Below are positions 1 to 47,939 of a stretch of DNA of 47,939 bases, in pieces (within the stretch, counting starts at the first letter, position 1; the number at the start of each line of letters is the position of its first letter). A program made the position numbers and the translations under genes. The notes below the pieces were generated by a model. The model searched no databases. It had not been told where the DNA came from and saw only the letters and a program-made list of their open reading frames with translations. The DNA comes from Candidatus Zhuqueibacterota bacterium (lineage in GTDB: Bacteria > Zhuqueibacterota > Zhuqueibacteria > Oceanimicrobiales > Oceanimicrobiaceae): the NCBI GenBank assembly GCA_029262035.1, contig JAJDAE010000219.1, forward strand, positions 1 to 47,939, written 5' to 3'.

Positions 1-144
1 CATTTTCTGTTGTTTGTAGTTGTATTCTATAAACCGAGCCATTGGGAATCCATTTAATTTTAATGGCCTTAATTTACTTATTTTGGCCATTAATGTCTTC
101 CATTATTTGAGTCTTTCGGGACTTTTCCTACAGCTTCAACGCTA

Positions 145-257
145 AGCTAACCGGCCGCGAAGCCATTTGGCGCACTGAACTTACAAACAACACAAAACTT
201 ACTTAAAACTACAAAATTTCAAAAAATCGCCGCCGCGGCTTGGCGTCCGAGTTGAGG
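145..257 (-). repeat. attC-like imperfect inverted repeat (possible cassette recombination site)
   Basis: Read on the minus strand, this stretch starts with CCTCAAC, then 9 bases, then AAGCC. After a variable centre it ends with GGCTT, 8 bases and GTTAGCT. The two arms pair imperfectly with an unpaired extra base on one side, which is the arrangement of integron attC sites (R''-L''-centre-L'-R'). A further GTTAGG lies just outside at 263-268. It sits directly behind the 3' end of the minus-strand gene at 316-1215, where an attC belongs in a gene cassette. No integrase is visible in the window, so this is an inference from shape and position. Confidence 0.35.
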
Positions 258-315
258 TAAATGTTAGGAACGGCTGCTATCGTTCTTTTAAAGCTTTTTG
301 CAACAAATGAATTTT

Positions 316-1215
316 CTATGAACGACGACGACCATCCCACCAGTTGGCTGATCTCAATTCTGAGTTAGGTAAAATCGAATAGTTACCTTTGAAAATGGCC
401 TCCCTGCCAACTATATAGAATTCAAATGTCCCATTTTGCCTGTCGCTTTTCCATGTTCCTGTGAAGGTTCGTCCATCATGAATCAATCTTCCTCTAAGTT
501 CGCTATAACCAGTTTTTTTGTCGGAACACATACCTGTTAGTTCATTAGAGCCATCACCAGAAAGAGAAATATTCAAAGTTCCTTTGGAAAGATCTGTCCC
601 GATGTTCTGTTCGTATGTCCAGTGACCAAGCCAAGCCTTTTGATTAATGGAAGTTGGAGTCTCACTGGAGGAGAGATACCAAGTTAGAATTGAACCAACA
701 GCAGCTCCAATTATGCCTCCTAATGCCATGATCCATGCCGCTTTAATACTTGCTTTAGATTGAAATTCCATTTCTTTTTCCTCAGTACTTTTTCCATGCC
801 CTTTAGTTTTCGGTTCGTTTCTGATAACCGTGTCTAAGTGTATCGATCTATCCACGGCACTTTTTTCGGGGATTAATTCTAACCTTTCCTTTATTGAGTT
901 CAAACGCCGGATTTTCGAATTGATGTCTTCTCTGTGATTCTCAATTTCCGTCTCCAATGATGTTGGTCCAGCCCAAGCCCCTACTGCAAGTCCAGAATAC
1001 TCATTGGCTATAGTATCAGAAGTAAATAATCTTGATAATAGCTCAATATTGTAATCACTCCAAGTAAAATACTTTGCCCTTTCCTCATCAAGTTGGGCTT
1101 CGCTCGTTATCTGTGTGGATAACAATTCAGTGCCTATTGCGATCCTCGTTTGAAGCTTTTCTTCAGCTTCACTCCTCAAGACAGTAAGATTAACTGGGTT
1201 TTTCTTATTTTCCAT
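316..1215 (-). CDS. Single-pass membrane protein of unknown function, possible defence-associated
   Basis: This 299-aa protein is not assigned to a family. Residues 1-120 form a charged helical domain with a YFTWSDYNIELLSRLF segment and a closing coiled helix (IRRLNSIKERLELIPE). A hydrophilic linker precedes one strong transmembrane helix around residues 158-181. The C-terminal 100 residues are rich in short beta strands (WLGHWTYEQ, FTGTWKSD, FKGNYSI), suggesting a small beta barrel or sandwich. From memory, the N-terminal helical domain resembles one found ahead of TIR-like nucleotide-binding domains in bacterial defence proteins; that is a recollection, not a search result. The gene stands alone, is divergent from the TPR operon, and has an attC-like repeat at its 3' side, compatible with a cassette-borne accessory gene. 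Confidence 0.7.
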   Translation of the reverse strand: MENKKNPVNLTVLRSEAEEKLQTRIAIGTELLSTQITSEAQLDEERAKYFTWSDYNIELLSRLFTSDTIANEYSGLAVGAWAGPTSLETEIENHREDINSKIRRLNSIKERLELIPEKSAVDRSIHLDTVIRNEPKTKGHGKSTEEKEMEFQSKASIKAAWIMALGGIIGAAVGSILTWYLSSSETPTSINQKAWLGHWTYEQNIGTDLSKGTLNISLSGDGSNELTGMCSDKKTGYSELRGRLIHDGRTFTGTWKSDRQNGTFEFYIVGREAIFKGNYSILPNSELRSANWWDGRRRS

Positions 1216-1577
1216 TTTTTATTAAAAAATAATGATTTTCCCTAACTATGAATTCTATAGACCTCTATATCATAATTTTACCATGATATAGAGAAAGCTC
1301 TCATTCAAATGAGTTATCTTAACATATAAGAATAACACAAAAAGTCAACAAACTCACGCAAAATATGTTTCGAATAGAGAAAACCCTTTGCCACGCGTCC
1401 GCTTCCTGCCGGACCTGATAAAGCAACGTCTCCAAAGCCCACCGTTTTGAGTCAAATTCAATTATTATAAAATCGATACAACGTCAAGATTTAGCCTGAT
1501 TTCGACGAAAATTCAATTTAACAAAACTATAAATTGGTTGTTATTTTAGCAGTAAATGAAGCAACGAGCGCAGCAGT
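1216..1577. promoter_or_regulatory. Divergent intergenic region with an 11-bp inverted repeat
   Basis: This is the 362-bp gap between the minus-strand membrane protein and the plus-strand TPR gene, so promoters for both should lie here. It is AT-rich. A perfect 11-bp inverted repeat, CTCTATATCAT / ATGATATAGAG with a 9-base spacer, occupies 1263-1293, about 48 bp before the minus-strand start codon. It could be an operator or a leader hairpin. No convincing -35/-10 pair could be fixed by eye. Confidence 0.4.
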
Positions 1578-4418
1578 ATGAAAATTATTAAAATCATTGG
1601 ACTTACAGCGTTGTTGATATTTGGGATATTTCATCCCGATAACATTCTTGCGCAGCGCGGTAAACCGTTTGATATTGAATTCGCCGACCGAATCTCTTTT
1701 TATCTCAATCGTGAGGGCAGGCAATTTTATGCCGACATGGTTGTAAAAGAAAAGCTGCTTTTGCAAACCATACAAAGTATCAATGCCGAATTAAAAAGCC
1801 GGGGAGAAAAAATAGTTCTTGAACAACAAATACCGTTCGAGGCGTTCCTGGATCATTCTGAAAAATTAATTTCTCGCTATAATAAGGAAATAAAACGTCT
1901 TTCCCAGATTGTTGAGCAGTCGTTGAGATTGCAAAGAGTTGTTGAAAGTGATTCGGCTATCAGGGGATTGGTCCGGTTGCGTCAGCAAATTGGTGAAAGT
2001 CTGGATGACCGCACGCTTTTTAAAGAAACCGGTTACCCGCGCAGCATCCTTATTAAATTGCTGAGGTCCTACCATGATGAGCTTGGCAAGCTTACAAGCC
2101 TCTATACGGAATTAAATAAACTCCAACATAGAAGTTCTGAACAGGACTCTTTTTTAAAAAAAATCAAACGGCAGAAAACCTTGATTAGCCGGGCTCTGGA
2201 CTTTAAGCTGCCGCCATCGGTAAAAGATAGCTTACGGGCTGCTTATGCCGTTGAGCTGACAAAATTTGAAGGACTGCTTTCACAAATTGATTTACTGCAG
2301 GCACAAGGCGAAGAAACAGGAATGGCTGCTTTCCCGGCTTTGGATATCCTGCGCCGGAATATTGTGGCTTTTCTCGATAATCAAACAGACATACTCACCC
2401 CTAAAGCCGAAATCGTTAAGCGCAAAACGACGAATGTGTTTGAGCTTTTCAATGAGTGGAAAGTCAAGGAGTACACCGAATATCAGGCCAATTTCACGAA
2501 GTACGAATTTATGAAGCAGCTTTTGCTCATTAATGCAACCGAGGAAGAAACCAACCGCATGTTTGAGCGGGACTTGGAAAGCGCTTTTATTAGTTACGCC
2601 GGCGAAGATTTTGAACTGGCGACGGGTTTGTTCTCTCAGGCGCTTGAATACCGTGGGTTTTCTTCAAAGCTCGATGTGGTTTATTTTTATCGCGGCGAAA
2701 GTTACTTCGCACGAAATCTGTTGGATAAAGCCCAAAAAGATTTTGCCCGTGTGACCGGTAGGTACCCGAAATCAACCTTGTTGATGGACAGTTATTTCAA
2801 GTTGCTGGTGATTGCTGATAAGCAAAACCAAAATATTCGTTTCGCAAGAACTCTGAAAAAAATCAAGCCAAAACTTCAAAATGCAGATATTAATTTGCGA
2901 GAAAAAATATTTTATCTTGCCGGCCACCACTATCTGAAAAATCAGGCTTTTACCGAAGCCGCACGGGTGCTGTCACAAATTGGCAGCAGTTTTTCAAATT
3001 ACCCGGGTACAAGATATTTGCTGGGTTGTGCTCTGGTGAAAACCGGCAATACGGAGACTGCAGCGCAGGTTTTTTCATCCTTAACGGAAAACAGAAATTA
3101 CCCATGGTCAGAAATTTCCGACGCTTATTTTCAAAACAAGGCGATGTTGCAACTCGGCTACCTGGCTTATGAGGGTGAGGACTATAAAAATGCAATCGTC
3201 TACTTTAGCAAAATTTCCCACGGTTTTGTGGATTATGATAAAAGTTTGCTTGCTGCGTCCTGGGCTAACCTTAAACTGGGGAACTCTGAAGTTGCATTAA
3301 GAGAAGCAGAAACATTGTTGAAAGCTTCAATCAGTTCGGCGACGACCTACGAAGCATTGATTCTGGCAGCGCACATCAATCAGGAAATGGAAAAGGAAGA
3401 AGAGGCGCTCACCCAATACCGTTATGTTACGAATTCCTACCGCGTACTTGATGTTACCCAAAAGTATAATGTGGAGCGCAAAGAAATTCTCCATCAGCTA
3501 AACCTTCTTGACCATATTGAGCAGGATGCCATTTCACAAAACAATAAAATTGTTTATAAAGGCATTTCCAAAAGCCGGGAAAAGTTGCTGAATATACTGG
3601 AGAAATTTCAATATCATGGCGATGCCTGGAACCAAAACTATGATGAAATCGCCGGGGAACGCGACCAGATTCTCGACCAGGTGGATGAGCTCAATGGCGT
3701 GATCAAAGTCGCGCACGGGACCGGTAATGCAGAGGCGCTGGAAAAAGCTGATCAGCAGCGTATGCGTTTGCTAAAAGTTCTGGACGAAACGCAAGGTGAC
3801 TTTGTTATGCGCAACCGCAATTATTTTACCGATTATCCGCTGACCACACGCGAGGTTGTGAACGACTACCGAAAAAATATTATGATAAGTTTGCTGGCTG
3901 AAATTAAAACAGAGCGAACATTACTTGCCGATCTTAACCAAAAAGCCGGAAACTTGCAAGATGCCATCAGTTCGGCCAATGTGCACACCAGCACCGAAAT
4001 AGACCTGATTGTGCTCAATGAAAACTTGCAGCGCTTAAATGATAACACCGAGCGTTTCGAAGTATGGCTGGATGAAAATCAACTTCAATCTCTGGACACA
4101 GGATTTGAGCGTTGGGCCGATATTGCTGTTGCCGGAGTCAGCGATTTGACTTATGACAAAATTATGGTCAACGATGAACGCATGGCCTTGCTGGCTCAAA
4201 AAGTACAGCATGTGAACACAATTATCATGCACCGCCAAAACAGGTTGGAGCAAAAACTTAAACACGCCGATCGGCTAATTCGAAAGCTCGAATATGAAAT
4301 TCGAATGAACAGGCTTGACAAGACTCAGGAAAAGCAGGACAGTTATTTTAAAGATCAATATTTTGAGACGGATGATCGGGAAACTGAAACTGAAACATCG
4401 GAGAGTAAGAATGGATAA
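1578..4418 (+). CDS. Exported tetratricopeptide-repeat protein with long coiled coils
   Basis: This 946-aa protein begins with a signal peptide (hydrophobic IIGLTALLIFGIFHP, cleavage near ILAQ-RG), so it should act in the periplasm or at the outer membrane. Residues about 35-330 are highly charged helices, probably coiled coil. Residues about 335-640 contain degenerate TPR units such as AFISYAGEDFELATGLFSQA, DVVYFYRGESYFARN and LQLGYLAYEGEDYKNAI. The last 300 residues return to charged helix with a very acidic tail. TPR proteins of this kind usually serve as scaffolds. It is followed by a second TPR giant and then TolQ-TolR-TolR-AgmX genes on the same strand, so a structural role in an envelope-spanning complex is inferred. 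The ribosome binding site is weak. Confidence 0.85.
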   Translation: MKIIKIIGLTALLIFGIFHPDNILAQRGKPFDIEFADRISFYLNREGRQFYADMVVKEKLLLQTIQSINAELKSRGEKIVLEQQIPFEAFLDHSEKLISRYNKEIKRLSQIVEQSLRLQRVVESDSAIRGLVRLRQQIGESLDDRTLFKETGYPRSILIKLLRSYHDELGKLTSLYTELNKLQHRSSEQDSFLKKIKRQKTLISRALDFKLPPSVKDSLRAAYAVELTKFEGLLSQIDLLQAQGEETGMAAFPALDILRRNIVAFLDNQTDILTPKAEIVKRKTTNVFELFNEWKVKEYTEYQANFTKYEFMKQLLLINATEEETNRMFERDLESAFISYAGEDFELATGLFSQALEYRGFSSKLDVVYFYRGESYFARNLLDKAQKDFARVTGRYPKSTLLMDSYFKLLVIADKQNQNIRFARTLKKIKPKLQNADINLREKIFYLAGHHYLKNQAFTEAARVLSQIGSSFSNYPGTRYLLGCALVKTGNTETAAQVFSSLTENRNYPWSEISDAYFQNKAMLQLGYLAYEGEDYKNAIVYFSKISHGFVDYDKSLLAASWANLKLGNSEVALREAETLLKASISSATTYEALILAAHINQEMEKEEEALTQYRYVTNSYRVLDVTQKYNVERKEILHQLNLLDHIEQDAISQNNKIVYKGISKSREKLLNILEKFQYHGDAWNQNYDEIAGERDQILDQVDELNGVIKVAHGTGNAEALEKADQQRMRLLKVLDETQGDFVMRNRNYFTDYPLTTREVVNDYRKNIMISLLAEIKTERTLLADLNQKAGNLQDAISSANVHTSTEIDLIVLNENLQRLNDNTERFEVWLDENQLQSLDTGFERWADIAVAGVSDLTYDKIMVNDERMALLAQKVQHVNTIIMHRQNRLEQKLKHADRLIRKLEYEIRMNRLDKTQEKQDSYFKDQYFETDDRETETETSESKNG

Positions 4419-4442
4419 TTGGAGTGCTGGTGAAAAGAAAAT

Positions 4443-4459
4443 CCCCTCTTGGGAGGGGG
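4443..4459. repeat. Short GC-rich palindrome, CCCCTC/GAGGGG family
   Basis: A compact inverted repeat, CCCCTC / GAGGGG with a 4-base loop, lies 25 bp after the first TPR gene. It looks like a shorter relative of the two CCCCTCCTT / AAGGAGGGG hairpins behind the second TPR gene. No U-tract follows, so it is better read as a dispersed palindrome than as an intrinsic terminator. Confidence 0.5.
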
Positions 4460-4524
4460 TGGGTTACGGAATACGTACCCAAAAAACCGCCTAAAATAAA
4501 CTAGTTGGATTAGTGAATTAATAG

Positions 4525-4594
4525 GGTTCGTAGTTCAAGCTTTAGCTTGCATTTCGGTATCGTGCAAGGCAGCCTGAAGGCTGGACTACAAACC
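4525..4594. repeat. Compound palindrome: two hairpins inside an outer inverted repeat
   Basis: Two small hairpins, CAAGC-ttta-GCTTG and CAGCC-tgaa-GGCTG, are enclosed by an imperfect outer inverted repeat (GGTTcGTAGTtCA at the left, TGGACTACAAACC at the right). The result would fold as a cruciform. It fills most of the gap between the two TPR genes and resembles REP/BIME-type extragenic palindromes. Confidence 0.55.
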
Positions 4595-4641
4595 TACTCC
4601 ACCACTCCAATTATCAATTATCATTATAACAAACTAAAGAT

Positions 4642-7600
4642 ATGAAGAAAACGATTCTAAAAAAGGTCATCTTGGTTGTGGCACTGCTGGCGTTTACATC
4701 GGCGGGTGCACAAACCCTGCAATGGACTGATAGTAGTAAAGTTGCGATTCAAAATCTGGCTAATGATTCCTTGCTCCTGAATTATTCGCTGAGTGAATTG
4801 CTGGAAATCCGCAATCATTATGAGCAGGAGACCAGTCGGCTCATCAAAGAAAAAGACCGGCTGCGCGGCATTGGCATTCGCGATTTGGAAACTTTTTTGG
4901 CCGCAGCACCAGCTAATTCGGACATGGACAAAATTTTGATTCGTCTGGCCGATCTGCATTACGAGCAGGCACAAAGAGATTATATGGCTGCGCTTGAAAA
5001 AAGCGTAATGGACAGCACATTTGCCGATCCGCCACTCAAATATGAACGCCCGTTAGCCCTCTATCAGCAAATTATAGATGGTTACCCCGAGAGTGAATTT
5101 CTCGATGACGCATATTATAACAAAGGATTTCTATTTGAAGAATTAACCGAGTTTGATTCTGCTGCAATTGCGTATCAGGATGTCATCAATCGATTTCCAC
5201 AAAGTAATTTTACTCCCGATGCAATTTTACGCCTTGCCGAGTATTATTTCAACCCGCCGGTGGCTGAATACGAAACCGCCATTGTTTACTATAAAAAAGT
5301 ATTGCAGTACAAAGAGAGCCCGATTTATGACGCCGCGCTTTACAGGCTGGGTTGGTGTTATTATAAGTTGAGTGATTATCCTTCAGCTATCTCTTATTTT
5401 ACTGTTTTGTCTGATGACATCGATCGTGTCAAAAAACTCGATCCGTTGATCAAACATCATTTTCCGGCTGTTCGGGATGAAGCGCACGAATATATCGGCA
5501 TCAGTTTTTTAGATTTTGGCGGCGCCCTCCAGGCGAAATCTTACTTTGACAAAATTGGTGGTCGTGAATACGGTTATGCTGTTTTTCGTAAAATTGCAGA
5601 TGCGTACCTCGATGTAAAAGAAGAATATGCAAACGCGGTGAGCGCCTATAAGTTTTTGCTTGCCATGTACCCCGAAACGCCGTATGCGCCTGAAATTCAA
5701 TCTAAAATAGTAGAAGCCTACCGCCGCGAAAAAGATGATAAAATGGCTTATGCCAGCCGTATCGAGCTGGTTGCCAAATTTAACAACGATGGTTCCTGGT
5801 GGCAAAAGATGTCCGAGGATGACCGGGATAAAGCCATGGTGCTCGCCGAAAAAGCAGTGCGTGAAAATATCCAGACCCAGATGAAAAAAGCAGCAGAGAC
5901 TGAGGAAATAATCGCTTATCAACGTGCCGTGAATGACAGCCGTAAATACCTGGCGTCCTTCCCTGTGGACAGCAACAGCGCCCGCGTGCATTGGAACCTG
6001 GCGCTTACGCTTGATACCAAACTCGGCAAACCGGGCTCTGCCTTGGTTGAATTTATTACGATCAGCGCCCTTTACCCCGAAGGTGAATTTCAAAAGAAGT
6101 CGGCTGAAAATGCCGTTGCCATTGCAGATGAAATGGTAAAAAAAGAAGCGCTGGAAATCCCCGGGAGTAATATTTCAACGGATTCGGTCTTAACAGATTC
6201 GGAAAAAATACTCATCACCGCACTGGATAATTATATCAAAGTTTTTCCACATGAGCCCGGAACACCGAAAATGCTGGCCAAAGCCGGAGCGCTTTATTAC
6301 GAGAAAAAGCAGTTCAAGCCCTCCATAAAATATTTTAAAACATTGGCCAGGCACTTTCCAGATTCACCGGAAATGGATTATGCCCGCTTCATCACCATGG
6401 AAAGTTATTTTGGTAAAGAAGATTACCGCAGCACCGAACTCATCGCAAAGAAAATTCGGGATATGAGTCCCGAGCATCGCGAGAAGGCAAATACGAGAAT
6501 GGCGGAAGCTATTTTTATGCAGGCAAATATTCTGGCAGATTCATCCAAACACTTGCAGGCGGCTGAAACCTACATGCGAATCATTATGCAAGCCCCGTAT
6601 GCAAAAATTGCAGATCGAGCCTTGTTTAACGCTGCATTGGAATATGAAAAGGAAAATAATTTTGAAAAAGCCATCGAAGCTTATTCGACGCTGGTTAGCA
6701 AATATGAATATTCTGAGCACTGGCGTCAGGCTCTAAATAATTTGGCATTTGATAATCGTGAAATCAAAAATTATGATGAAGCCGGCCTGGCTTATGAAAA
6801 GTTGGCAAACGCGAATCCTGCGGACAGCTCATCGCAAGCTGCTCTGTTTAATGCCAGCATTTCTTTCGTGCAGGCAGAGGAATGGCTCAGCGTTATTCGC
6901 ATAAATAATCTGTATTCTGAAAGGTACCCTGATGCTGACGATGCAGATGACTTGCTGTTCGATAACGCCAATTATTATTTAAAGCTGGGGAATATGGCTC
7001 AGGCTGAGGTGATTTATACACGCTTTACCACAAAATATCCCGAGTCACCAAAAGTGATCGCGGCGCATTATCATCGTGGCGAATATTACCAGGAACGCAA
7101 TGATATTGCCAATGCCAAAATCCAGTTTGATCTCGCGGTGAAGAAAAATGATGGTCTGCGCGAAAGCGGTCTGGAAACCAATGAATTTGTTTTTTCCGAA
7201 GCCCTGTTTCAGCTTTCAGAAATCAAGTTGACCGAGTATGAAAACATCCGCTTTGCCAGCGCGGACGGCACGCTTTCTTCTAAAAAGGAGATGAAAAAAG
7301 CGCTGCTAAATGAACTCACAGGAAATTATGCAAGAGTGGTTAGTCTTGGCACAAATCGTCTTTATGAGGCTTCTTATAAAAGCGGTTACCTCTTTGAGAA
7401 TTTGGCGCGAACCTGGGCAGAACAAAGTGTGAACAGTTCAGATTTGAATCAAAAAATTGCTGCGCGAAATACCATCAACCAGGAAGCTGCTCAGATTTAT
7501 GACCAGGCGGTTGCGGCTTACAAAAGTAACACGATCGCACTACAGGCTTTCGCAGAAAAATTGCAGACGCAAACTGCAGCAGATTCAACCCAACAAATAG

Positions 7601-9096
7601 AAGGCAGAATAACCGCTGCTGACACGACTTTGCAATTAGCTGAAACCTGGATCGAAAAATGTAAAAATAAAGTATCTGAAAACTTGTTTTTGATGGCTGA
7701 GCTCAACACAAATTCGATGCACGAGTTGTTGAGTGCGCCTGCACCGGCTGAAATTTCCAAACTTGAGCAATTGGTTTACCATAGCCAGGTTTTGGAAAAA
7801 CTTGTCGCGCCACTGGTCGAACAAGTGGTTGCTGCACACCGGCGTAATATTCAGGAAAGCAGTGAACTCGGTTTCAGTAACCTGTGGGTGGATTCTTCAC
7901 TGACTGAAATATTTGCCGTCAACAATCTACTGCCCGATGCAAAACGGATTTTATCTCAGCATGCGCAAAACGAAATTACGGCACTGCTACCCAATTATGA
8001 AAATCTTATTCAGGCGGATGATGAAACCGCTTATGACGTTTCACAACAATTGGGCGCGTTTGCCGAATTTGCCATAACCCAGGCTAAAGAATCTGCAATT
8101 TTATTTGATACGGCCATGCAATCGGCGTACGCACTTGGCTTGGATTCTCTTGAAATGGTTGAAAAAGAAAATGATATTTTGCAGGCAATTTTAGCAACGG
8201 GCGCCACTTCGGATTCTTTATCTTTGGTCGCGGAAGCCAGTCGCGCCGAATATGAAAAGCTATTTCAGAAAACTGAACAAATCAATTTTGAAGACGCACA
8301 ATTTACTTATGAAGATTTATTTTTCACTTTGAATGACGGTGCGCTCGCTCTATACCAGGCCGGTTTTAAACACAGTCAGAAAAGTGTCATCCGGGAAAAG
8401 TGGAATCCGGAGTTTGGTCTACAATTGGTAAAATTAAAACCGGATGAGTACAAAAAGAAATTCGGCGTGAATGTGTTTAACCGCTTCCTGCCTTCGTCGT
8501 CCGACTGGATGGTTTCAGCAACTTCAGAATCAGGTTGGACAACAATCGATTTTACGGACTCGTTGTGGAGCAATGCTTACAACGAGGGAGAATCTGAGTT
8601 TGTAAATGTCCGCGATGTACAGAAGATTTGGTTGACCGAATTTGATGAACAAAGAATTGTTGAGATGGATACGAGCGCTGCCGGTTATAAAACAGCTGCA
8701 GAAATAATTGAACAGGGCGCTGATTTTGCCAGCCACCCGGAGGTTTTGTTTTTCAGAAAAACTTTCGATTTAACCGAGCCGGAGCTTGCCGCAAGCTTAT
8801 CGCTATACCCGAGCGGTGATTATGAGTTGTACGTCAACGATGTATTGGTTCATGAGGCTATAAAGGACTCGGCTGATGTGAAGACGATTCAGAAACACGA
8901 TATTTCCACTTTTCTGAAACAGGGCAAAAATGTTGTTGCTATAAAAATTACTGATTCTGGTGAAAAGTTCATCGGCCTTGAATCGGTTATCGAAATTGAA
9001 AGCATTGCTAACTGGGCAGAAGTCAAAGACCGGCTGCAAAGACCAGGTGAGGACGATTCGCTGGAGCGTAAACCGGAAACGATGCTTGCGGAGTAG
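4642..9096 (+). CDS. Giant exported TPR protein with a C-terminal beta-sandwich-like domain
   Basis: This 1484-aa protein has a signal peptide (VILVVALLAFTSAGAQT). After a short coiled coil it contains long runs of TPR units through about residue 860, including YYNKGFLFEELTEFDSAAIA, YRLGWCYYKLSDYPSAISYF, ALFNAALEYEKENNFEKAI and LLFDNANYYLKLGNMAQAE. Residues about 930-1250 are helical and low in TPR signal. Residues about 1350-1465 look like a jelly-roll or galactose-binding fold (FRKTFDLTEPE, GDYELYVNDVLVHEA, FLKQGKNVVAIKITDS). An inner TPR scaffold with a ligand-binding tip would suit a periplasmic or outer-membrane connector. It lies in the same orientation as the stator genes that follow. 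Function is inferred from context. Confidence 0.85.
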   Translation: MKKTILKKVILVVALLAFTSAGAQTLQWTDSSKVAIQNLANDSLLLNYSLSELLEIRNHYEQETSRLIKEKDRLRGIGIRDLETFLAAAPANSDMDKILIRLADLHYEQAQRDYMAALEKSVMDSTFADPPLKYERPLALYQQIIDGYPESEFLDDAYYNKGFLFEELTEFDSAAIAYQDVINRFPQSNFTPDAILRLAEYYFNPPVAEYETAIVYYKKVLQYKESPIYDAALYRLGWCYYKLSDYPSAISYFTVLSDDIDRVKKLDPLIKHHFPAVRDEAHEYIGISFLDFGGALQAKSYFDKIGGREYGYAVFRKIADAYLDVKEEYANAVSAYKFLLAMYPETPYAPEIQSKIVEAYRREKDDKMAYASRIELVAKFNNDGSWWQKMSEDDRDKAMVLAEKAVRENIQTQMKKAAETEEIIAYQRAVNDSRKYLASFPVDSNSARVHWNLALTLDTKLGKPGSALVEFITISALYPEGEFQKKSAENAVAIADEMVKKEALEIPGSNISTDSVLTDSEKILITALDNYIKVFPHEPGTPKMLAKAGALYYEKKQFKPSIKYFKTLARHFPDSPEMDYARFITMESYFGKEDYRSTELIAKKIRDMSPEHREKANTRMAEAIFMQANILADSSKHLQAAETYMRIIMQAPYAKIADRALFNAALEYEKENNFEKAIEAYSTLVSKYEYSEHWRQALNNLAFDNREIKNYDEAGLAYEKLANANPADSSSQAALFNASISFVQAEEWLSVIRINNLYSERYPDADDADDLLFDNANYYLKLGNMAQAEVIYTRFTTKYPESPKVIAAHYHRGEYYQERNDIANAKIQFDLAVKKNDGLRESGLETNEFVFSEALFQLSEIKLTEYENIRFASADGTLSSKKEMKKALLNELTGNYARVVSLGTNRLYEASYKSGYLFENLARTWAEQSVNSSDLNQKIAARNTINQEAAQIYDQAVAAYKSNTIALQAFAEKLQTQTAADSTQQIEGRITAADTTLQLAETWIEKCKNKVSENLFLMAELNTNSMHELLSAPAPAEISKLEQLVYHSQVLEKLVAPLVEQVVAAHRRNIQESSELGFSNLWVDSSLTEIFAVNNLLPDAKRILSQHAQNEITALLPNYENLIQADDETAYDVSQQLGAFAEFAITQAKESAILFDTAMQSAYALGLDSLEMVEKENDILQAILATGATSDSLSLVAEASRAEYEKLFQKTEQINFEDAQFTYEDLFFTLNDGALALYQAGFKHSQKSVIREKWNPEFGLQLVKLKPDEYKKKFGVNVFNRFLPSSSDWMVSATSESGWTTIDFTDSLWSNAYNEGESEFVNVRDVQKIWLTEFDEQRIVEMDTSAAGYKTAAEIIEQGADFASHPEVLFFRKTFDLTEPELAASLSLYPSGDYELYVNDVLVHEAIKDSADVKTIQKHDISTFLKQGKNVVAIKITDSGEKFIGLESVIEIESIANWAEVKDRLQRPGEDDSLERKPETMLAE

Positions 9097-9104
9097 GGTT
9101 GTGG

Positions 9105-9305
9105 TTAAAGTCCCCTCCTTATCCAAGGAGGGGTGGCCGAAGGCCGGGGTGGTTGAGATTGTCTAAAAAGACAAAAGATGTTCGTAAAAAAATGATGTGA
9201 TTTAAGTGATAGAACAGACTGTTTTACAGAGTAAGTGACCACCCCTTTGTCCCCTCCTTATCAAGGAGGGGAAAGTACCTCTTTGAAAAGGGGATTTAGG
9301 GGGGA
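9105..9305. repeat. Array of two CCCCTCCTT/AAGGAGGGG palindromes in mirrored arrangement
   Basis: Perfect 9-bp inverted repeats CCCCTCCTT / AAGGAGGGG occur at 9112-9133 and 9251-9271 with loops of 4 and 3 bases. The first is followed by GGCCGAAGGCC and GGGGTGGTT. The second is preceded by ACCACCCC, so the flanking arms face each other as in a BIME. The intervening sequence shows no gene. Neither hairpin has a classic U-tract, so transcript stabilisation or processing is as likely as termination. Confidence 0.6.
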
Positions 9306-9367
9306 TGTAAATACCAACATTGGGAACGTGAAATAAAAAACAAAGAAGAAAGAGAGTATTTTTGAAG

Positions 9368-9715
9368 ATGAGATTTTTACAAATTTTAACAATGTTATTG
9401 ATCGCAACTACCAGCTTGTTAGCACAGGCCGATTCTTCTCAAAAAAATAAAGGGAAGACCAACAGTGCAGGTGAATTGATTTTAGATGAAATTTCAATTG
9501 AGGCCGTTTTGGAAAAACCGAATGTCTCGATTTTTGCAAACAGGGAACGGCCGCGCGTTGGATCATCTGAATTTACGGATAGAAGTTTCCAAAAAGAACT
9601 GAGTGAATTACCAGGCAAAAAAATATTGTTCAGAAAAGATTTTTTTAAAATCAAAAAAGTACACGACTATAAAAAATTAATCAAAGCAATTGTTGAGAAA
9701 CAAACCAAGAAATGA
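9368..9715 (+). CDS. Small exported protein of unknown function in the stator operon
   Basis: The product is 115 aa from the ATG at 9368; an in-frame TTG two codons upstream is the less likely start. A signal peptide (LQILTMLLIATTSLLAQA) is followed by a polar mature domain of about 95 residues with a DEISIEAVLEKPNVSIFANRE segment and a basic C-terminus (KKVHDYKKLIKAIVEKQTKK). I do not recognise the family. The phrase 'ISIEAVLEKPNV' is reminiscent of outer-membrane-linked proteins found near ExbB/ExbD clusters, but this is weak. It lies between the TPR giants and TolQ, so a periplasmic accessory of that complex is the most economical guess. Confidence 0.65.
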   Translation: MRFLQILTMLLIATTSLLAQADSSQKNKGKTNSAGELILDEISIEAVLEKPNVSIFANRERPRVGSSEFTDRSFQKELSELPGKKILFRKDFFKIKKVHDYKKLIKAIVEKQTKK

Positions 9716-9728
9716 TTCTGCAAGCCTC

Positions 9729-9790
9729 TTCATGCTGAGCGGAGTCGAAGCATAGCCTTAGCTCTACACTTCGACTCCGCTCAGTGTGAA
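9729..9790. repeat. 16-bp palindrome CTGAGCGGAGTCGAAG, copy 1
   Basis: CTGAGCGGAGTCGAAG at 9735-9750 is perfectly inverted at 9769-9784 with an 18-base spacer, and the outer TTCA arms pair after two mismatches. The same 16-bp arms recur at 11064-11124 with a different spacer. The element lies in the gap directly upstream of tolQ and would form a strong hairpin in its leader. Confidence 0.75.
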
Positions 9791-9839
9791 AGCGATTTAA
9801 TTAGGATAATTGAAACAAACCAAATAAGGAGTAACAAAA

Positions 9840-10487
9840 ATGGAAATGTTTGAAAGTTTTCGCCCTGGCGCTTCAGGATGGATCTTTATGTGGGCGCTTT
9901 TGATAACAGGCGCTTTTATGGTTGCCGTCGCCGTAGAGAGAGGCTATTACATCTGGGTTAAATCAAATATTAATTCAGGTAAATTTATGACTGAAATAAG
10001 ACGGCTTGTAACCGCAGGAAAATATAATGATGCGCTTGCTTTGTGTGATTCCGCCGGTGACAAAGCGCTGCCGCGTGTCATCAGGTCCGGTTTGAAATTA
10101 GCTTCAACCAACAAAATAGCAGATTTCCGCACCATCCAAAACTCTGTGGATGAAGGCACGCTTGAGGTGATTCCGAAATTGCAGGAGCGCACCGGTTTTC
10201 TTGCCATGATTGGCAACGTAGCCACTTTGATCGGACTGGCGGGCACCATCTACGGATTGATTCTGGCCTTCGCGGCGGTCTCGGAAGCAGGCTATGATGC
10301 GGCGCAAAAATCAGCCTTTCTCGCCGCTGGTATTTCAACCGCTATGAACACAACCCTGATGGGACTCGCGATTGCTATTCCGGCGATTATGGTTTATACT
10401 TTTATCCACAATAAAACCGTAAAAATCATCGACGAAATTGACGAGCATACTGTGAAACTGATCAACTTAATTATGGGAAATAAGTAA
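9840..10487 (+). CDS. MotA/TolQ/ExbB-family proton channel subunit
   Basis: At 215 aa this is a typical TolQ/ExbB protein of the inner membrane, which with TolR/ExbD forms a proton-driven motor. A first transmembrane helix lies near residues 15-36 (WIFMWALLITGAFMVAVAV). A cytoplasmic loop follows, then the conserved region ERTGFLAMIGNVATLIGLAGTIYGLILAF near 115-145 and the third helix near 158-188 (AAGISTAMNTTLMGLAIAIPAIMVYTF). These match the family's two conserved C-terminal membrane segments, with the Thr/Gly-rich GTIYG turn. The start has a good Shine-Dalgarno (AAGGAG, 7 bases before ATG). Two tolR genes follow, the first only 2 bases away. Confidence 0.93.
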   Translation: MEMFESFRPGASGWIFMWALLITGAFMVAVAVERGYYIWVKSNINSGKFMTEIRRLVTAGKYNDALALCDSAGDKALPRVIRSGLKLASTNKIADFRTIQNSVDEGTLEVIPKLQERTGFLAMIGNVATLIGLAGTIYGLILAFAAVSEAGYDAAQKSAFLAAGISTAMNTTLMGLAIAIPAIMVYTFIHNKTVKIIDEIDEHTVKLINLIMGNK

Positions 10488-10489
10488 CC

Positions 10490-11020
10490 ATGGCTTATAA
10501 ACCTTCGCGCAGAAGATCGCCCAAAGTCAATGAGGCGATGGAGCCGAACATGACGCCGATTATGAACCTGATGGTGGTTTTGATTCCCCTGTTGCTGTCC
10601 TCGGCTCAACTTATCAAATTAAGCGTGATCGAGTTAAATTTACCGCCGGCGGCAGACATGCAGACCGAGGGCAAAAAGCTCGAGCAGAAAGAAACAAAAC
10701 TCGATCTTTCAATTACCATCACCAATAAAGGTTTCTATATTTCAAGCTCTTCGGCGATTGTGAGAAATATGAAGGGGGCGCCCTCTATACCTCTGAAGGA
10801 TGGCGTATTTGATTATGCGGCGTTGGCAGAAAAACTATACCAGATAAAAGGCAAGGCGTCCGGTCGTTTCGAGGATACAAATTCCATAACGATTCAAGCC
10901 GAACCAACAATTGATTACCAGACGCTGGTGAGTACAATGGATGCTGCCCGTGCGATAAAAGTGGAAGAACGGGAAATTCCTCTTTTTCCAAAAGCGTCAG
11001 TAAGCGCAATGATTTTGTAA
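10490..11020 (+). CDS. ExbD/TolR-family protein with Asn at the channel Asp position
   Basis: This 176-aa protein has the TolR plan: a short basic cytoplasmic start (MAYKPSRRR), one transmembrane helix (residues about 22-45) and a periplasmic domain ending in a DYQTLVSTMDAARA-like helix. In TolR/ExbD the helix begins with a Pro-hydrophobic-hydrophobic-Asp motif, and that Asp carries protons. Here the corresponding segment reads TPIMNLMVV, with Asn26 where Asp is expected. The second paralogue at 11172 keeps an Asp. Both begin MAY-x-PSRR, showing they are duplicates. An asymmetric TolR pair working with the single TolQ is inferred. The gene starts 2 bases after tolQ and is clearly co-transcribed. 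Confidence 0.9.
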   Translation: MAYKPSRRRSPKVNEAMEPNMTPIMNLMVVLIPLLLSSAQLIKLSVIELNLPPAADMQTEGKKLEQKETKLDLSITITNKGFYISSSSAIVRNMKGAPSIPLKDGVFDYAALAEKLYQIKGKASGRFEDTNSITIQAEPTIDYQTLVSTMDAARAIKVEEREIPLFPKASVSAMIL

Positions 11021-11055
11021 TAGATGATATTTTCAAAGTTGAAAAGTTACAATAT

Positions 11056-11132
11056 TCTTCATGCTGAGCGGAGTCGAAGCATGTTGTTTTTTAAGAAGTT
11101 CAATCACCCTTCGACTCCGCTCAGGGTGAAGG
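11056..11132. repeat. 16-bp palindrome CTGAGCGGAGTCGAAG, copy 2
   Basis: This is the second copy of the palindrome seen ahead of tolQ: CTGAGCGGAGTCGAAG at 11064-11079 and its perfect complement at 11109-11124, with an unrelated 29-base spacer. It fills much of the gap between the two tolR genes, so the tolQ-tolR1 pair is bracketed by two copies. Confidence 0.75.
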
Positions 11133-11171
11133 CGTTGGACTTCTAAGACAGCCCCTTAAACTTGGTGAACT

Positions 11172-11666
11172 ATGGCTTACGTACCTTCGAGACGAAAAAG
11201 ACACAATACATTCGTAAAAAATGCAACACTAAACCTGACCTCTATGATGGATATGTTTACCATTATCCTGGTGTTTTTGTTGAAAGCATACACGTCGGAA
11301 GGCCAGCTTGTTCAACCCTCTGATACCCTTTCGTTGCCCAAGTCAACTCTCAAGGCCCCACTTGAAACGGCACTGAGTTTGGTTGTTTCGCAAAATATGA
11401 TTTTGGTAAATGATAAGCCGGTTATTCTGATGGATAAGGTGGTTAAGCAAACCGACTTTTTGATAGCGCCTTTGCAATCGGAGTTACAGCGCCACGCCAA
11501 TGAGGCAAAACGAATGGAAGCTCAATTTGAAATGCCATTTACCGGAAAAGTGGTTATTCAGGGGGATAGAGAGATTCAATACAAAGACCTGGTTAAAGTG
11601 ATGGCAACTTGCGGGATGTCGGATTATCCCAATATGCGGCTGGTAGTTTACCAGAAGGGTGAGTAG
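11172..11666 (+). CDS. ExbD/TolR-family protein with intact channel Asp
   Basis: This 164-aa paralogue of the preceding gene starts MAYVPSRRKR and has one membrane helix from about residue 22 to 40. Asp27 in LTSMMDMFTIILVFLL occupies the conserved proton-pathway position. The periplasmic part (about residues 45-164) ends with IQYKDLVKVMATCGMSDYPNMRLVVYQ, the usual strand-helix close of ExbD. It differs from the first copy in being shorter and in keeping the acidic residue. With TolQ and TolR1 it forms a TolQ-TolR-TolR set, the composition of the Myxococcus AglRQS gliding motor (family knowledge). Separated from the first copy by 151 bp containing a palindrome. Confidence 0.9.
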   Translation: MAYVPSRRKRHNTFVKNATLNLTSMMDMFTIILVFLLKAYTSEGQLVQPSDTLSLPKSTLKAPLETALSLVVSQNMILVNDKPVILMDKVVKQTDFLIAPLQSELQRHANEAKRMEAQFEMPFTGKVVIQGDREIQYKDLVKVMATCGMSDYPNMRLVVYQKGE

Positions 11667-11674
11667 AATCCCAT

Positions 11675-11785
11675 GTCATTCTGAGGATAAACCGCTTTTT
11701 GAGTCCGAAGAATCTTTTAAATCAACCCTCTTCGCGCCCAACATTTGTTTTGTACTGTCATTCGGGGTTTCGTGTTCAGAATGAT
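11675..11785. repeat. Inverted repeat with TCATTCTGAGG-type arms
   Basis: The arm GTCATTCTGAGGATAAACC (11675-11693) is complementary, with a few mismatches, to the segment ending TTCAGAATGA at 11766-11785. The centre contains GAGTCCGAAGAATCTTTT. It occupies nearly the whole gap between tolR2 and the AgmX-like gene and looks like another dispersed extragenic palindrome. No gene is present in it. Confidence 0.5.
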
Positions 11786-11808
11786 TTTTGAAAAAAAAAG
11801 GTTTGTTT

Positions 11809-12858
11809 ATGAAAACACAAGATTTTGAACCAATAATTTACGACTTTTCAAAGAAATTTTCGGATACTTTTGATAAAAGATATATGGGTGTGCTCTGTTT
11901 CTCTGTTATTATACACAGTCTGGTTGTAGTATATTTTTTATTTAATCCCGTTCCTGCCAGCCAGTCAAGTATCAAAAGAATACAGGAACAGCTTGCCAAC
12001 ACCATTAAAGATTTAAAAGCTGTCACAGAAGAGCAATATGTACAGTTTGAATTCCAGAAGCAAAAGGGAATTCTACCGGATGCGCCGCAGAAAAAAGCTG
12101 CGCCCAAAAAATCTGGGAAGAAGGCCAGCCCGCCACCGAAATCTAAGACTCAGGTTGCAGATGCAGGAAAAAATAAAACAGGCCGCAGGCGAAGTAAAGG
12201 CAAGTTGACCCAGAAAAAGTTGGCAGCCAGCGTGGGCAATAAAGGCGTTTTGGCTTTGCTTACGAGTTCCAGTTCAAAGTCAAGAGGAAGTAGCGTGAGC
12301 GATTTCATCAGCGGTTCGAAATACAAAACGAAAGATTTGGATAAAACAATATCCGGGCTTTCGGGACTGCGCGGCAGCGGAAATAGCTCCAATAAAAACC
12401 AAATCAAGGAAGTCAAGGGTACACGTTCCGTTGGCAGCGCCGGCATTGACGATCTTGTTTCAGACCTGGGTGCAACTGAATCGCTTTCCTTTGAGCGAGC
12501 AGGTGATTTTGCAATCATATCCGGTGACGGAGATGGCGCCAGCAGAGGTGGCGGCCGTGGTAAAGGCCGTAATGCGGATGATATTCAGGCCGTGGTTGTA
12601 AAACATAACAAGTCTGTGCAATATTGCTATGAACGCGAGCTGCGCAGAAACCCTGACTTAAAAGGTAAAATCGTCGTTCGTTTTACGATATCGCCACAAG
12701 GTTCGGTCGTCAAAGTTGAGGTGGTTTCATCGACTGTAAAAAATCGTCAGGTTGAACGGTGCGTGGTTAATCGCATCCGCCGCTGGAACGATTTTGGTGA
12801 GGTCGCCGAAAGTGTGGGCAATACCGTGATTCGGCAGACTTATGCATTTGGGTATTAA
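11809..12858 (+). CDS. AgmX/PglI C-terminal domain protein, TonB-like energy transducer
   Basis: The product is 349 aa from the ATG at 11809; an in-frame TTG at 11788 is less likely. A cytoplasmic N-terminus of about 25 residues leads into one membrane helix (YMGVLCFSVIIHSLVVVYFLFNPV). A long Lys/Ala/Pro-rich and then Gly/Ser-rich periplasmic linker follows. The last 90 residues match the AgmX/PglI C-terminal domain: VVVKHNKSVQYCYERELRRNP, GKIVVRFTISPQGSV, VERCVVNRIRRW. The two Cys (in YCYE and ERCVV) are typical of that domain. The architecture is that of TonB, and relatives in Myxococcus (GltJ/AgmX) work with TolQR-type stators in gliding. It should couple the upstream motor to the TPR proteins, which is inference from gene order. 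Confidence 0.85.
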   Translation: MKTQDFEPIIYDFSKKFSDTFDKRYMGVLCFSVIIHSLVVVYFLFNPVPASQSSIKRIQEQLANTIKDLKAVTEEQYVQFEFQKQKGILPDAPQKKAAPKKSGKKASPPPKSKTQVADAGKNKTGRRRSKGKLTQKKLAASVGNKGVLALLTSSSSKSRGSSVSDFISGSKYKTKDLDKTISGLSGLRGSGNSSNKNQIKEVKGTRSVGSAGIDDLVSDLGATESLSFERAGDFAIISGDGDGASRGGGRGKGRNADDIQAVVVKHNKSVQYCYERELRRNPDLKGKIVVRFTISPQGSVVKVEVVSSTVKNRQVERCVVNRIRRWNDFGEVAESVGNTVIRQTYAFGY

Positions 12859-12956
12859 TAGGCGTATCTGTTTTTGGCACCAGCTATTATTATGCTATCG
12901 GGATTTTTTTTGAAAATATCTTGGTATAACCCACTTTTTGTAAAACCCTCCTTACA

Positions 12957-13123
12957 AAAGATAAAATAGAGTTCTGCAAAATGCCATAATGTTCAAAATT
13001 TGCTGTCATACCTGCGAATGCAGGTATCTCATAAACTACTAATTATTTTCACCCTGGAGACTCCTGCATCCACAGGAGTGACACCTTTTTTTTCTATACT
13101 TTGCAGAACTCTAAAGATAAAAT
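12957..13123. mobile_element. MITE, 145 bp, with 13-bp terminal inverted repeats and 11-bp target duplication
   Basis: The core at 12968-13112 begins AGAGTTCTGCAAA and ends TTTGCAGAACTCT, perfect 13-bp inverted termini. It is flanked on both sides by the identical 11-mer AAAGATAAAAT (12957-12967 and 13113-13123), the footprint of transposition. Inside are two hairpins, ATACCTGC-gaat-GCAGGTAT (13008-13027) and ACTCCTG-catcca-CAGGAGT (13060-13079), and no coding sequence. A target duplication of this length is seen in IS4-type elements, so a distant IS4-like transposase may mobilise it; none is encoded here. It inserted 13 bp before the next start codon. Confidence 0.88.
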
Positions 13124-13135
13124 GAAATTTTTAGG

Positions 13136-13378
13136 ATGATGACTGATCAACTCAAACAAAAGATATTCAGGGAAGTGGCAGTTTTTCTGGCTGTCCTGGT
13201 GGTGGGGTATATATTTTCTGCGGAAGGTCCGACCAATTTTCGTTATCCAATGAGTGCGCATCCCGATGTAAAAGTAGGTCTCGTGGCTTTCGGCAAGTTT
13301 ATTATGTACCTGGGGTATCCAACCTTGCTTTTGCTGCGGTTCCTGCTGCGAAAGAGAAATGAGCAGCGTAAAAATTGA
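13136..13378 (+). CDS. Small two-helix membrane protein of unknown function
   Basis: This 80-aa protein has two hydrophobic segments, residues about 13-29 (VAVFLAVLVVGYIFSAE) and 54-70 (IMYLGYPTLLLLRFLLR), with a polar tail rich in Arg and Lys. I do not recognise a family. ATG codons at 13136 and 13139 are both possible starts, and the upstream AGG is too close to be a good ribosome binding site. The MITE has inserted just upstream and has probably separated the gene from its original leader. It points the same way as the stator operon but is 277 bp away from it. Confidence 0.5.
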   Translation: MMTDQLKQKIFREVAVFLAVLVVGYIFSAEGPTNFRYPMSAHPDVKVGLVAFGKFIMYLGYPTLLLLRFLLRKRNEQRKN

Positions 13379-13443
13379 TAATCCGGGGACAGTTGTCTTT
13401 CTTTTCTCTAAGTCTTTTTAACGCCGATACCAGAACTCAAGAA

Positions 13444-14532
13444 CTAATCAATTCGAATCGCTTTTGAAGCCGCGCGATCAATTCTTATTCGGTAGATAGT
13501 TTTTTCTCCAAACTGAATTTCAATTTCATTTTTAGAAATACCTCTGGCTGAAAAGTCATCCTTGCTGATAATTTGAGCGGGTAGTTCTCCTTTTAGAACG
13601 ATTCTGTTGGAGTCAGGTCTTGTGACGGAAATCGGGAATTCGTCAGGCCATTTACTCTCTATGCCTGTCTGGATGTGTGGTTCGATGACGAGCTGAAAAC
13701 CAACCTCCCTATCATTTAAACTGATGATTTTCGAAAAAATTGTGCTTTCATCTTTCTTTTCTAAAAAGGAATTTATCTCTATTTTAGAATCCCGATCTTC
13801 AAGGCGGTCATCGCGTGGCATAGAGCCTAATGATACAGGTAAAACTTCGTTTTCAAGCACGAAAGATAAATCATCGTCCGTCGCATCAGATTCTGCTTCT
13901 TCGAGTGAGTGCATATCAATTCCTGCTTTATTGTCTAAACTTTGAATAGCAGTTTGTTCAGTCCTCGAATCTTCTTTAGATATTCTCTTCCTGAGTTTTA
14001 GCTGAGGCGCTTGTTGATTTGATTTTGGCGAATTCAATCTCAATTGGTTTTCCGATTTCCCCAAAATATTTGAAGCTGTCGTTGGTCTGTTTTTTTTAGT
14101 TTCTTCGGAGACTTCTTTTTCAACAGGTAATGAACCGAGCTCATCCGCAAAATCAGACTCCGCAGTCATGAGCTCTGATAAAGACTCTTGAGCGGCAAGC
14201 GGCGCACTCTCCGGTTGAACCTGATTTTTATAAACATAATACATGGTGGGTGTTAAAATGAAAATGAAAGCCAACGCAGCTATCCGCGTAACTGCACTCC
14301 AATTGAACTTTTCTGAACTTGCCAACTCGGCTTGATTTTTAATTTCAGCTTTCATTTCGGCACGACCAACTTCACGAATGCCGATGAGGATTTTTTCCTG
14401 CTGAGCAAGTTTTTTTGAACAAACTTTGCATTCGCTCAGATGCCCCTTGAAAGCTTGTTTTTCAGCTTCGTCGAGTCGTTCTAAAATATAATCTTCAAAA
14501 AAGTCGTCGTTGTTGATAAATTGACATTTCAT
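13444..14532 (-). CDS. Anti-sigma factor with zinc-binding N-terminus
   Basis: The product is 362 aa from ATG at 14532, chosen because AAAGGTAACC lies just before it and the sigma gene stops at 14538; a longer reading overlapping that gene is possible. The N-terminus holds the HLSECKVC zinc-finger motif (H-x3-C-x2-C) of anti-sigma factors, which binds the partner sigma factor in the cytoplasm. One membrane helix follows at about residues 84-108 (ALAFIFILTPTMYYVY). The remaining 250 residues are an acidic periplasmic region of low complexity, ending in a small beta-rich domain (VTRPDSNRIVLKGELPAQII). This is a membrane anti-sigma factor that should hold the ECF sigma factor encoded directly upstream until an envelope signal arrives. 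Confidence 0.85.
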   Translation of the reverse strand: MKCQFINNDDFFEDYILERLDEAEKQAFKGHLSECKVCSKKLAQQEKILIGIREVGRAEMKAEIKNQAELASSEKFNWSAVTRIAALAFIFILTPTMYYVYKNQVQPESAPLAAQESLSELMTAESDFADELGSLPVEKEVSEETKKNRPTTASNILGKSENQLRLNSPKSNQQAPQLKLRKRISKEDSRTEQTAIQSLDNKAGIDMHSLEEAESDATDDDLSFVLENEVLPVSLGSMPRDDRLEDRDSKIEINSFLEKKDESTIFSKIISLNDREVGFQLVIEPHIQTGIESKWPDEFPISVTRPDSNRIVLKGELPAQIISKDDFSARGISKNEIEIQFGEKTIYRIRIDRAASKAIRID

Positions 14533-14537
14533 TTTGG

Positions 14538-15110
14538 TTACCTTTCGGATTTTTGCAGCACGCCTTTCATTGCTGCTTCCAGGCTTTTTTTGCACTGGTA
14601 TTTTTTTGCCTTCACCACATCCGGCCCTGAAAAATTCATAATGCGTGCGATGTCTTTCGTGTTTCTTTCTTCAAAATAAAAAAGTAAAAGCAGCTCCTTA
14701 CAGCCGGCGCTTATTTGGTTTAATGCATCTTCCAGTGATTGGTGATTTTCATCTTGAATCAAAGATGTCAGTGAATTTTCTCCGCCGTCGGAACGATTTT
14801 CCGGCAGCGGTTCATCCGATAGTTTCCCGAGCTTTCTGCTTTCGGCACGCCATTTATTTTTTACGATTGCAAGCATGTAGGTGCTAATTTTAGATTTTAG
14901 TTCAAATTTTCCCGAGCAGACATTTTGCCAAAGCACGATGATCGCCTCCTGCAGCATGTCATCAGCATCGGCCTCCCGACCGCCATTCTTCACCACATAG
15001 CTGAAAACCATTTTGCGGTGTTGATTGTAAAGCTCGCCCAAGACAGCGCGGTCGTTGCTTTTGATCCGGTTGATTATTTGCTGTTCCGGAAAAAATTTAA
15101 ATTTCAGCAT
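14538..15110 (-). CDS. ECF-type RNA polymerase sigma factor (sigma-70 family)
   Basis: This 190-aa protein has the two-domain ECF layout. Region 2 lies near residues 20-90 (LGELYNQHRKMVFSYVVK, ADADDMLQEAIIVLWQNV, TYMLAIVKNKWRAESRK), including the DxxQEAxxxxW core-binding stretch. Region 4 is near 125-185 (LNQISAGCKELLLLFYFEERNTKDIARIMNFS), with the helix-turn-helix that reads the -35 element. The usual VKxxxxRA signature is replaced by VVKAKKYQCKKSLE, as in some FCB-group ECF factors. Its stop is 5 bases before the anti-sigma start, so the two are translationally linked. It is divergent from a VWA lipoprotein, a likely target through the shared 97-bp region. Confidence 0.9.
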   Translation of the reverse strand: MLKFKFFPEQQIINRIKSNDRAVLGELYNQHRKMVFSYVVKNGGREADADDMLQEAIIVLWQNVCSGKFELKSKISTYMLAIVKNKWRAESRKLGKLSDEPLPENRSDGGENSLTSLIQDENHQSLEDALNQISAGCKELLLLFYFEERNTKDIARIMNFSGPDVVKAKKYQCKKSLEAAMKGVLQKSER

Positions 15111-15207
15111 TTACCTTTTTACAGTTTATGTCATTAACCTGAAAAAAGTAAATGAATTTATATTCAAAACACAATCTAAAATAACCCTAAACCTATGGAG
15201 GTTTACC
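15111..15207. promoter_or_regulatory. Divergent promoter region between the sigma operon and the VWA lipoprotein
   Basis: The 97 bp must hold promoters in both directions. It is very AT-rich. The VWA gene has a clear Shine-Dalgarno, GGAGG, six bases before its ATG. This lies inside a small inverted repeat AAACCT-atgg-AGGTTT (15189-15204), so a hairpin could mask ribosome entry. No ECF-type -35/-10 pair could be assigned confidently. Confidence 0.5.
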
Positions 15208-16986
15208 ATGCGTAACTTTTATATTTTATTCATCCTGATTTTGGCATCCCACTGCAGCAGCACCAAGCAACCGGCCGAAACTCCACAACAAATTGAACCA
15301 CCACAAAACGAGCAGGTTGTTGAAATAAAGGACGATGCCAAGGTATCTGAAAATATTTCCAATGAGGAAGATCTCTTTATTCTGGATGCAGTTGCAGAGC
15401 CAGAAATCCAAATGACCTCGGCGGGTGCAATGGAGAAAAAGTACAAATTGTCCGGGCAACAACCTGCGCGTACTGAAGCTTACCGCGAATTTTCAAGAAC
15501 TGGTGGGAAGTTGAACACGTTCAATTTGGCCGGAGATTTAGATCAACCACAGGTAGACCATAATACAGAAGAATATGATCTCATTGACGAGAATATTTTT
15601 CTGACTGCACTCAGCAATCCGCTCTCGACTTTTTCCATCGACGTAGACGCAGCCTCGTACGCCAACGTGCGCCGGTTTATCAACAGCGGTCAGATGCCGT
15701 ACAAAGATGCCGTGCGCATCGAAGAGATGATCAACTATTTTAACTACGATTATCCGGAACCCAAAAAAGACCAACCGTTTTCAGTGAACATGGAAATTTC
15801 TCAAGCACCCTGGAATGCCAAGCATCAACTCGTACACATCGGCTTGCAGGGTAAAAAGCTGGATACTAAAAAGCTTGCACCCAGCAACCTGGTTTTTCTC
15901 ATTGATGTGTCCGGTTCCATGAATAGCCCCAACAAACTGGGATTGCTAAAGTCATCGTTTAAAATTTTGCTGAAGAATTTACAGGCTAAAGACCGCGTAG
16001 CATTGGCGGTTTATGCTGGTCAGGCCGGCCTGGTTTTGCCTTCCACACCGGTAGCGGAGAAGAAAAAAATACTGGCTGCGTTGGATAATTTGAATGCAGG
16101 TGGTTCAACCGCTGGCGGTGCGGGTATTAAGCTGGCCTACGACGTAGCTAAGAAAAATCTTTTGGTCGAGGGCAACAACCGTGTGATTCTGGCCACAGAC
16201 GGTGATTTCAATGTTGGTACTTCTTCAACCTCTGAGTTGACACGACTGATCGAAGAAAAGCGCAAGGACGGTATCTATCTGACAATTTGCGGTTTTGGTA
16301 TGGGCAATTATAAGGACGGCCGCATGGAGAGCATCAGTAATGCGGGCAACGGCAATTACTACTACATCGATAATATTTTAGAGGCGAAGAAAGTTTTTGC
16401 TAACGAACTGCAGGCGACCTTGTTTACAATTGCCAAGGATGTTAAAATTCAGATCGAGTTTAACCCGGAGAAGGTTGGCGCTTACCGCCTGATCGGTTAT
16501 GAAAACCGTAAGCTGGCCAATGAAGATTTTAACGACGACAAAAAAGACGCAGGCGAACTCGGCGCTGGCCACACCGTGACTGCGCTGTACGAAATAATTC
16601 CCACTGGTGTGGAGAGTGAGTTTATCAAAGACGTTGACGCGCTGAAATACCAAAACCTCAACACCACAGGCAAGTCGGACTCAGATGAATGGATGACCGT
16701 GAAACTGCGCTACAAAAAGCCAAACGAAGACACCAGTAAGCTGTTGGTTGAAACCCTGAAAGGTAAACCAAAAACCATGGCAAAAAGCTCGGAGAATTTT
16801 CGGTTTTCAGCGGCGGTGGCGGAGTTTGGTATGATTCTGCGCGACTCGGAGTTTAAGCAGGCTTCATCATACGACAGCACGCTCAAGCTGGCAAAAACCG
16901 CCAAAGGTGATGACACCGAAGGCTACCGCGCCGAGTTTATCCGGTTGGTGGAGAAGGCGTCGTTGTTGGATGATTCGAATTCATAG
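15208..16986 (+). CDS. VWA-domain lipoprotein (YfbK family)
   Basis: The ATG at 15208 is preferred over an upstream in-frame start because of the GGAGG before it and the lipoprotein signal it opens (ILFILILASHC, lipidated Cys16). The 592-aa product has a Gln/Glu-rich linker and then the YfbK-type N-terminal domain near residues 125-185 (NPLSTFSIDVDAASYANVRRF). A von Willebrand factor A domain follows with an intact metal site, DVSGSMN at 233-239, and LATDGDFNVG further on. The C-terminal 170 residues match the domain that follows VWA in this family. VWA proteins bind partners through the metal site; no catalytic activity is expected. It sits divergent to the ECF sigma/anti-sigma pair, suggesting envelope-stress control. 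Confidence 0.92.
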   Translation: MRNFYILFILILASHCSSTKQPAETPQQIEPPQNEQVVEIKDDAKVSENISNEEDLFILDAVAEPEIQMTSAGAMEKKYKLSGQQPARTEAYREFSRTGGKLNTFNLAGDLDQPQVDHNTEEYDLIDENIFLTALSNPLSTFSIDVDAASYANVRRFINSGQMPYKDAVRIEEMINYFNYDYPEPKKDQPFSVNMEISQAPWNAKHQLVHIGLQGKKLDTKKLAPSNLVFLIDVSGSMNSPNKLGLLKSSFKILLKNLQAKDRVALAVYAGQAGLVLPSTPVAEKKKILAALDNLNAGGSTAGGAGIKLAYDVAKKNLLVEGNNRVILATDGDFNVGTSSTSELTRLIEEKRKDGIYLTICGFGMGNYKDGRMESISNAGNGNYYYIDNILEAKKVFANELQATLFTIAKDVKIQIEFNPEKVGAYRLIGYENRKLANEDFNDDKKDAGELGAGHTVTALYEIIPTGVESEFIKDVDALKYQNLNTTGKSDSDEWMTVKLRYKKPNEDTSKLLVETLKGKPKTMAKSSENFRFSAAVAEFGMILRDSEFKQASSYDSTLKLAKTAKGDDTEGYRAEFIRLVEKASLLDDSNS

Positions 16987-17059
16987 CAGAGATTTACAAC
17001 TTGGAAGGTTCGAGCCTTAGCAAGGGTTCTATTTTTACGCTTTCCCCAGAATTGTAATC

Positions 17060-17257
17060 TCACTGCGCGGAACAGATTTCACAGCTTGAGGATAACCTGA
17101 CCCAATTCGGGGGAGTTAAATCACAGGCCGCGGGATGGAGATCACAGATTGCGGGACAAAGGTCACAGTTCATGGGACGGAGATCGCAGTTCGGGGAAAG
17201 GAGATCACAGTTAGGAGGAAGACCAACACAGTTGTAAGAATAGAAGGCACAGTTCAA
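17060..17257 (-). repeat. Nine 21-bp tandem units, readable as a Cys-rich heptapeptide repeat
   Basis: From 17066 to 17254 the minus strand consists of nine consecutive 21-bp units with consensus near AACTGTGATCTCCNTCCCNCG. The open reading frame 17060-17257 covers exactly these units: a TTG start (with GGAGG nine bases upstream), nine heptads such as NCDLLSP, NCDLRPM, NCDLCPA, ICDLHPA, then Gln and stop. Similar in-frame 21-bp repeats are scattered through FCB-group genomes and are usually not proven genes. I treat it as a tandem repeat with possible translation. Confidence 0.8.
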
Positions 17258-17304
17258 ATCTTGAATCCTCCAGTTTCCAAAATGATGAAAGCAGTTTTAA
17301 AAAG

Positions 17305-17370
17305 TGAATGACTTAGATAAAGGGGCACGAGGTATCCGGCTGGTGGAAAAGGCGTCGTTGCTAAATCGTA
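17305..17370 (+). pseudogene. Remnant of a second VWA gene 3' end
   Basis: Bases 17333-17362 match bases 16938-16967 of the VWA gene at 27 of 30 positions, and in that frame both encode IRLVEKASLL, so the three differences are silent there. Upstream similarity fades (DKGARG against EGYRAEF), and downstream the frame continues into unrelated residues. This is best explained as the leftover tail of a duplicated VWA gene, most of which has been deleted or replaced by the intervening repeat-bearing sequence. Confidence 0.6.
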
Positions 17371-17384
17371 GGGAGACATTGCAT

Positions 17385-17418
17385 CCTTGCGAAGGCCTGA
17401 GGCATTCGCAAGGTTTTA
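17385..17418 (+). terminator. Probable intrinsic terminator
   Basis: A perfect 9-bp stem, CCTTGCGAA / TTCGCAAGG with an 11-base loop, is followed directly by TTTT on the plus strand. It lies after the VWA gene and its remnant and abuts the stop codon of the minus-strand SIR2 gene, so it would keep plus-strand transcription from running into that gene. Confidence 0.55.
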
Positions 17419-20400
17419 TTGTCCATGTTCGGTTAGAAAATTACTCATACGCATGTAGTTTGGATCATTTTCGATTTCTGGATCAGCTTCAACCATTCTG
17501 TTGAGTAATTCACGAAATTTTCCCGTGAGAAATTGGTATTCATCAGAGAAGATGATACTTAGTAATTTTAATACCGTTTTGGGTTGTGTTTCTAGTAAGC
17601 TCTTATCAACTATACGATAGATTAAATGTCCAAGGTCTGGAGTTGGTTTTAGTAGAGGCTCGATAAAATCCACGGCTTCTGCAAAAACCTCATCAAGCTC
17701 TATCACAGTTAAAACAAAATTTTGACATGTTTTATCCGAAATGAAATCTGCGGATTTAGGCCATGCCCTCATAATGAATGGTTGCAATCTATTAAGCCAA
17801 TAGGTATCTGCACTCTGTGGATCACTTCTGACAAGATCCGAAAGAAATCTGGAAACAGCTATAAGTCCATCTGCCCCCATCGCATTTAACGCGTAGCGCT
17901 GCTCTTGTAACTTATATAAATCTGGAAACTCGAAACAGATAAGAACAAATAACTGAAAAAGTCTATCCTTCGACTGACCGAGCTGATCTTTATTTTCAAT
18001 CGAATCAAGCAAGTACACCTTAATTGCGATAACTAAGTTGGTTGAAAAACGAGGGTTCCACAAATAGCCTTGCCAAATTAGCGCCGCAGAGTTGGATCTT
18101 TGCCAGTCTAAAAGAGGAATTAGATTTTTTTCAGTCCAGTCTGGATCAACAGCATAAAAATAGTTTAGACGAGAGATGAGAATGATTTTCCCAGCAAGTA
18201 ATTTATTCGATGAGTCTGCGATAAGCCGATTAACACTCAATAATAGATTTCCGTCAGGGATTCTTTCACCATTTTTCAATTTTCTGATACTAAATCTATT
18301 CATTAATGCTTCGGTAATCATGCCAATTGGGTGATTAATAGTATAATTGACAATATTTTTATCTGGTTCATATTTTCGCTCATCTGAAATATTGTCTAAC
18401 AACAAATTGAAAATTGCCCAGAAGTTGTCTTCTTCACTTTCAGATATCGAAGAAATTGTTTTCTCAGTCCACCAGGCGATTGCCCATGATTCCTCTCTAT
18501 AGAGTTCGGAGCTAACTTTTATGAGTAATGGCGCTATTTCTTTCCAGGCTTTTTTATCACAATCAGAAAGTCCGACCAAACCAGCGTGCCAAATCTGTTT
18601 ATTCCAATTTTTGTTGGCAACTAAATATCTTATTACTTGTATTACTTTATTTTTATAGTCTTTGCAAGCTTTGCTAAAAAGGTCAATCCTACCTCGGCTG
18701 TATCGATCATCTTCCTGAGATAAATACTCTACTAAATCTGACAAATCCTTCGAGAAGAGTTTATCTACAGTTGTATCAACGTCATAGCCATACCTCGTTT
18801 CGCCGAACCAGTGGGGGAACTCGTCCCGGTCCCCTTCTCGCAGTTCGAGATCTGGATATTTTGCACTTAGCTGCTCCAACATTTCCATTGCCTTGTCTGG
18901 TAATCCGCCAAATTCGTTCAATTTGGCAAGCATTAGCCAAACTTCGTGGTTAAATAGATAATGCTCCTCCCACTTTATTTCTATTAAGTCATCACGATAC
19001 ATTTTTTGTGGTGGGCCTTGCAATACAATATCTATAATCGAATCAACGAGATATTGTTCTTTTTGAAGTTGAGGCCATAAGACATATAGTAACCTAAAAA
19101 CCTCTCGACGGGTCTGAACAGACCACAACCACCATCCATTGTCTTGCAGTAAATAATTAACTGTTTTTTGATAAATTTTAGGTTTTGCTACAGTGTACGC
19201 ATGGAGTACTAATCTTCGGAATGTAGGGTATTTTAAAGACCGCCACAAATAAGCTATTCCTCTAGCAAGGGGTTTATTGTTTTGCCAGGAAGCCTCCCAC
19301 AAATCTCGACAAATTTCAATCAGAATAGCCCAAGAACTAAAATGATGGTTCTGTGAGTGTGGTGAAATTGAAACCATGTCCCTATAACTTCTGTCATGTT
19401 TTTTCTCGGCAAGGCCAGCAAATTCCCATAATTCAAGTGCTTTATTAAGCGCTTGAGTAGCAGGAAGCAACAAGTTTATAAAGTTATTAGGGAAATCCTT
19501 GCGTTTTTGTAATTCCATATAAACCCAAGGAGATAAACCAATTGCTACTTCTACTTCAAACGGCGCCTTTTTATTGTTTTCTGTACTCTCTTCACCCATG
19601 AAACCAGACAAGTCTATTGATTTTTTAAGGGTGAATGCTGGTTCCAGCAATTTAGAAAACTCTGCTATAATTAATTTGTTGATTCCTGTCTTTAAGCCCT
19701 CCAGATACTCATGTCCACGTCCATCATTTAAGTCCTGCGATCCACAATACACATGATTAGATGTTACAATTCTCCAGAATGTTGAATATGGCTCTTTGAT
19801 TTCATTATTAGAAATTTTGTGTTTAATAAACCATTCAAGACCTGGGTGCAAACAAGAGCCATGATCTATAATCCAATGGATAAGCTTATCATTTTCAAGA
19901 TGATGCAAAAGCCATTGCCAAAGTTCATGTGTTATTTTGTTTGGTCCTACCAAATTCGTTTGATACACTGATGCTGCAACTGGAAAAACTTTATCTTTTG
20001 GGAGAGCAATAGCTAACAAGCCGAATTCATCCAATACCGGTAGCCACTCAACAGGAGCGGGAGGATTGTCAAGTTCTCTAAATATTTTAGCTGGATACCC
20101 AGTGACACTTTCTTGATTTGGCTGAGTTTTTTCACGTAAAACATCAATTAAACGGATTACCGCCGGCTCCTGATCATACGGTGGCAATGGAGCATTCCGT
20201 GCTTCTTTAGCAATAATTCTAGCTTTTGCATTTAAACCATCTCTGACATATTTTCCCCATTCGACAAGTGTTTTATGTAAATTGTTATGGGCATATTCAT
20301 ATAGAATCGGCTCAACTCCTTTTGCGAACCAAGCCCTTTCATTTTCAGTTCTTTTAGATGGTGTTGTGTGTGCAATTAAGTAAGGTTGTTTAAAACCTTC

Positions 20401-21114
20401 GTATCCCCTTTGCTTTTCTGCAGCGACAGCATCTGTTACGTATCGAATGACTGGATCGTTTATGCTATAGCCAATAAAAAGAACTGTAAAATGACTGAAA
20501 AGCTCAGTAATAAATCGACTTGCCCAACGTTCCGTTAAATAGGCCGAACCAAAATCCCCACTTGTAAGAACCATGTGCGAACCATTTGGGTCAGAATCAT
20601 CGATAATGCCATGTAAATGAACGATACTTTCCCATTTATATGGTTTGGGTACCGACAATTTCGGAGCAGCATCAATCATTTGGAAGGTTTCAGTATTCGC
20701 AAGTAAGAATCCACGGTCAAAGTTCGTGGTTACAAGACGGTATTTTTGTGTGCTTATTTGAGATAGTTGTAAAATGGCTTTGTGAGTCTGTAAGTTGGCA
20801 CCACTCGCAATAGTTAATTGCCTAATAATCTCTTTCCGCACTGGGTTAACCTTTAGATTTCTATGTCCGATGATTCTAGCTTCTAACAATCCCAGTGCCC
20901 GATCATAAAGTTTGTTCTTAATGGCTTCAGACTCCAAATCTTTTTTTTCTTCTCCTAATCCTTCGTAAACTTTTTCAACCAAACCTGAAAAACCTGGAAG
21001 GCCAGCAGGGTAAGAAATGCCCGCGCCACAAAAAAATATTAGGGTTTCCGATTCTTGAGCCTCGATTACTTCTAAAGGAATATTCGGGGAGCCCTTTGTT
21101 ATAATAAACTTCAT
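17416..21114 (-). CDS. Large SIR2-domain protein, probable NAD-consuming antiviral effector
   Basis: The ATG at 21114 gives 1232 aa; 25 further in-frame residues upstream look non-coding. The first 320 residues are a SIR2-type domain: FFCGAGIS (NAD-binding loop, residues 27-34), TTNFDRGF (129-136), HLHGIID with the catalytic-type His (166-172), LTSGDFG (183-189) and FIGYSINDP (213-221). The remaining 900 residues are mainly helical, with no transmembrane segment and no other enzyme domain recognised. Bacterial SIR2 proteins with long C-termini (such as the DSR proteins) deplete NAD on phage infection; that function is inferred here. No HerA, Argonaute or Thoeris partner is adjacent. A toxin-antitoxin pair lies immediately upstream on the same strand. 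Confidence 0.88.
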   Translation of the reverse strand: MKFIITKGSPNIPLEVIEAQESETLIFFCGAGISYPAGLPGFSGLVEKVYEGLGEEKKDLESEAIKNKLYDRALGLLEARIIGHRNLKVNPVRKEIIRQLTIASGANLQTHKAILQLSQISTQKYRLVTTNFDRGFLLANTETFQMIDAAPKLSVPKPYKWESIVHLHGIIDDSDPNGSHMVLTSGDFGSAYLTERWASRFITELFSHFTVLFIGYSINDPVIRYVTDAVAAEKQRGYEGFKQPYLIAHTTPSKRTENERAWFAKGVEPILYEYAHNNLHKTLVEWGKYVRDGLNAKARIIAKEARNAPLPPYDQEPAVIRLIDVLREKTQPNQESVTGYPAKIFRELDNPPAPVEWLPVLDEFGLLAIALPKDKVFPVAASVYQTNLVGPNKITHELWQWLLHHLENDKLIHWIIDHGSCLHPGLEWFIKHKISNNEIKEPYSTFWRIVTSNHVYCGSQDLNDGRGHEYLEGLKTGINKLIIAEFSKLLEPAFTLKKSIDLSGFMGEESTENNKKAPFEVEVAIGLSPWVYMELQKRKDFPNNFINLLLPATQALNKALELWEFAGLAEKKHDRSYRDMVSISPHSQNHHFSSWAILIEICRDLWEASWQNNKPLARGIAYLWRSLKYPTFRRLVLHAYTVAKPKIYQKTVNYLLQDNGWWLWSVQTRREVFRLLYVLWPQLQKEQYLVDSIIDIVLQGPPQKMYRDDLIEIKWEEHYLFNHEVWLMLAKLNEFGGLPDKAMEMLEQLSAKYPDLELREGDRDEFPHWFGETRYGYDVDTTVDKLFSKDLSDLVEYLSQEDDRYSRGRIDLFSKACKDYKNKVIQVIRYLVANKNWNKQIWHAGLVGLSDCDKKAWKEIAPLLIKVSSELYREESWAIAWWTEKTISSISESEEDNFWAIFNLLLDNISDERKYEPDKNIVNYTINHPIGMITEALMNRFSIRKLKNGERIPDGNLLLSVNRLIADSSNKLLAGKIILISRLNYFYAVDPDWTEKNLIPLLDWQRSNSAALIWQGYLWNPRFSTNLVIAIKVYLLDSIENKDQLGQSKDRLFQLFVLICFEFPDLYKLQEQRYALNAMGADGLIAVSRFLSDLVRSDPQSADTYWLNRLQPFIMRAWPKSADFISDKTCQNFVLTVIELDEVFAEAVDFIEPLLKPTPDLGHLIYRIVDKSLLETQPKTVLKLLSIIFSDEYQFLTGKFRELLNRMVEADPEIENDPNYMRMSNFLTEHGQ

Positions 21115-21266
21115 AGCTATTATACCATTTCTTATAATCTTCTTTTTTAATGAGGTATAACTTTTATTTTTAATTGCGGAGGAATGCAAGAAAATGAAGG
21201 GAAATATTTGGGAAAAGTCAAAGTAAAAAATCTAAAAACTAGCGCATTTCTGTCCGGATGATATTG

Positions 21267-21569
21267 TCAAATTTTATCCAGTCTTTTGCGCCAATAAAAC
21301 GGTTCTCTTTTTTGGTGGGCAAATGCAACAACCCAAATGAAGTCTGAAAGGTCAAGGTAAAAAATCGAATATGGGAATTTCTTCAATAAATATAATCGTG
21401 TGTCATGATTTTTCTTTGGCCATCTTTCGGGAGCACTTTGAATTTGTACCAGTGCTTTGCTCACTTCTTTCTCAAATTCTAAACCGAGTCCACATCTTTT
21501 TGATTCGTAGTATTCAACAGCCTGCCATAGTTCAATTTCAGCAGAGTGATGAATAATAATCATTTTCAT
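21267..21569 (-). CDS. RelE/ParE-superfamily toxin
   Basis: At 100 aa this has the ParE fold signature: HHSAEIELWQAVEYYESK at the start (two helices), FEKEVSKALVQIQSAPERWP in the middle, and strands with RLYLLKKFPYSIFYLDL and VVAFAHQKREPFYWRKR at the end. ParE toxins block gyrase, RelE toxins cut mRNA at the ribosome; sequence alone does not separate them here, though the RxxxxxxFPYxIxY pattern fits ParE-like members. Its start overlaps the antitoxin stop by 4 bases (ATGA), the normal antitoxin-first order. Confidence 0.9.
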   Translation of the reverse strand: MKMIIIHHSAEIELWQAVEYYESKRCGLGLEFEKEVSKALVQIQSAPERWPKKNHDTRLYLLKKFPYSIFYLDLSDFIWVVAFAHQKREPFYWRKRLDKI

Positions 21570-21796
21570 GAGTACTTAGCTCTAATATCAGCTATCACAT
21601 CTTCCGCAATTCTACCTTTTGCTTTGCCGGTTTTAATTTCTTCCACACGTTCTCGGATTTCTTCATCCCAGGCTTTTTCAATATCAGTATCCATTTGTTC
21701 GTCCAGGCTAATGAGCAACTCATGAGCTAAATCAGCTCTTTCCTCGACTGGCAACGCAATAGCCTGCTCTTTGATGAAATTGAAATTCGGCGACAT
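21566..21796 (-). CDS. Addiction-module antitoxin (unstable antitoxin family)
   Basis: This 76-aa acidic helical protein has the pattern of the PF09720-type antitoxins paired with ParE toxins: IKEQAIALPVEERADLAHELLISLDE, then a variable centre and a C-terminal RVEEIKTGKAKGRI segment containing the conserved motif. It precedes and overlaps the toxin gene. Such antitoxins neutralise the toxin and often repress their own promoter, which should lie in the roughly 130-bp gap upstream (21797-21924). A Shine-Dalgarno-like AAGGAGAAG lies just before the ATG. Confidence 0.88.
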   Translation of the reverse strand: MSPNFNFIKEQAIALPVEERADLAHELLISLDEQMDTDIEKAWDEEIRERVEEIKTGKAKGRIAEDVIADIRAKYS

Positions 21797-21924
21797 GGTA
21801 CTTCTCCTTAACTAGCAATTTTTAGTACTTTATGATAAGAAATTTTCTTTTAAGAAACGAATAATTAATTTTCATTTATCTTCAAGATGCCAGGCAAATC
21901 TATTCCGCCCAGCGTTTGTCCGCG

Positions 21925-23397
21925 CTATTGCACATATCTGTCAAAAATAAATGTTGTTCCGAAAGAAAGAATATTTGCTGTTAACCCCGAATCTCTTTCA
22001 TACCGACTAAACTTTAAATTGACATTTTTCAATCCTAGCTTTCCAATGTGGAAGCTGGTAAAAATGTCAGTGTATTTTATGCTAAAACTAAATTGATTTG
22101 CAGTAAATTCGGATAAATCGTAATCTGACGTGTAAAACTCCTGCGTCGAAATATGTTGTTCGTAAGGCGCAAAATGATCAGCTGCTGTTTGGCTATAATA
22201 ACGATAGGACGGGTACAAGGTAAACTTGTCTTTAATTTTTATCGGAATCTCAAAATTTGCGGTATGGGATTGAATACCCCAATCATCAAAATAAAAACGG
22301 TAATATGTTCTCAGAACAAAAAGTTCATTGATGAAATAGTTTAACCTGCCCCCTATGGGTATCTTAAACCGGGTGTCTGGTAAGCGCTCGATGTCATCGG
22401 CCAATTGAAAAATATTCCGACTGGAAGGTGAGGCATATTTAGCTATTCCGGATGGATTTCCTACATAAAAATTAGGTCTGTCCGCAAAATAGACTCTCTG
22501 CATCGGGTTGGCCAGCCAGCCGTTTTGGTAAGCCAAATCAGCGAACAAAGATAACTGCGCGTTCTCGCTTAGAATCTGAGAAAAACTAAGTGAGACCGAA
22601 TAAGAGTTTCTGTTTTTATCATTTAAAAGTTTGTTTTTTAAAGGGCTCCAGGCATTTGCTCCATTTTTATCAATGGTATTGCCATTTTGGTCTAAAACAT
22701 CTATCTCTGCAAAGAGTCCATTACTGAGGCTTTGTCCTTTTTCAATAGTCGCAAAAAACTCAACCGGATATTCCGGACTCCAAAAATCAAAAAAGACATT
22801 CGATTTAATGCTAACTTCAGTATTTTTTTCATTGAAAAGTTTAGCATAACTGCCACCAAGACCGAAAGAGGTGTAGTCGTATTCTGTGGCAAAATTTATA
22901 TTGGCACTCCAAAGCTTGTTCCTGTCGTCGCTTGCGTGGCTGTAGCTTGCATTAATGTTATACCAGACATCTTGTTTTGAGGCGCCGGAAGATTCAACCC
23001 AAGGGCTTGCGGAAGGGTTTGGTTGTCTCGCTCTATTCTCTTCATCGTCATCGTCGTCATCATCATCATCGCTAATTTCAAATGGGTCCAAGTTACTTGA
23101 GGAAGCCGAAGTATAGGCTGAAATACCGGCATCAATGGTTAAAACGTCGTCATCGTTTAAAGGAATAGAGACAACAATAGTCGGGGTTTGATCGGTTAAA
23201 CTTTCTGTGCCAATACCGCCTGTAACAGCAGCGTTGTCACCGTCTTGCGTATAGAAACTGTACAAGAAGTCAATTTCGGCGGTTTCCAGAACACGTTTTT
23301 TGTAAAGCTCTGTTTCGTCATTTTGAGCATAACCCAAAGATGCCAAAAGAAAAGTGAAAATGAGAGCGACTTTTCCATATTTCTGATTTAGTTGCAT
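21925..23397 (-). CDS. DUF3570 outer-membrane beta-barrel protein with a poly-Asp loop
   Basis: The ATG at 23397 gives 490 aa with a signal peptide (VALIFTFLLASLGYAQN); a TTG two codons earlier is less likely. The body is a series of amphipathic beta strands with aromatic ends, and the last residues (LSFGTTFIFDRYVQ) are a typical outer-membrane barrel ending. The N-terminal NAAVTGGIGTESLTDQ and the SSGASKQD segments are features I associate with DUF3570. Residues 110-120 are nine Asp and two Glu in a row in a predicted loop, a likely cation-binding site. The start overlaps the end of the DUF4266 gene, with GGAGGGGG as ribosome binding site inside it. It is the last gene of the thioredoxin-ApbE operon. 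Confidence 0.85.
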   Translation of the reverse strand: MQLNQKYGKVALIFTFLLASLGYAQNDETELYKKRVLETAEIDFLYSFYTQDGDNAAVTGGIGTESLTDQTPTIVVSIPLNDDDVLTIDAGISAYTSASSSNLDPFEISDDDDDDDDDEENRARQPNPSASPWVESSGASKQDVWYNINASYSHASDDRNKLWSANINFATEYDYTSFGLGGSYAKLFNEKNTEVSIKSNVFFDFWSPEYPVEFFATIEKGQSLSNGLFAEIDVLDQNGNTIDKNGANAWSPLKNKLLNDKNRNSYSVSLSFSQILSENAQLSLFADLAYQNGWLANPMQRVYFADRPNFYVGNPSGIAKYASPSSRNIFQLADDIERLPDTRFKIPIGGRLNYFINELFVLRTYYRFYFDDWGIQSHTANFEIPIKIKDKFTLYPSYRYYSQTAADHFAPYEQHISTQEFYTSDYDLSEFTANQFSFSIKYTDIFTSFHIGKLGLKNVNLKFSRYERDSGLTANILSFGTTFIFDRYVQ

Positions 23398-23600
23398 CCA
23401 CAACCCCCTCCGGTTTTGCCACCATTAGCTCCGGCAGAAGACTCGCGGTAAAGCTGAAAAGTAGTTTCAAAGCGATCAACTTTTCTTGAAACTAGTTCCA
23501 TATCCGGATCGTTGATATTTATTTTTTCATACTCTTTAACAGCGACACACGAAGTTAAAGCTATTAGTGCGAAAGGCATCATCAAAAGTTTTTTCATCAT
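23388..23600 (-). CDS. DUF4266 mini-lipoprotein with GGGCGCN tail
   Basis: This 70-aa protein has a lipoprotein signal (PFALIALTSC, lipidated Cys18) and only about 52 mature residues. The end is the striking part: a Gly-rich stretch containing SSAGAN and closing with GGGCGCN, two Cys separated by one Gly at the extreme C-terminus. I associate this tail with the DUF4266 family. A Cys-x-Cys end suggests metal binding, disulfide exchange or covalent modification. Its start overlaps ApbE by 4 bases and its end overlaps DUF3570, so the three are translated together. A substrate relationship with the ApbE transferase or the thioredoxin is possible but not shown. Confidence 0.85.
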   Translation of the reverse strand: MMKKLLMMPFALIALTSCVAVKEYEKININDPDMELVSRKVDRFETTFQLYRESSAGANGGKTGGGCGCN

Positions 23601-24580
23601 TGGGTGTCCATCTCTATGTGATTAGATTTATGAATGTTACCTTGATCATCAATTATAATACATTCTGTTTCTGGTAATTGGTTAATTAAGTTTAACCCTA
23701 CTTTTTCGCCCATAACAAATATCGATGTGGCCAGCGCATCTGCTATTTCTGCTTTTGGAGCAAATACTGTGACGCTAATAATTCCAGAAGTTGGGTGTCC
23801 TGTTTTTGGGTTAATAATGTGCGAATAGCGCTTGCCATTAAAGCTCACATATTTTTCATAATTGCCGGATGTAACGACTGCGCCCTTTTTTATTGGTAAT
23901 AATGCAAAAGCATTTTTTTTGTTTAAGGGATTGGTGATGGCAACTTTCCACTCACTGCCATCGGGTTGTTTTCCCCAGGCACTTATATCGCCTGATGCAT
24001 TGATGATTCCCGCACGAACACCTTGAGAGAATAATATCGCTTTGGCTTTGTCCGCAGCGTATCCCTTGCCTATGGCACCAAAGCCAATTTTCATCTTTTT
24101 TAGCTTTAGAAAGACAGTTTGTTTTTCTTTGTCAAGTATGATATTTCGGTACCCTACTTTGGAGACAGAAGCCTTTATTCTATCCGCTGTCGGTATCTTC
24201 TTCATGCTTCCATCAAACTTCCAAATTCTGTCCATTGAGGCGTAGCTAATATCAAATGCACCTTCAGTAAGTTTTGAAATCATTAAAGAACGGTCAATAA
24301 GATCAAACAATTCTTTGTCGATTTTTACAGGTTTAAGCCCTGCATTTGTATTGATTTTCGATGTTTGAGAATTACCATCCCAGGATGAAATCAACTTTTC
24401 AATTCGCGAGATCTCATTAATGCCGAGGTCGATATAACTTTGGGCTTCGGAGGAATCTTTAGCAATTACAGTTATGCTAAAGTCACTTCCCATTAGTGCA
24501 AAACTACGCTTGTAAATTTGTTGAGCGTGAAGAGCTGTGAAATCTACAAGCGTAACCGCGAACAATAAAAGTTTGAACAT
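23597..24580 (-). CDS. apbE: FAD:protein FMN transferase (ApbE)
   Basis: ApbE attaches FMN covalently to Thr/Ser of exported redox proteins, using FAD and Mg2+. The 327-aa length is normal. A signal peptide (LLLFAVTLVDFTALHAQ) places it in the periplasm. Family motifs are present: FALMGSDFSITV at the start, GFGAIGKGYAADKA in the centre (flavin-binding loop), NASGDISAWG, YSHIINPKTGHP and the C-terminal metal site IADALATSIFVMG. It lies 8 bases after the thioredoxin gene and overlaps DUF4266. No target with a classical SGAT-type flavinylation motif is encoded nearby, so its substrate is unclear; the DUF4266 tail is the local candidate. Confidence 0.95.
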   Translation of the reverse strand: MFKLLLFAVTLVDFTALHAQQIYKRSFALMGSDFSITVIAKDSSEAQSYIDLGINEISRIEKLISSWDGNSQTSKINTNAGLKPVKIDKELFDLIDRSLMISKLTEGAFDISYASMDRIWKFDGSMKKIPTADRIKASVSKVGYRNIILDKEKQTVFLKLKKMKIGFGAIGKGYAADKAKAILFSQGVRAGIINASGDISAWGKQPDGSEWKVAITNPLNKKNAFALLPIKKGAVVTSGNYEKYVSFNGKRYSHIINPKTGHPTSGIISVTVFAPKAEIADALATSIFVMGEKVGLNLINQLPETECIIIDDQGNIHKSNHIEMDTQ

Positions 24581-24588
24581 AAATGTTT

Positions 24589-25023
24589 TTAGAAAGAAGA
24601 CAATAGTTTGATATATTCTGCCGGTTTCATTTTTTTGTAGCCGGTCTTACCTAATACTTTACCGTTTTTATCTAATGCAACCACAAGAGGGAAAAAACCT
24701 TCTTTGTTGTATTTCGCAGCCAGCTTTTTGTTTTTTTCTTGTTGGGCTTTTTTCAACCTGTTGCTTTTTTTTCTTGGAAAATCGGCTTTAAGCATTACAA
24801 AATGGTCTTTGGCGTAAGCTTTAAATTCTTCGGCGCTCCAAACTTCTCTGTCCAACTTTATACATGGTCCACACCAATCCGAACCTTGAAAAACCAGGAT
24901 GATATTTTGGTCTTTTTTTACAGCCATTTTTTTTGCTTCTTCGAAATCTGTAAGCCATTCTCCAGCACTTACAACGTTGAGTGTACCAAAGAATAAGCAG
25001 CCTATGATTATTTTTTTAAACAT
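24589..25023 (-). CDS. Exported thioredoxin-like protein
   Basis: At 144 aa this has a signal peptide (IIIGCLFFGTLNVVSAG) and one thioredoxin domain with the active site SDWCGPC (Cys51, Cys54). The cis-Pro loop is GFFPLVV. A Lys-rich insertion (KKSNRLKKAQQEKNKK) precedes the last strands. It belongs to the thioredoxin_7/DsbD-gamma-like exported group that donates or shuffles electrons in the periplasm. It is the first gene of the four-gene operon with ApbE, DUF4266 and DUF3570, so it may keep the DUF4266 Cys-x-Cys tail reduced; that is inference. Confidence 0.92.
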   Translation of the reverse strand: MFKKIIIGCLFFGTLNVVSAGEWLTDFEEAKKMAVKKDQNIILVFQGSDWCGPCIKLDREVWSAEEFKAYAKDHFVMLKADFPRKKSNRLKKAQQEKNKKLAAKYNKEGFFPLVVALDKNGKVLGKTGYKKMKPAEYIKLLSSF

Positions 25024-25084
25024 TATTTTGAGAATCCGTTTTTAAATATTTTACACTTATCACAATTATGTACCTATTGATACT

Positions 25085-25645
25085 TCAGGAGTATTTCCAC
25101 TTAATATTGCAGCCCATGCTGGGAACCTGGTTATCGCTAACCGGTGCGCCGGACAGGATGTTATCAAGCGCTGCGCGCATATCGCTGCCGGTCACGGGTC
25201 TGCCACTGTGAGGCCGAGACTCATCTAGTTGGCCACGGTAGACCAATTTCAATTCGCTGTCAAAAATATAAAAATCAGGGGTACAGGCCGCCTGGTAAAC
25301 TCTGGCCACATTCTGGCTTTCATCATACAAATAAGGAAATGGGTAGCCTAACGTTGCCGCAGTTTGTTTCATTTTTTCCGGCGAGTCCTGCGGGTAGTTT
25401 TCGACATCATTTGAACTGATTGCAACAAAGTTAATGCCTCTTGGCTGATAGTCGTTTGCTAATTTAACCAACTCATCATTTACATGTAATACGTACGGGC
25501 AGTGGTTGCAAATAAACATGACAACTGTTGCCTGGTCAGATTTCAGTTCGTTCAATGTTATACTCTTGCCGGAAACTGTGTCCGGTAAATTAAAATCCGG
25601 AGCAACTGTTCCCAGCGCCAACATACTTGAGGGTGTTTCTGACAT
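25085..25645 (-). CDS. Peroxiredoxin/thioredoxin-fold redox protein (AhpC/TSA-like)
   Basis: This 186-aa protein has the AhpC/TSA fold: LGTVAPDFNLPDTVSGKSI at the start, VMFICNHCPYV with Cys46 and Cys49 as the redox pair, NFVAISSNDVENYP, LYDESQNVARVYQAACTPDFYIFD with the cis-Pro, and a CNIKW end. Proteins with this CxHCPYV signature are common, uncharacterised thioredoxin-family members without a signal peptide, so it is probably cytoplasmic. It is 61 bp upstream of the thioredoxin-ApbE operon on the same strand and may share redox function or a transcript. Confidence 0.9.
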   Translation of the reverse strand: MSETPSSMLALGTVAPDFNLPDTVSGKSITLNELKSDQATVVMFICNHCPYVLHVNDELVKLANDYQPRGINFVAISSNDVENYPQDSPEKMKQTAATLGYPFPYLYDESQNVARVYQAACTPDFYIFDSELKLVYRGQLDESRPHSGRPVTGSDMRAALDNILSGAPVSDNQVPSMGCNIKWKYS

Positions 25646-25999
25646 TTAAAAATCCTCCACAACACTGTTGTATTTTTAGAATTATTTGTCAATAGTTATT
25701 TATAGCAATTTTGTGGTTAATTTCAAGCGGTAGATTACTAATCACTGCCTCTTTAAATTATTTGTTTCAACGGCGGTATATTTTCACCAAAAAACTTCGT
25801 TGATCGCTCAATTTTTAAGAAATTTAAATCGACTGAATTTTTAAACTAAATTCTTGCGTTTTTGATATATTTTGTTTAATTGCCTTAACGTTTTATTGGT
25901 GAAGAATGTCTTCTGAAGAAGATGTACCAGTTTATAAATAGTAATAAGTGGTTGGTTTTGTTTTAGAATGTACCAGAAAGTTAGAATATTGGGAGTGTC
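25646..25999. promoter_or_regulatory. Divergent intergenic region upstream of the glycan operon
   Basis: This 354-bp AT-rich gap separates the minus-strand redox genes from the plus-strand glycosyltransferase operon and should contain promoters for both. AT-rich stretches such as TTGATATATTTTG near 25860 could serve as a promoter core, but no pair of boxes is certain. No gene, hairpin or repeat stood out. Confidence 0.4.
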
Positions 26000-27193
26000 A
26001 TGAGTGAGTTAAGAGTCGCTATTTTTACCGGAAGTTATAATCAAGTTGTGGATGGGGTGACTCTTTCATTGAACAGGTTGGTCCGGTTTCTACAGGATCG
26101 GGATATTCCAGTTCAGGTCTTTAGTTCTTTTACAAAAGAACCTGCTTTAAAAACCCCAAATGGTGAGTTAGTAGCTGTGCCTTCTGTACCAATTCCGGGA
26201 AGGCCGGAGTACAGATTGGCAGTTAGATTTCCGGCAAATGCCCAACAAAAATTAAAAGAATTCGCTCCAACATTAATACATATCGCTACGCCGGATTATC
26301 TTGGATTCTCCGCAATGCGTTTTGCACGAGCGAATAACATTCCTCTTGTTGCCTCGTATCATACGAATTTTACGAGCTACTTAAAGTATTACAATTTAGA
26401 TTTGCTCAAATCACTTGGCCAAAAGTATATTTCCTGGTTTTACAATCAATGTGAGCATGTTTACGTTCCCACCACTGATATGGTGAGTGAATTGGTCCAA
26501 AACGGAATTCAAAACGGACTCAGATTGTGGGCCAGGGGTGTGGACACTAAACGCTTCAACCCAAATAAAAGAGATTTAGCCTGGCGCAGAAAACTTGGTT
26601 TTGCAGATGATGATGTTGTGATTACATTTGTTTCTCGCCTGGTGTGGGAGAAAAATTTAAATGTTTATGCAAAAGTTATAAAGGACTTAAAAAAGAAACA
26701 TAAAAATATTCAGTCTCTAATTGTTGGTGATGGCCCAGCAAGGAAAGATTTAGAGGCCAAGCTCCCCAATAGCCGTTATGTAGGCTTTATGACCGGAGAT
26801 GAGCTCGCTAAAGCATATGCCAGCAGCGATATTTTTTTCTTCCCATCCGACACAGAAACTTTCGGGAATGTTACTTTAGAAGCAATGGCAAGTGGTTTGC
26901 CGGCCGTTGTTGCTGAAGCAACTGGCAGTAAATCTTTGGTTGATAGAGGCGTAAACGGCTATCTCGCTCACCCTCAAGACAGCGAAGAGTTTTCCCGGCT
27001 CATTCTAAAATTAGTGAAAGATGTCGGTTTGAGAAAACAAATGGCAGAAGTTGCCCGAAAAAAAGCGGTTAATGACTACAATTGGGACACCATCAATCAA
27101 GGCTTATTACAAAACTATCTTGAAGTTGCCAATATTCCTCAAAACTCTCCTGAAGCCTTAAATACGATCGATACCGAGGTCACTGTCCCCTAA
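26000..27193 (+). CDS. GT4-family glycosyltransferase, MgtA-like
   Basis: The 397-aa protein is a GT-B retaining transferase of family 4. The N-terminal domain opens with VAIFTGSYNQVVDGVTLSLNRL (the glycine-rich acceptor/nucleotide loop) and includes ASYHTNFTSYLKYY. The C-terminal domain has FVSRLVWEKNLN, LIVGDGPARKDLE and the donor-site E-x7-E motif in TETFGNVTLEAMASGLP. The pattern with FxGSYxPxxxGV and HTNF is that of the GDP-mannose-dependent mannosyltransferase/sulfoquinovosyltransferase group acting on lipids, so a glycolipid product is suggested. It is the first gene of an eight-gene plus-strand operon. Confidence 0.92.
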   Translation: MSELRVAIFTGSYNQVVDGVTLSLNRLVRFLQDRDIPVQVFSSFTKEPALKTPNGELVAVPSVPIPGRPEYRLAVRFPANAQQKLKEFAPTLIHIATPDYLGFSAMRFARANNIPLVASYHTNFTSYLKYYNLDLLKSLGQKYISWFYNQCEHVYVPTTDMVSELVQNGIQNGLRLWARGVDTKRFNPNKRDLAWRRKLGFADDDVVITFVSRLVWEKNLNVYAKVIKDLKKKHKNIQSLIVGDGPARKDLEAKLPNSRYVGFMTGDELAKAYASSDIFFFPSDTETFGNVTLEAMASGLPAVVAEATGSKSLVDRGVNGYLAHPQDSEEFSRLILKLVKDVGLRKQMAEVARKKAVNDYNWDTINQGLLQNYLEVANIPQNSPEALNTIDTEVTVP

Positions 27194-27220
27194 TAGAGCA
27201 GGAATTGGGATACCCGGTAG

Positions 27221-28351
27221 ATGCGAATCCTTTACATATCACACACACACCCTCCGAAAGATGCTCCGTTGGAAAATATTGGCGGTATGCAGCGCGTCAG
27301 TGTTCAGTTATATCGTGCTTTGCAAACTCGTGAAGATGTCACTGTAATCCCTATTATTTTACATTCGTCCTGGAACAGGATTGTTGTTAATACGATTCTT
27401 TTTATGTTCAACCTGTTATACTCCCTACCTAAAAAGGCCGTAAAGGAAAACGTAGATATTATTTTGTTTTCATCGATGGTTACTGCCAGTCTGTCTGTTT
27501 TTTTGCGTAGTCGTATCAAAATACCGATGGCTGTTATTTGCCACGGTTTAGACGTAACCACCCCCAATATTTTTTATCAAAAATTTGTGAGAAAGGTCTT
27601 TTCTAAACTTGATGGCGTGATTGCTGTTTCAAATGCAACAAAATTGGCTTGTACCAAAAGAGGAATTCCAACTGAGAAGGCTTTTGTCGTTTCTAACGGG
27701 CTGGATAAAAAAGATATTGGGGTGGTGCCTGATAAAACAGAAGCAAAGAAGTTTCTAAGTGATAGTCTTGGGATAGATTTATCCGATAAGAATTTGCTGT
27801 TAACCGTAGGTAGATTGGTAAAACGCAAAGGCCATGAGTGGTTTGTTCGTTCAATCTGGCCGGGGATACAGCGAGATTGCGTGTATTTAATTATAGGTGA
27901 TGGTCCTGAATTAGCCGACTTACAATCTGCAATCAAGAATGCTCCTCAAAAAGAGAATATAATTCTTCTTGGTAAGCAACCGGATAATGTTTTGAAAAAT
28001 GCCTATTCTGCTGCAGATGTTTTTGTAATGCCCAATATTCGGGTTAGCGGTGATATGGAGGGATTTGGCATCGTTCTGATTGAAGCAAACTATTGTTCAA
28101 CTCCGGTGGTCGCTTCGGAACTTGAGGGCATAAAAGACGTTATAGAACCAGGAAAAAATGGTTACCTTGTGCAAGAGGGTGACGCTGAGTTGTTTGCCAA
28201 AAAAATCGACTTTGTTTTGAATGAAGAATTAGAAAAATTGTCTGCAACATGTAAGAAATATGTTGAAGATAGGTTTGGTTGGGAGTATATTATAGGTCGG
28301 TATATTTCGGTTCTTAGAGAAATTAAAGAGAAAAAAATCGATATAGATTGA
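27221..28351 (+). CDS. GT4-family glycosyltransferase
   Basis: This 376-aa GT-B transferase starts MRILYISHTHPP and contains ENIGGMQRVSVQLYRAL, AVICHGLDV and the C-terminal LLTVGRLVKRKGHEWFVR, YLIIGDGPELADLQ. Its donor-site E-x7-E sits in EGFGIVLIEANYCSTPVV. Family 4 enzymes of this type transfer a sugar from a nucleotide donor to a growing lipid-linked or polysaccharide chain at the cytoplasmic face of the membrane. The sugar cannot be read from sequence. It is 27 bp downstream of the first GT4 gene and 30 bp before the exporter, so it belongs to the same operon. Confidence 0.92.
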   Translation: MRILYISHTHPPKDAPLENIGGMQRVSVQLYRALQTREDVTVIPIILHSSWNRIVVNTILFMFNLLYSLPKKAVKENVDIILFSSMVTASLSVFLRSRIKIPMAVICHGLDVTTPNIFYQKFVRKVFSKLDGVIAVSNATKLACTKRGIPTEKAFVVSNGLDKKDIGVVPDKTEAKKFLSDSLGIDLSDKNLLLTVGRLVKRKGHEWFVRSIWPGIQRDCVYLIIGDGPELADLQSAIKNAPQKENIILLGKQPDNVLKNAYSAADVFVMPNIRVSGDMEGFGIVLIEANYCSTPVVASELEGIKDVIEPGKNGYLVQEGDAELFAKKIDFVLNEELEKLSATCKKYVEDRFGWEYIIGRYISVLREIKEKKIDID

Positions 28352-28381
28352 ATGCTGATAATTGAAAGTAAAAAAAAATAG

Positions 28382-31108
28382 ATGAAAAAAAGTATCTCCA
28401 TCTTTGAAAAGCTCCCTCGTTTGATTTATAGGCACTATATCAAAATAATTACTCTTTCTGTTTTGATGACTATTCTTTCGGCATTTTCGGTCAAGGATCT
28501 TGGACTGAAGACCAACATAGCCGAGCTGTTACCCAAGACTTATAAAAGTGTTTCCGAGCTAGAAAAAATCAAACAAAAAGTGGGTGGCGTTGGCAGCCTG
28601 ATTGTCGCGGTAGAAGGCCAGGATTTTGAAAAGCTCAAACAAGCCGCAACAATTTTGGCTGAAAATCTATCTGAAGGTTCATTGGTAAAAAATGTTGAAT
28701 ATCAAAAAGATAGAAAGTTTTTGAAAGACAATGCGCTAATTTTTGCTGACCTGCACAAACTCAATGAGCTGAAAGATATTGTCCACGAAAAAATCAACAC
28801 AGAAAAATTAAAAGTCAGTGGCATGTATTTGGATCTCTTCGATGATGGTAATGAGGAAGATGATCTTGAAAGAATGCGCAAACAGTATTCTAAAGGCAGT
28901 GAAAATGCGTTTTACACAAATAAAGATAAAACCATTATCGCAATGCAGGTTTATGCTTACGGAACTGCCAGCGCGCTAAAATTTGTTCGTAAGCTTTTTG
29001 CCGAAGTGGAAGGCATAGTTGAGGCTTCTGATCTTCAAAGCATTGATCCCGGTATCGAGGTGCTTTATAGCGGCAGTTACAAAAGCAGCATCGATGAAAA
29101 CGATACAGTTATTTCAGATCTGTACTTAAATTTATATACCACGGTTCCGGCGATTATTCTTTTTGTGTCATTCTATTTTATGCAGCCGGGCGGTTTTATT
29201 TTTATTTTCATTCCTTTGATCATGAGTATTTCCTGGACTTTTGGATTGACAGAAGTTATCTATGGTGACTTGAATACCATTACGGCATTTCTATTTATTA
29301 TTCTTTTGGGAATGGGAATTGATTACGGCATTCATTCTTTTGCAAGATATTTAGAATCGAGACGTGGTGGAGATAGTATTCAGGATGCGATTCATAAAAC
29401 GGTTGCAAAGACCGGACGGGGTATTTTTACCAGCGCGATAACCACCTCCGTTGCCTTTTTTACTCTCATGTTCAACGATTTTAAAGGATTCAGCCAATTT
29501 GGGTTTATTTGTGGTTTTGGCATTATCTCTGCCTACGTTGCCATGACCATTGTTTTCCCTGCTTTTCTCATTGTTTTCGATAAAATCGGCTGGATTCGCT
29601 CTGCGCCCAAGACTGAAAAAGTCGTCGTTAAGAGCAAACGAAAGCTGCCATTTTCGGGCACAATTATCGCATTGGCTACAGCTTTTACAGTAATTGGGAT
29701 AACAGCGGCCGTTATTTCTTTTACTTCGGAAAAAGGCATTACTTTTGAGTACGACTTCAAGGAACTGCGCTCTAATTTGCCAAAATCTAAGGAGATGGCT
29801 AAAAAACTATCCGGTATTTTTGCCAAGGAGGCTTCTTCGCCGGCGATTATTCTTTCAGACAGCAAAGAAAGTTCTAAAGAAATTGTGCAATATATTGATA
29901 AAATTATACAAAAGGGTCGGCCCGTATTAAAACTCATTGATGATTTGGAAATCTTGCATGAGGGCATAACGGCTGCGCTTGAGGATTCCTCTGAATCAAA
30001 GTTGCGTAAAAAGCTTCGGGCGGTACAGCGTGATATCAGAAAAATCCATGCGCAGGACTCTTTATTGGCTGCCCGTTCCAAAGTCTATGAATCAGACCAG
30101 TCCGTAAATGAATATCTTGTGAGTTTAAACGATGACATTGCAGCGTTTAGGGAAAATACGAATGGTATTGATTTCCGGCGAGAGCTTGAAATTGCCAAGG
30201 AGTTGGTTTTTTCTACTTACACCAATATTGACAAGCCTACGGTTAAATCTGTTATAACGCTTCATACTGTGGTGCCAGATAGCCAGAGTTATAAAATGTC
30301 AGTTTTAACAGAAATTGAGAATCTGATAGACTCGGATGAAGCTGAGTTAGTGAAGGGCAAGGACAAAGAAAATCTTGATGAGTTGAAAGACTTACTCGCA
30401 AAACGACGGGAGATCGCCCTGGAAGATTTGCCTGAAAAAATGGTACAGCGTTTTATTGGAAAAGATGGCAGCCTCGGTGAGTTTGTTTTTATTATCCCGG
30501 GTATAAAATTGAGAGATGGCCGGGAAGCCATGCGTTTCTCGGATGATATCCATAAAATAGAATTGGAGTCCGGCAAAACCTTTTATGCCTCAAGTCCGAA
30601 TATAGTAATCGCCGACATGTTGCGAGTCCTTCTGGCTGAAAGTAAAATCGCTGTTTGTCTTGCCATGCTGGCAGTTTTTGCTCTGGTTTTAATCGATGTA
30701 AGATCGCTGAGGGCGACACTTTTAATTTTAACTCCACTGGTTACAGCATTGCTCTGGCTTGGCGGAATTATGTATTTTACAGGCATTAAATTCAACTTCT
30801 TTAACATGGTGGTTTTGCCTTCAATTATCGGAATTGGCATTGATAATGGCGTTCATATTTATCATCGATACAAAGAGGAAGGTTCAGGCTCGGTCTGGTT
30901 TGTTATAAAAAGTACGGGAATGCCGGTTATCGCTAGTGTTGTAACCACCATGCTCGGATTTTTGGGTTTGGTTTTTGCCCAACATAACGGGCTAAATTCA
31001 ATTGGCAATTTGGCAGTAATCGGTCTGAGCATGACGTTGCTCGCTGCAATAACGTTGCTGCCTGCTATTTTTCAAAAATTGGAAAGGCAAAAAGAGGCAA
31101 CCAAATAA
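28382..31108 (+). CDS. RND/MMPL-family exporter (HpnN-like)
   Basis: This 908-aa inner-membrane protein has two homologous halves, each with one N-terminal helix, a large periplasmic domain and five more helices. The first half shows LLGMGIDYGIHSFARYLE and the second IIGIGIDNGVHIYHRYKE, the GxGxDxxIH-type helix-4 motif typical of MMPL and hopanoid-exporter relatives, with the Asp likely in proton coupling. Members move lipids or glycolipids out of the inner membrane. Placed between glycosyltransferases and a flippase, it probably exports the lipid-linked product of the operon. No MFP or TolC-type gene accompanies it, so it would act alone or with unlinked partners. Confidence 0.9.
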   Translation: MKKSISIFEKLPRLIYRHYIKIITLSVLMTILSAFSVKDLGLKTNIAELLPKTYKSVSELEKIKQKVGGVGSLIVAVEGQDFEKLKQAATILAENLSEGSLVKNVEYQKDRKFLKDNALIFADLHKLNELKDIVHEKINTEKLKVSGMYLDLFDDGNEEDDLERMRKQYSKGSENAFYTNKDKTIIAMQVYAYGTASALKFVRKLFAEVEGIVEASDLQSIDPGIEVLYSGSYKSSIDENDTVISDLYLNLYTTVPAIILFVSFYFMQPGGFIFIFIPLIMSISWTFGLTEVIYGDLNTITAFLFIILLGMGIDYGIHSFARYLESRRGGDSIQDAIHKTVAKTGRGIFTSAITTSVAFFTLMFNDFKGFSQFGFICGFGIISAYVAMTIVFPAFLIVFDKIGWIRSAPKTEKVVVKSKRKLPFSGTIIALATAFTVIGITAAVISFTSEKGITFEYDFKELRSNLPKSKEMAKKLSGIFAKEASSPAIILSDSKESSKEIVQYIDKIIQKGRPVLKLIDDLEILHEGITAALEDSSESKLRKKLRAVQRDIRKIHAQDSLLAARSKVYESDQSVNEYLVSLNDDIAAFRENTNGIDFRRELEIAKELVFSTYTNIDKPTVKSVITLHTVVPDSQSYKMSVLTEIENLIDSDEAELVKGKDKENLDELKDLLAKRREIALEDLPEKMVQRFIGKDGSLGEFVFIIPGIKLRDGREAMRFSDDIHKIELESGKTFYASSPNIVIADMLRVLLAESKIAVCLAMLAVFALVLIDVRSLRATLLILTPLVTALLWLGGIMYFTGIKFNFFNMVVLPSIIGIGIDNGVHIYHRYKEEGSGSVWFVIKSTGMPVIASVVTTMLGFLGLVFAQHNGLNSIGNLAVIGLSMTLLAAITLLPAIFQKLERQKEATK

Positions 31109-31120
31109 ATGGCGGTATGA

Positions 31121-31579
31121 ATGGAAACAACATTTTCAAAGAAAACCTCAGATATGACAGAAAAAACGGATCCTAAATATATTGTCCTGTTCGATGGTGT
31201 TTGCGCTTTATGCAATCATTCCATTGATTTCCTGATCAAGCTTGACAAAGAGTTGAAACTTAAGTTCGCCCCCCTACAAGGTGAAACAGCAAAGGCTGTT
31301 TTCAGCAGAAACACAATTGACGATGATGCGCTTAAAAGCATAATTCTTGTTAAGAAGTCAGACGGCGGTGAGCAAATTTTTAAACGCTCGGATGCTGTCC
31401 TGGAGAGTTTGAAAACCATAGGCGGTTTTTGGAATATTGTGGTTATTTTTAAGTTATTTCCAAGAGCTATCCGCGACTCCATTTATAATTTCATTGCCCG
31501 CAATCGTTACAAATGGTTTGGCAAGTATGATGCCTGCCGTCTGCCTACCCCCGAAGAACGCGAACTATTTCTACCATAA
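31121..31579 (+). CDS. DCC-family thiol-disulfide oxidoreductase-like protein (DUF393)
   Basis: At 152 aa it contains the family signature YIVLFDGVCALCNHSIDFLIK, in which Asp25 and Cys28-x-x-Cys31 give the DCC name, followed by FAPLQGETAKAVF and the C-terminal half with a helix IGGFWNIVVIFKLFP and a further Cys139. The protein has a thioredoxin-like fold by family knowledge; its substrate is unknown. DCC proteins often neighbour or fuse to HTTM membrane proteins, and HTTM genes are present 8 kb further on in this window. The gene sits 12 bp after the exporter and 5 bp before the next transferase. Confidence 0.92.
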   Translation: METTFSKKTSDMTEKTDPKYIVLFDGVCALCNHSIDFLIKLDKELKLKFAPLQGETAKAVFSRNTIDDDALKSIILVKKSDGGEQIFKRSDAVLESLKTIGGFWNIVVIFKLFPRAIRDSIYNFIARNRYKWFGKYDACRLPTPEERELFLP

Positions 31580-31584
31580 GAAAA

Positions 31585-32562
31585 ATGAAAAAACAAGATC
31601 GGTCGGAAGGGTATATTTATACTGTTTACCGTGACCCGAAATATCTGAAACATGTACTCGCTTCTTTGAGTACGCTGCGCCGTTATGATGCAGTCAGGCC
31701 TGTTGCCTTATTCTGTGACCAGCCCATCCAGGATTATATTTCTGAAAATAATTTGGCCGGTTTCTTTAATAAAATTTTGCCGCTTAAAGACCGATTCGCC
31801 AGCATCATTGGTTTCAAACATAATGTGCATAAACATTTGGCCTTCGATAGAAATTTGTTTATCGATAGCGATATTATCTGGTGCAAAAATCCCGATCCAC
31901 TCTGGCAGGCTTTTTCCCCGTACCCATTCACCATTACGGGCGCTCATGTTGCAGACTGTTTTTTTGGCGCACCCAAAGATGCGGCCATTTTACTTGATTT
32001 AATTTTGCGGAAAAGAAAGCGCACGCTGAAACATTTTGGGTTAACGCATCTGAGCCGGGTACAGTCCGGAATGATTTACGCGCAAGATGAACAGGTGACC
32101 GAAAATGTTTGCCTCGCTGCACAGGAAATGTATGACAGGCGAGCGGAAACCCATTTCCAAAGCCGTGTGGCGGAAAGCGGCCGTAGCGAGGATTCCTGCG
32201 AGTGGAGTCTGGCCATGGCAATGTCCAAAATTTCGGTACCGGTATTTCCGTGGTTTCAAGGGCAAAACAGCCCGCAGCTGGACTACATGCAGCATTTGTG
32301 TGATCACGACGCTGATTTCACCAAAGTACAGTACAAATTTTACTTCAATGAAATTGTTTACAATTTTCGTGGCCTCAAAAATAAGTTGTTGCGCGAAAGC
32401 CTGATCGGGCTGTACTCTTTGTTTTCCGGCAACGGCGATTATATTGTCACCACGCCTTACAGCCTGCATTTTGGCTGGTACCATGAAAAGAAACCTTTTC
32501 TCGATTTTAGTGATCGCAACTGGGAAAAAATAATGGCAAAGCAAGCCGGGTCGGCTTCATGA
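31585..32562 (+). CDS. GT-A-like glycosyltransferase, family uncertain
   Basis: The 325-aa protein lacks a signal peptide. It opens with YIYTVYRDPKYLKHVLASL, a GT-A-type first strand and helix, and has FIDSDIIW with a DxD motif (Asp94, Asp96), the divalent-metal/nucleotide-sugar site of GT-A enzymes of the GT8/GT32 type. Later conserved-looking stretches include VQSGMIYAQD (a typical substrate loop) and SLAMAMSKISVPVFPW. This supports a nucleotide-sugar transferase acting in the cytoplasm. The sugar is unknown. It overlaps the next GT4 gene by 4 bases (ATGA), showing tight co-translation. Confidence 0.75.
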   Translation: MKKQDRSEGYIYTVYRDPKYLKHVLASLSTLRRYDAVRPVALFCDQPIQDYISENNLAGFFNKILPLKDRFASIIGFKHNVHKHLAFDRNLFIDSDIIWCKNPDPLWQAFSPYPFTITGAHVADCFFGAPKDAAILLDLILRKRKRTLKHFGLTHLSRVQSGMIYAQDEQVTENVCLAAQEMYDRRAETHFQSRVAESGRSEDSCEWSLAMAMSKISVPVFPWFQGQNSPQLDYMQHLCDHDADFTKVQYKFYFNEIVYNFRGLKNKLLRESLIGLYSLFSGNGDYIVTTPYSLHFGWYHEKKPFLDFSDRNWEKIMAKQAGSAS

Positions 32563-33866
32563 AGCGCGTACTCATGTTTACGCCTTACTTTTTGCCACGA
32601 CGAAGGGTGGGCGCAATGCGGCCATTTCGTTTTGTGATTCATCTGCGTGAACAAGGCTGGGAGCCGGTGGTTTTAACCATTGCCGCAAAGGGGCAACAAT
32701 TGACCCCCCGTGAAGCCGAACTGCTTAAAGGCATCCAAATCATTGAACTCAATCCGCCATTCGATCGCACACTTTCATCGGAAAGCCAACTCAAACCTTA
32801 TCAGGTTGGTGAGAAAAAAACGGCACCAAAAATCAAAAAAAGTAATAGTTTTCTGACCAGGTTTGATCGTAATCTGCCGGTTGATTCCTGGTTGCTTTTG
32901 TTTATGCTGCAATACAAGAAAATCATAGATCTTGTTGAAGAAATAAAGCCGGATGTTTTGTACGGTACCGGCGATCCCTGGTCGGGACTGCTTGTGCCGC
33001 AATGGCTGGCCAAACGATTCAAAGTTCCTTTTGTGGCCGATTTCCGCGACCCCTGGACTTTGTGCAAGGTGCGCATGCACGATCGCTTTTCGCTTTCCAT
33101 CGCTCTGGACAAATATTTTGAACGGAAAATTGTTGAAACAGCAGATGTGGTTTTATTCCAAGCTGGAAAAACGGAAGAGAAATACAAGGCACATTATGGG
33201 AAGCAAGCTAAGTCTACGCAAACTATTTATAACAGCTACGATCTCTCTTTGATGAAAAACAGCAAGGTAGAAGAAGCAAATCAAGATTCCCGTTTAAAAA
33301 TTGGTTTTTTTGGTAAATTCCGTTTGATGTCTCCGGCAAAAATTATCATCGATGTTTTGGCGGAAATAAAAAATAGTCAGGGTGAAATTTATAAAAATAT
33401 TCAAGTTTATTCATATGGCCCTTTAAATGAAGTGGATCAAAAAGATGCTTCGGCTGGTGGGGTGAGTGCCCAGTTTCACCAATGCGATGCCGTTCCGCTT
33501 GAACATGCTGCGACCGAATTGCAAAAATATGACATCCTTTTTTTAAGCACCGACACTCGACGAGATGAGATTATACCGGCGAAATTGTTCGAGTATTTTT
33601 CGGCCGGGAAGCCGATTCTTTCGCTGTCGCCAAATCCAGAGGTTGGGGAATTGCTTGAGATGACAGGTGCTGGGGTTCAGTTTAAAATTGAGGACAAAGC
33701 CGAAATAGTGGCTTTACTTACAAAGTGTGCTGAAGAAAAACAACAAGGCAAACCAATCTCATTTCCTGCGAATCTTCAACCTGAAAAAATCAAACAGTTT
33801 GAAGCCTGCGAAACCACCCGTGAGCTGGCCGAACTTTTTGACAAATTGATAGAATCCCGTGGCTGA
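32559..33866 (+). CDS. GT4-like glycosyltransferase
   Basis: At 435 aa this starts VLMFTPYFLPRRRVGAMRPFRFVIHLRE, a GT-B N-domain opening, and shows DVLYGTGDPWSGLLVPQWLAKRF and FVADFRDPW, both seen in family-4 transferases of capsule and O-antigen clusters. The C-domain has KIGFFGKF and the donor-site E-x7-E in DEIIPAKLFEYFSAGKPILSL. Its enzymatic class is therefore clear, its sugar is not. It overlaps the preceding gene by 4 bases and the following flippase by 8. Confidence 0.9.
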   Translation: MKRVLMFTPYFLPRRRVGAMRPFRFVIHLREQGWEPVVLTIAAKGQQLTPREAELLKGIQIIELNPPFDRTLSSESQLKPYQVGEKKTAPKIKKSNSFLTRFDRNLPVDSWLLLFMLQYKKIIDLVEEIKPDVLYGTGDPWSGLLVPQWLAKRFKVPFVADFRDPWTLCKVRMHDRFSLSIALDKYFERKIVETADVVLFQAGKTEEKYKAHYGKQAKSTQTIYNSYDLSLMKNSKVEEANQDSRLKIGFFGKFRLMSPAKIIIDVLAEIKNSQGEIYKNIQVYSYGPLNEVDQKDASAGGVSAQFHQCDAVPLEHAATELQKYDILFLSTDTRRDEIIPAKLFEYFSAGKPILSLSPNPEVGELLEMTGAGVQFKIEDKAEIVALLTKCAEEKQQGKPISFPANLQPEKIKQFEACETTRELAELFDKLIESRG

Positions 33867-35355
33867 AAAAAATCTCGCGAAAAAAGCAGCAGTTGTTGTT
33901 ATATCCAGAGTCCTGACAACCATCATCGATCTGTTCATTGCGATTGCAATTGTACGCTTGCTCTCAAAAGGTGATTTCGCGGTTATCAGCTATTTGCTGA
34001 TGACATATCAGGCCGGCCGTTATATCGCACAATTCGGTTTCCCTGACAGTATTTTTTATTTTTTCGAACATATTTCTGAAGACTCACGCCGCGCTTTCGC
34101 TTACCAAACGTGTAGCATTCTTTTGGTGACCGGCCTGATTGCAGGCGCTGTAATTTTCGGATTCAAATATTTTGTTGCTGGAGTATTAAGCGCGGAGTGG
34201 ACTTTACAACAAGTCGGCGCAGTCCAGGAGTTTTTGCCTTATATGGCCGCTATTGCAATTCTTGAAATTCCCACCTGGCCGGTAAACAATATTCTGCTCG
34301 CATTGGATCGCCAAAAGCAAGCTGCCTGGTATCAATTGCTGATGAGCCTGTTTACATTTCTCAGCTTAGTCGTGCCACTGGCATTGGGCTATTCATTAAA
34401 AATCGCGCTTACAGCTATGCTTGTTTATGCAGCGACCAGATTTGTTATTTCAATCATCTGGGCAAACATGGCCCTGCCGCATAATGGTGAACCGCTTGAA
34501 AAAGGAACTTTGAGAAAGCAAGTCGCTTTTTCACTGCCGCTGGGGGCTTCTTTATTGGTCAACCGGTTAAATAAATATGTCGATAAATTTGTGGTTTCAG
34601 CATTACTGCCGGCGGCAGCTTTGGCGGACTACAATGTTGGCGCTCAGGAAATCCCGGTCATAACCGTAATCCCTTATGCCCTGGGCTCGGTTTTAATCAG
34701 CCGGTATGTGCGTTTTGTAAAAGATGAAAACCAAACCGATCTGCTTGCTCTCTGGCATAAAGGCATTCAAAAAGTAAGTCTGATTGTATTGCCATTGATG
34801 GTTATGTTTATAACAGTTGCCGAAGACTTTGTGACTTTATTGTTTGGGGAAAATTATATTGGTGCTGTGGTGCCTTTTCAAATTTACTCGCTCATTCTTC
34901 TGCAGCGCGTGGCCTCTTATTCCAGTATCTTACAAGCGCATGATGACAGCAAAGGTGTTGCGAAAATAGCCGTTCTACTGCTCACGGCAAATTGTATTTT
35001 AAGCGTGCCGTTTACAAAGCTCTGGGGAATTGGCGGAGCGGCCGCTTCAACCTTAACTGCAAATGCATTTGTTTGGATTTATATTCTAAAAAGAATCAGC
35101 AAACATCTTAAAATTTCCTTCTTTCAGGTCATTCCTTTTAAGTTTTATTTAAGTATTTTAATGAATTCAATATTGAGCGGCGTGCTGACGTATTTTATTA
35201 GAACAGGATTTCTTGAAACATTTTCACGCTCTTTGGCTTTAATAATAAGTGTGATTACTTTTTTTGTGATTTTTGCGACCTTTGCAACGCTAACGGGTAC
35301 TTTGAATAAAGATGATTGGAAGCAGCTAAGAAATTGGACAATTCTAAAATTTTAA
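33859..35355 (+). CDS. Polysaccharide/lipid-linked glycan flippase (Wzx/MOP family)
   Basis: The GTG at 33859 gives 498 aa. About 12-14 hydrophobic helices span the sequence, with the family-type opening AVVVISRVLTTIIDLFIAIAIVRLLSKGDFAVISYLL and the middle LPLGASLLVNRLNKYVDKFVVSALLP, which match the polysaccharide-biosynthesis branch of the MOP superfamily. It flips undecaprenyl-linked oligosaccharides from the inner to the outer leaflet. No Wzy polymerase or Wza/Wzc genes appear in the window, so the product may be short or completed elsewhere. It overlaps the upstream glycosyltransferase by 8 bases. Confidence 0.9.
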   Translation: MAEKNLAKKAAVVVISRVLTTIIDLFIAIAIVRLLSKGDFAVISYLLMTYQAGRYIAQFGFPDSIFYFFEHISEDSRRAFAYQTCSILLVTGLIAGAVIFGFKYFVAGVLSAEWTLQQVGAVQEFLPYMAAIAILEIPTWPVNNILLALDRQKQAAWYQLLMSLFTFLSLVVPLALGYSLKIALTAMLVYAATRFVISIIWANMALPHNGEPLEKGTLRKQVAFSLPLGASLLVNRLNKYVDKFVVSALLPAAALADYNVGAQEIPVITVIPYALGSVLISRYVRFVKDENQTDLLALWHKGIQKVSLIVLPLMVMFITVAEDFVTLLFGENYIGAVVPFQIYSLILLQRVASYSSILQAHDDSKGVAKIAVLLLTANCILSVPFTKLWGIGGAAASTLTANAFVWIYILKRISKHLKISFFQVIPFKFYLSILMNSILSGVLTYFIRTGFLETFSRSLALIISVITFFVIFATFATLTGTLNKDDWKQLRNWTILKF

Positions 35356-35364
35356 AGGCTTCGG

Positions 35365-36126
35365 ATGAAATTAATTAAAATAGTGCTGTTCATAATTTGC
35401 CCGGGCATGCTTTGCTGTGAAAATGTCTTTGCACAGAATGATAAATATAAAGAGTTTGTTTTCCTGCAAAATGGCGATCTTCTCCTTGAGGATTTTCAGA
35501 ATGAAGAAGTCGGTAACTTGCCCGAGTACTGGTTTAACCGCGATGCCAAAAGGAAGCCCAAATACTACAAAGAAAAAGATAAAAAGAAGTATATGTACAG
35601 TATTCAGACCGAGGGAGAAAACAAATTTTTACGCTATGATGGCTGGGATGGCAAACACATGAATTTGCCCTTGAAAGTCAGCAAAAAAATAAGCCTTAAA
35701 GAGCATCCCGTTTTGTCCTGGAAATGGCGCGCTTTTAAGTTGCCTGAAAACGGGAATGAAGATAAAAAGAAAAAAAATGATGTTGCCTTGAGTGTGTATG
35801 TTGTTTTCAAAGTAGTCGGGTTTTTCAAACTGCCAAAGTCGATACGCTACACCTGGAGCACAACGCTTCCCAAAGGTAAGGTCCTGTCCAAGTTCGGCAA
35901 TCGCCAAAAAATTGTGGTGCTTGAATCCGGAGAAGAAAACCTGGGTGAGTGGCTTACTGTTGAGCGCAACTTAGTGGAAGATTACAAAACTTATTTTGGG
36001 GGAGAGCCTCCCGCTCGGCCTCTTGGGTTATTAATTCTAAGCGATGCGGATAATACAAAAGATTCTGCTAAAGGCGATTATGATGATTTTATTTTGAAAC
36101 GGGTGATGCAGGTGAGTCGGGAGTAA
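35365..36126 (+). CDS. DUF3047 exported protein
   Basis: The 253-aa protein has a signal peptide (IVLFIICPGMLCCENVFAQ) and the DUF3047 pattern: LEDFQNEEVGNLPEYWF near the start, HPVLSWKWRAFKLPE in the centre, a YTWSTTLPKG segment, and DADNTKDSAKGDYDDFILKR at the end, an acidic patch resembling a calcium or sugar site. The family is secreted or periplasmic with a carbohydrate-binding-like beta sandwich, but its biochemical role is unknown. It lies 9 bp after the flippase and closes the glycan operon, so it may handle the exported polymer. Confidence 0.85.
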   Translation: MKLIKIVLFIICPGMLCCENVFAQNDKYKEFVFLQNGDLLLEDFQNEEVGNLPEYWFNRDAKRKPKYYKEKDKKKYMYSIQTEGENKFLRYDGWDGKHMNLPLKVSKKISLKEHPVLSWKWRAFKLPENGNEDKKKKNDVALSVYVVFKVVGFFKLPKSIRYTWSTTLPKGKVLSKFGNRQKIVVLESGEENLGEWLTVERNLVEDYKTYFGGEPPARPLGLLILSDADNTKDSAKGDYDDFILKRVMQVSRE

Positions 36127-36507
36127 TTACCTGAAGTAGTGGGGGAATGGAAAGATGTCTGCGTCCGTCCCAACGTCTACTTTCAAAACATTATTATCAA
36201 GTGTATCCAGCCCGAGTACCCCGATTCGTCCTCAGCGATACCAAGTATGTGTGCTGTGATATTCCCTAAATGGCCGTGCTCTATCCAGCGACCGTTTTTC
36301 CAACTTCAACATAGCAAACCTTCTATCTAAGTAAACCCTCAGTCACGGGTAAAAAGGGGAAGAAAGTGGTTTACCTATCTAACCCAACGTAGAGTCGTTT
36401 TGTACCGCCTCACCAGTGATTTTTTAAAATTAATTTGAGAATCAGCAACAATTTACATGAGAGATTGTCTAATGGAATAATAATCTAAAAAACCGAAGGA
36501 CCATCTC
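36127..36507. promoter_or_regulatory. Intergenic region ahead of the permease
   Basis: This 381-bp gap holds no convincing gene; a 63-aa plus-strand frame at 36139 is composed of unlikely residues and lacks a ribosome binding site. A perfect 7-bp inverted repeat GTAAACC / GGTTTAC spans 36331-36374. The 3' end is AT-rich with a run TTGAGAATCAGCAACAATTTACA that may contain the permease promoter. GAAGGA precedes its ATG. Confidence 0.4.
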
Positions 36508-38910
36508 ATGATAGCTTATTATCTGAAAATTGCATTGCGTAATCTTTTCAAACATAAAGGTTTCTCCTTTATAAGTATTGTTGGATTGGCTGTGAGTATA
36601 TCGGTCTGTTTACTCATCATTGTCTTTGTCAAACACCAATTGAGTTATGATCGTGCTCACAAAAACAGTGCTCGCATCTACCACATTTACTCAGATTACA
36701 AAGCAGCCATTAATACCTCGAGCCAGCTTTATGCGACCTCACCGGCAAGCCTTGGCCAAATATTGCAGGCTGAGTTGCCCGGCGTAGAAAATTTCATCAC
36801 TTTAAATTTTTTTGACGGCCAGGTGCAAGATGGAGAGAATCAAGTTGACCTTCACGGATTCTACACCTCTGATGCCTTTTTTGAAATTTTAAATTTCAAG
36901 CTTTTATCTGGAAACCCAACCACTGCACTACAACAACCGAATACAATTGTACTAACAGAAGCTACGGCCGAGCGTTTGTTTGGAGAAAAAGATCCAGTGG
37001 GAGCAACCATAAGCATTATCGAACAAGGCGAGTTTTTAGTAACTGGCGTGGTCGCCAAAGCAAATCAACCCACTGTTTTTGAATTTGAGGCACTGGTATC
37101 TCTCGCCACATTGCAGTCAGACAAAAAGTCGACCAACCAACTTCAACCATGGGACAAAACCGTACGTCAGTTTTACAATTTTGTGTTACTAAAAAAGGGC
37201 GCACAGATAGAAAATATAACTATGCAATTGCACGAAATCATTAATCGTCATTTCCCCGGTGATCAGGGATCGTATTTGGTGGCATTACATATGCAAACCC
37301 TAACTTCGATTGCGATGGGGCAGATAATGGATAACCAGATTAAATTTATATTGCCACCAGTTGTGCTATATATCCTCTCAGGATTAGCGTTGATTATCTT
37401 AATTGCCGCATGTTTCAATTATGTGAGTTTGTCGGTTGCGCGTGCCTTAAATCGTGCCAGAGAAGTAGGTGTTCGCAAAGTAGTGGGAGCACACCGTCGG
37501 CAAATCCTAATTCAATTCCTTGTGGAAGCCATCTGTGTTTCTATGTTTGCACTCTTAATTGCACAGCTCTTCCTTGTATTTCTTGTAGATGGTTTTAATA
37601 ATCTAACTCCAATTCAAGTCACTCAGGCACAAATAACTCCCGATTTTGGTGATATAAACTTATACTTGCTTTTTATGGTCTTCAGTCTTGTGGTCGGTGT
37701 TTTGTCAGGTTTGTATCCAGCGTTTTACCTTTCAGGATTTCTTCCCACTGTTGTTTTGAAAGGTATTGGCAAGATTAAGGGGAGGGGCTATACGATACGA
37801 AAAATGCTCATTGTAATTCAGTTCTCACTTTCGCTCTTGTTCATTATCAGCACGCTGTTACTTTACCAGCAGTCCCAACATGTTCGCCGCACAGATTATG
37901 GCTTTAATGAGAAAAATATAATTAATGTCAAGCTTGGTGAGTTACCGTATGAAATTTTGCGTTCTGAATTATTGCAGTATCCGGGTATAAAGAACGTTTC
38001 GGCGGTTTCAATTCTTACGGGTGAGGGTGGCCGCAATGATACTTGGATGAAATCAGATGAAATCATCGAACCCGAAAAAGGCTACAGCCTGTGGATAGAT
38101 GAACACTTCATCGATAACCTGGAAATCCCATTAGTTGCCGGACAGGGTTTTAAAGAAAATCATAGCAAGGAAGTTGAAAGCTTTGTTTTACTTAACGAAA
38201 CTGCTGTTAGTAGGTTACAATTGGGAGCACCAGTAGACGCAATCGGTAAGAACATTACTATAGACGATAATGTCAATGTGCAAGTTATAGGGATTGTGAA
38301 GGATTTTCGTTTTTTCTCGGCGCTGGCTGCAATCGACCCGCTGGTATTGCGGCTGAACTCATCGAACTTAAGTCACGTAAACATTCGTTTTGAGCCAAAT
38401 GATTTTGCCGGGGTGGAAGCTCATTTGCAAACGACCTGGAAAAAAATTAACCCGGCGGAACCATTGGTTTTCAAGCTTTATGAAGACTACCTGGGAAACG
38501 CTTTGGAATTGCGGGTACTCAAAGATTTTATGCATATTATTGGCTTAGCTGCCACATTTGCAATTTTGATTGCATGTCTCGGGTTACTTGGTATGGCCTG
38601 CAATATGGTGCAAACCCGGCTCAGAGAGATTGGGTTGCGTAAGGTACTCGGTGCAACAATGACTGAAATCATTCTTGTGCTTTCCAAATCATTTGTAAAA
38701 TTGATTATCTTGTCTGTTCTGATTGCAGGACCGCTGACTTGGTTTGTCAACAAGCAGTGGTTGCAACTACTTGGTAATCGGATTGAACTGGCACCTCCTG
38801 TTTTTATTTTGGGGGTAGCTCTGCTTTTGGTAATTGCTCTATTGACGATTGGCTCACAAACGGTACGCGCCGCATTCACCAATCCAACAGAGATTTTAAA
38901 GAACGAGTGA
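36508..38910 (+). CDS. MacB/FtsX-type ABC transporter permease, stand-alone
   Basis: The 800-aa permease consists of two FtsX-type modules. Each has a membrane helix, a periplasmic MacB-core-like domain (HQLSYDRAHKNSARIYHIYSDY in the first) and three more helices with the conserved RAREVGVRKVVGAHRRQI and RLREIGLRKVLGATMTEI cytoplasmic segments. No ATPase gene lies beside it in this window, so the partner nucleotide-binding subunit is encoded elsewhere or is shared. Family members couple ATP hydrolysis in the cytoplasm to mechanical work in the periplasm, often peptide or lipid export. FCB-group genomes carry many such orphan paralogues. Confidence 0.93.
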   Translation: MIAYYLKIALRNLFKHKGFSFISIVGLAVSISVCLLIIVFVKHQLSYDRAHKNSARIYHIYSDYKAAINTSSQLYATSPASLGQILQAELPGVENFITLNFFDGQVQDGENQVDLHGFYTSDAFFEILNFKLLSGNPTTALQQPNTIVLTEATAERLFGEKDPVGATISIIEQGEFLVTGVVAKANQPTVFEFEALVSLATLQSDKKSTNQLQPWDKTVRQFYNFVLLKKGAQIENITMQLHEIINRHFPGDQGSYLVALHMQTLTSIAMGQIMDNQIKFILPPVVLYILSGLALIILIAACFNYVSLSVARALNRAREVGVRKVVGAHRRQILIQFLVEAICVSMFALLIAQLFLVFLVDGFNNLTPIQVTQAQITPDFGDINLYLLFMVFSLVVGVLSGLYPAFYLSGFLPTVVLKGIGKIKGRGYTIRKMLIVIQFSLSLLFIISTLLLYQQSQHVRRTDYGFNEKNIINVKLGELPYEILRSELLQYPGIKNVSAVSILTGEGGRNDTWMKSDEIIEPEKGYSLWIDEHFIDNLEIPLVAGQGFKENHSKEVESFVLLNETAVSRLQLGAPVDAIGKNITIDDNVNVQVIGIVKDFRFFSALAAIDPLVLRLNSSNLSHVNIRFEPNDFAGVEAHLQTTWKKINPAEPLVFKLYEDYLGNALELRVLKDFMHIIGLAATFAILIACLGLLGMACNMVQTRLREIGLRKVLGATMTEIILVLSKSFVKLIILSVLIAGPLTWFVNKQWLQLLGNRIELAPPVFILGVALLLVIALLTIGSQTVRAAFTNPTEILKNE

Positions 38911-39057
38911 TGGCTTAATTAGTGGAGCCTCTAACCTTGCTTGTTACACCTGCGTTTGAGGGAAAGATAGCACAACGCACCGTGACGATGTTGCTCAGCG
39001 CAGTTTTTTTGATTTAATCTCAATGATCTTTGAATACTGTCATTCATGAAAGGTATT

Positions 39058-41004
39058 TCATCTTACAACAAATACCTGACTCTCAATCAAATCCCCATGC
39101 TGAGAATTTCCCTTATCTCCAATAAAATCCCACTTCCACCGCTGCACTTCCATTTTTACAATTTTCTGATCTGTGGTAGCTTTTTTGTTCCACTCTTCAG
39201 CACAAGCTTGGAGAAAAAGGTTGCATCGTTCCTGTTTTCTCTCATCAAAGGCCATTTTTAAAATACGTCGATAACGGCTATCAGACATTGCTTCGATGCT
39301 CTGCTCTATAGGCGCGCGTATGACTTCCCCTGATACGAGATGAGCCTTTACCAATTCATATTGAACGATGTTGTGCCGGAACTTAGAAAACATTTGCATG
39401 GCGGTAAGCGGGTAAAATTCAATACGAAAAACCCAGCAGAGCGATAAAATCGCCAGAATGGCTATACTCAATTGGGGGGAATTTGCAAAACGAGATGAGG
39501 TGGGTGCTTTCGCTGGATTGGCTTTCGAAGTCTCCGGAGATGATTTTTTCTCAAAATATAAAACAAGTGAATTGCTGAGAGATTTTACATTGGAAATTAT
39601 ATAAAGCACTGGTGCGGAAAACCATAGTGCGGGAAGAACCCATGTAATTTCCATTAAAGCCTTGGCTCCCGATGAAACCTTTTTTCCCTGAATCACACAA
39701 GGCAATACCGTATCAGTGGTTTGTAAATTTTTTGGCAATTCGGTAGAAAAAATTATTCGTTCGAACAAATCCATGCTCTTGAGAATTAAAATCATTCTTT
39801 GCCAGAGGTTGTTCTGCACGTCATAAATCAGCGTCAATCTTCTGTATTTTTTATTAAGAAGTTTCCCAAAGAATTTTCTGATTTTGGTAAAATCCCAATA
39901 AACAACCTGCAGAATAATCAGATCAAAAAAGAGAATGTTCTGCAAATATAAAATCCCGATGTGCATCAATAACATCGCGCCCGGAAAAATGATACGTGCC
40001 ATTGCAGAGAACAAAACGAAAATGTAAAGCGCCTCGCCCAGCAATGCGACCAATGCCATAGCTTCAACAATGAAATCGGGTGCGTTGATAAAAAGGAACG
40101 CAAGATCAAAATCAAATTCCATGGGACGCAGCGTGCTGTAAAACATAATGTGCTTGAAATTAATCGCATCCCACCAGAACCAACCGCCATTGCGCAATTT
40201 GCTGAGACCCGCGCCCACATATGGAATGGCTATGACCAGCCAAATGGCATAACGTGACCAGCCATAAATTGCAGCAGGTTTTTCATCGCCTGATGTACCT
40301 GAATTCCAAACTGTGCGTAATCGATCGAGCGACCAGCCATCTCCCGAGGGAGTCAGCGCTAGTACAAAGAGCACAAATACGGGGATAAGACCTGTGTGGT
40401 AGAACCATGCGTACTGCCTGAAAATCCCGGCAAACACCAGATAAAATAATGCGGCAAATGGCAGCACTTTACGGGTGCAAAGTCCAATCATTCCCAGAAA
40501 AAGCAGTACTCCTGTGAGTACTTGAAAAATGAGCAGCAACGTAGGACTGGCAACAAAATATTCGAAACCAATCGGGAGTGCGTAAAATAAATTCATCACG
40601 CCAAGCGGTTTGATAAGTTCCCTCGGGATGGCAGCGCTGCTGGGCAGATTTTCCCACAAGACATTGAGCAACAGGATGAAACAGGTAAGCATTCGGATAG
40701 CGCCCAGAGTACCGGGTGTTGTATTTCCAAGCACCTTCCGCGCAAATGTTTCCTTATTTAGAAAATGCGAAAAACCCAAAAAAACTAAAAGCGACAAGGT
40801 ACCAAAAGTAGCCATGTCGTGCCACTGTGTCTGCAAAAAAGTCAGCGTTACGTGGGAATGCTTCGCAATTATACTTTGCAGAAAAGGAGGATGTACTTCA
40901 AAAATAGTTTTGAGGAGTTTTGGGATACCTGCAAAAGCAATAATGAGCCAGCCCAGGATTAGCCCGGTCTTTGTAAGTACTTTTTGAGTAAAACGGGACG
41001 GCAT
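39058..41004 (-). CDS. HTTM-domain membrane protein fused to a DCC-like and a YPMFS-type domain
   Basis: This 648-aa protein appears tripartite. Residues about 95-375 are a multi-helix membrane domain with HTTM (vitamin K-dependent carboxylase-like) features: FRQYAWFYHTGLIPVFVLFV, VGAGLSKLRNGGWFWWDA and LLMHIGILYLQNILFFDLI. Residues about 388-485 (LTLIYDVQNNLW onward, then GKKVSSGAKALMEI) resemble a DCC domain, but the Cys-x-x-Cys positions are Asn and Trp. Residues about 512-648 form one more membrane helix and a soluble region beginning EFYPLTAMQMFSKF, similar to the small protein at 42656. Function is unknown; bacterial HTTM proteins have not been shown to carboxylate. It is the last gene of a tight four-gene operon. 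Confidence 0.75.
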   Translation of the reverse strand: MPSRFTQKVLTKTGLILGWLIIAFAGIPKLLKTIFEVHPPFLQSIIAKHSHVTLTFLQTQWHDMATFGTLSLLVFLGFSHFLNKETFARKVLGNTTPGTLGAIRMLTCFILLLNVLWENLPSSAAIPRELIKPLGVMNLFYALPIGFEYFVASPTLLLIFQVLTGVLLFLGMIGLCTRKVLPFAALFYLVFAGIFRQYAWFYHTGLIPVFVLFVLALTPSGDGWSLDRLRTVWNSGTSGDEKPAAIYGWSRYAIWLVIAIPYVGAGLSKLRNGGWFWWDAINFKHIMFYSTLRPMEFDFDLAFLFINAPDFIVEAMALVALLGEALYIFVLFSAMARIIFPGAMLLMHIGILYLQNILFFDLIILQVVYWDFTKIRKFFGKLLNKKYRRLTLIYDVQNNLWQRMILILKSMDLFERIIFSTELPKNLQTTDTVLPCVIQGKKVSSGAKALMEITWVLPALWFSAPVLYIISNVKSLSNSLVLYFEKKSSPETSKANPAKAPTSSRFANSPQLSIAILAILSLCWVFRIEFYPLTAMQMFSKFRHNIVQYELVKAHLVSGEVIRAPIEQSIEAMSDSRYRRILKMAFDERKQERCNLFLQACAEEWNKKATTDQKIVKMEVQRWKWDFIGDKGNSQHGDLIESQVFVVR

Positions 41005-41009
41005 AGTTT

Positions 41010-41759
41010 TTAAGACTTTTGCAATACTACCTGAAGGTGTGAGCCCTGGCCTTCTTTTACAAAATTAAAGTAGCGGTTGTGCAGGCCAAACAGGAGTTTT
41101 TTGGTTAGGCCAAAATTCAGGTTTATGCGTTGATTAGTCAGTAGAAATTTGATGAAATCGTAAAAAATATTGGTCTTATACACCATGAAATATTGCTCGC
41201 GCAAAGTGTATTTAGGAAAGTAATCCTGCAACATTTTTAAGGTGTAGTGTCGGTAATGTTTTTCAACCAGTGGAAATGCTGTCGATGGCACGGATATTAT
41301 CAGGATACCGTCTTTTTTCAATAGGCGATCAATATGTGAAATAAATGTGGGCAGAAAATCATCCGGTATGTGTTCGAATGTTTCAATCACGCTAATTAAC
41401 TTGGATTGCTTTTTGTGGGTCTGAATATCCTGCAGTTTGAATTTCAGGTTGGGCACGCCATGGGCGAATGCCTGCGCGAACTTTATCGGTTTTTCATCTA
41501 CGTCAATACCGAGCGCTTTGACTTTTGAGTTGACTTCTTCATCCCGCATGAGGTGGTTCAATAGAAAGCCATCGCCACAGCCGATATCCAGGACTTCATC
41601 AGCCGCATATTTTTTAACCAGTTCAATCGCATGTTTCATGTAACTGTGGTAATCCATGCCCCAGTCCAACGTTCGGGTGAACCGATCATTTTCCAAATCA
41701 ACAATGTAGTGATACGGAAACTGGTATTGGTCGGATTGAATGTCAAATTTTTTACTCAC
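41010..41759 (-). CDS. Class I SAM-dependent methyltransferase
   Basis: The 249-aa protein has a Rossmann-fold methyltransferase domain with motif I VLDIGCGDGFLLNHL (SAM binding), a following acidic residue in LGIDVDEKPIKFAQ, LISVIETFEHIPDDFLP as motif IV and DGILIISVPSTAFPLVEKHYRHY later. It resembles the UbiG/COQ5-like and small-molecule or glycan methyltransferases of the Methyltransf_11 group; the substrate cannot be read. It lies 5 bp before the HTTM fusion and 3 bp after the HTTM gene, so it belongs to their operon and may modify the same product. Confidence 0.9.
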   Translation of the reverse strand: MSKKFDIQSDQYQFPYHYIVDLENDRFTRTLDWGMDYHSYMKHAIELVKKYAADEVLDIGCGDGFLLNHLMRDEEVNSKVKALGIDVDEKPIKFAQAFAHGVPNLKFKLQDIQTHKKQSKLISVIETFEHIPDDFLPTFISHIDRLLKKDGILIISVPSTAFPLVEKHYRHYTLKMLQDYFPKYTLREQYFMVYKTNIFYDFIKFLLTNQRINLNFGLTKKLLFGLHNRYFNFVKEGQGSHLQVVLQKS

Positions 41760-41762
41760 GTG

Positions 41763-42659
41763 CTAAACTCCAAATCTTAGCCATTTATTCAGCGCCGGTT
41801 CTATTTTGTCCTGTGGTATAATCTTATCCAGCAATGTCGCCCACGGGAAACCAATTAAGATTACTTCATAAATGAAAACTGCGAAGAAAATATTCATGGT
41901 CAGGTGAATACCAATGTGCAAACAAATGGCGCCAACGGCTATAAATGGTCGGGTCTTTTTAAACCAGAACAGGAAGCCAAAAACTTCTGCCAGCCATCCG
42001 ATCAGCAAAATACCTGTGGCCGCCAGATGATTGGTAAAGGCCAGTTTTTGAAGCCAGTTCATTTCATAGCTACCGGTTTTAGAAAGATGGTCCGTGCCTT
42101 TTTCGGCAATCCAGAGCCAGAGGTGGCGGCCATCAACCCAGTGAATACCGGAGCCTATTATTTTGCACATCGCCGATGTGGTGTAACCAAAGCCAACAAA
42201 AAATAAAACAAATCCCAGCGTGAAACGGATTTGCTGTCTACGGTTTTGGAACAGTCCAACGCCGAGTGCAAACCCCATAAGCGCCATCCCGATAAAATTC
42301 GAGCTGTGCGCAATTTCACCAATACAAAAGCGGGTCGCATATTGAAAATGCAAAAGCAGCAAAGCGACAGCGTACAACCAGCGCGTGCCGACTCTAAAAT
42401 ACCCCAGAATACAAATAACCGTGATCAATGCTGCATTTACCAACGGCAGCGAATTGCCGAACATAAAGGACACATCAATATAATTTGCAACGCCAAGCGG
42501 CAGTACCACATCGCTGATGCGCAGAATATAAAAGCCCCACGACCAGGCAAGTTGGATGGTGTAAAAGATAACGAACAATTCAAACAACTTAAAAAAAATA
42601 ATTTCTCCCGCTGTTTCCTTTGTCTCGAAATCAAAAAGATTTTTTCTTAGAAAGTTCAC
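41763..42659 (-). CDS. HTTM-like multi-pass membrane protein
   Basis: This 298-aa protein has about six to seven hydrophobic helices. Features shared with HTTM/DoxX-like proteins include FGYTTSAMCKIIGSGIHWVDGRHLW (helix end with a polar turn) and the His-bearing CLHIGIHLTMNIFFAVFIYEVILIGFPW near the end. It overlaps the upstream 170-aa gene by 4 bases and is 3 bp from the methyltransferase. The 648-aa protein at the end of the operon looks like a fusion of this type of protein with others, so the two HTTM proteins may be paralogous subunits. Function unknown. Confidence 0.65.
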   Translation of the reverse strand: MNFLRKNLFDFETKETAGEIIFFKLFELFVIFYTIQLAWSWGFYILRISDVVLPLGVANYIDVSFMFGNSLPLVNAALITVICILGYFRVGTRWLYAVALLLLHFQYATRFCIGEIAHSSNFIGMALMGFALGVGLFQNRRQQIRFTLGFVLFFVGFGYTTSAMCKIIGSGIHWVDGRHLWLWIAEKGTDHLSKTGSYEMNWLQKLAFTNHLAATGILLIGWLAEVFGFLFWFKKTRPFIAVGAICLHIGIHLTMNIFFAVFIYEVILIGFPWATLLDKIIPQDKIEPALNKWLRFGV

Positions 42660-43168
42660 TGTTTTGCCTCTTTGTGGTATGCCTCAAGCGGCAGGTTTGG
42701 ATTTCTGAAAGATGAATCTTCGGCTAACAGCCAGAATGGCAGCGCCTCAATAACCACAGAGTCTTTCCCTTCAAGGTGGCCGCTGACTTTCATGGTCAGC
42801 CATTTGTTGCCTTTCAGGTTTTCTTCTTTGAACATGTTGCGCAAAGCCTGTACTCGCTTGGCATCCCATTCTTTGGTTTTGGACATAAAGTTGGAGTAGT
42901 CGATCTGATCGACGCCATACTCGGGCAGAACAACAGGTTTACCGGTGAGATTGTTGAAATCTGTGGTTTGCCAAACTAACGAATCTGGAACATTGGCGAC
43001 GTCTCTTACAAGCGCCCTCGTCCAGGTACGCCCGCCCCTGGAGAACATGGGGTAAATGCTAAACGGCCAGAATTCGCCAAGATGTGTGGCAACCAGTACC
43101 GCAAAAACCAACAGGGTGAATCCAATGGTTTTTAGCGGGTTGCGTTGATTTGTTTTTTCTTCAGTCAT
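42656..43168 (-). CDS. Membrane-anchored small protein related to the C-terminal domain of the HTTM fusion
   Basis: The 170-aa protein has one N-terminal helix (TIGFTLLVFAVLVATHLGEFWPF) and a soluble, mostly charged domain. Just after the helix it reads FSIYPMFSRGGRTWTRALVRDV, which parallels FYPLTAMQMFSKFRHNIVQYEL in the 648-aa HTTM fusion; both then contain a helical RYRRILKMAFDER / RVQALRNMFKEE-type segment. This suggests the same domain exists fused and free. No known enzyme motif. It starts the four-gene HTTM operon and overlaps the HTTM gene by 4 bases (ATGA). Confidence 0.7.
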   Translation of the reverse strand: MTEEKTNQRNPLKTIGFTLLVFAVLVATHLGEFWPFSIYPMFSRGGRTWTRALVRDVANVPDSLVWQTTDFNNLTGKPVVLPEYGVDQIDYSNFMSKTKEWDAKRVQALRNMFKEENLKGNKWLTMKVSGHLEGKDSVVIEALPFWLLAEDSSFRNPNLPLEAYHKEAKQ

Positions 43169-43483
43169 GATTTTTCAGCAGAAATTTTATTGAAATAATG
43201 TGAACATATTTAAACAAATAACTATAATTATCAAGGATTTTTTTGGCTGATGAATCTTTGCTTTAACACCTTGCCTTTGGTTTATGCCGTTCCGGCCGCG
43301 AAAAAGCTGCGTCCTGCACGGGCTACAGGCGCCTCCTCAACAGGTGGCGCTTCGCGCACAATTATAGTTAGCCGCTCAACGCGTCAAAGCTTGCGGGGTC
43401 GCCCTCCGCAGAATTTGGCAGGCGCAAAAAAACTATCCCAAAGTTAATAGTTCTCTTTTCTCCACTCATTTTAAAATTTGCGC
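43169..43483. repeat. Intergenic GC-rich palindromic stretch
   Basis: The 315-bp gap contains a GC-rich island from about 43285 to 43430 in otherwise AT-rich surroundings. It includes the hairpin GCGCCTCCT-caac-AGGTGGCGC (43329-43350, one mismatch) and a further GCGCTTCGCGC palindrome. A plus-strand frame at 43250 across it is of biased composition (Ala/Arg/Ser) and not convincing. The stretch looks like a mobile-type palindrome, not a gene. Confidence 0.4.
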
Positions 43484-44002
43484 TTATATCTTTTTATCTT
43501 TTTCCTCATCTTCAGGTTCGACTTGCTCTGGTTGCCCAAAGGTAAGCTCACCGCTGGTATAAGTTGTGCCAAAAGTTAAAGCCAGTGTGGAAACTTGTCG
43601 CAACGCCGATACAAGCTCCTTTTCGTTCAATGAGGATAGTGGATGAATGAACGCAGCATAAAGTAGTCCGTTACCCGTGGCGTATCGTGCATCCAAGGCA
43701 AGGTGAAAATTGGACGCCATCATATTGTCCTTTTGTTCATCGGTAATATCGTCTACTTTCATTATTGGCGCGATGATACGCATGCGATCAAAAGTTGTAT
43801 CAAAAACAAGAGCCATGTTTACGTTTTGTACCTTAAACTGCCACATATTGTCGGAACTCTGCAGATCGCCGGTGTGCTCTTCAAGAAGTTGGCCGATTCT
43901 ATCCGGAGTCATTTTCGGCGCCTTGGCATAGCCACATGCGATATTTAAGCTCAAAGTCAGTACTAAAAAAGTAATGGCTGGAAGTTTATTAATATATGTC
44001 AT
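43484..44002 (-). CDS. Exported protein with a YbjN/type-III-chaperone-like fold
   Basis: This 172-aa protein has a signal sequence of lipoprotein type (FLVLTLSLNIACGYA, possible lipid Cys). The mature part has the strand-helix pattern of the YbjN/Tir-chaperone-like fold: MWQFKVQNVNMALVFDTTFDRMRIIAPI, then FHLALDARYATGNGLLYAAFIHPL and a C-terminal helix, with a very acidic tail (PEDEEKDKK). Such domains bind other proteins; no activity is known. It follows the gamma-glutamyltransferase by 30 bp on the same strand and has a clear Shine-Dalgarno (AGAGAGGAA). Confidence 0.6.
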   Translation of the reverse strand: MTYINKLPAITFLVLTLSLNIACGYAKAPKMTPDRIGQLLEEHTGDLQSSDNMWQFKVQNVNMALVFDTTFDRMRIIAPIMKVDDITDEQKDNMMASNFHLALDARYATGNGLLYAAFIHPLSSLNEKELVSALRQVSTLALTFGTTYTSGELTFGQPEQVEPEDEEKDKKI

Positions 44003-44032
44003 GGTTCATTTCCTCTCTTTTGTTTTATAAAT

Positions 44033-45538
44033 TCATCCTAAATTAACTATAGCAGCTACCCCGCCACGGCGCGAATCACCAGCGCCCTTTCCCTTGTTTG
44101 AAACCGCGTGCACGCCGCCAAAATAAACATTCTTAACTTGCCATAAATTCACCGGCCATTTGTTCTTTAAACCAGCCAGCGCTTTTTGCTCAAAGCCGGG
44201 TTCAATCTGAGAGCAGGTACCATCCCAATGCAGCCGAGGCGCTTCAATCGCGTTGGTTACTGACATTTTAAAATCGATGATGTTGCTCAACACTTGAAAT
44301 ATTGCAAGCGCGATCCTTTTACTGCCGCCGCTGCCCAAAACCAGACTTACCTGATTTTCTTTCAGCAAAATAGTGGGCGCCATCATGGATGCCACTCTTA
44401 ACCCGGGCGGGTCGGCATGAAAACCATCCGGGTGCAGGTCATCCTCTCCCATCATGTTGTTCAGCATAATGCCGGTTCCGGGCACGATATAACCGGAGCC
44501 TTCACCGTTGGAGCAGGATAGTGCGGCGGCATTACCCTCGCTGTCCAGAATGCTGATGTGGGTTGTACCGCCGAATGCTTTTTTGATTTTGCCCACACTC
44601 TGTGAAAAATTCCCCTCGGAAAACGTCTGCTCCACCAGCCCTTCGTCCCGATGACGTTCGACTTCCTGCATAAGAGTGATGAGTCCGCTGAGATGTGAGA
44701 AACTGCCAAATTCGGGAAGTTTACCGCTGCTTTGTTGCAGCAAATGCAAAGTGTGCACAAGCAAAGGACCGCCAAATGCAGGCGGGGGATTGGTCAGCAA
44801 TTTATAATCTCGATATTTCCCCATCAAGGGTTTTCTTTTTATTACCTGGTAAGACGAGAGGTCTTTCAGAGTCAACAGACCGCCATGCTCCTGCATATCC
44901 TCGACGATTGCCTGAGCGATTTCGCCTTCATAAAATTCTTTGTCGCCGGCTTTGGGTAAAGTTTCGAGAAATGATGCCAGATCCAGATTGACAAAACGGT
45001 CACTTTCCTGCAAAAATTCACCACCTGGTGCAAAAAGATTTTTACCATCTTGAGTCAGCGTCATAATGGGTTGCAGGATGCTGAGCACAAAGGCCTGTGT
45101 TCTGTTTATAGGGATACCCTCCCGGGCAAGCTGTATGGTAGGCGCTAAGATTTCACGCAGGGGTAGACGCCCTAACTCTTTGTGCGTGGTAAGAAGTCCC
45201 CGTAAAATACCGGGTACAGCCACCGAACCGTGGCCGATGTTAAAGTCTTGAGCTGAGCCAGGGAAGTGAACAGTCACCGGTAGAAAGTGTGGCTCTGATT
45301 TTTGATTCTGTAATCCGCGACCCGGAGTATCAACAAAAAAATCATATAATACCGCCGCTCTGGTATTTGGTTTTGCCATCAGGAAACCGCCGCCGCCCAA
45401 GCTGGTGAGCGGGGGTTCAGCAATAACTGAAGCAAATCCGGCAGCCACAACCGCATCAAAAGCATTGCCGCCACGTTTTAAAGTTTCACAGGCTGTTTGG
45501 GTGACGGCAGTATGGCCGCTGGCTACGACGGATTGCAT
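44033..45538 (-). CDS. Gamma-glutamyltransferase, cytoplasmic type
   Basis: The 501-aa protein is a GGT-family N-terminal-nucleophile hydrolase, which autocleaves before a Thr to form two subunits. The expected motifs are present: SGHTAVTQTACETLKRGGNAFDA at the start, PPPAFGG in the middle, AFGGTTHISILDSEG with the nucleophile Thr325, GIMLNNMMGEDDL, LGSGGSKRIA and the ending DSRRGG. It lacks a signal peptide, unlike periplasmic GGT, resembling the YwrD-type branch. It could act on glutathione or other gamma-glutamyl compounds. A 30-bp gap to the YbjN-like gene suggests co-transcription. A RAYT palindrome lies 10 bp before the start codon. Confidence 0.93.
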   Translation of the reverse strand: MQSVVASGHTAVTQTACETLKRGGNAFDAVVAAGFASVIAEPPLTSLGGGGFLMAKPNTRAAVLYDFFVDTPGRGLQNQKSEPHFLPVTVHFPGSAQDFNIGHGSVAVPGILRGLLTTHKELGRLPLREILAPTIQLAREGIPINRTQAFVLSILQPIMTLTQDGKNLFAPGGEFLQESDRFVNLDLASFLETLPKAGDKEFYEGEIAQAIVEDMQEHGGLLTLKDLSSYQVIKRKPLMGKYRDYKLLTNPPPAFGGPLLVHTLHLLQQSSGKLPEFGSFSHLSGLITLMQEVERHRDEGLVEQTFSEGNFSQSVGKIKKAFGGTTHISILDSEGNAAALSCSNGEGSGYIVPGTGIMLNNMMGEDDLHPDGFHADPPGLRVASMMAPTILLKENQVSLVLGSGGSKRIALAIFQVLSNIIDFKMSVTNAIEAPRLHWDGTCSQIEPGFEQKALAGLKNKWPVNLWQVKNVYFGGVHAVSNKGKGAGDSRRGGVAAIVNLG

Positions 45539-45548
45539 AGTTCCCTCG

Positions 45549-45576
45549 GTAGAGACGCGATGCCTCGCGTCTCTAC
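45549..45576. repeat. RAYT-type palindrome GTAGAGACGCGA, copy 1
   Basis: A perfect 12-bp inverted repeat GTAGAGACGCGA / TCGCGTCTCTAC with a 4-base loop lies between the RAYT gene and the GGT start codon. The same element occurs inside the RAYT coding region and just upstream of it, marking this family as the transposase's cognate palindrome. Confidence 0.8.
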
Positions 45577-45598
45577 ATCCCCTGTTACAATGTATGGT

Positions 45599-46180
45599 TC
45601 AATATTCATTTGTAGCCGTTCCCTCCCAATAGTATTTATCATCAGCCCATTTTAATGGATTGTTTTGTATATATTCGGAAATTGTGTGAAAGGATTTTTC
45701 ATCGCGAATTATGTGATCATGAAATCGCGATTGCCAGGCAAAACCAGCATAGATTTGACGCGCGGTTTTGGTAACTGTGGATTTAAACCTGCGAACAATA
45801 GATGACAGATTTTTTGATTGCGGCGAAAACGAATTTTTGTACGTAGGGACGCGATGCATCGTGTCTCTACCATCATGTGGAATTTCAATGTTATATCGAT
45901 TTTCCCCAATAATGATAATACCATGAAAATGATTGGGCATCACCACGAAAGACCCTAATTCCAAATTCATGTCAGGACGTATATTGGGTGTTTTTAACCA
46001 TTCGGTTTGTGCGATTTGGCCGGTTTCCGACAAACGCATCCGACCATCACGAATTTTACCAAAATAATGTTTTTTGTTTTTGGTGCAGATGGTGACAAAA
46101 TAAGCAGCATTTTTTCCATAATCCCACCACGGTGCACGCGCTGATGCAATTCTGTATTTGTTTTGGTATTTATCGGGCAT
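45599..46180 (-). CDS. REP-associated tyrosine transposase (RAYT, Y1_Tnp/HUH family)
   Basis: The 193-aa enzyme has the single-strand nicking architecture of the IS200/IS605-like group: the HUH motif as His84-Phe-His86 in VVMPNHFHGIIIIGE and the catalytic Tyr170 in TISEYIQNNPLKW. Other family stretches are WWDYGKNAAYFVTICTKN near the start and QSRFHDHIIRDEKS before the tyrosine. RAYTs are domesticated single-copy transposases that nick their own palindromes and spread REP elements. Palindrome copies sit on both sides of the gene and a third lies inside, encoding residues 104-113. Confidence 0.93.
   Translation of the reverse strand: MPDKYQNKYRIASARAPWWDYGKNAAYFVTICTKNKKHYFGKIRDGRMRLSETGQIAQTEWLKTPNIRPDMNLELGSFVVMPNHFHGIIIIGENRYNIEIPHDGRDTMHRVPTYKNSFSPQSKNLSSIVRRFKSTVTKTARQIYAGFAWQSRFHDHIIRDEKSFHTISEYIQNNPLKWADDKYYWEGTATNEY
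45843..45870. repeat. RAYT-type palindrome inside the RAYT coding sequence
   Basis: GTAGGGACGCGA / TCGTGTCTCTAC, with two mismatches relative to the flanking copies, lies wholly within the RAYT gene and is read in frame as GRDTMHRVPT (residues 104-113). It is placed between the HUH motif and the catalytic Tyr, in a region where other RAYT proteins have a variable loop. Confidence 0.75.
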
Positions 46181-46210
46181 TATTGGTTTTGGGTTTACAT
46201 TCGTCGTAGA

Positions 46211-46238
46211 GTAGAGACGCGATGCGTCGCGTCTCTAC
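46211..46238. repeat. RAYT-type palindrome GTAGAGACGCGA, copy 3
   Basis: A perfect 12-bp inverted repeat GTAGAGACGCGA / TCGCGTCTCTAC with loop TGCG, 30 bp upstream of the RAYT start codon. Same element as at 45549 on the other side of the gene. Confidence 0.8.
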
Positions 46239-46279
46239 TTGACGGTTATATTGATAATATTTGGCAATTCTATTTCTTA

Positions 46280-46729
46280 TTAAAAAATCGGTTTAAAAAT
46301 CCCAACAATAAAAACATACCGTAAAAATCTCAAAGTAAAAGTCACAATTAGAAACAGCGCTAAATTAACTTTCAACACACCTGCAAAAATAGTAATCGGG
46401 TCGCCGATGACAGGCAGCCATGAAAGCAGTAATGCCCATTTCCCCCAACTTTGGGTAATTGTATAAGCTCTGGCAACTGATTTTTTCTGTAAATGCTTGT
46501 GCAAAAATTTTTCCTCGCCTTGCCAGCCCAGCCAATAATTAAAAGCTACCCCGGCGCAATTGCCAATTGTGACAGAAATCAACGCAGGAATCGCTGAGGC
46601 GCCCAGAGCCAGGGTCGCGGCCAGGGCAGCCTCGGAGCTCATCGGAAAAATTGTAGCTGCTAGAAAACTAACCGCTGTCAATGTTAAGCAAGAATAAACC
46701 AGGCTAATACAGAAATCCCCTCTATCCAT
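46280..46729 (-). CDS. YqaA/DedA-like inner-membrane protein
   Basis: The 149-aa protein has four to five hydrophobic helices and the YqaA pattern: FPMSSEAALAATLALGASAIPALISVTIGNCAGVAFNYWLGW, a cytoplasmic stretch, then WGKWALLLSWLPVIGDPITIFAGVLKVNLALFLIVTF. The WLPVIGDPIT motif is the family's conserved re-entrant segment. DedA/YqaA proteins act in lipid transport or membrane homeostasis. It stands alone between the RAYT gene and the DUF4136 gene. No upstream partner was seen. Confidence 0.88.
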   Translation of the reverse strand: MDRGDFCISLVYSCLTLTAVSFLAATIFPMSSEAALAATLALGASAIPALISVTIGNCAGVAFNYWLGWQGEEKFLHKHLQKKSVARAYTITQSWGKWALLLSWLPVIGDPITIFAGVLKVNLALFLIVTFTLRFLRYVFIVGIFKPIF

Positions 46730-46988
46730 ACATAAGTCCGTCTACAATTATCCCAATATATGCTACGAAATGTAACATGCAAGCAATTAACCGTAGGGAT
46801 TAGTTCCGCACACGACTCGTTTCAACCTGCTTTCGCCCACCGGGTCGAATCATGTCGATTCAAAGATATCTTCTAAATTTGAAACAGCCTTTTAAAAACA
46901 GTAACTTACCGCAATATGTTCTCTCTGGCACAGTAGTTGAATAAACCAGGTACAGAAAACAAATTCATTAAATAAAGGGAGTATCGTT

Positions 46989-47537
46989 ATGAAAGCATTA
47001 AACCTTATATTTGTCGTCGCGCTGCTGGCCGTTTTGGCAGGTTGCTCAACTACAAAGCTGCAATATGACACCCGGCCCGGGGTGAATTTCTACGATATTA
47101 AATCGTACAGCTGGCTGCAAAAGGATGAGAGTTATCCGACAAATGCCAAAGATGCACTGACCCAAGGTTCGTTGTGGGATAAACGTATTCAAAAGTCAGT
47201 CAACATAGAGCTGATAACCATCGGCCTGCAATTGACCAAAGAAGAACCGGATGTACTGGTCACGTACTACACCAGTGTTGAGGATAAAACCTTGATGTCC
47301 GAGTATCCATCGTTTAGAAGACGATATCGGGGTTATGGTGCTGATGTCAGTGTAGCACAATTTAAAGAGGGCACTATTATCGTGGACATATTGGATAGGG
47401 AGACTAAGGAAATTCTCTGGCGCGGTATCGCCCAAACCCGTGTGGACGAAGACTTGGAGCCCAAAGAAGTAGAAAAGGATTTGGCTAAAGCAGTAAAGAA
47501 AATGTTTTCGAAATTTCACTCATCACTTAACACGTAA
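46989..47537 (+). CDS. DUF4136 lipoprotein
   Basis: The 182-aa protein has a lipoprotein signal (LIFVVALLAVLAGC, lipidated Cys19) and the DUF4136 pattern: RPGVNFYDIKSYSWL near the start, IQKSVNIELITIGLQL and PDVLVTYYTSVED in the middle, GTIIVDILDRETKEILWRGIAQ near the end, then AVKKMFSKF. Such proteins are envelope-attached and of unknown function. Ribosome binding site AAGGGAGT is seen upstream. A hairpin terminator follows at 47565. Confidence 0.93.
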   Translation: MKALNLIFVVALLAVLAGCSTTKLQYDTRPGVNFYDIKSYSWLQKDESYPTNAKDALTQGSLWDKRIQKSVNIELITIGLQLTKEEPDVLVTYYTSVEDKTLMSEYPSFRRRYRGYGADVSVAQFKEGTIIVDILDRETKEILWRGIAQTRVDEDLEPKEVEKDLAKAVKKMFSKFHSSLNT

Positions 47538-47564
47538 TACGCCAAGGATGGCATCCTCCTGTAA

Positions 47565-47600
47565 GGGCGGCGTTTGATTAGCAAGCGCCGTCCTTTAATT
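47565..47600 (+). terminator. Intrinsic terminator after the DUF4136 gene
   Basis: GGGCGGCG at 47565-47572 pairs with CGCCGTCC at 47586-47593 (one G-U type pair) around a 13-base loop, and TTTAATTT follows. It lies 27 bp after the DUF4136 stop codon and separates that gene from the next lipoprotein. Confidence 0.7.
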
Positions 47601-47690
47601 TAGAGTACTTGCAGCACATAATTAACCGAGGCTTTGCGTAGTGTGAAGATTGTTTTTATTCATTACTAACAACAAAAAGAGGAGAACAAA

Positions 47691-47939
47691 ATGAACAGAT
47701 TCACTTTCCGGGCGCTTTCATTTTTCGCACTAAACTTTTGTTTTATGGCGCTGGTTGCCTGTAACAACAACCCCGCCGATAGCGATAATTCGTTAGGGCA
47801 ATCTTTAGCGCTCAACTACAATTCCGGTGAGCTGGCCGTAATAAGTGTGGAAGATGCGATGGATGCTTTGCAAGACCCCACATTGGAAGATTCTATGCGG
47901 TTTCACGATGATCTGTTTCGCGGACATCACTTTCGTCGT
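47691..47939 (+). CDS. Lipoprotein, partial (runs off the window end)
   Basis: Frame opens with ATG at 47691 behind a strong Shine-Dalgarno (AGAGGAGAAC) and stays open for the 83 codons to the end of the window. The N-terminus is a lipoprotein signal (ALNFCFMALVAC, lipidated Cys24), followed by an Asn-rich linker and a VISVEDAMDALQDPTLEDSM segment, and HDDLFRGHHFRR at the cut. No family recognised from this fragment. It follows the DUF4136 gene but is separated from it by a terminator. Confidence 0.75.
   Translation, partial: MNRFTFRALSFFALNFCFMALVACNNNPADSDNSLGQSLALNYNSGELAVISVEDAMDALQDPTLEDSMRFHDDLFRGHHFRR

Follow-up and report, generated by a model that had tools for sequence, protein, structure and literature searches.

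The closest described relatives of the gene set studied here are flavinylation clusters that pair 'orphan' apbE genes with DUF3570 (Meheust et al. 2021, eLife, PMC8238504). That study counted 316 ApbE/DUF3570/Trx_7/DUF4266 clusters ('DsbD systems') that lack DsbD, along with 285 flavinylation clusters that include it, of which 227 have DUF3570. It also demonstrated that the ApbE of Chlorobium luteolum flavinylates its DUF3570 at two [S/T]GA[S/T] sites. The text of PMC8238504 gave no match for 'barrel' or 'porin', so that DUF3570 is not called a barrel there. Our search of the literature after 2021 found no work on DUF3570 or DUF4266, and a 2024 paper and a 2025 review do not name DUF3570.

The window, a 47,939-nucleotide stretch of a Candidatus Zhuqueibacterota genome (contig JAJDAE010000219.1), contains four genes of these families on the minus strand (21925-25023) in the order Trx_7, ApbE, DUF4266, and DUF3570. 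The Thioredoxin_7 protein (24589-25023, 144 aa; Pfam 3.3e-15) has a WCGPC active site, whose CGPC codons lie at 24862-24873. ApbE, an FAD:protein FMN transferase, occupies 23597-24580 (327 aa; PF02424, 2.6e-84), the DUF4266 mini-lipoprotein 23388-23600 (70 aa; PF14086, 9.3e-19), and the DUF3570 protein 21925-23397 (PF12094, 4.4e-40). All four Pfam scores exceeded the curated cut-offs, and inspection of the sequences revealed signal peptides on the thioredoxin, ApbE, and DUF3570. The gap between Trx_7 and ApbE is 8 bases, and ApbE and DUF4266 overlap by 4 bases. DUF4266 and DUF3570 overlap by 10 bases if the latter starts at ATG 23397 (490 aa), or by 16 bases if it starts at TTG 23403 (492 aa). 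The tight packing of these four genes, as described in a first-pass annotation made from the DNA letters alone, was thus confirmed. DUF3570 is probably translated from a ribosome-binding site, GGAGGGGG (23404-23411), that consists of glycine codons of the DUF4266 tail; therefore, the two genes are physically interlocked. A promoter scan found promoters no more frequently than in shuffled sequence, and a terminator scan found terminators near chance level. We did not count the upstream AhpC/TSA-like gene at 25085-25645 as a fifth member of the set, as no Bacteroidota relative has it in that position and it has no evident signal peptide.

The linkage of these families was investigated in 247 Bacteroidota-type genomes (members of the phylum to which L025, a Flavobacteriaceae MAG, belongs). 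DUF3570 was found in 71 of the genomes and DUF4266 in 69, all 69 of which also have DUF3570; the co-occurrence gave a Fisher p of about 1e-59, a value inflated by the kinship of the genomes. At 81 of 84 DUF4266 loci, DUF3570 lay no more than 1 kb away. Of the 69 genomes with DUF4266, 61 had ApbE no more than 10 kb from it, and of the 71 with DUF3570, 65 had ApbE at such a distance from that gene. Hence, neither family is unlinked from ApbE in most of these genomes, and the proposal of four linked genes that form an exported redox module was supported. The order seen in the window, termed type A, was shared by L025 and by about 22 of the 40 Bacteroidota-type loci that were fetched. Other orders among the fetched loci were of the form TlpA-DUF4266-DUF3570-ApbE, frequently with DsbD.

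The set in the window has an unexpected phylogenetic position. In the trees, both its DUF3570 and its ApbE branched within type-A clades of Bacteroidota (a 29-row clade with support 100/100 and an 11-row clade with support 95/94), whereas flanking genes at 1578-4418 and 28382-31108 matched the host family far better than Bacteroidota. Since the set is nested among Bacteroidota while its flanks are of the host lineage, lateral transfer from Bacteroidota is apparently the simplest account of these sequence relationships. An assembly or binning artefact as the cause of the odd phylogeny was ruled out by the host-family flanking genes. The GC content of the set is 38.5%, compared with 42.6% in the outer parts of the window. 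A plasmid search yielded only distant DUF3570 matches, in Hymenobacter and Vibrio.

DUF4266 was detected in 17 of 82 genomes of the host phylum, and among the loci read there the window set was the only one of type A. Two other types are native to this phylum. Type B comprises a haem protein related to hydrazine synthase alpha, TlpA, DUF4266 ending in CACN, DUF3570 with one TGAS site, and an NHL protein with a T9SS tail, without ApbE. Type C comprises a small cytochrome, TlpA, DUF4266, DUF3570, and a NusG_II protein, and several type C sets have ApbE. The 5.3-Mb host assembly itself has a second DUF4266-DUF3570 set (L028), which is of type B, lacks ApbE, and stands beside the haem protein. Its second ApbE is encoded on contig C245 with an FMN_bind gene, in a locus that looks like an NQR operon; FMN_bind proteins are encoded on contigs C245 and C36.

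We next consider which protein ApbE would modify. In the first-pass annotation, the lack of an encoded classical target made DUF4266 look like the modified carrier, which in this reading would take electrons or flavin through the barrel. The Ser/Gly-rich tail of DUF4266 and the close association of its gene with those of ApbE and DUF3570 are in keeping with such a role. However, the ApbE motif [S/T]GA[S/T] was present in only one of the 57 DUF4266 proteins compared and absent from the other 56, and the conserved sites are located on DUF3570, a family for which flavinylation has been demonstrated (PMC8238504). Judged from these sequences, DUF4266 is an unlikely ApbE target, and we regard its function as a modified carrier as highly improbable. 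The statement that no target is encoded was also incorrect, because the DUF3570 barrel is the predicted target: a homologue is flavinylated (PMC8238504), and the window protein has SGAS (residues 139-142, numbered from the TTG start) and the variant TSAS (residues 98-101) in the loop where relatives bear such motifs. We infer that the window DUF3570 carries FMN.

The two predicted flavin sites, one canonical and one in which Ser replaces Gly, were compared among 28 type-A proteins including that of the window. In site 1 (23101-23112, minus strand; putative acceptor Ser101), S99-A100-S101 was invariant in all 28, and Gly occurred in none. In site 2 (22978-22989, minus strand; putative acceptor Ser142), which matches [S/T]GA[S/T], Ser142 was conserved in 27 of 28, and position 140 was Gly in 13 and Ser in 14. 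The conserved sites flank a hypervariable acidic loop with nine consecutive Asp residues (22990-23100, minus strand), which is almost unconserved: the commonest residue averaged 14% over residues 102-138. According to the 2025 review (PMC12052999), FMN is bound by the final residue of D-x-x-[S/T]-G-A-[S/T], and in one model protein a Gly-to-Ala change approximately halved flavinylation and loss of the Asp had a minor effect; a Gly-to-Ser change is not reported in that paper. Both window sites lack the usual upstream Asp, and site 1 lacks the Gly. Considering these motif rules and the type-A conservation, Ser142 is the safer call as a flavin site, and Ser101 is a possible second one.

An AlphaFold model of DUF3570 proposed a 16-strand barrel (pLDDT 63.7, pTM 0.61) with moderate confidence, the underlying alignment having only four sequences. 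The model matched solved porins and other outer-membrane barrels with Z of about 17-21; by sequence, no credible solved relative was found for DUF3570. The flavin loop lies between strands 3 and 4 (loop 76-118 in the model, with a local pLDDT of about 35). By strand count, all long loops share one side of the barrel and the termini lie at the other. Given the usual orientation of such barrels, we hypothesize from the model that the flavin loop faces outside or folds into the lumen. A second model, of the distant homologue L027, had a pLDDT of 51.8 and was apparently one strand short, and gave no confirmation of the sidedness of the loop. If the loop does point outward, periplasmic ApbE would have to modify DUF3570 before the barrel is inserted. 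The C. luteolum homologue was flavinylated though mostly present in the insoluble pellet (PMC8238504), which fits ApbE acting on an unfolded chain.

As for the remaining proteins, the ApbE of the window aligned over its length with the solved ApbE enzymes 7esa and 1vrm. The nearest solved relative of Trx_7 was the DsbH-like disulfide isomerase/reductase 2ju5, and WCxPC was kept in every Trx_7 compared. DUF4266 has a lipobox, LTSC (Cys18, codon 23547-23549), and the C-terminal end GGGCGCN, with the CGC codons at 23394-23402. The lipobox was found in 56 of the 57 DUF4266 proteins and the C-terminal CxC in all 57, a count that is not independent, as the proteins were gathered partly by their CxC end. 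A search by sequence found no credible solved relative of DUF4266, which is presumed to be a dithiol carrier. The description of the set as self-contained is doubtful, since it would need an inner-membrane electron donor, DsbD; the DsbD genes of the host genome are located on contigs C312 and C358, unlinked to the set, and none is present in the window. In some relatives, DsbD adjoins the cluster.

Metal-related genes were identified near the sets of relatives. VIT1, an iron/manganese transporter already noted in 25 clusters (PMC8238504), lay no more than 10 kb from the set in 10 of 25 genomes and at 10 of 22 VIT1 loci, with about 0.1 expected by chance; these genomes are related, and we estimated that they represent roughly five lineages. 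CusA/CzcA-type RND pumps and heavy-metal-type two-component genes were each found at up to nine loci, Rieske proteins near seven, and cytochrome b561 near four. Such neighbours would also suit a role of DUF4266 as a CxC metal carrier or chaperone kept reduced by Trx_7, in which the barrel exports or imports metal and the flavin only senses or adjusts the redox state. The glycine-flanked CxC resembles metal-binding thiols, and the poly-Asp loop points in the same direction. This explanation, however, leaves the strongly conserved flavin sites unaccounted for, and VIT1 and pump genes are absent beside most sets, including the window, where no VIT1 or metal pump gene was found; we therefore consider it unlikely.

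The direction of electron flow must also be weighed. An external source such as Fe(II) or some reduced donor might supply the flavinylated barrel with electrons, to be passed inward through thiols or cytochromes. Sequence fixes no direction, PMC8238504 leaves the direction open in principle, and multihaem or monohaem c-type cytochromes stand beside the sets of some relatives. On the other hand, relatives are linked to DsbD, which is a reductant exporter, Trx_7 resembles the disulfide reductase DsbH, and the window set includes no cytochrome (no CXXCH). Inward flow thus has a low probability in our estimation, and an outward reducing flow is the best reading because of the metal neighbours, the linkage to DsbD, and the DsbH-like thioredoxin.

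Here, we propose that the window set is probably a laterally acquired DUF3570/ApbE module, in which a thiol relay reduces the FMN of the barrel and this in turn reduces metal ions. Periplasmic ApbE would use FAD to attach FMN to Ser142 of DUF3570, and possibly to Ser101, probably before the barrel folds. Cytosolic reducing power would pass through the unlinked DsbD to periplasmic Trx_7 with its WCGPC site. Trx_7 would reduce the CxC thiols of DUF4266, a lipoprotein located at the outer membrane, and these thiols in turn the barrel-bound FMN. The FMN would convert two-electron thiol reduction to one-electron steps, and flavins on the loop between strands 3 and 4 would reduce metal ions at the outer membrane, namely Fe(III) and perhaps Cu(II). 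We infer the electron route and its direction, the part of DUF4266 as the carrier, the sidedness of the loop, and the metal substrate from the evidence above. The lack of a linked ApbE in many related sets (type B) counts against this proposal, as do the absence of VIT1, metal pump, and DsbD genes from the window, the departures of the two flavin sites from the ApbE motif, and the shallow alignment and low loop confidence of the barrel model.

A more general and more tentative idea, which we consider possible but rather doubtful, is that DUF3570 proteins constitute haem-free outer-membrane electron conduits of 16 strands with two covalent FMNs on a single loop, which either is extracellular or fills the lumen, that they receive electrons from a relay of a thioredoxin and a CxC lipoprotein and reduce metals at the surface, and that the Bacteroidota branch of ApbE accepts [S/T]SAS besides [S/T]GA[S/T]. 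The set is widespread, and if the reading of barrel and loop is true, it would form a covalently flavinylated outer-membrane conduit, comparable to porin-cytochrome complexes but free of haem, and would couple the redox power of thiols to the reduction of metals at the outer membrane. With the window copy, the set has apparently reached a further phylum by lateral spread, and the two flavin sites of this copy probe the strictness of the ApbE motif.

In comparison with known systems, the window set is of the kind already described in 2021 (PMC8238504), and the term 'uncharacterised' in the first-pass annotation therefore goes too far for the gene set but remains apt for its physiological role. 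All four families and their tight linkage are common to the clusters of Meheust et al. and the window set. The latter differs in standing outside Bacteroidota, apparently via lateral transfer, and in having TSAS as one of its flavin sites; DsbD, optional in those clusters, is absent from it. New here are the apparent lateral transfer, the second, ApbE-less set, the barrel model with both flavin sites on one loop, and the metal-gene neighbours. In FMN_bind systems (NQR/RNF and related), of which the C245 locus is the host's own, ApbE attaches FMN to an exported redox protein, as proposed for the window, but the window set has no FMN_bind (PF04205) domain and its putative substrate is a barrel of the outer membrane. 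Porin-cytochrome conduits of the MtrCAB type would work similarly if our reading is right, in that a barrel fitted with redox cofactors conveys electrons through the outer membrane. The window set is not a member of that group, as it has no CXXCH haem motif, a flavin as the cofactor, and a thiol relay as the presumed donor. Finally, the window Trx_7 is closest to DsbH, and DsbD is the likely donor. DsbD/DsbH pathways end on protein disulfides, whereas the window set would end on a flavinylated barrel.

The redox operon of the window adjoins a gene (17416-21189) encoding a SIR2 protein of 1257 aa, for which PADLOC gave a match (6e-223) to Dsr1, a family of anti-phage defence proteins, and a gene pair encoding ParE-like and Unstab_antitox proteins was located at 21267-21796. 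Together, the SIR2 gene and this pair suggest a variable island of lower GC. Within the operon, the ribosome-binding site of DUF3570 is likely positioned at 23404-23411, where it is made by glycine codons in the DUF4266 tail. Sets of the same type A layout at other loci, namely L026 (1992-7073), L088, L089, L090, and L096, were followed by genes for a response regulator, a histidine kinase, and a CusA/CzcA-type RND pump.

Another DUF4266-DUF3570 set, lacking ApbE, was identified in the host genome on contig C126 (locus L028, 6908-13436). It comprises a hydrazine-synthase-alpha-like haem protein, TlpA, DUF4266 ending in CACN, DUF3570 with a single TGAS site, and a T9SS-tailed NHL protein. This layout was found again in host-phylum relatives, and that of L115 resembled it.

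Four DUF3570 genes were arrayed with two DUF4266 genes in L127 (5257-13534); multiple copies occurred in other genomes of the sampled phylum, where one 832-aa frame contained two DUF3570. Multihaem c-type cytochromes adjoined the sets in L119 (940-4003; 8 CXXCH), L106 (3-5133; 11 and 4), and L127 (285-3349; 8), suggesting that some DUF3570 barrels work with cytochromes as partners.

At L095, L097, L100, L102-L104, and L107-L112, both flavin sites of DUF3570 read [S/T]SAS, without Gly. Each of these proteins is encoded beside its own ApbE, an arrangement that tests the ApbE motif in nature.

A third layout in the host phylum (L030, L032, L034, L038-L041) consists of a small CXXCH protein, TlpA, DUF4266, and DUF3570, together with ApbE in L032, L034, L039, and L041 and a NusG_II protein in L032. 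The L032 set adjoins a DUF2271 protein, a member of a further ApbE substrate family.
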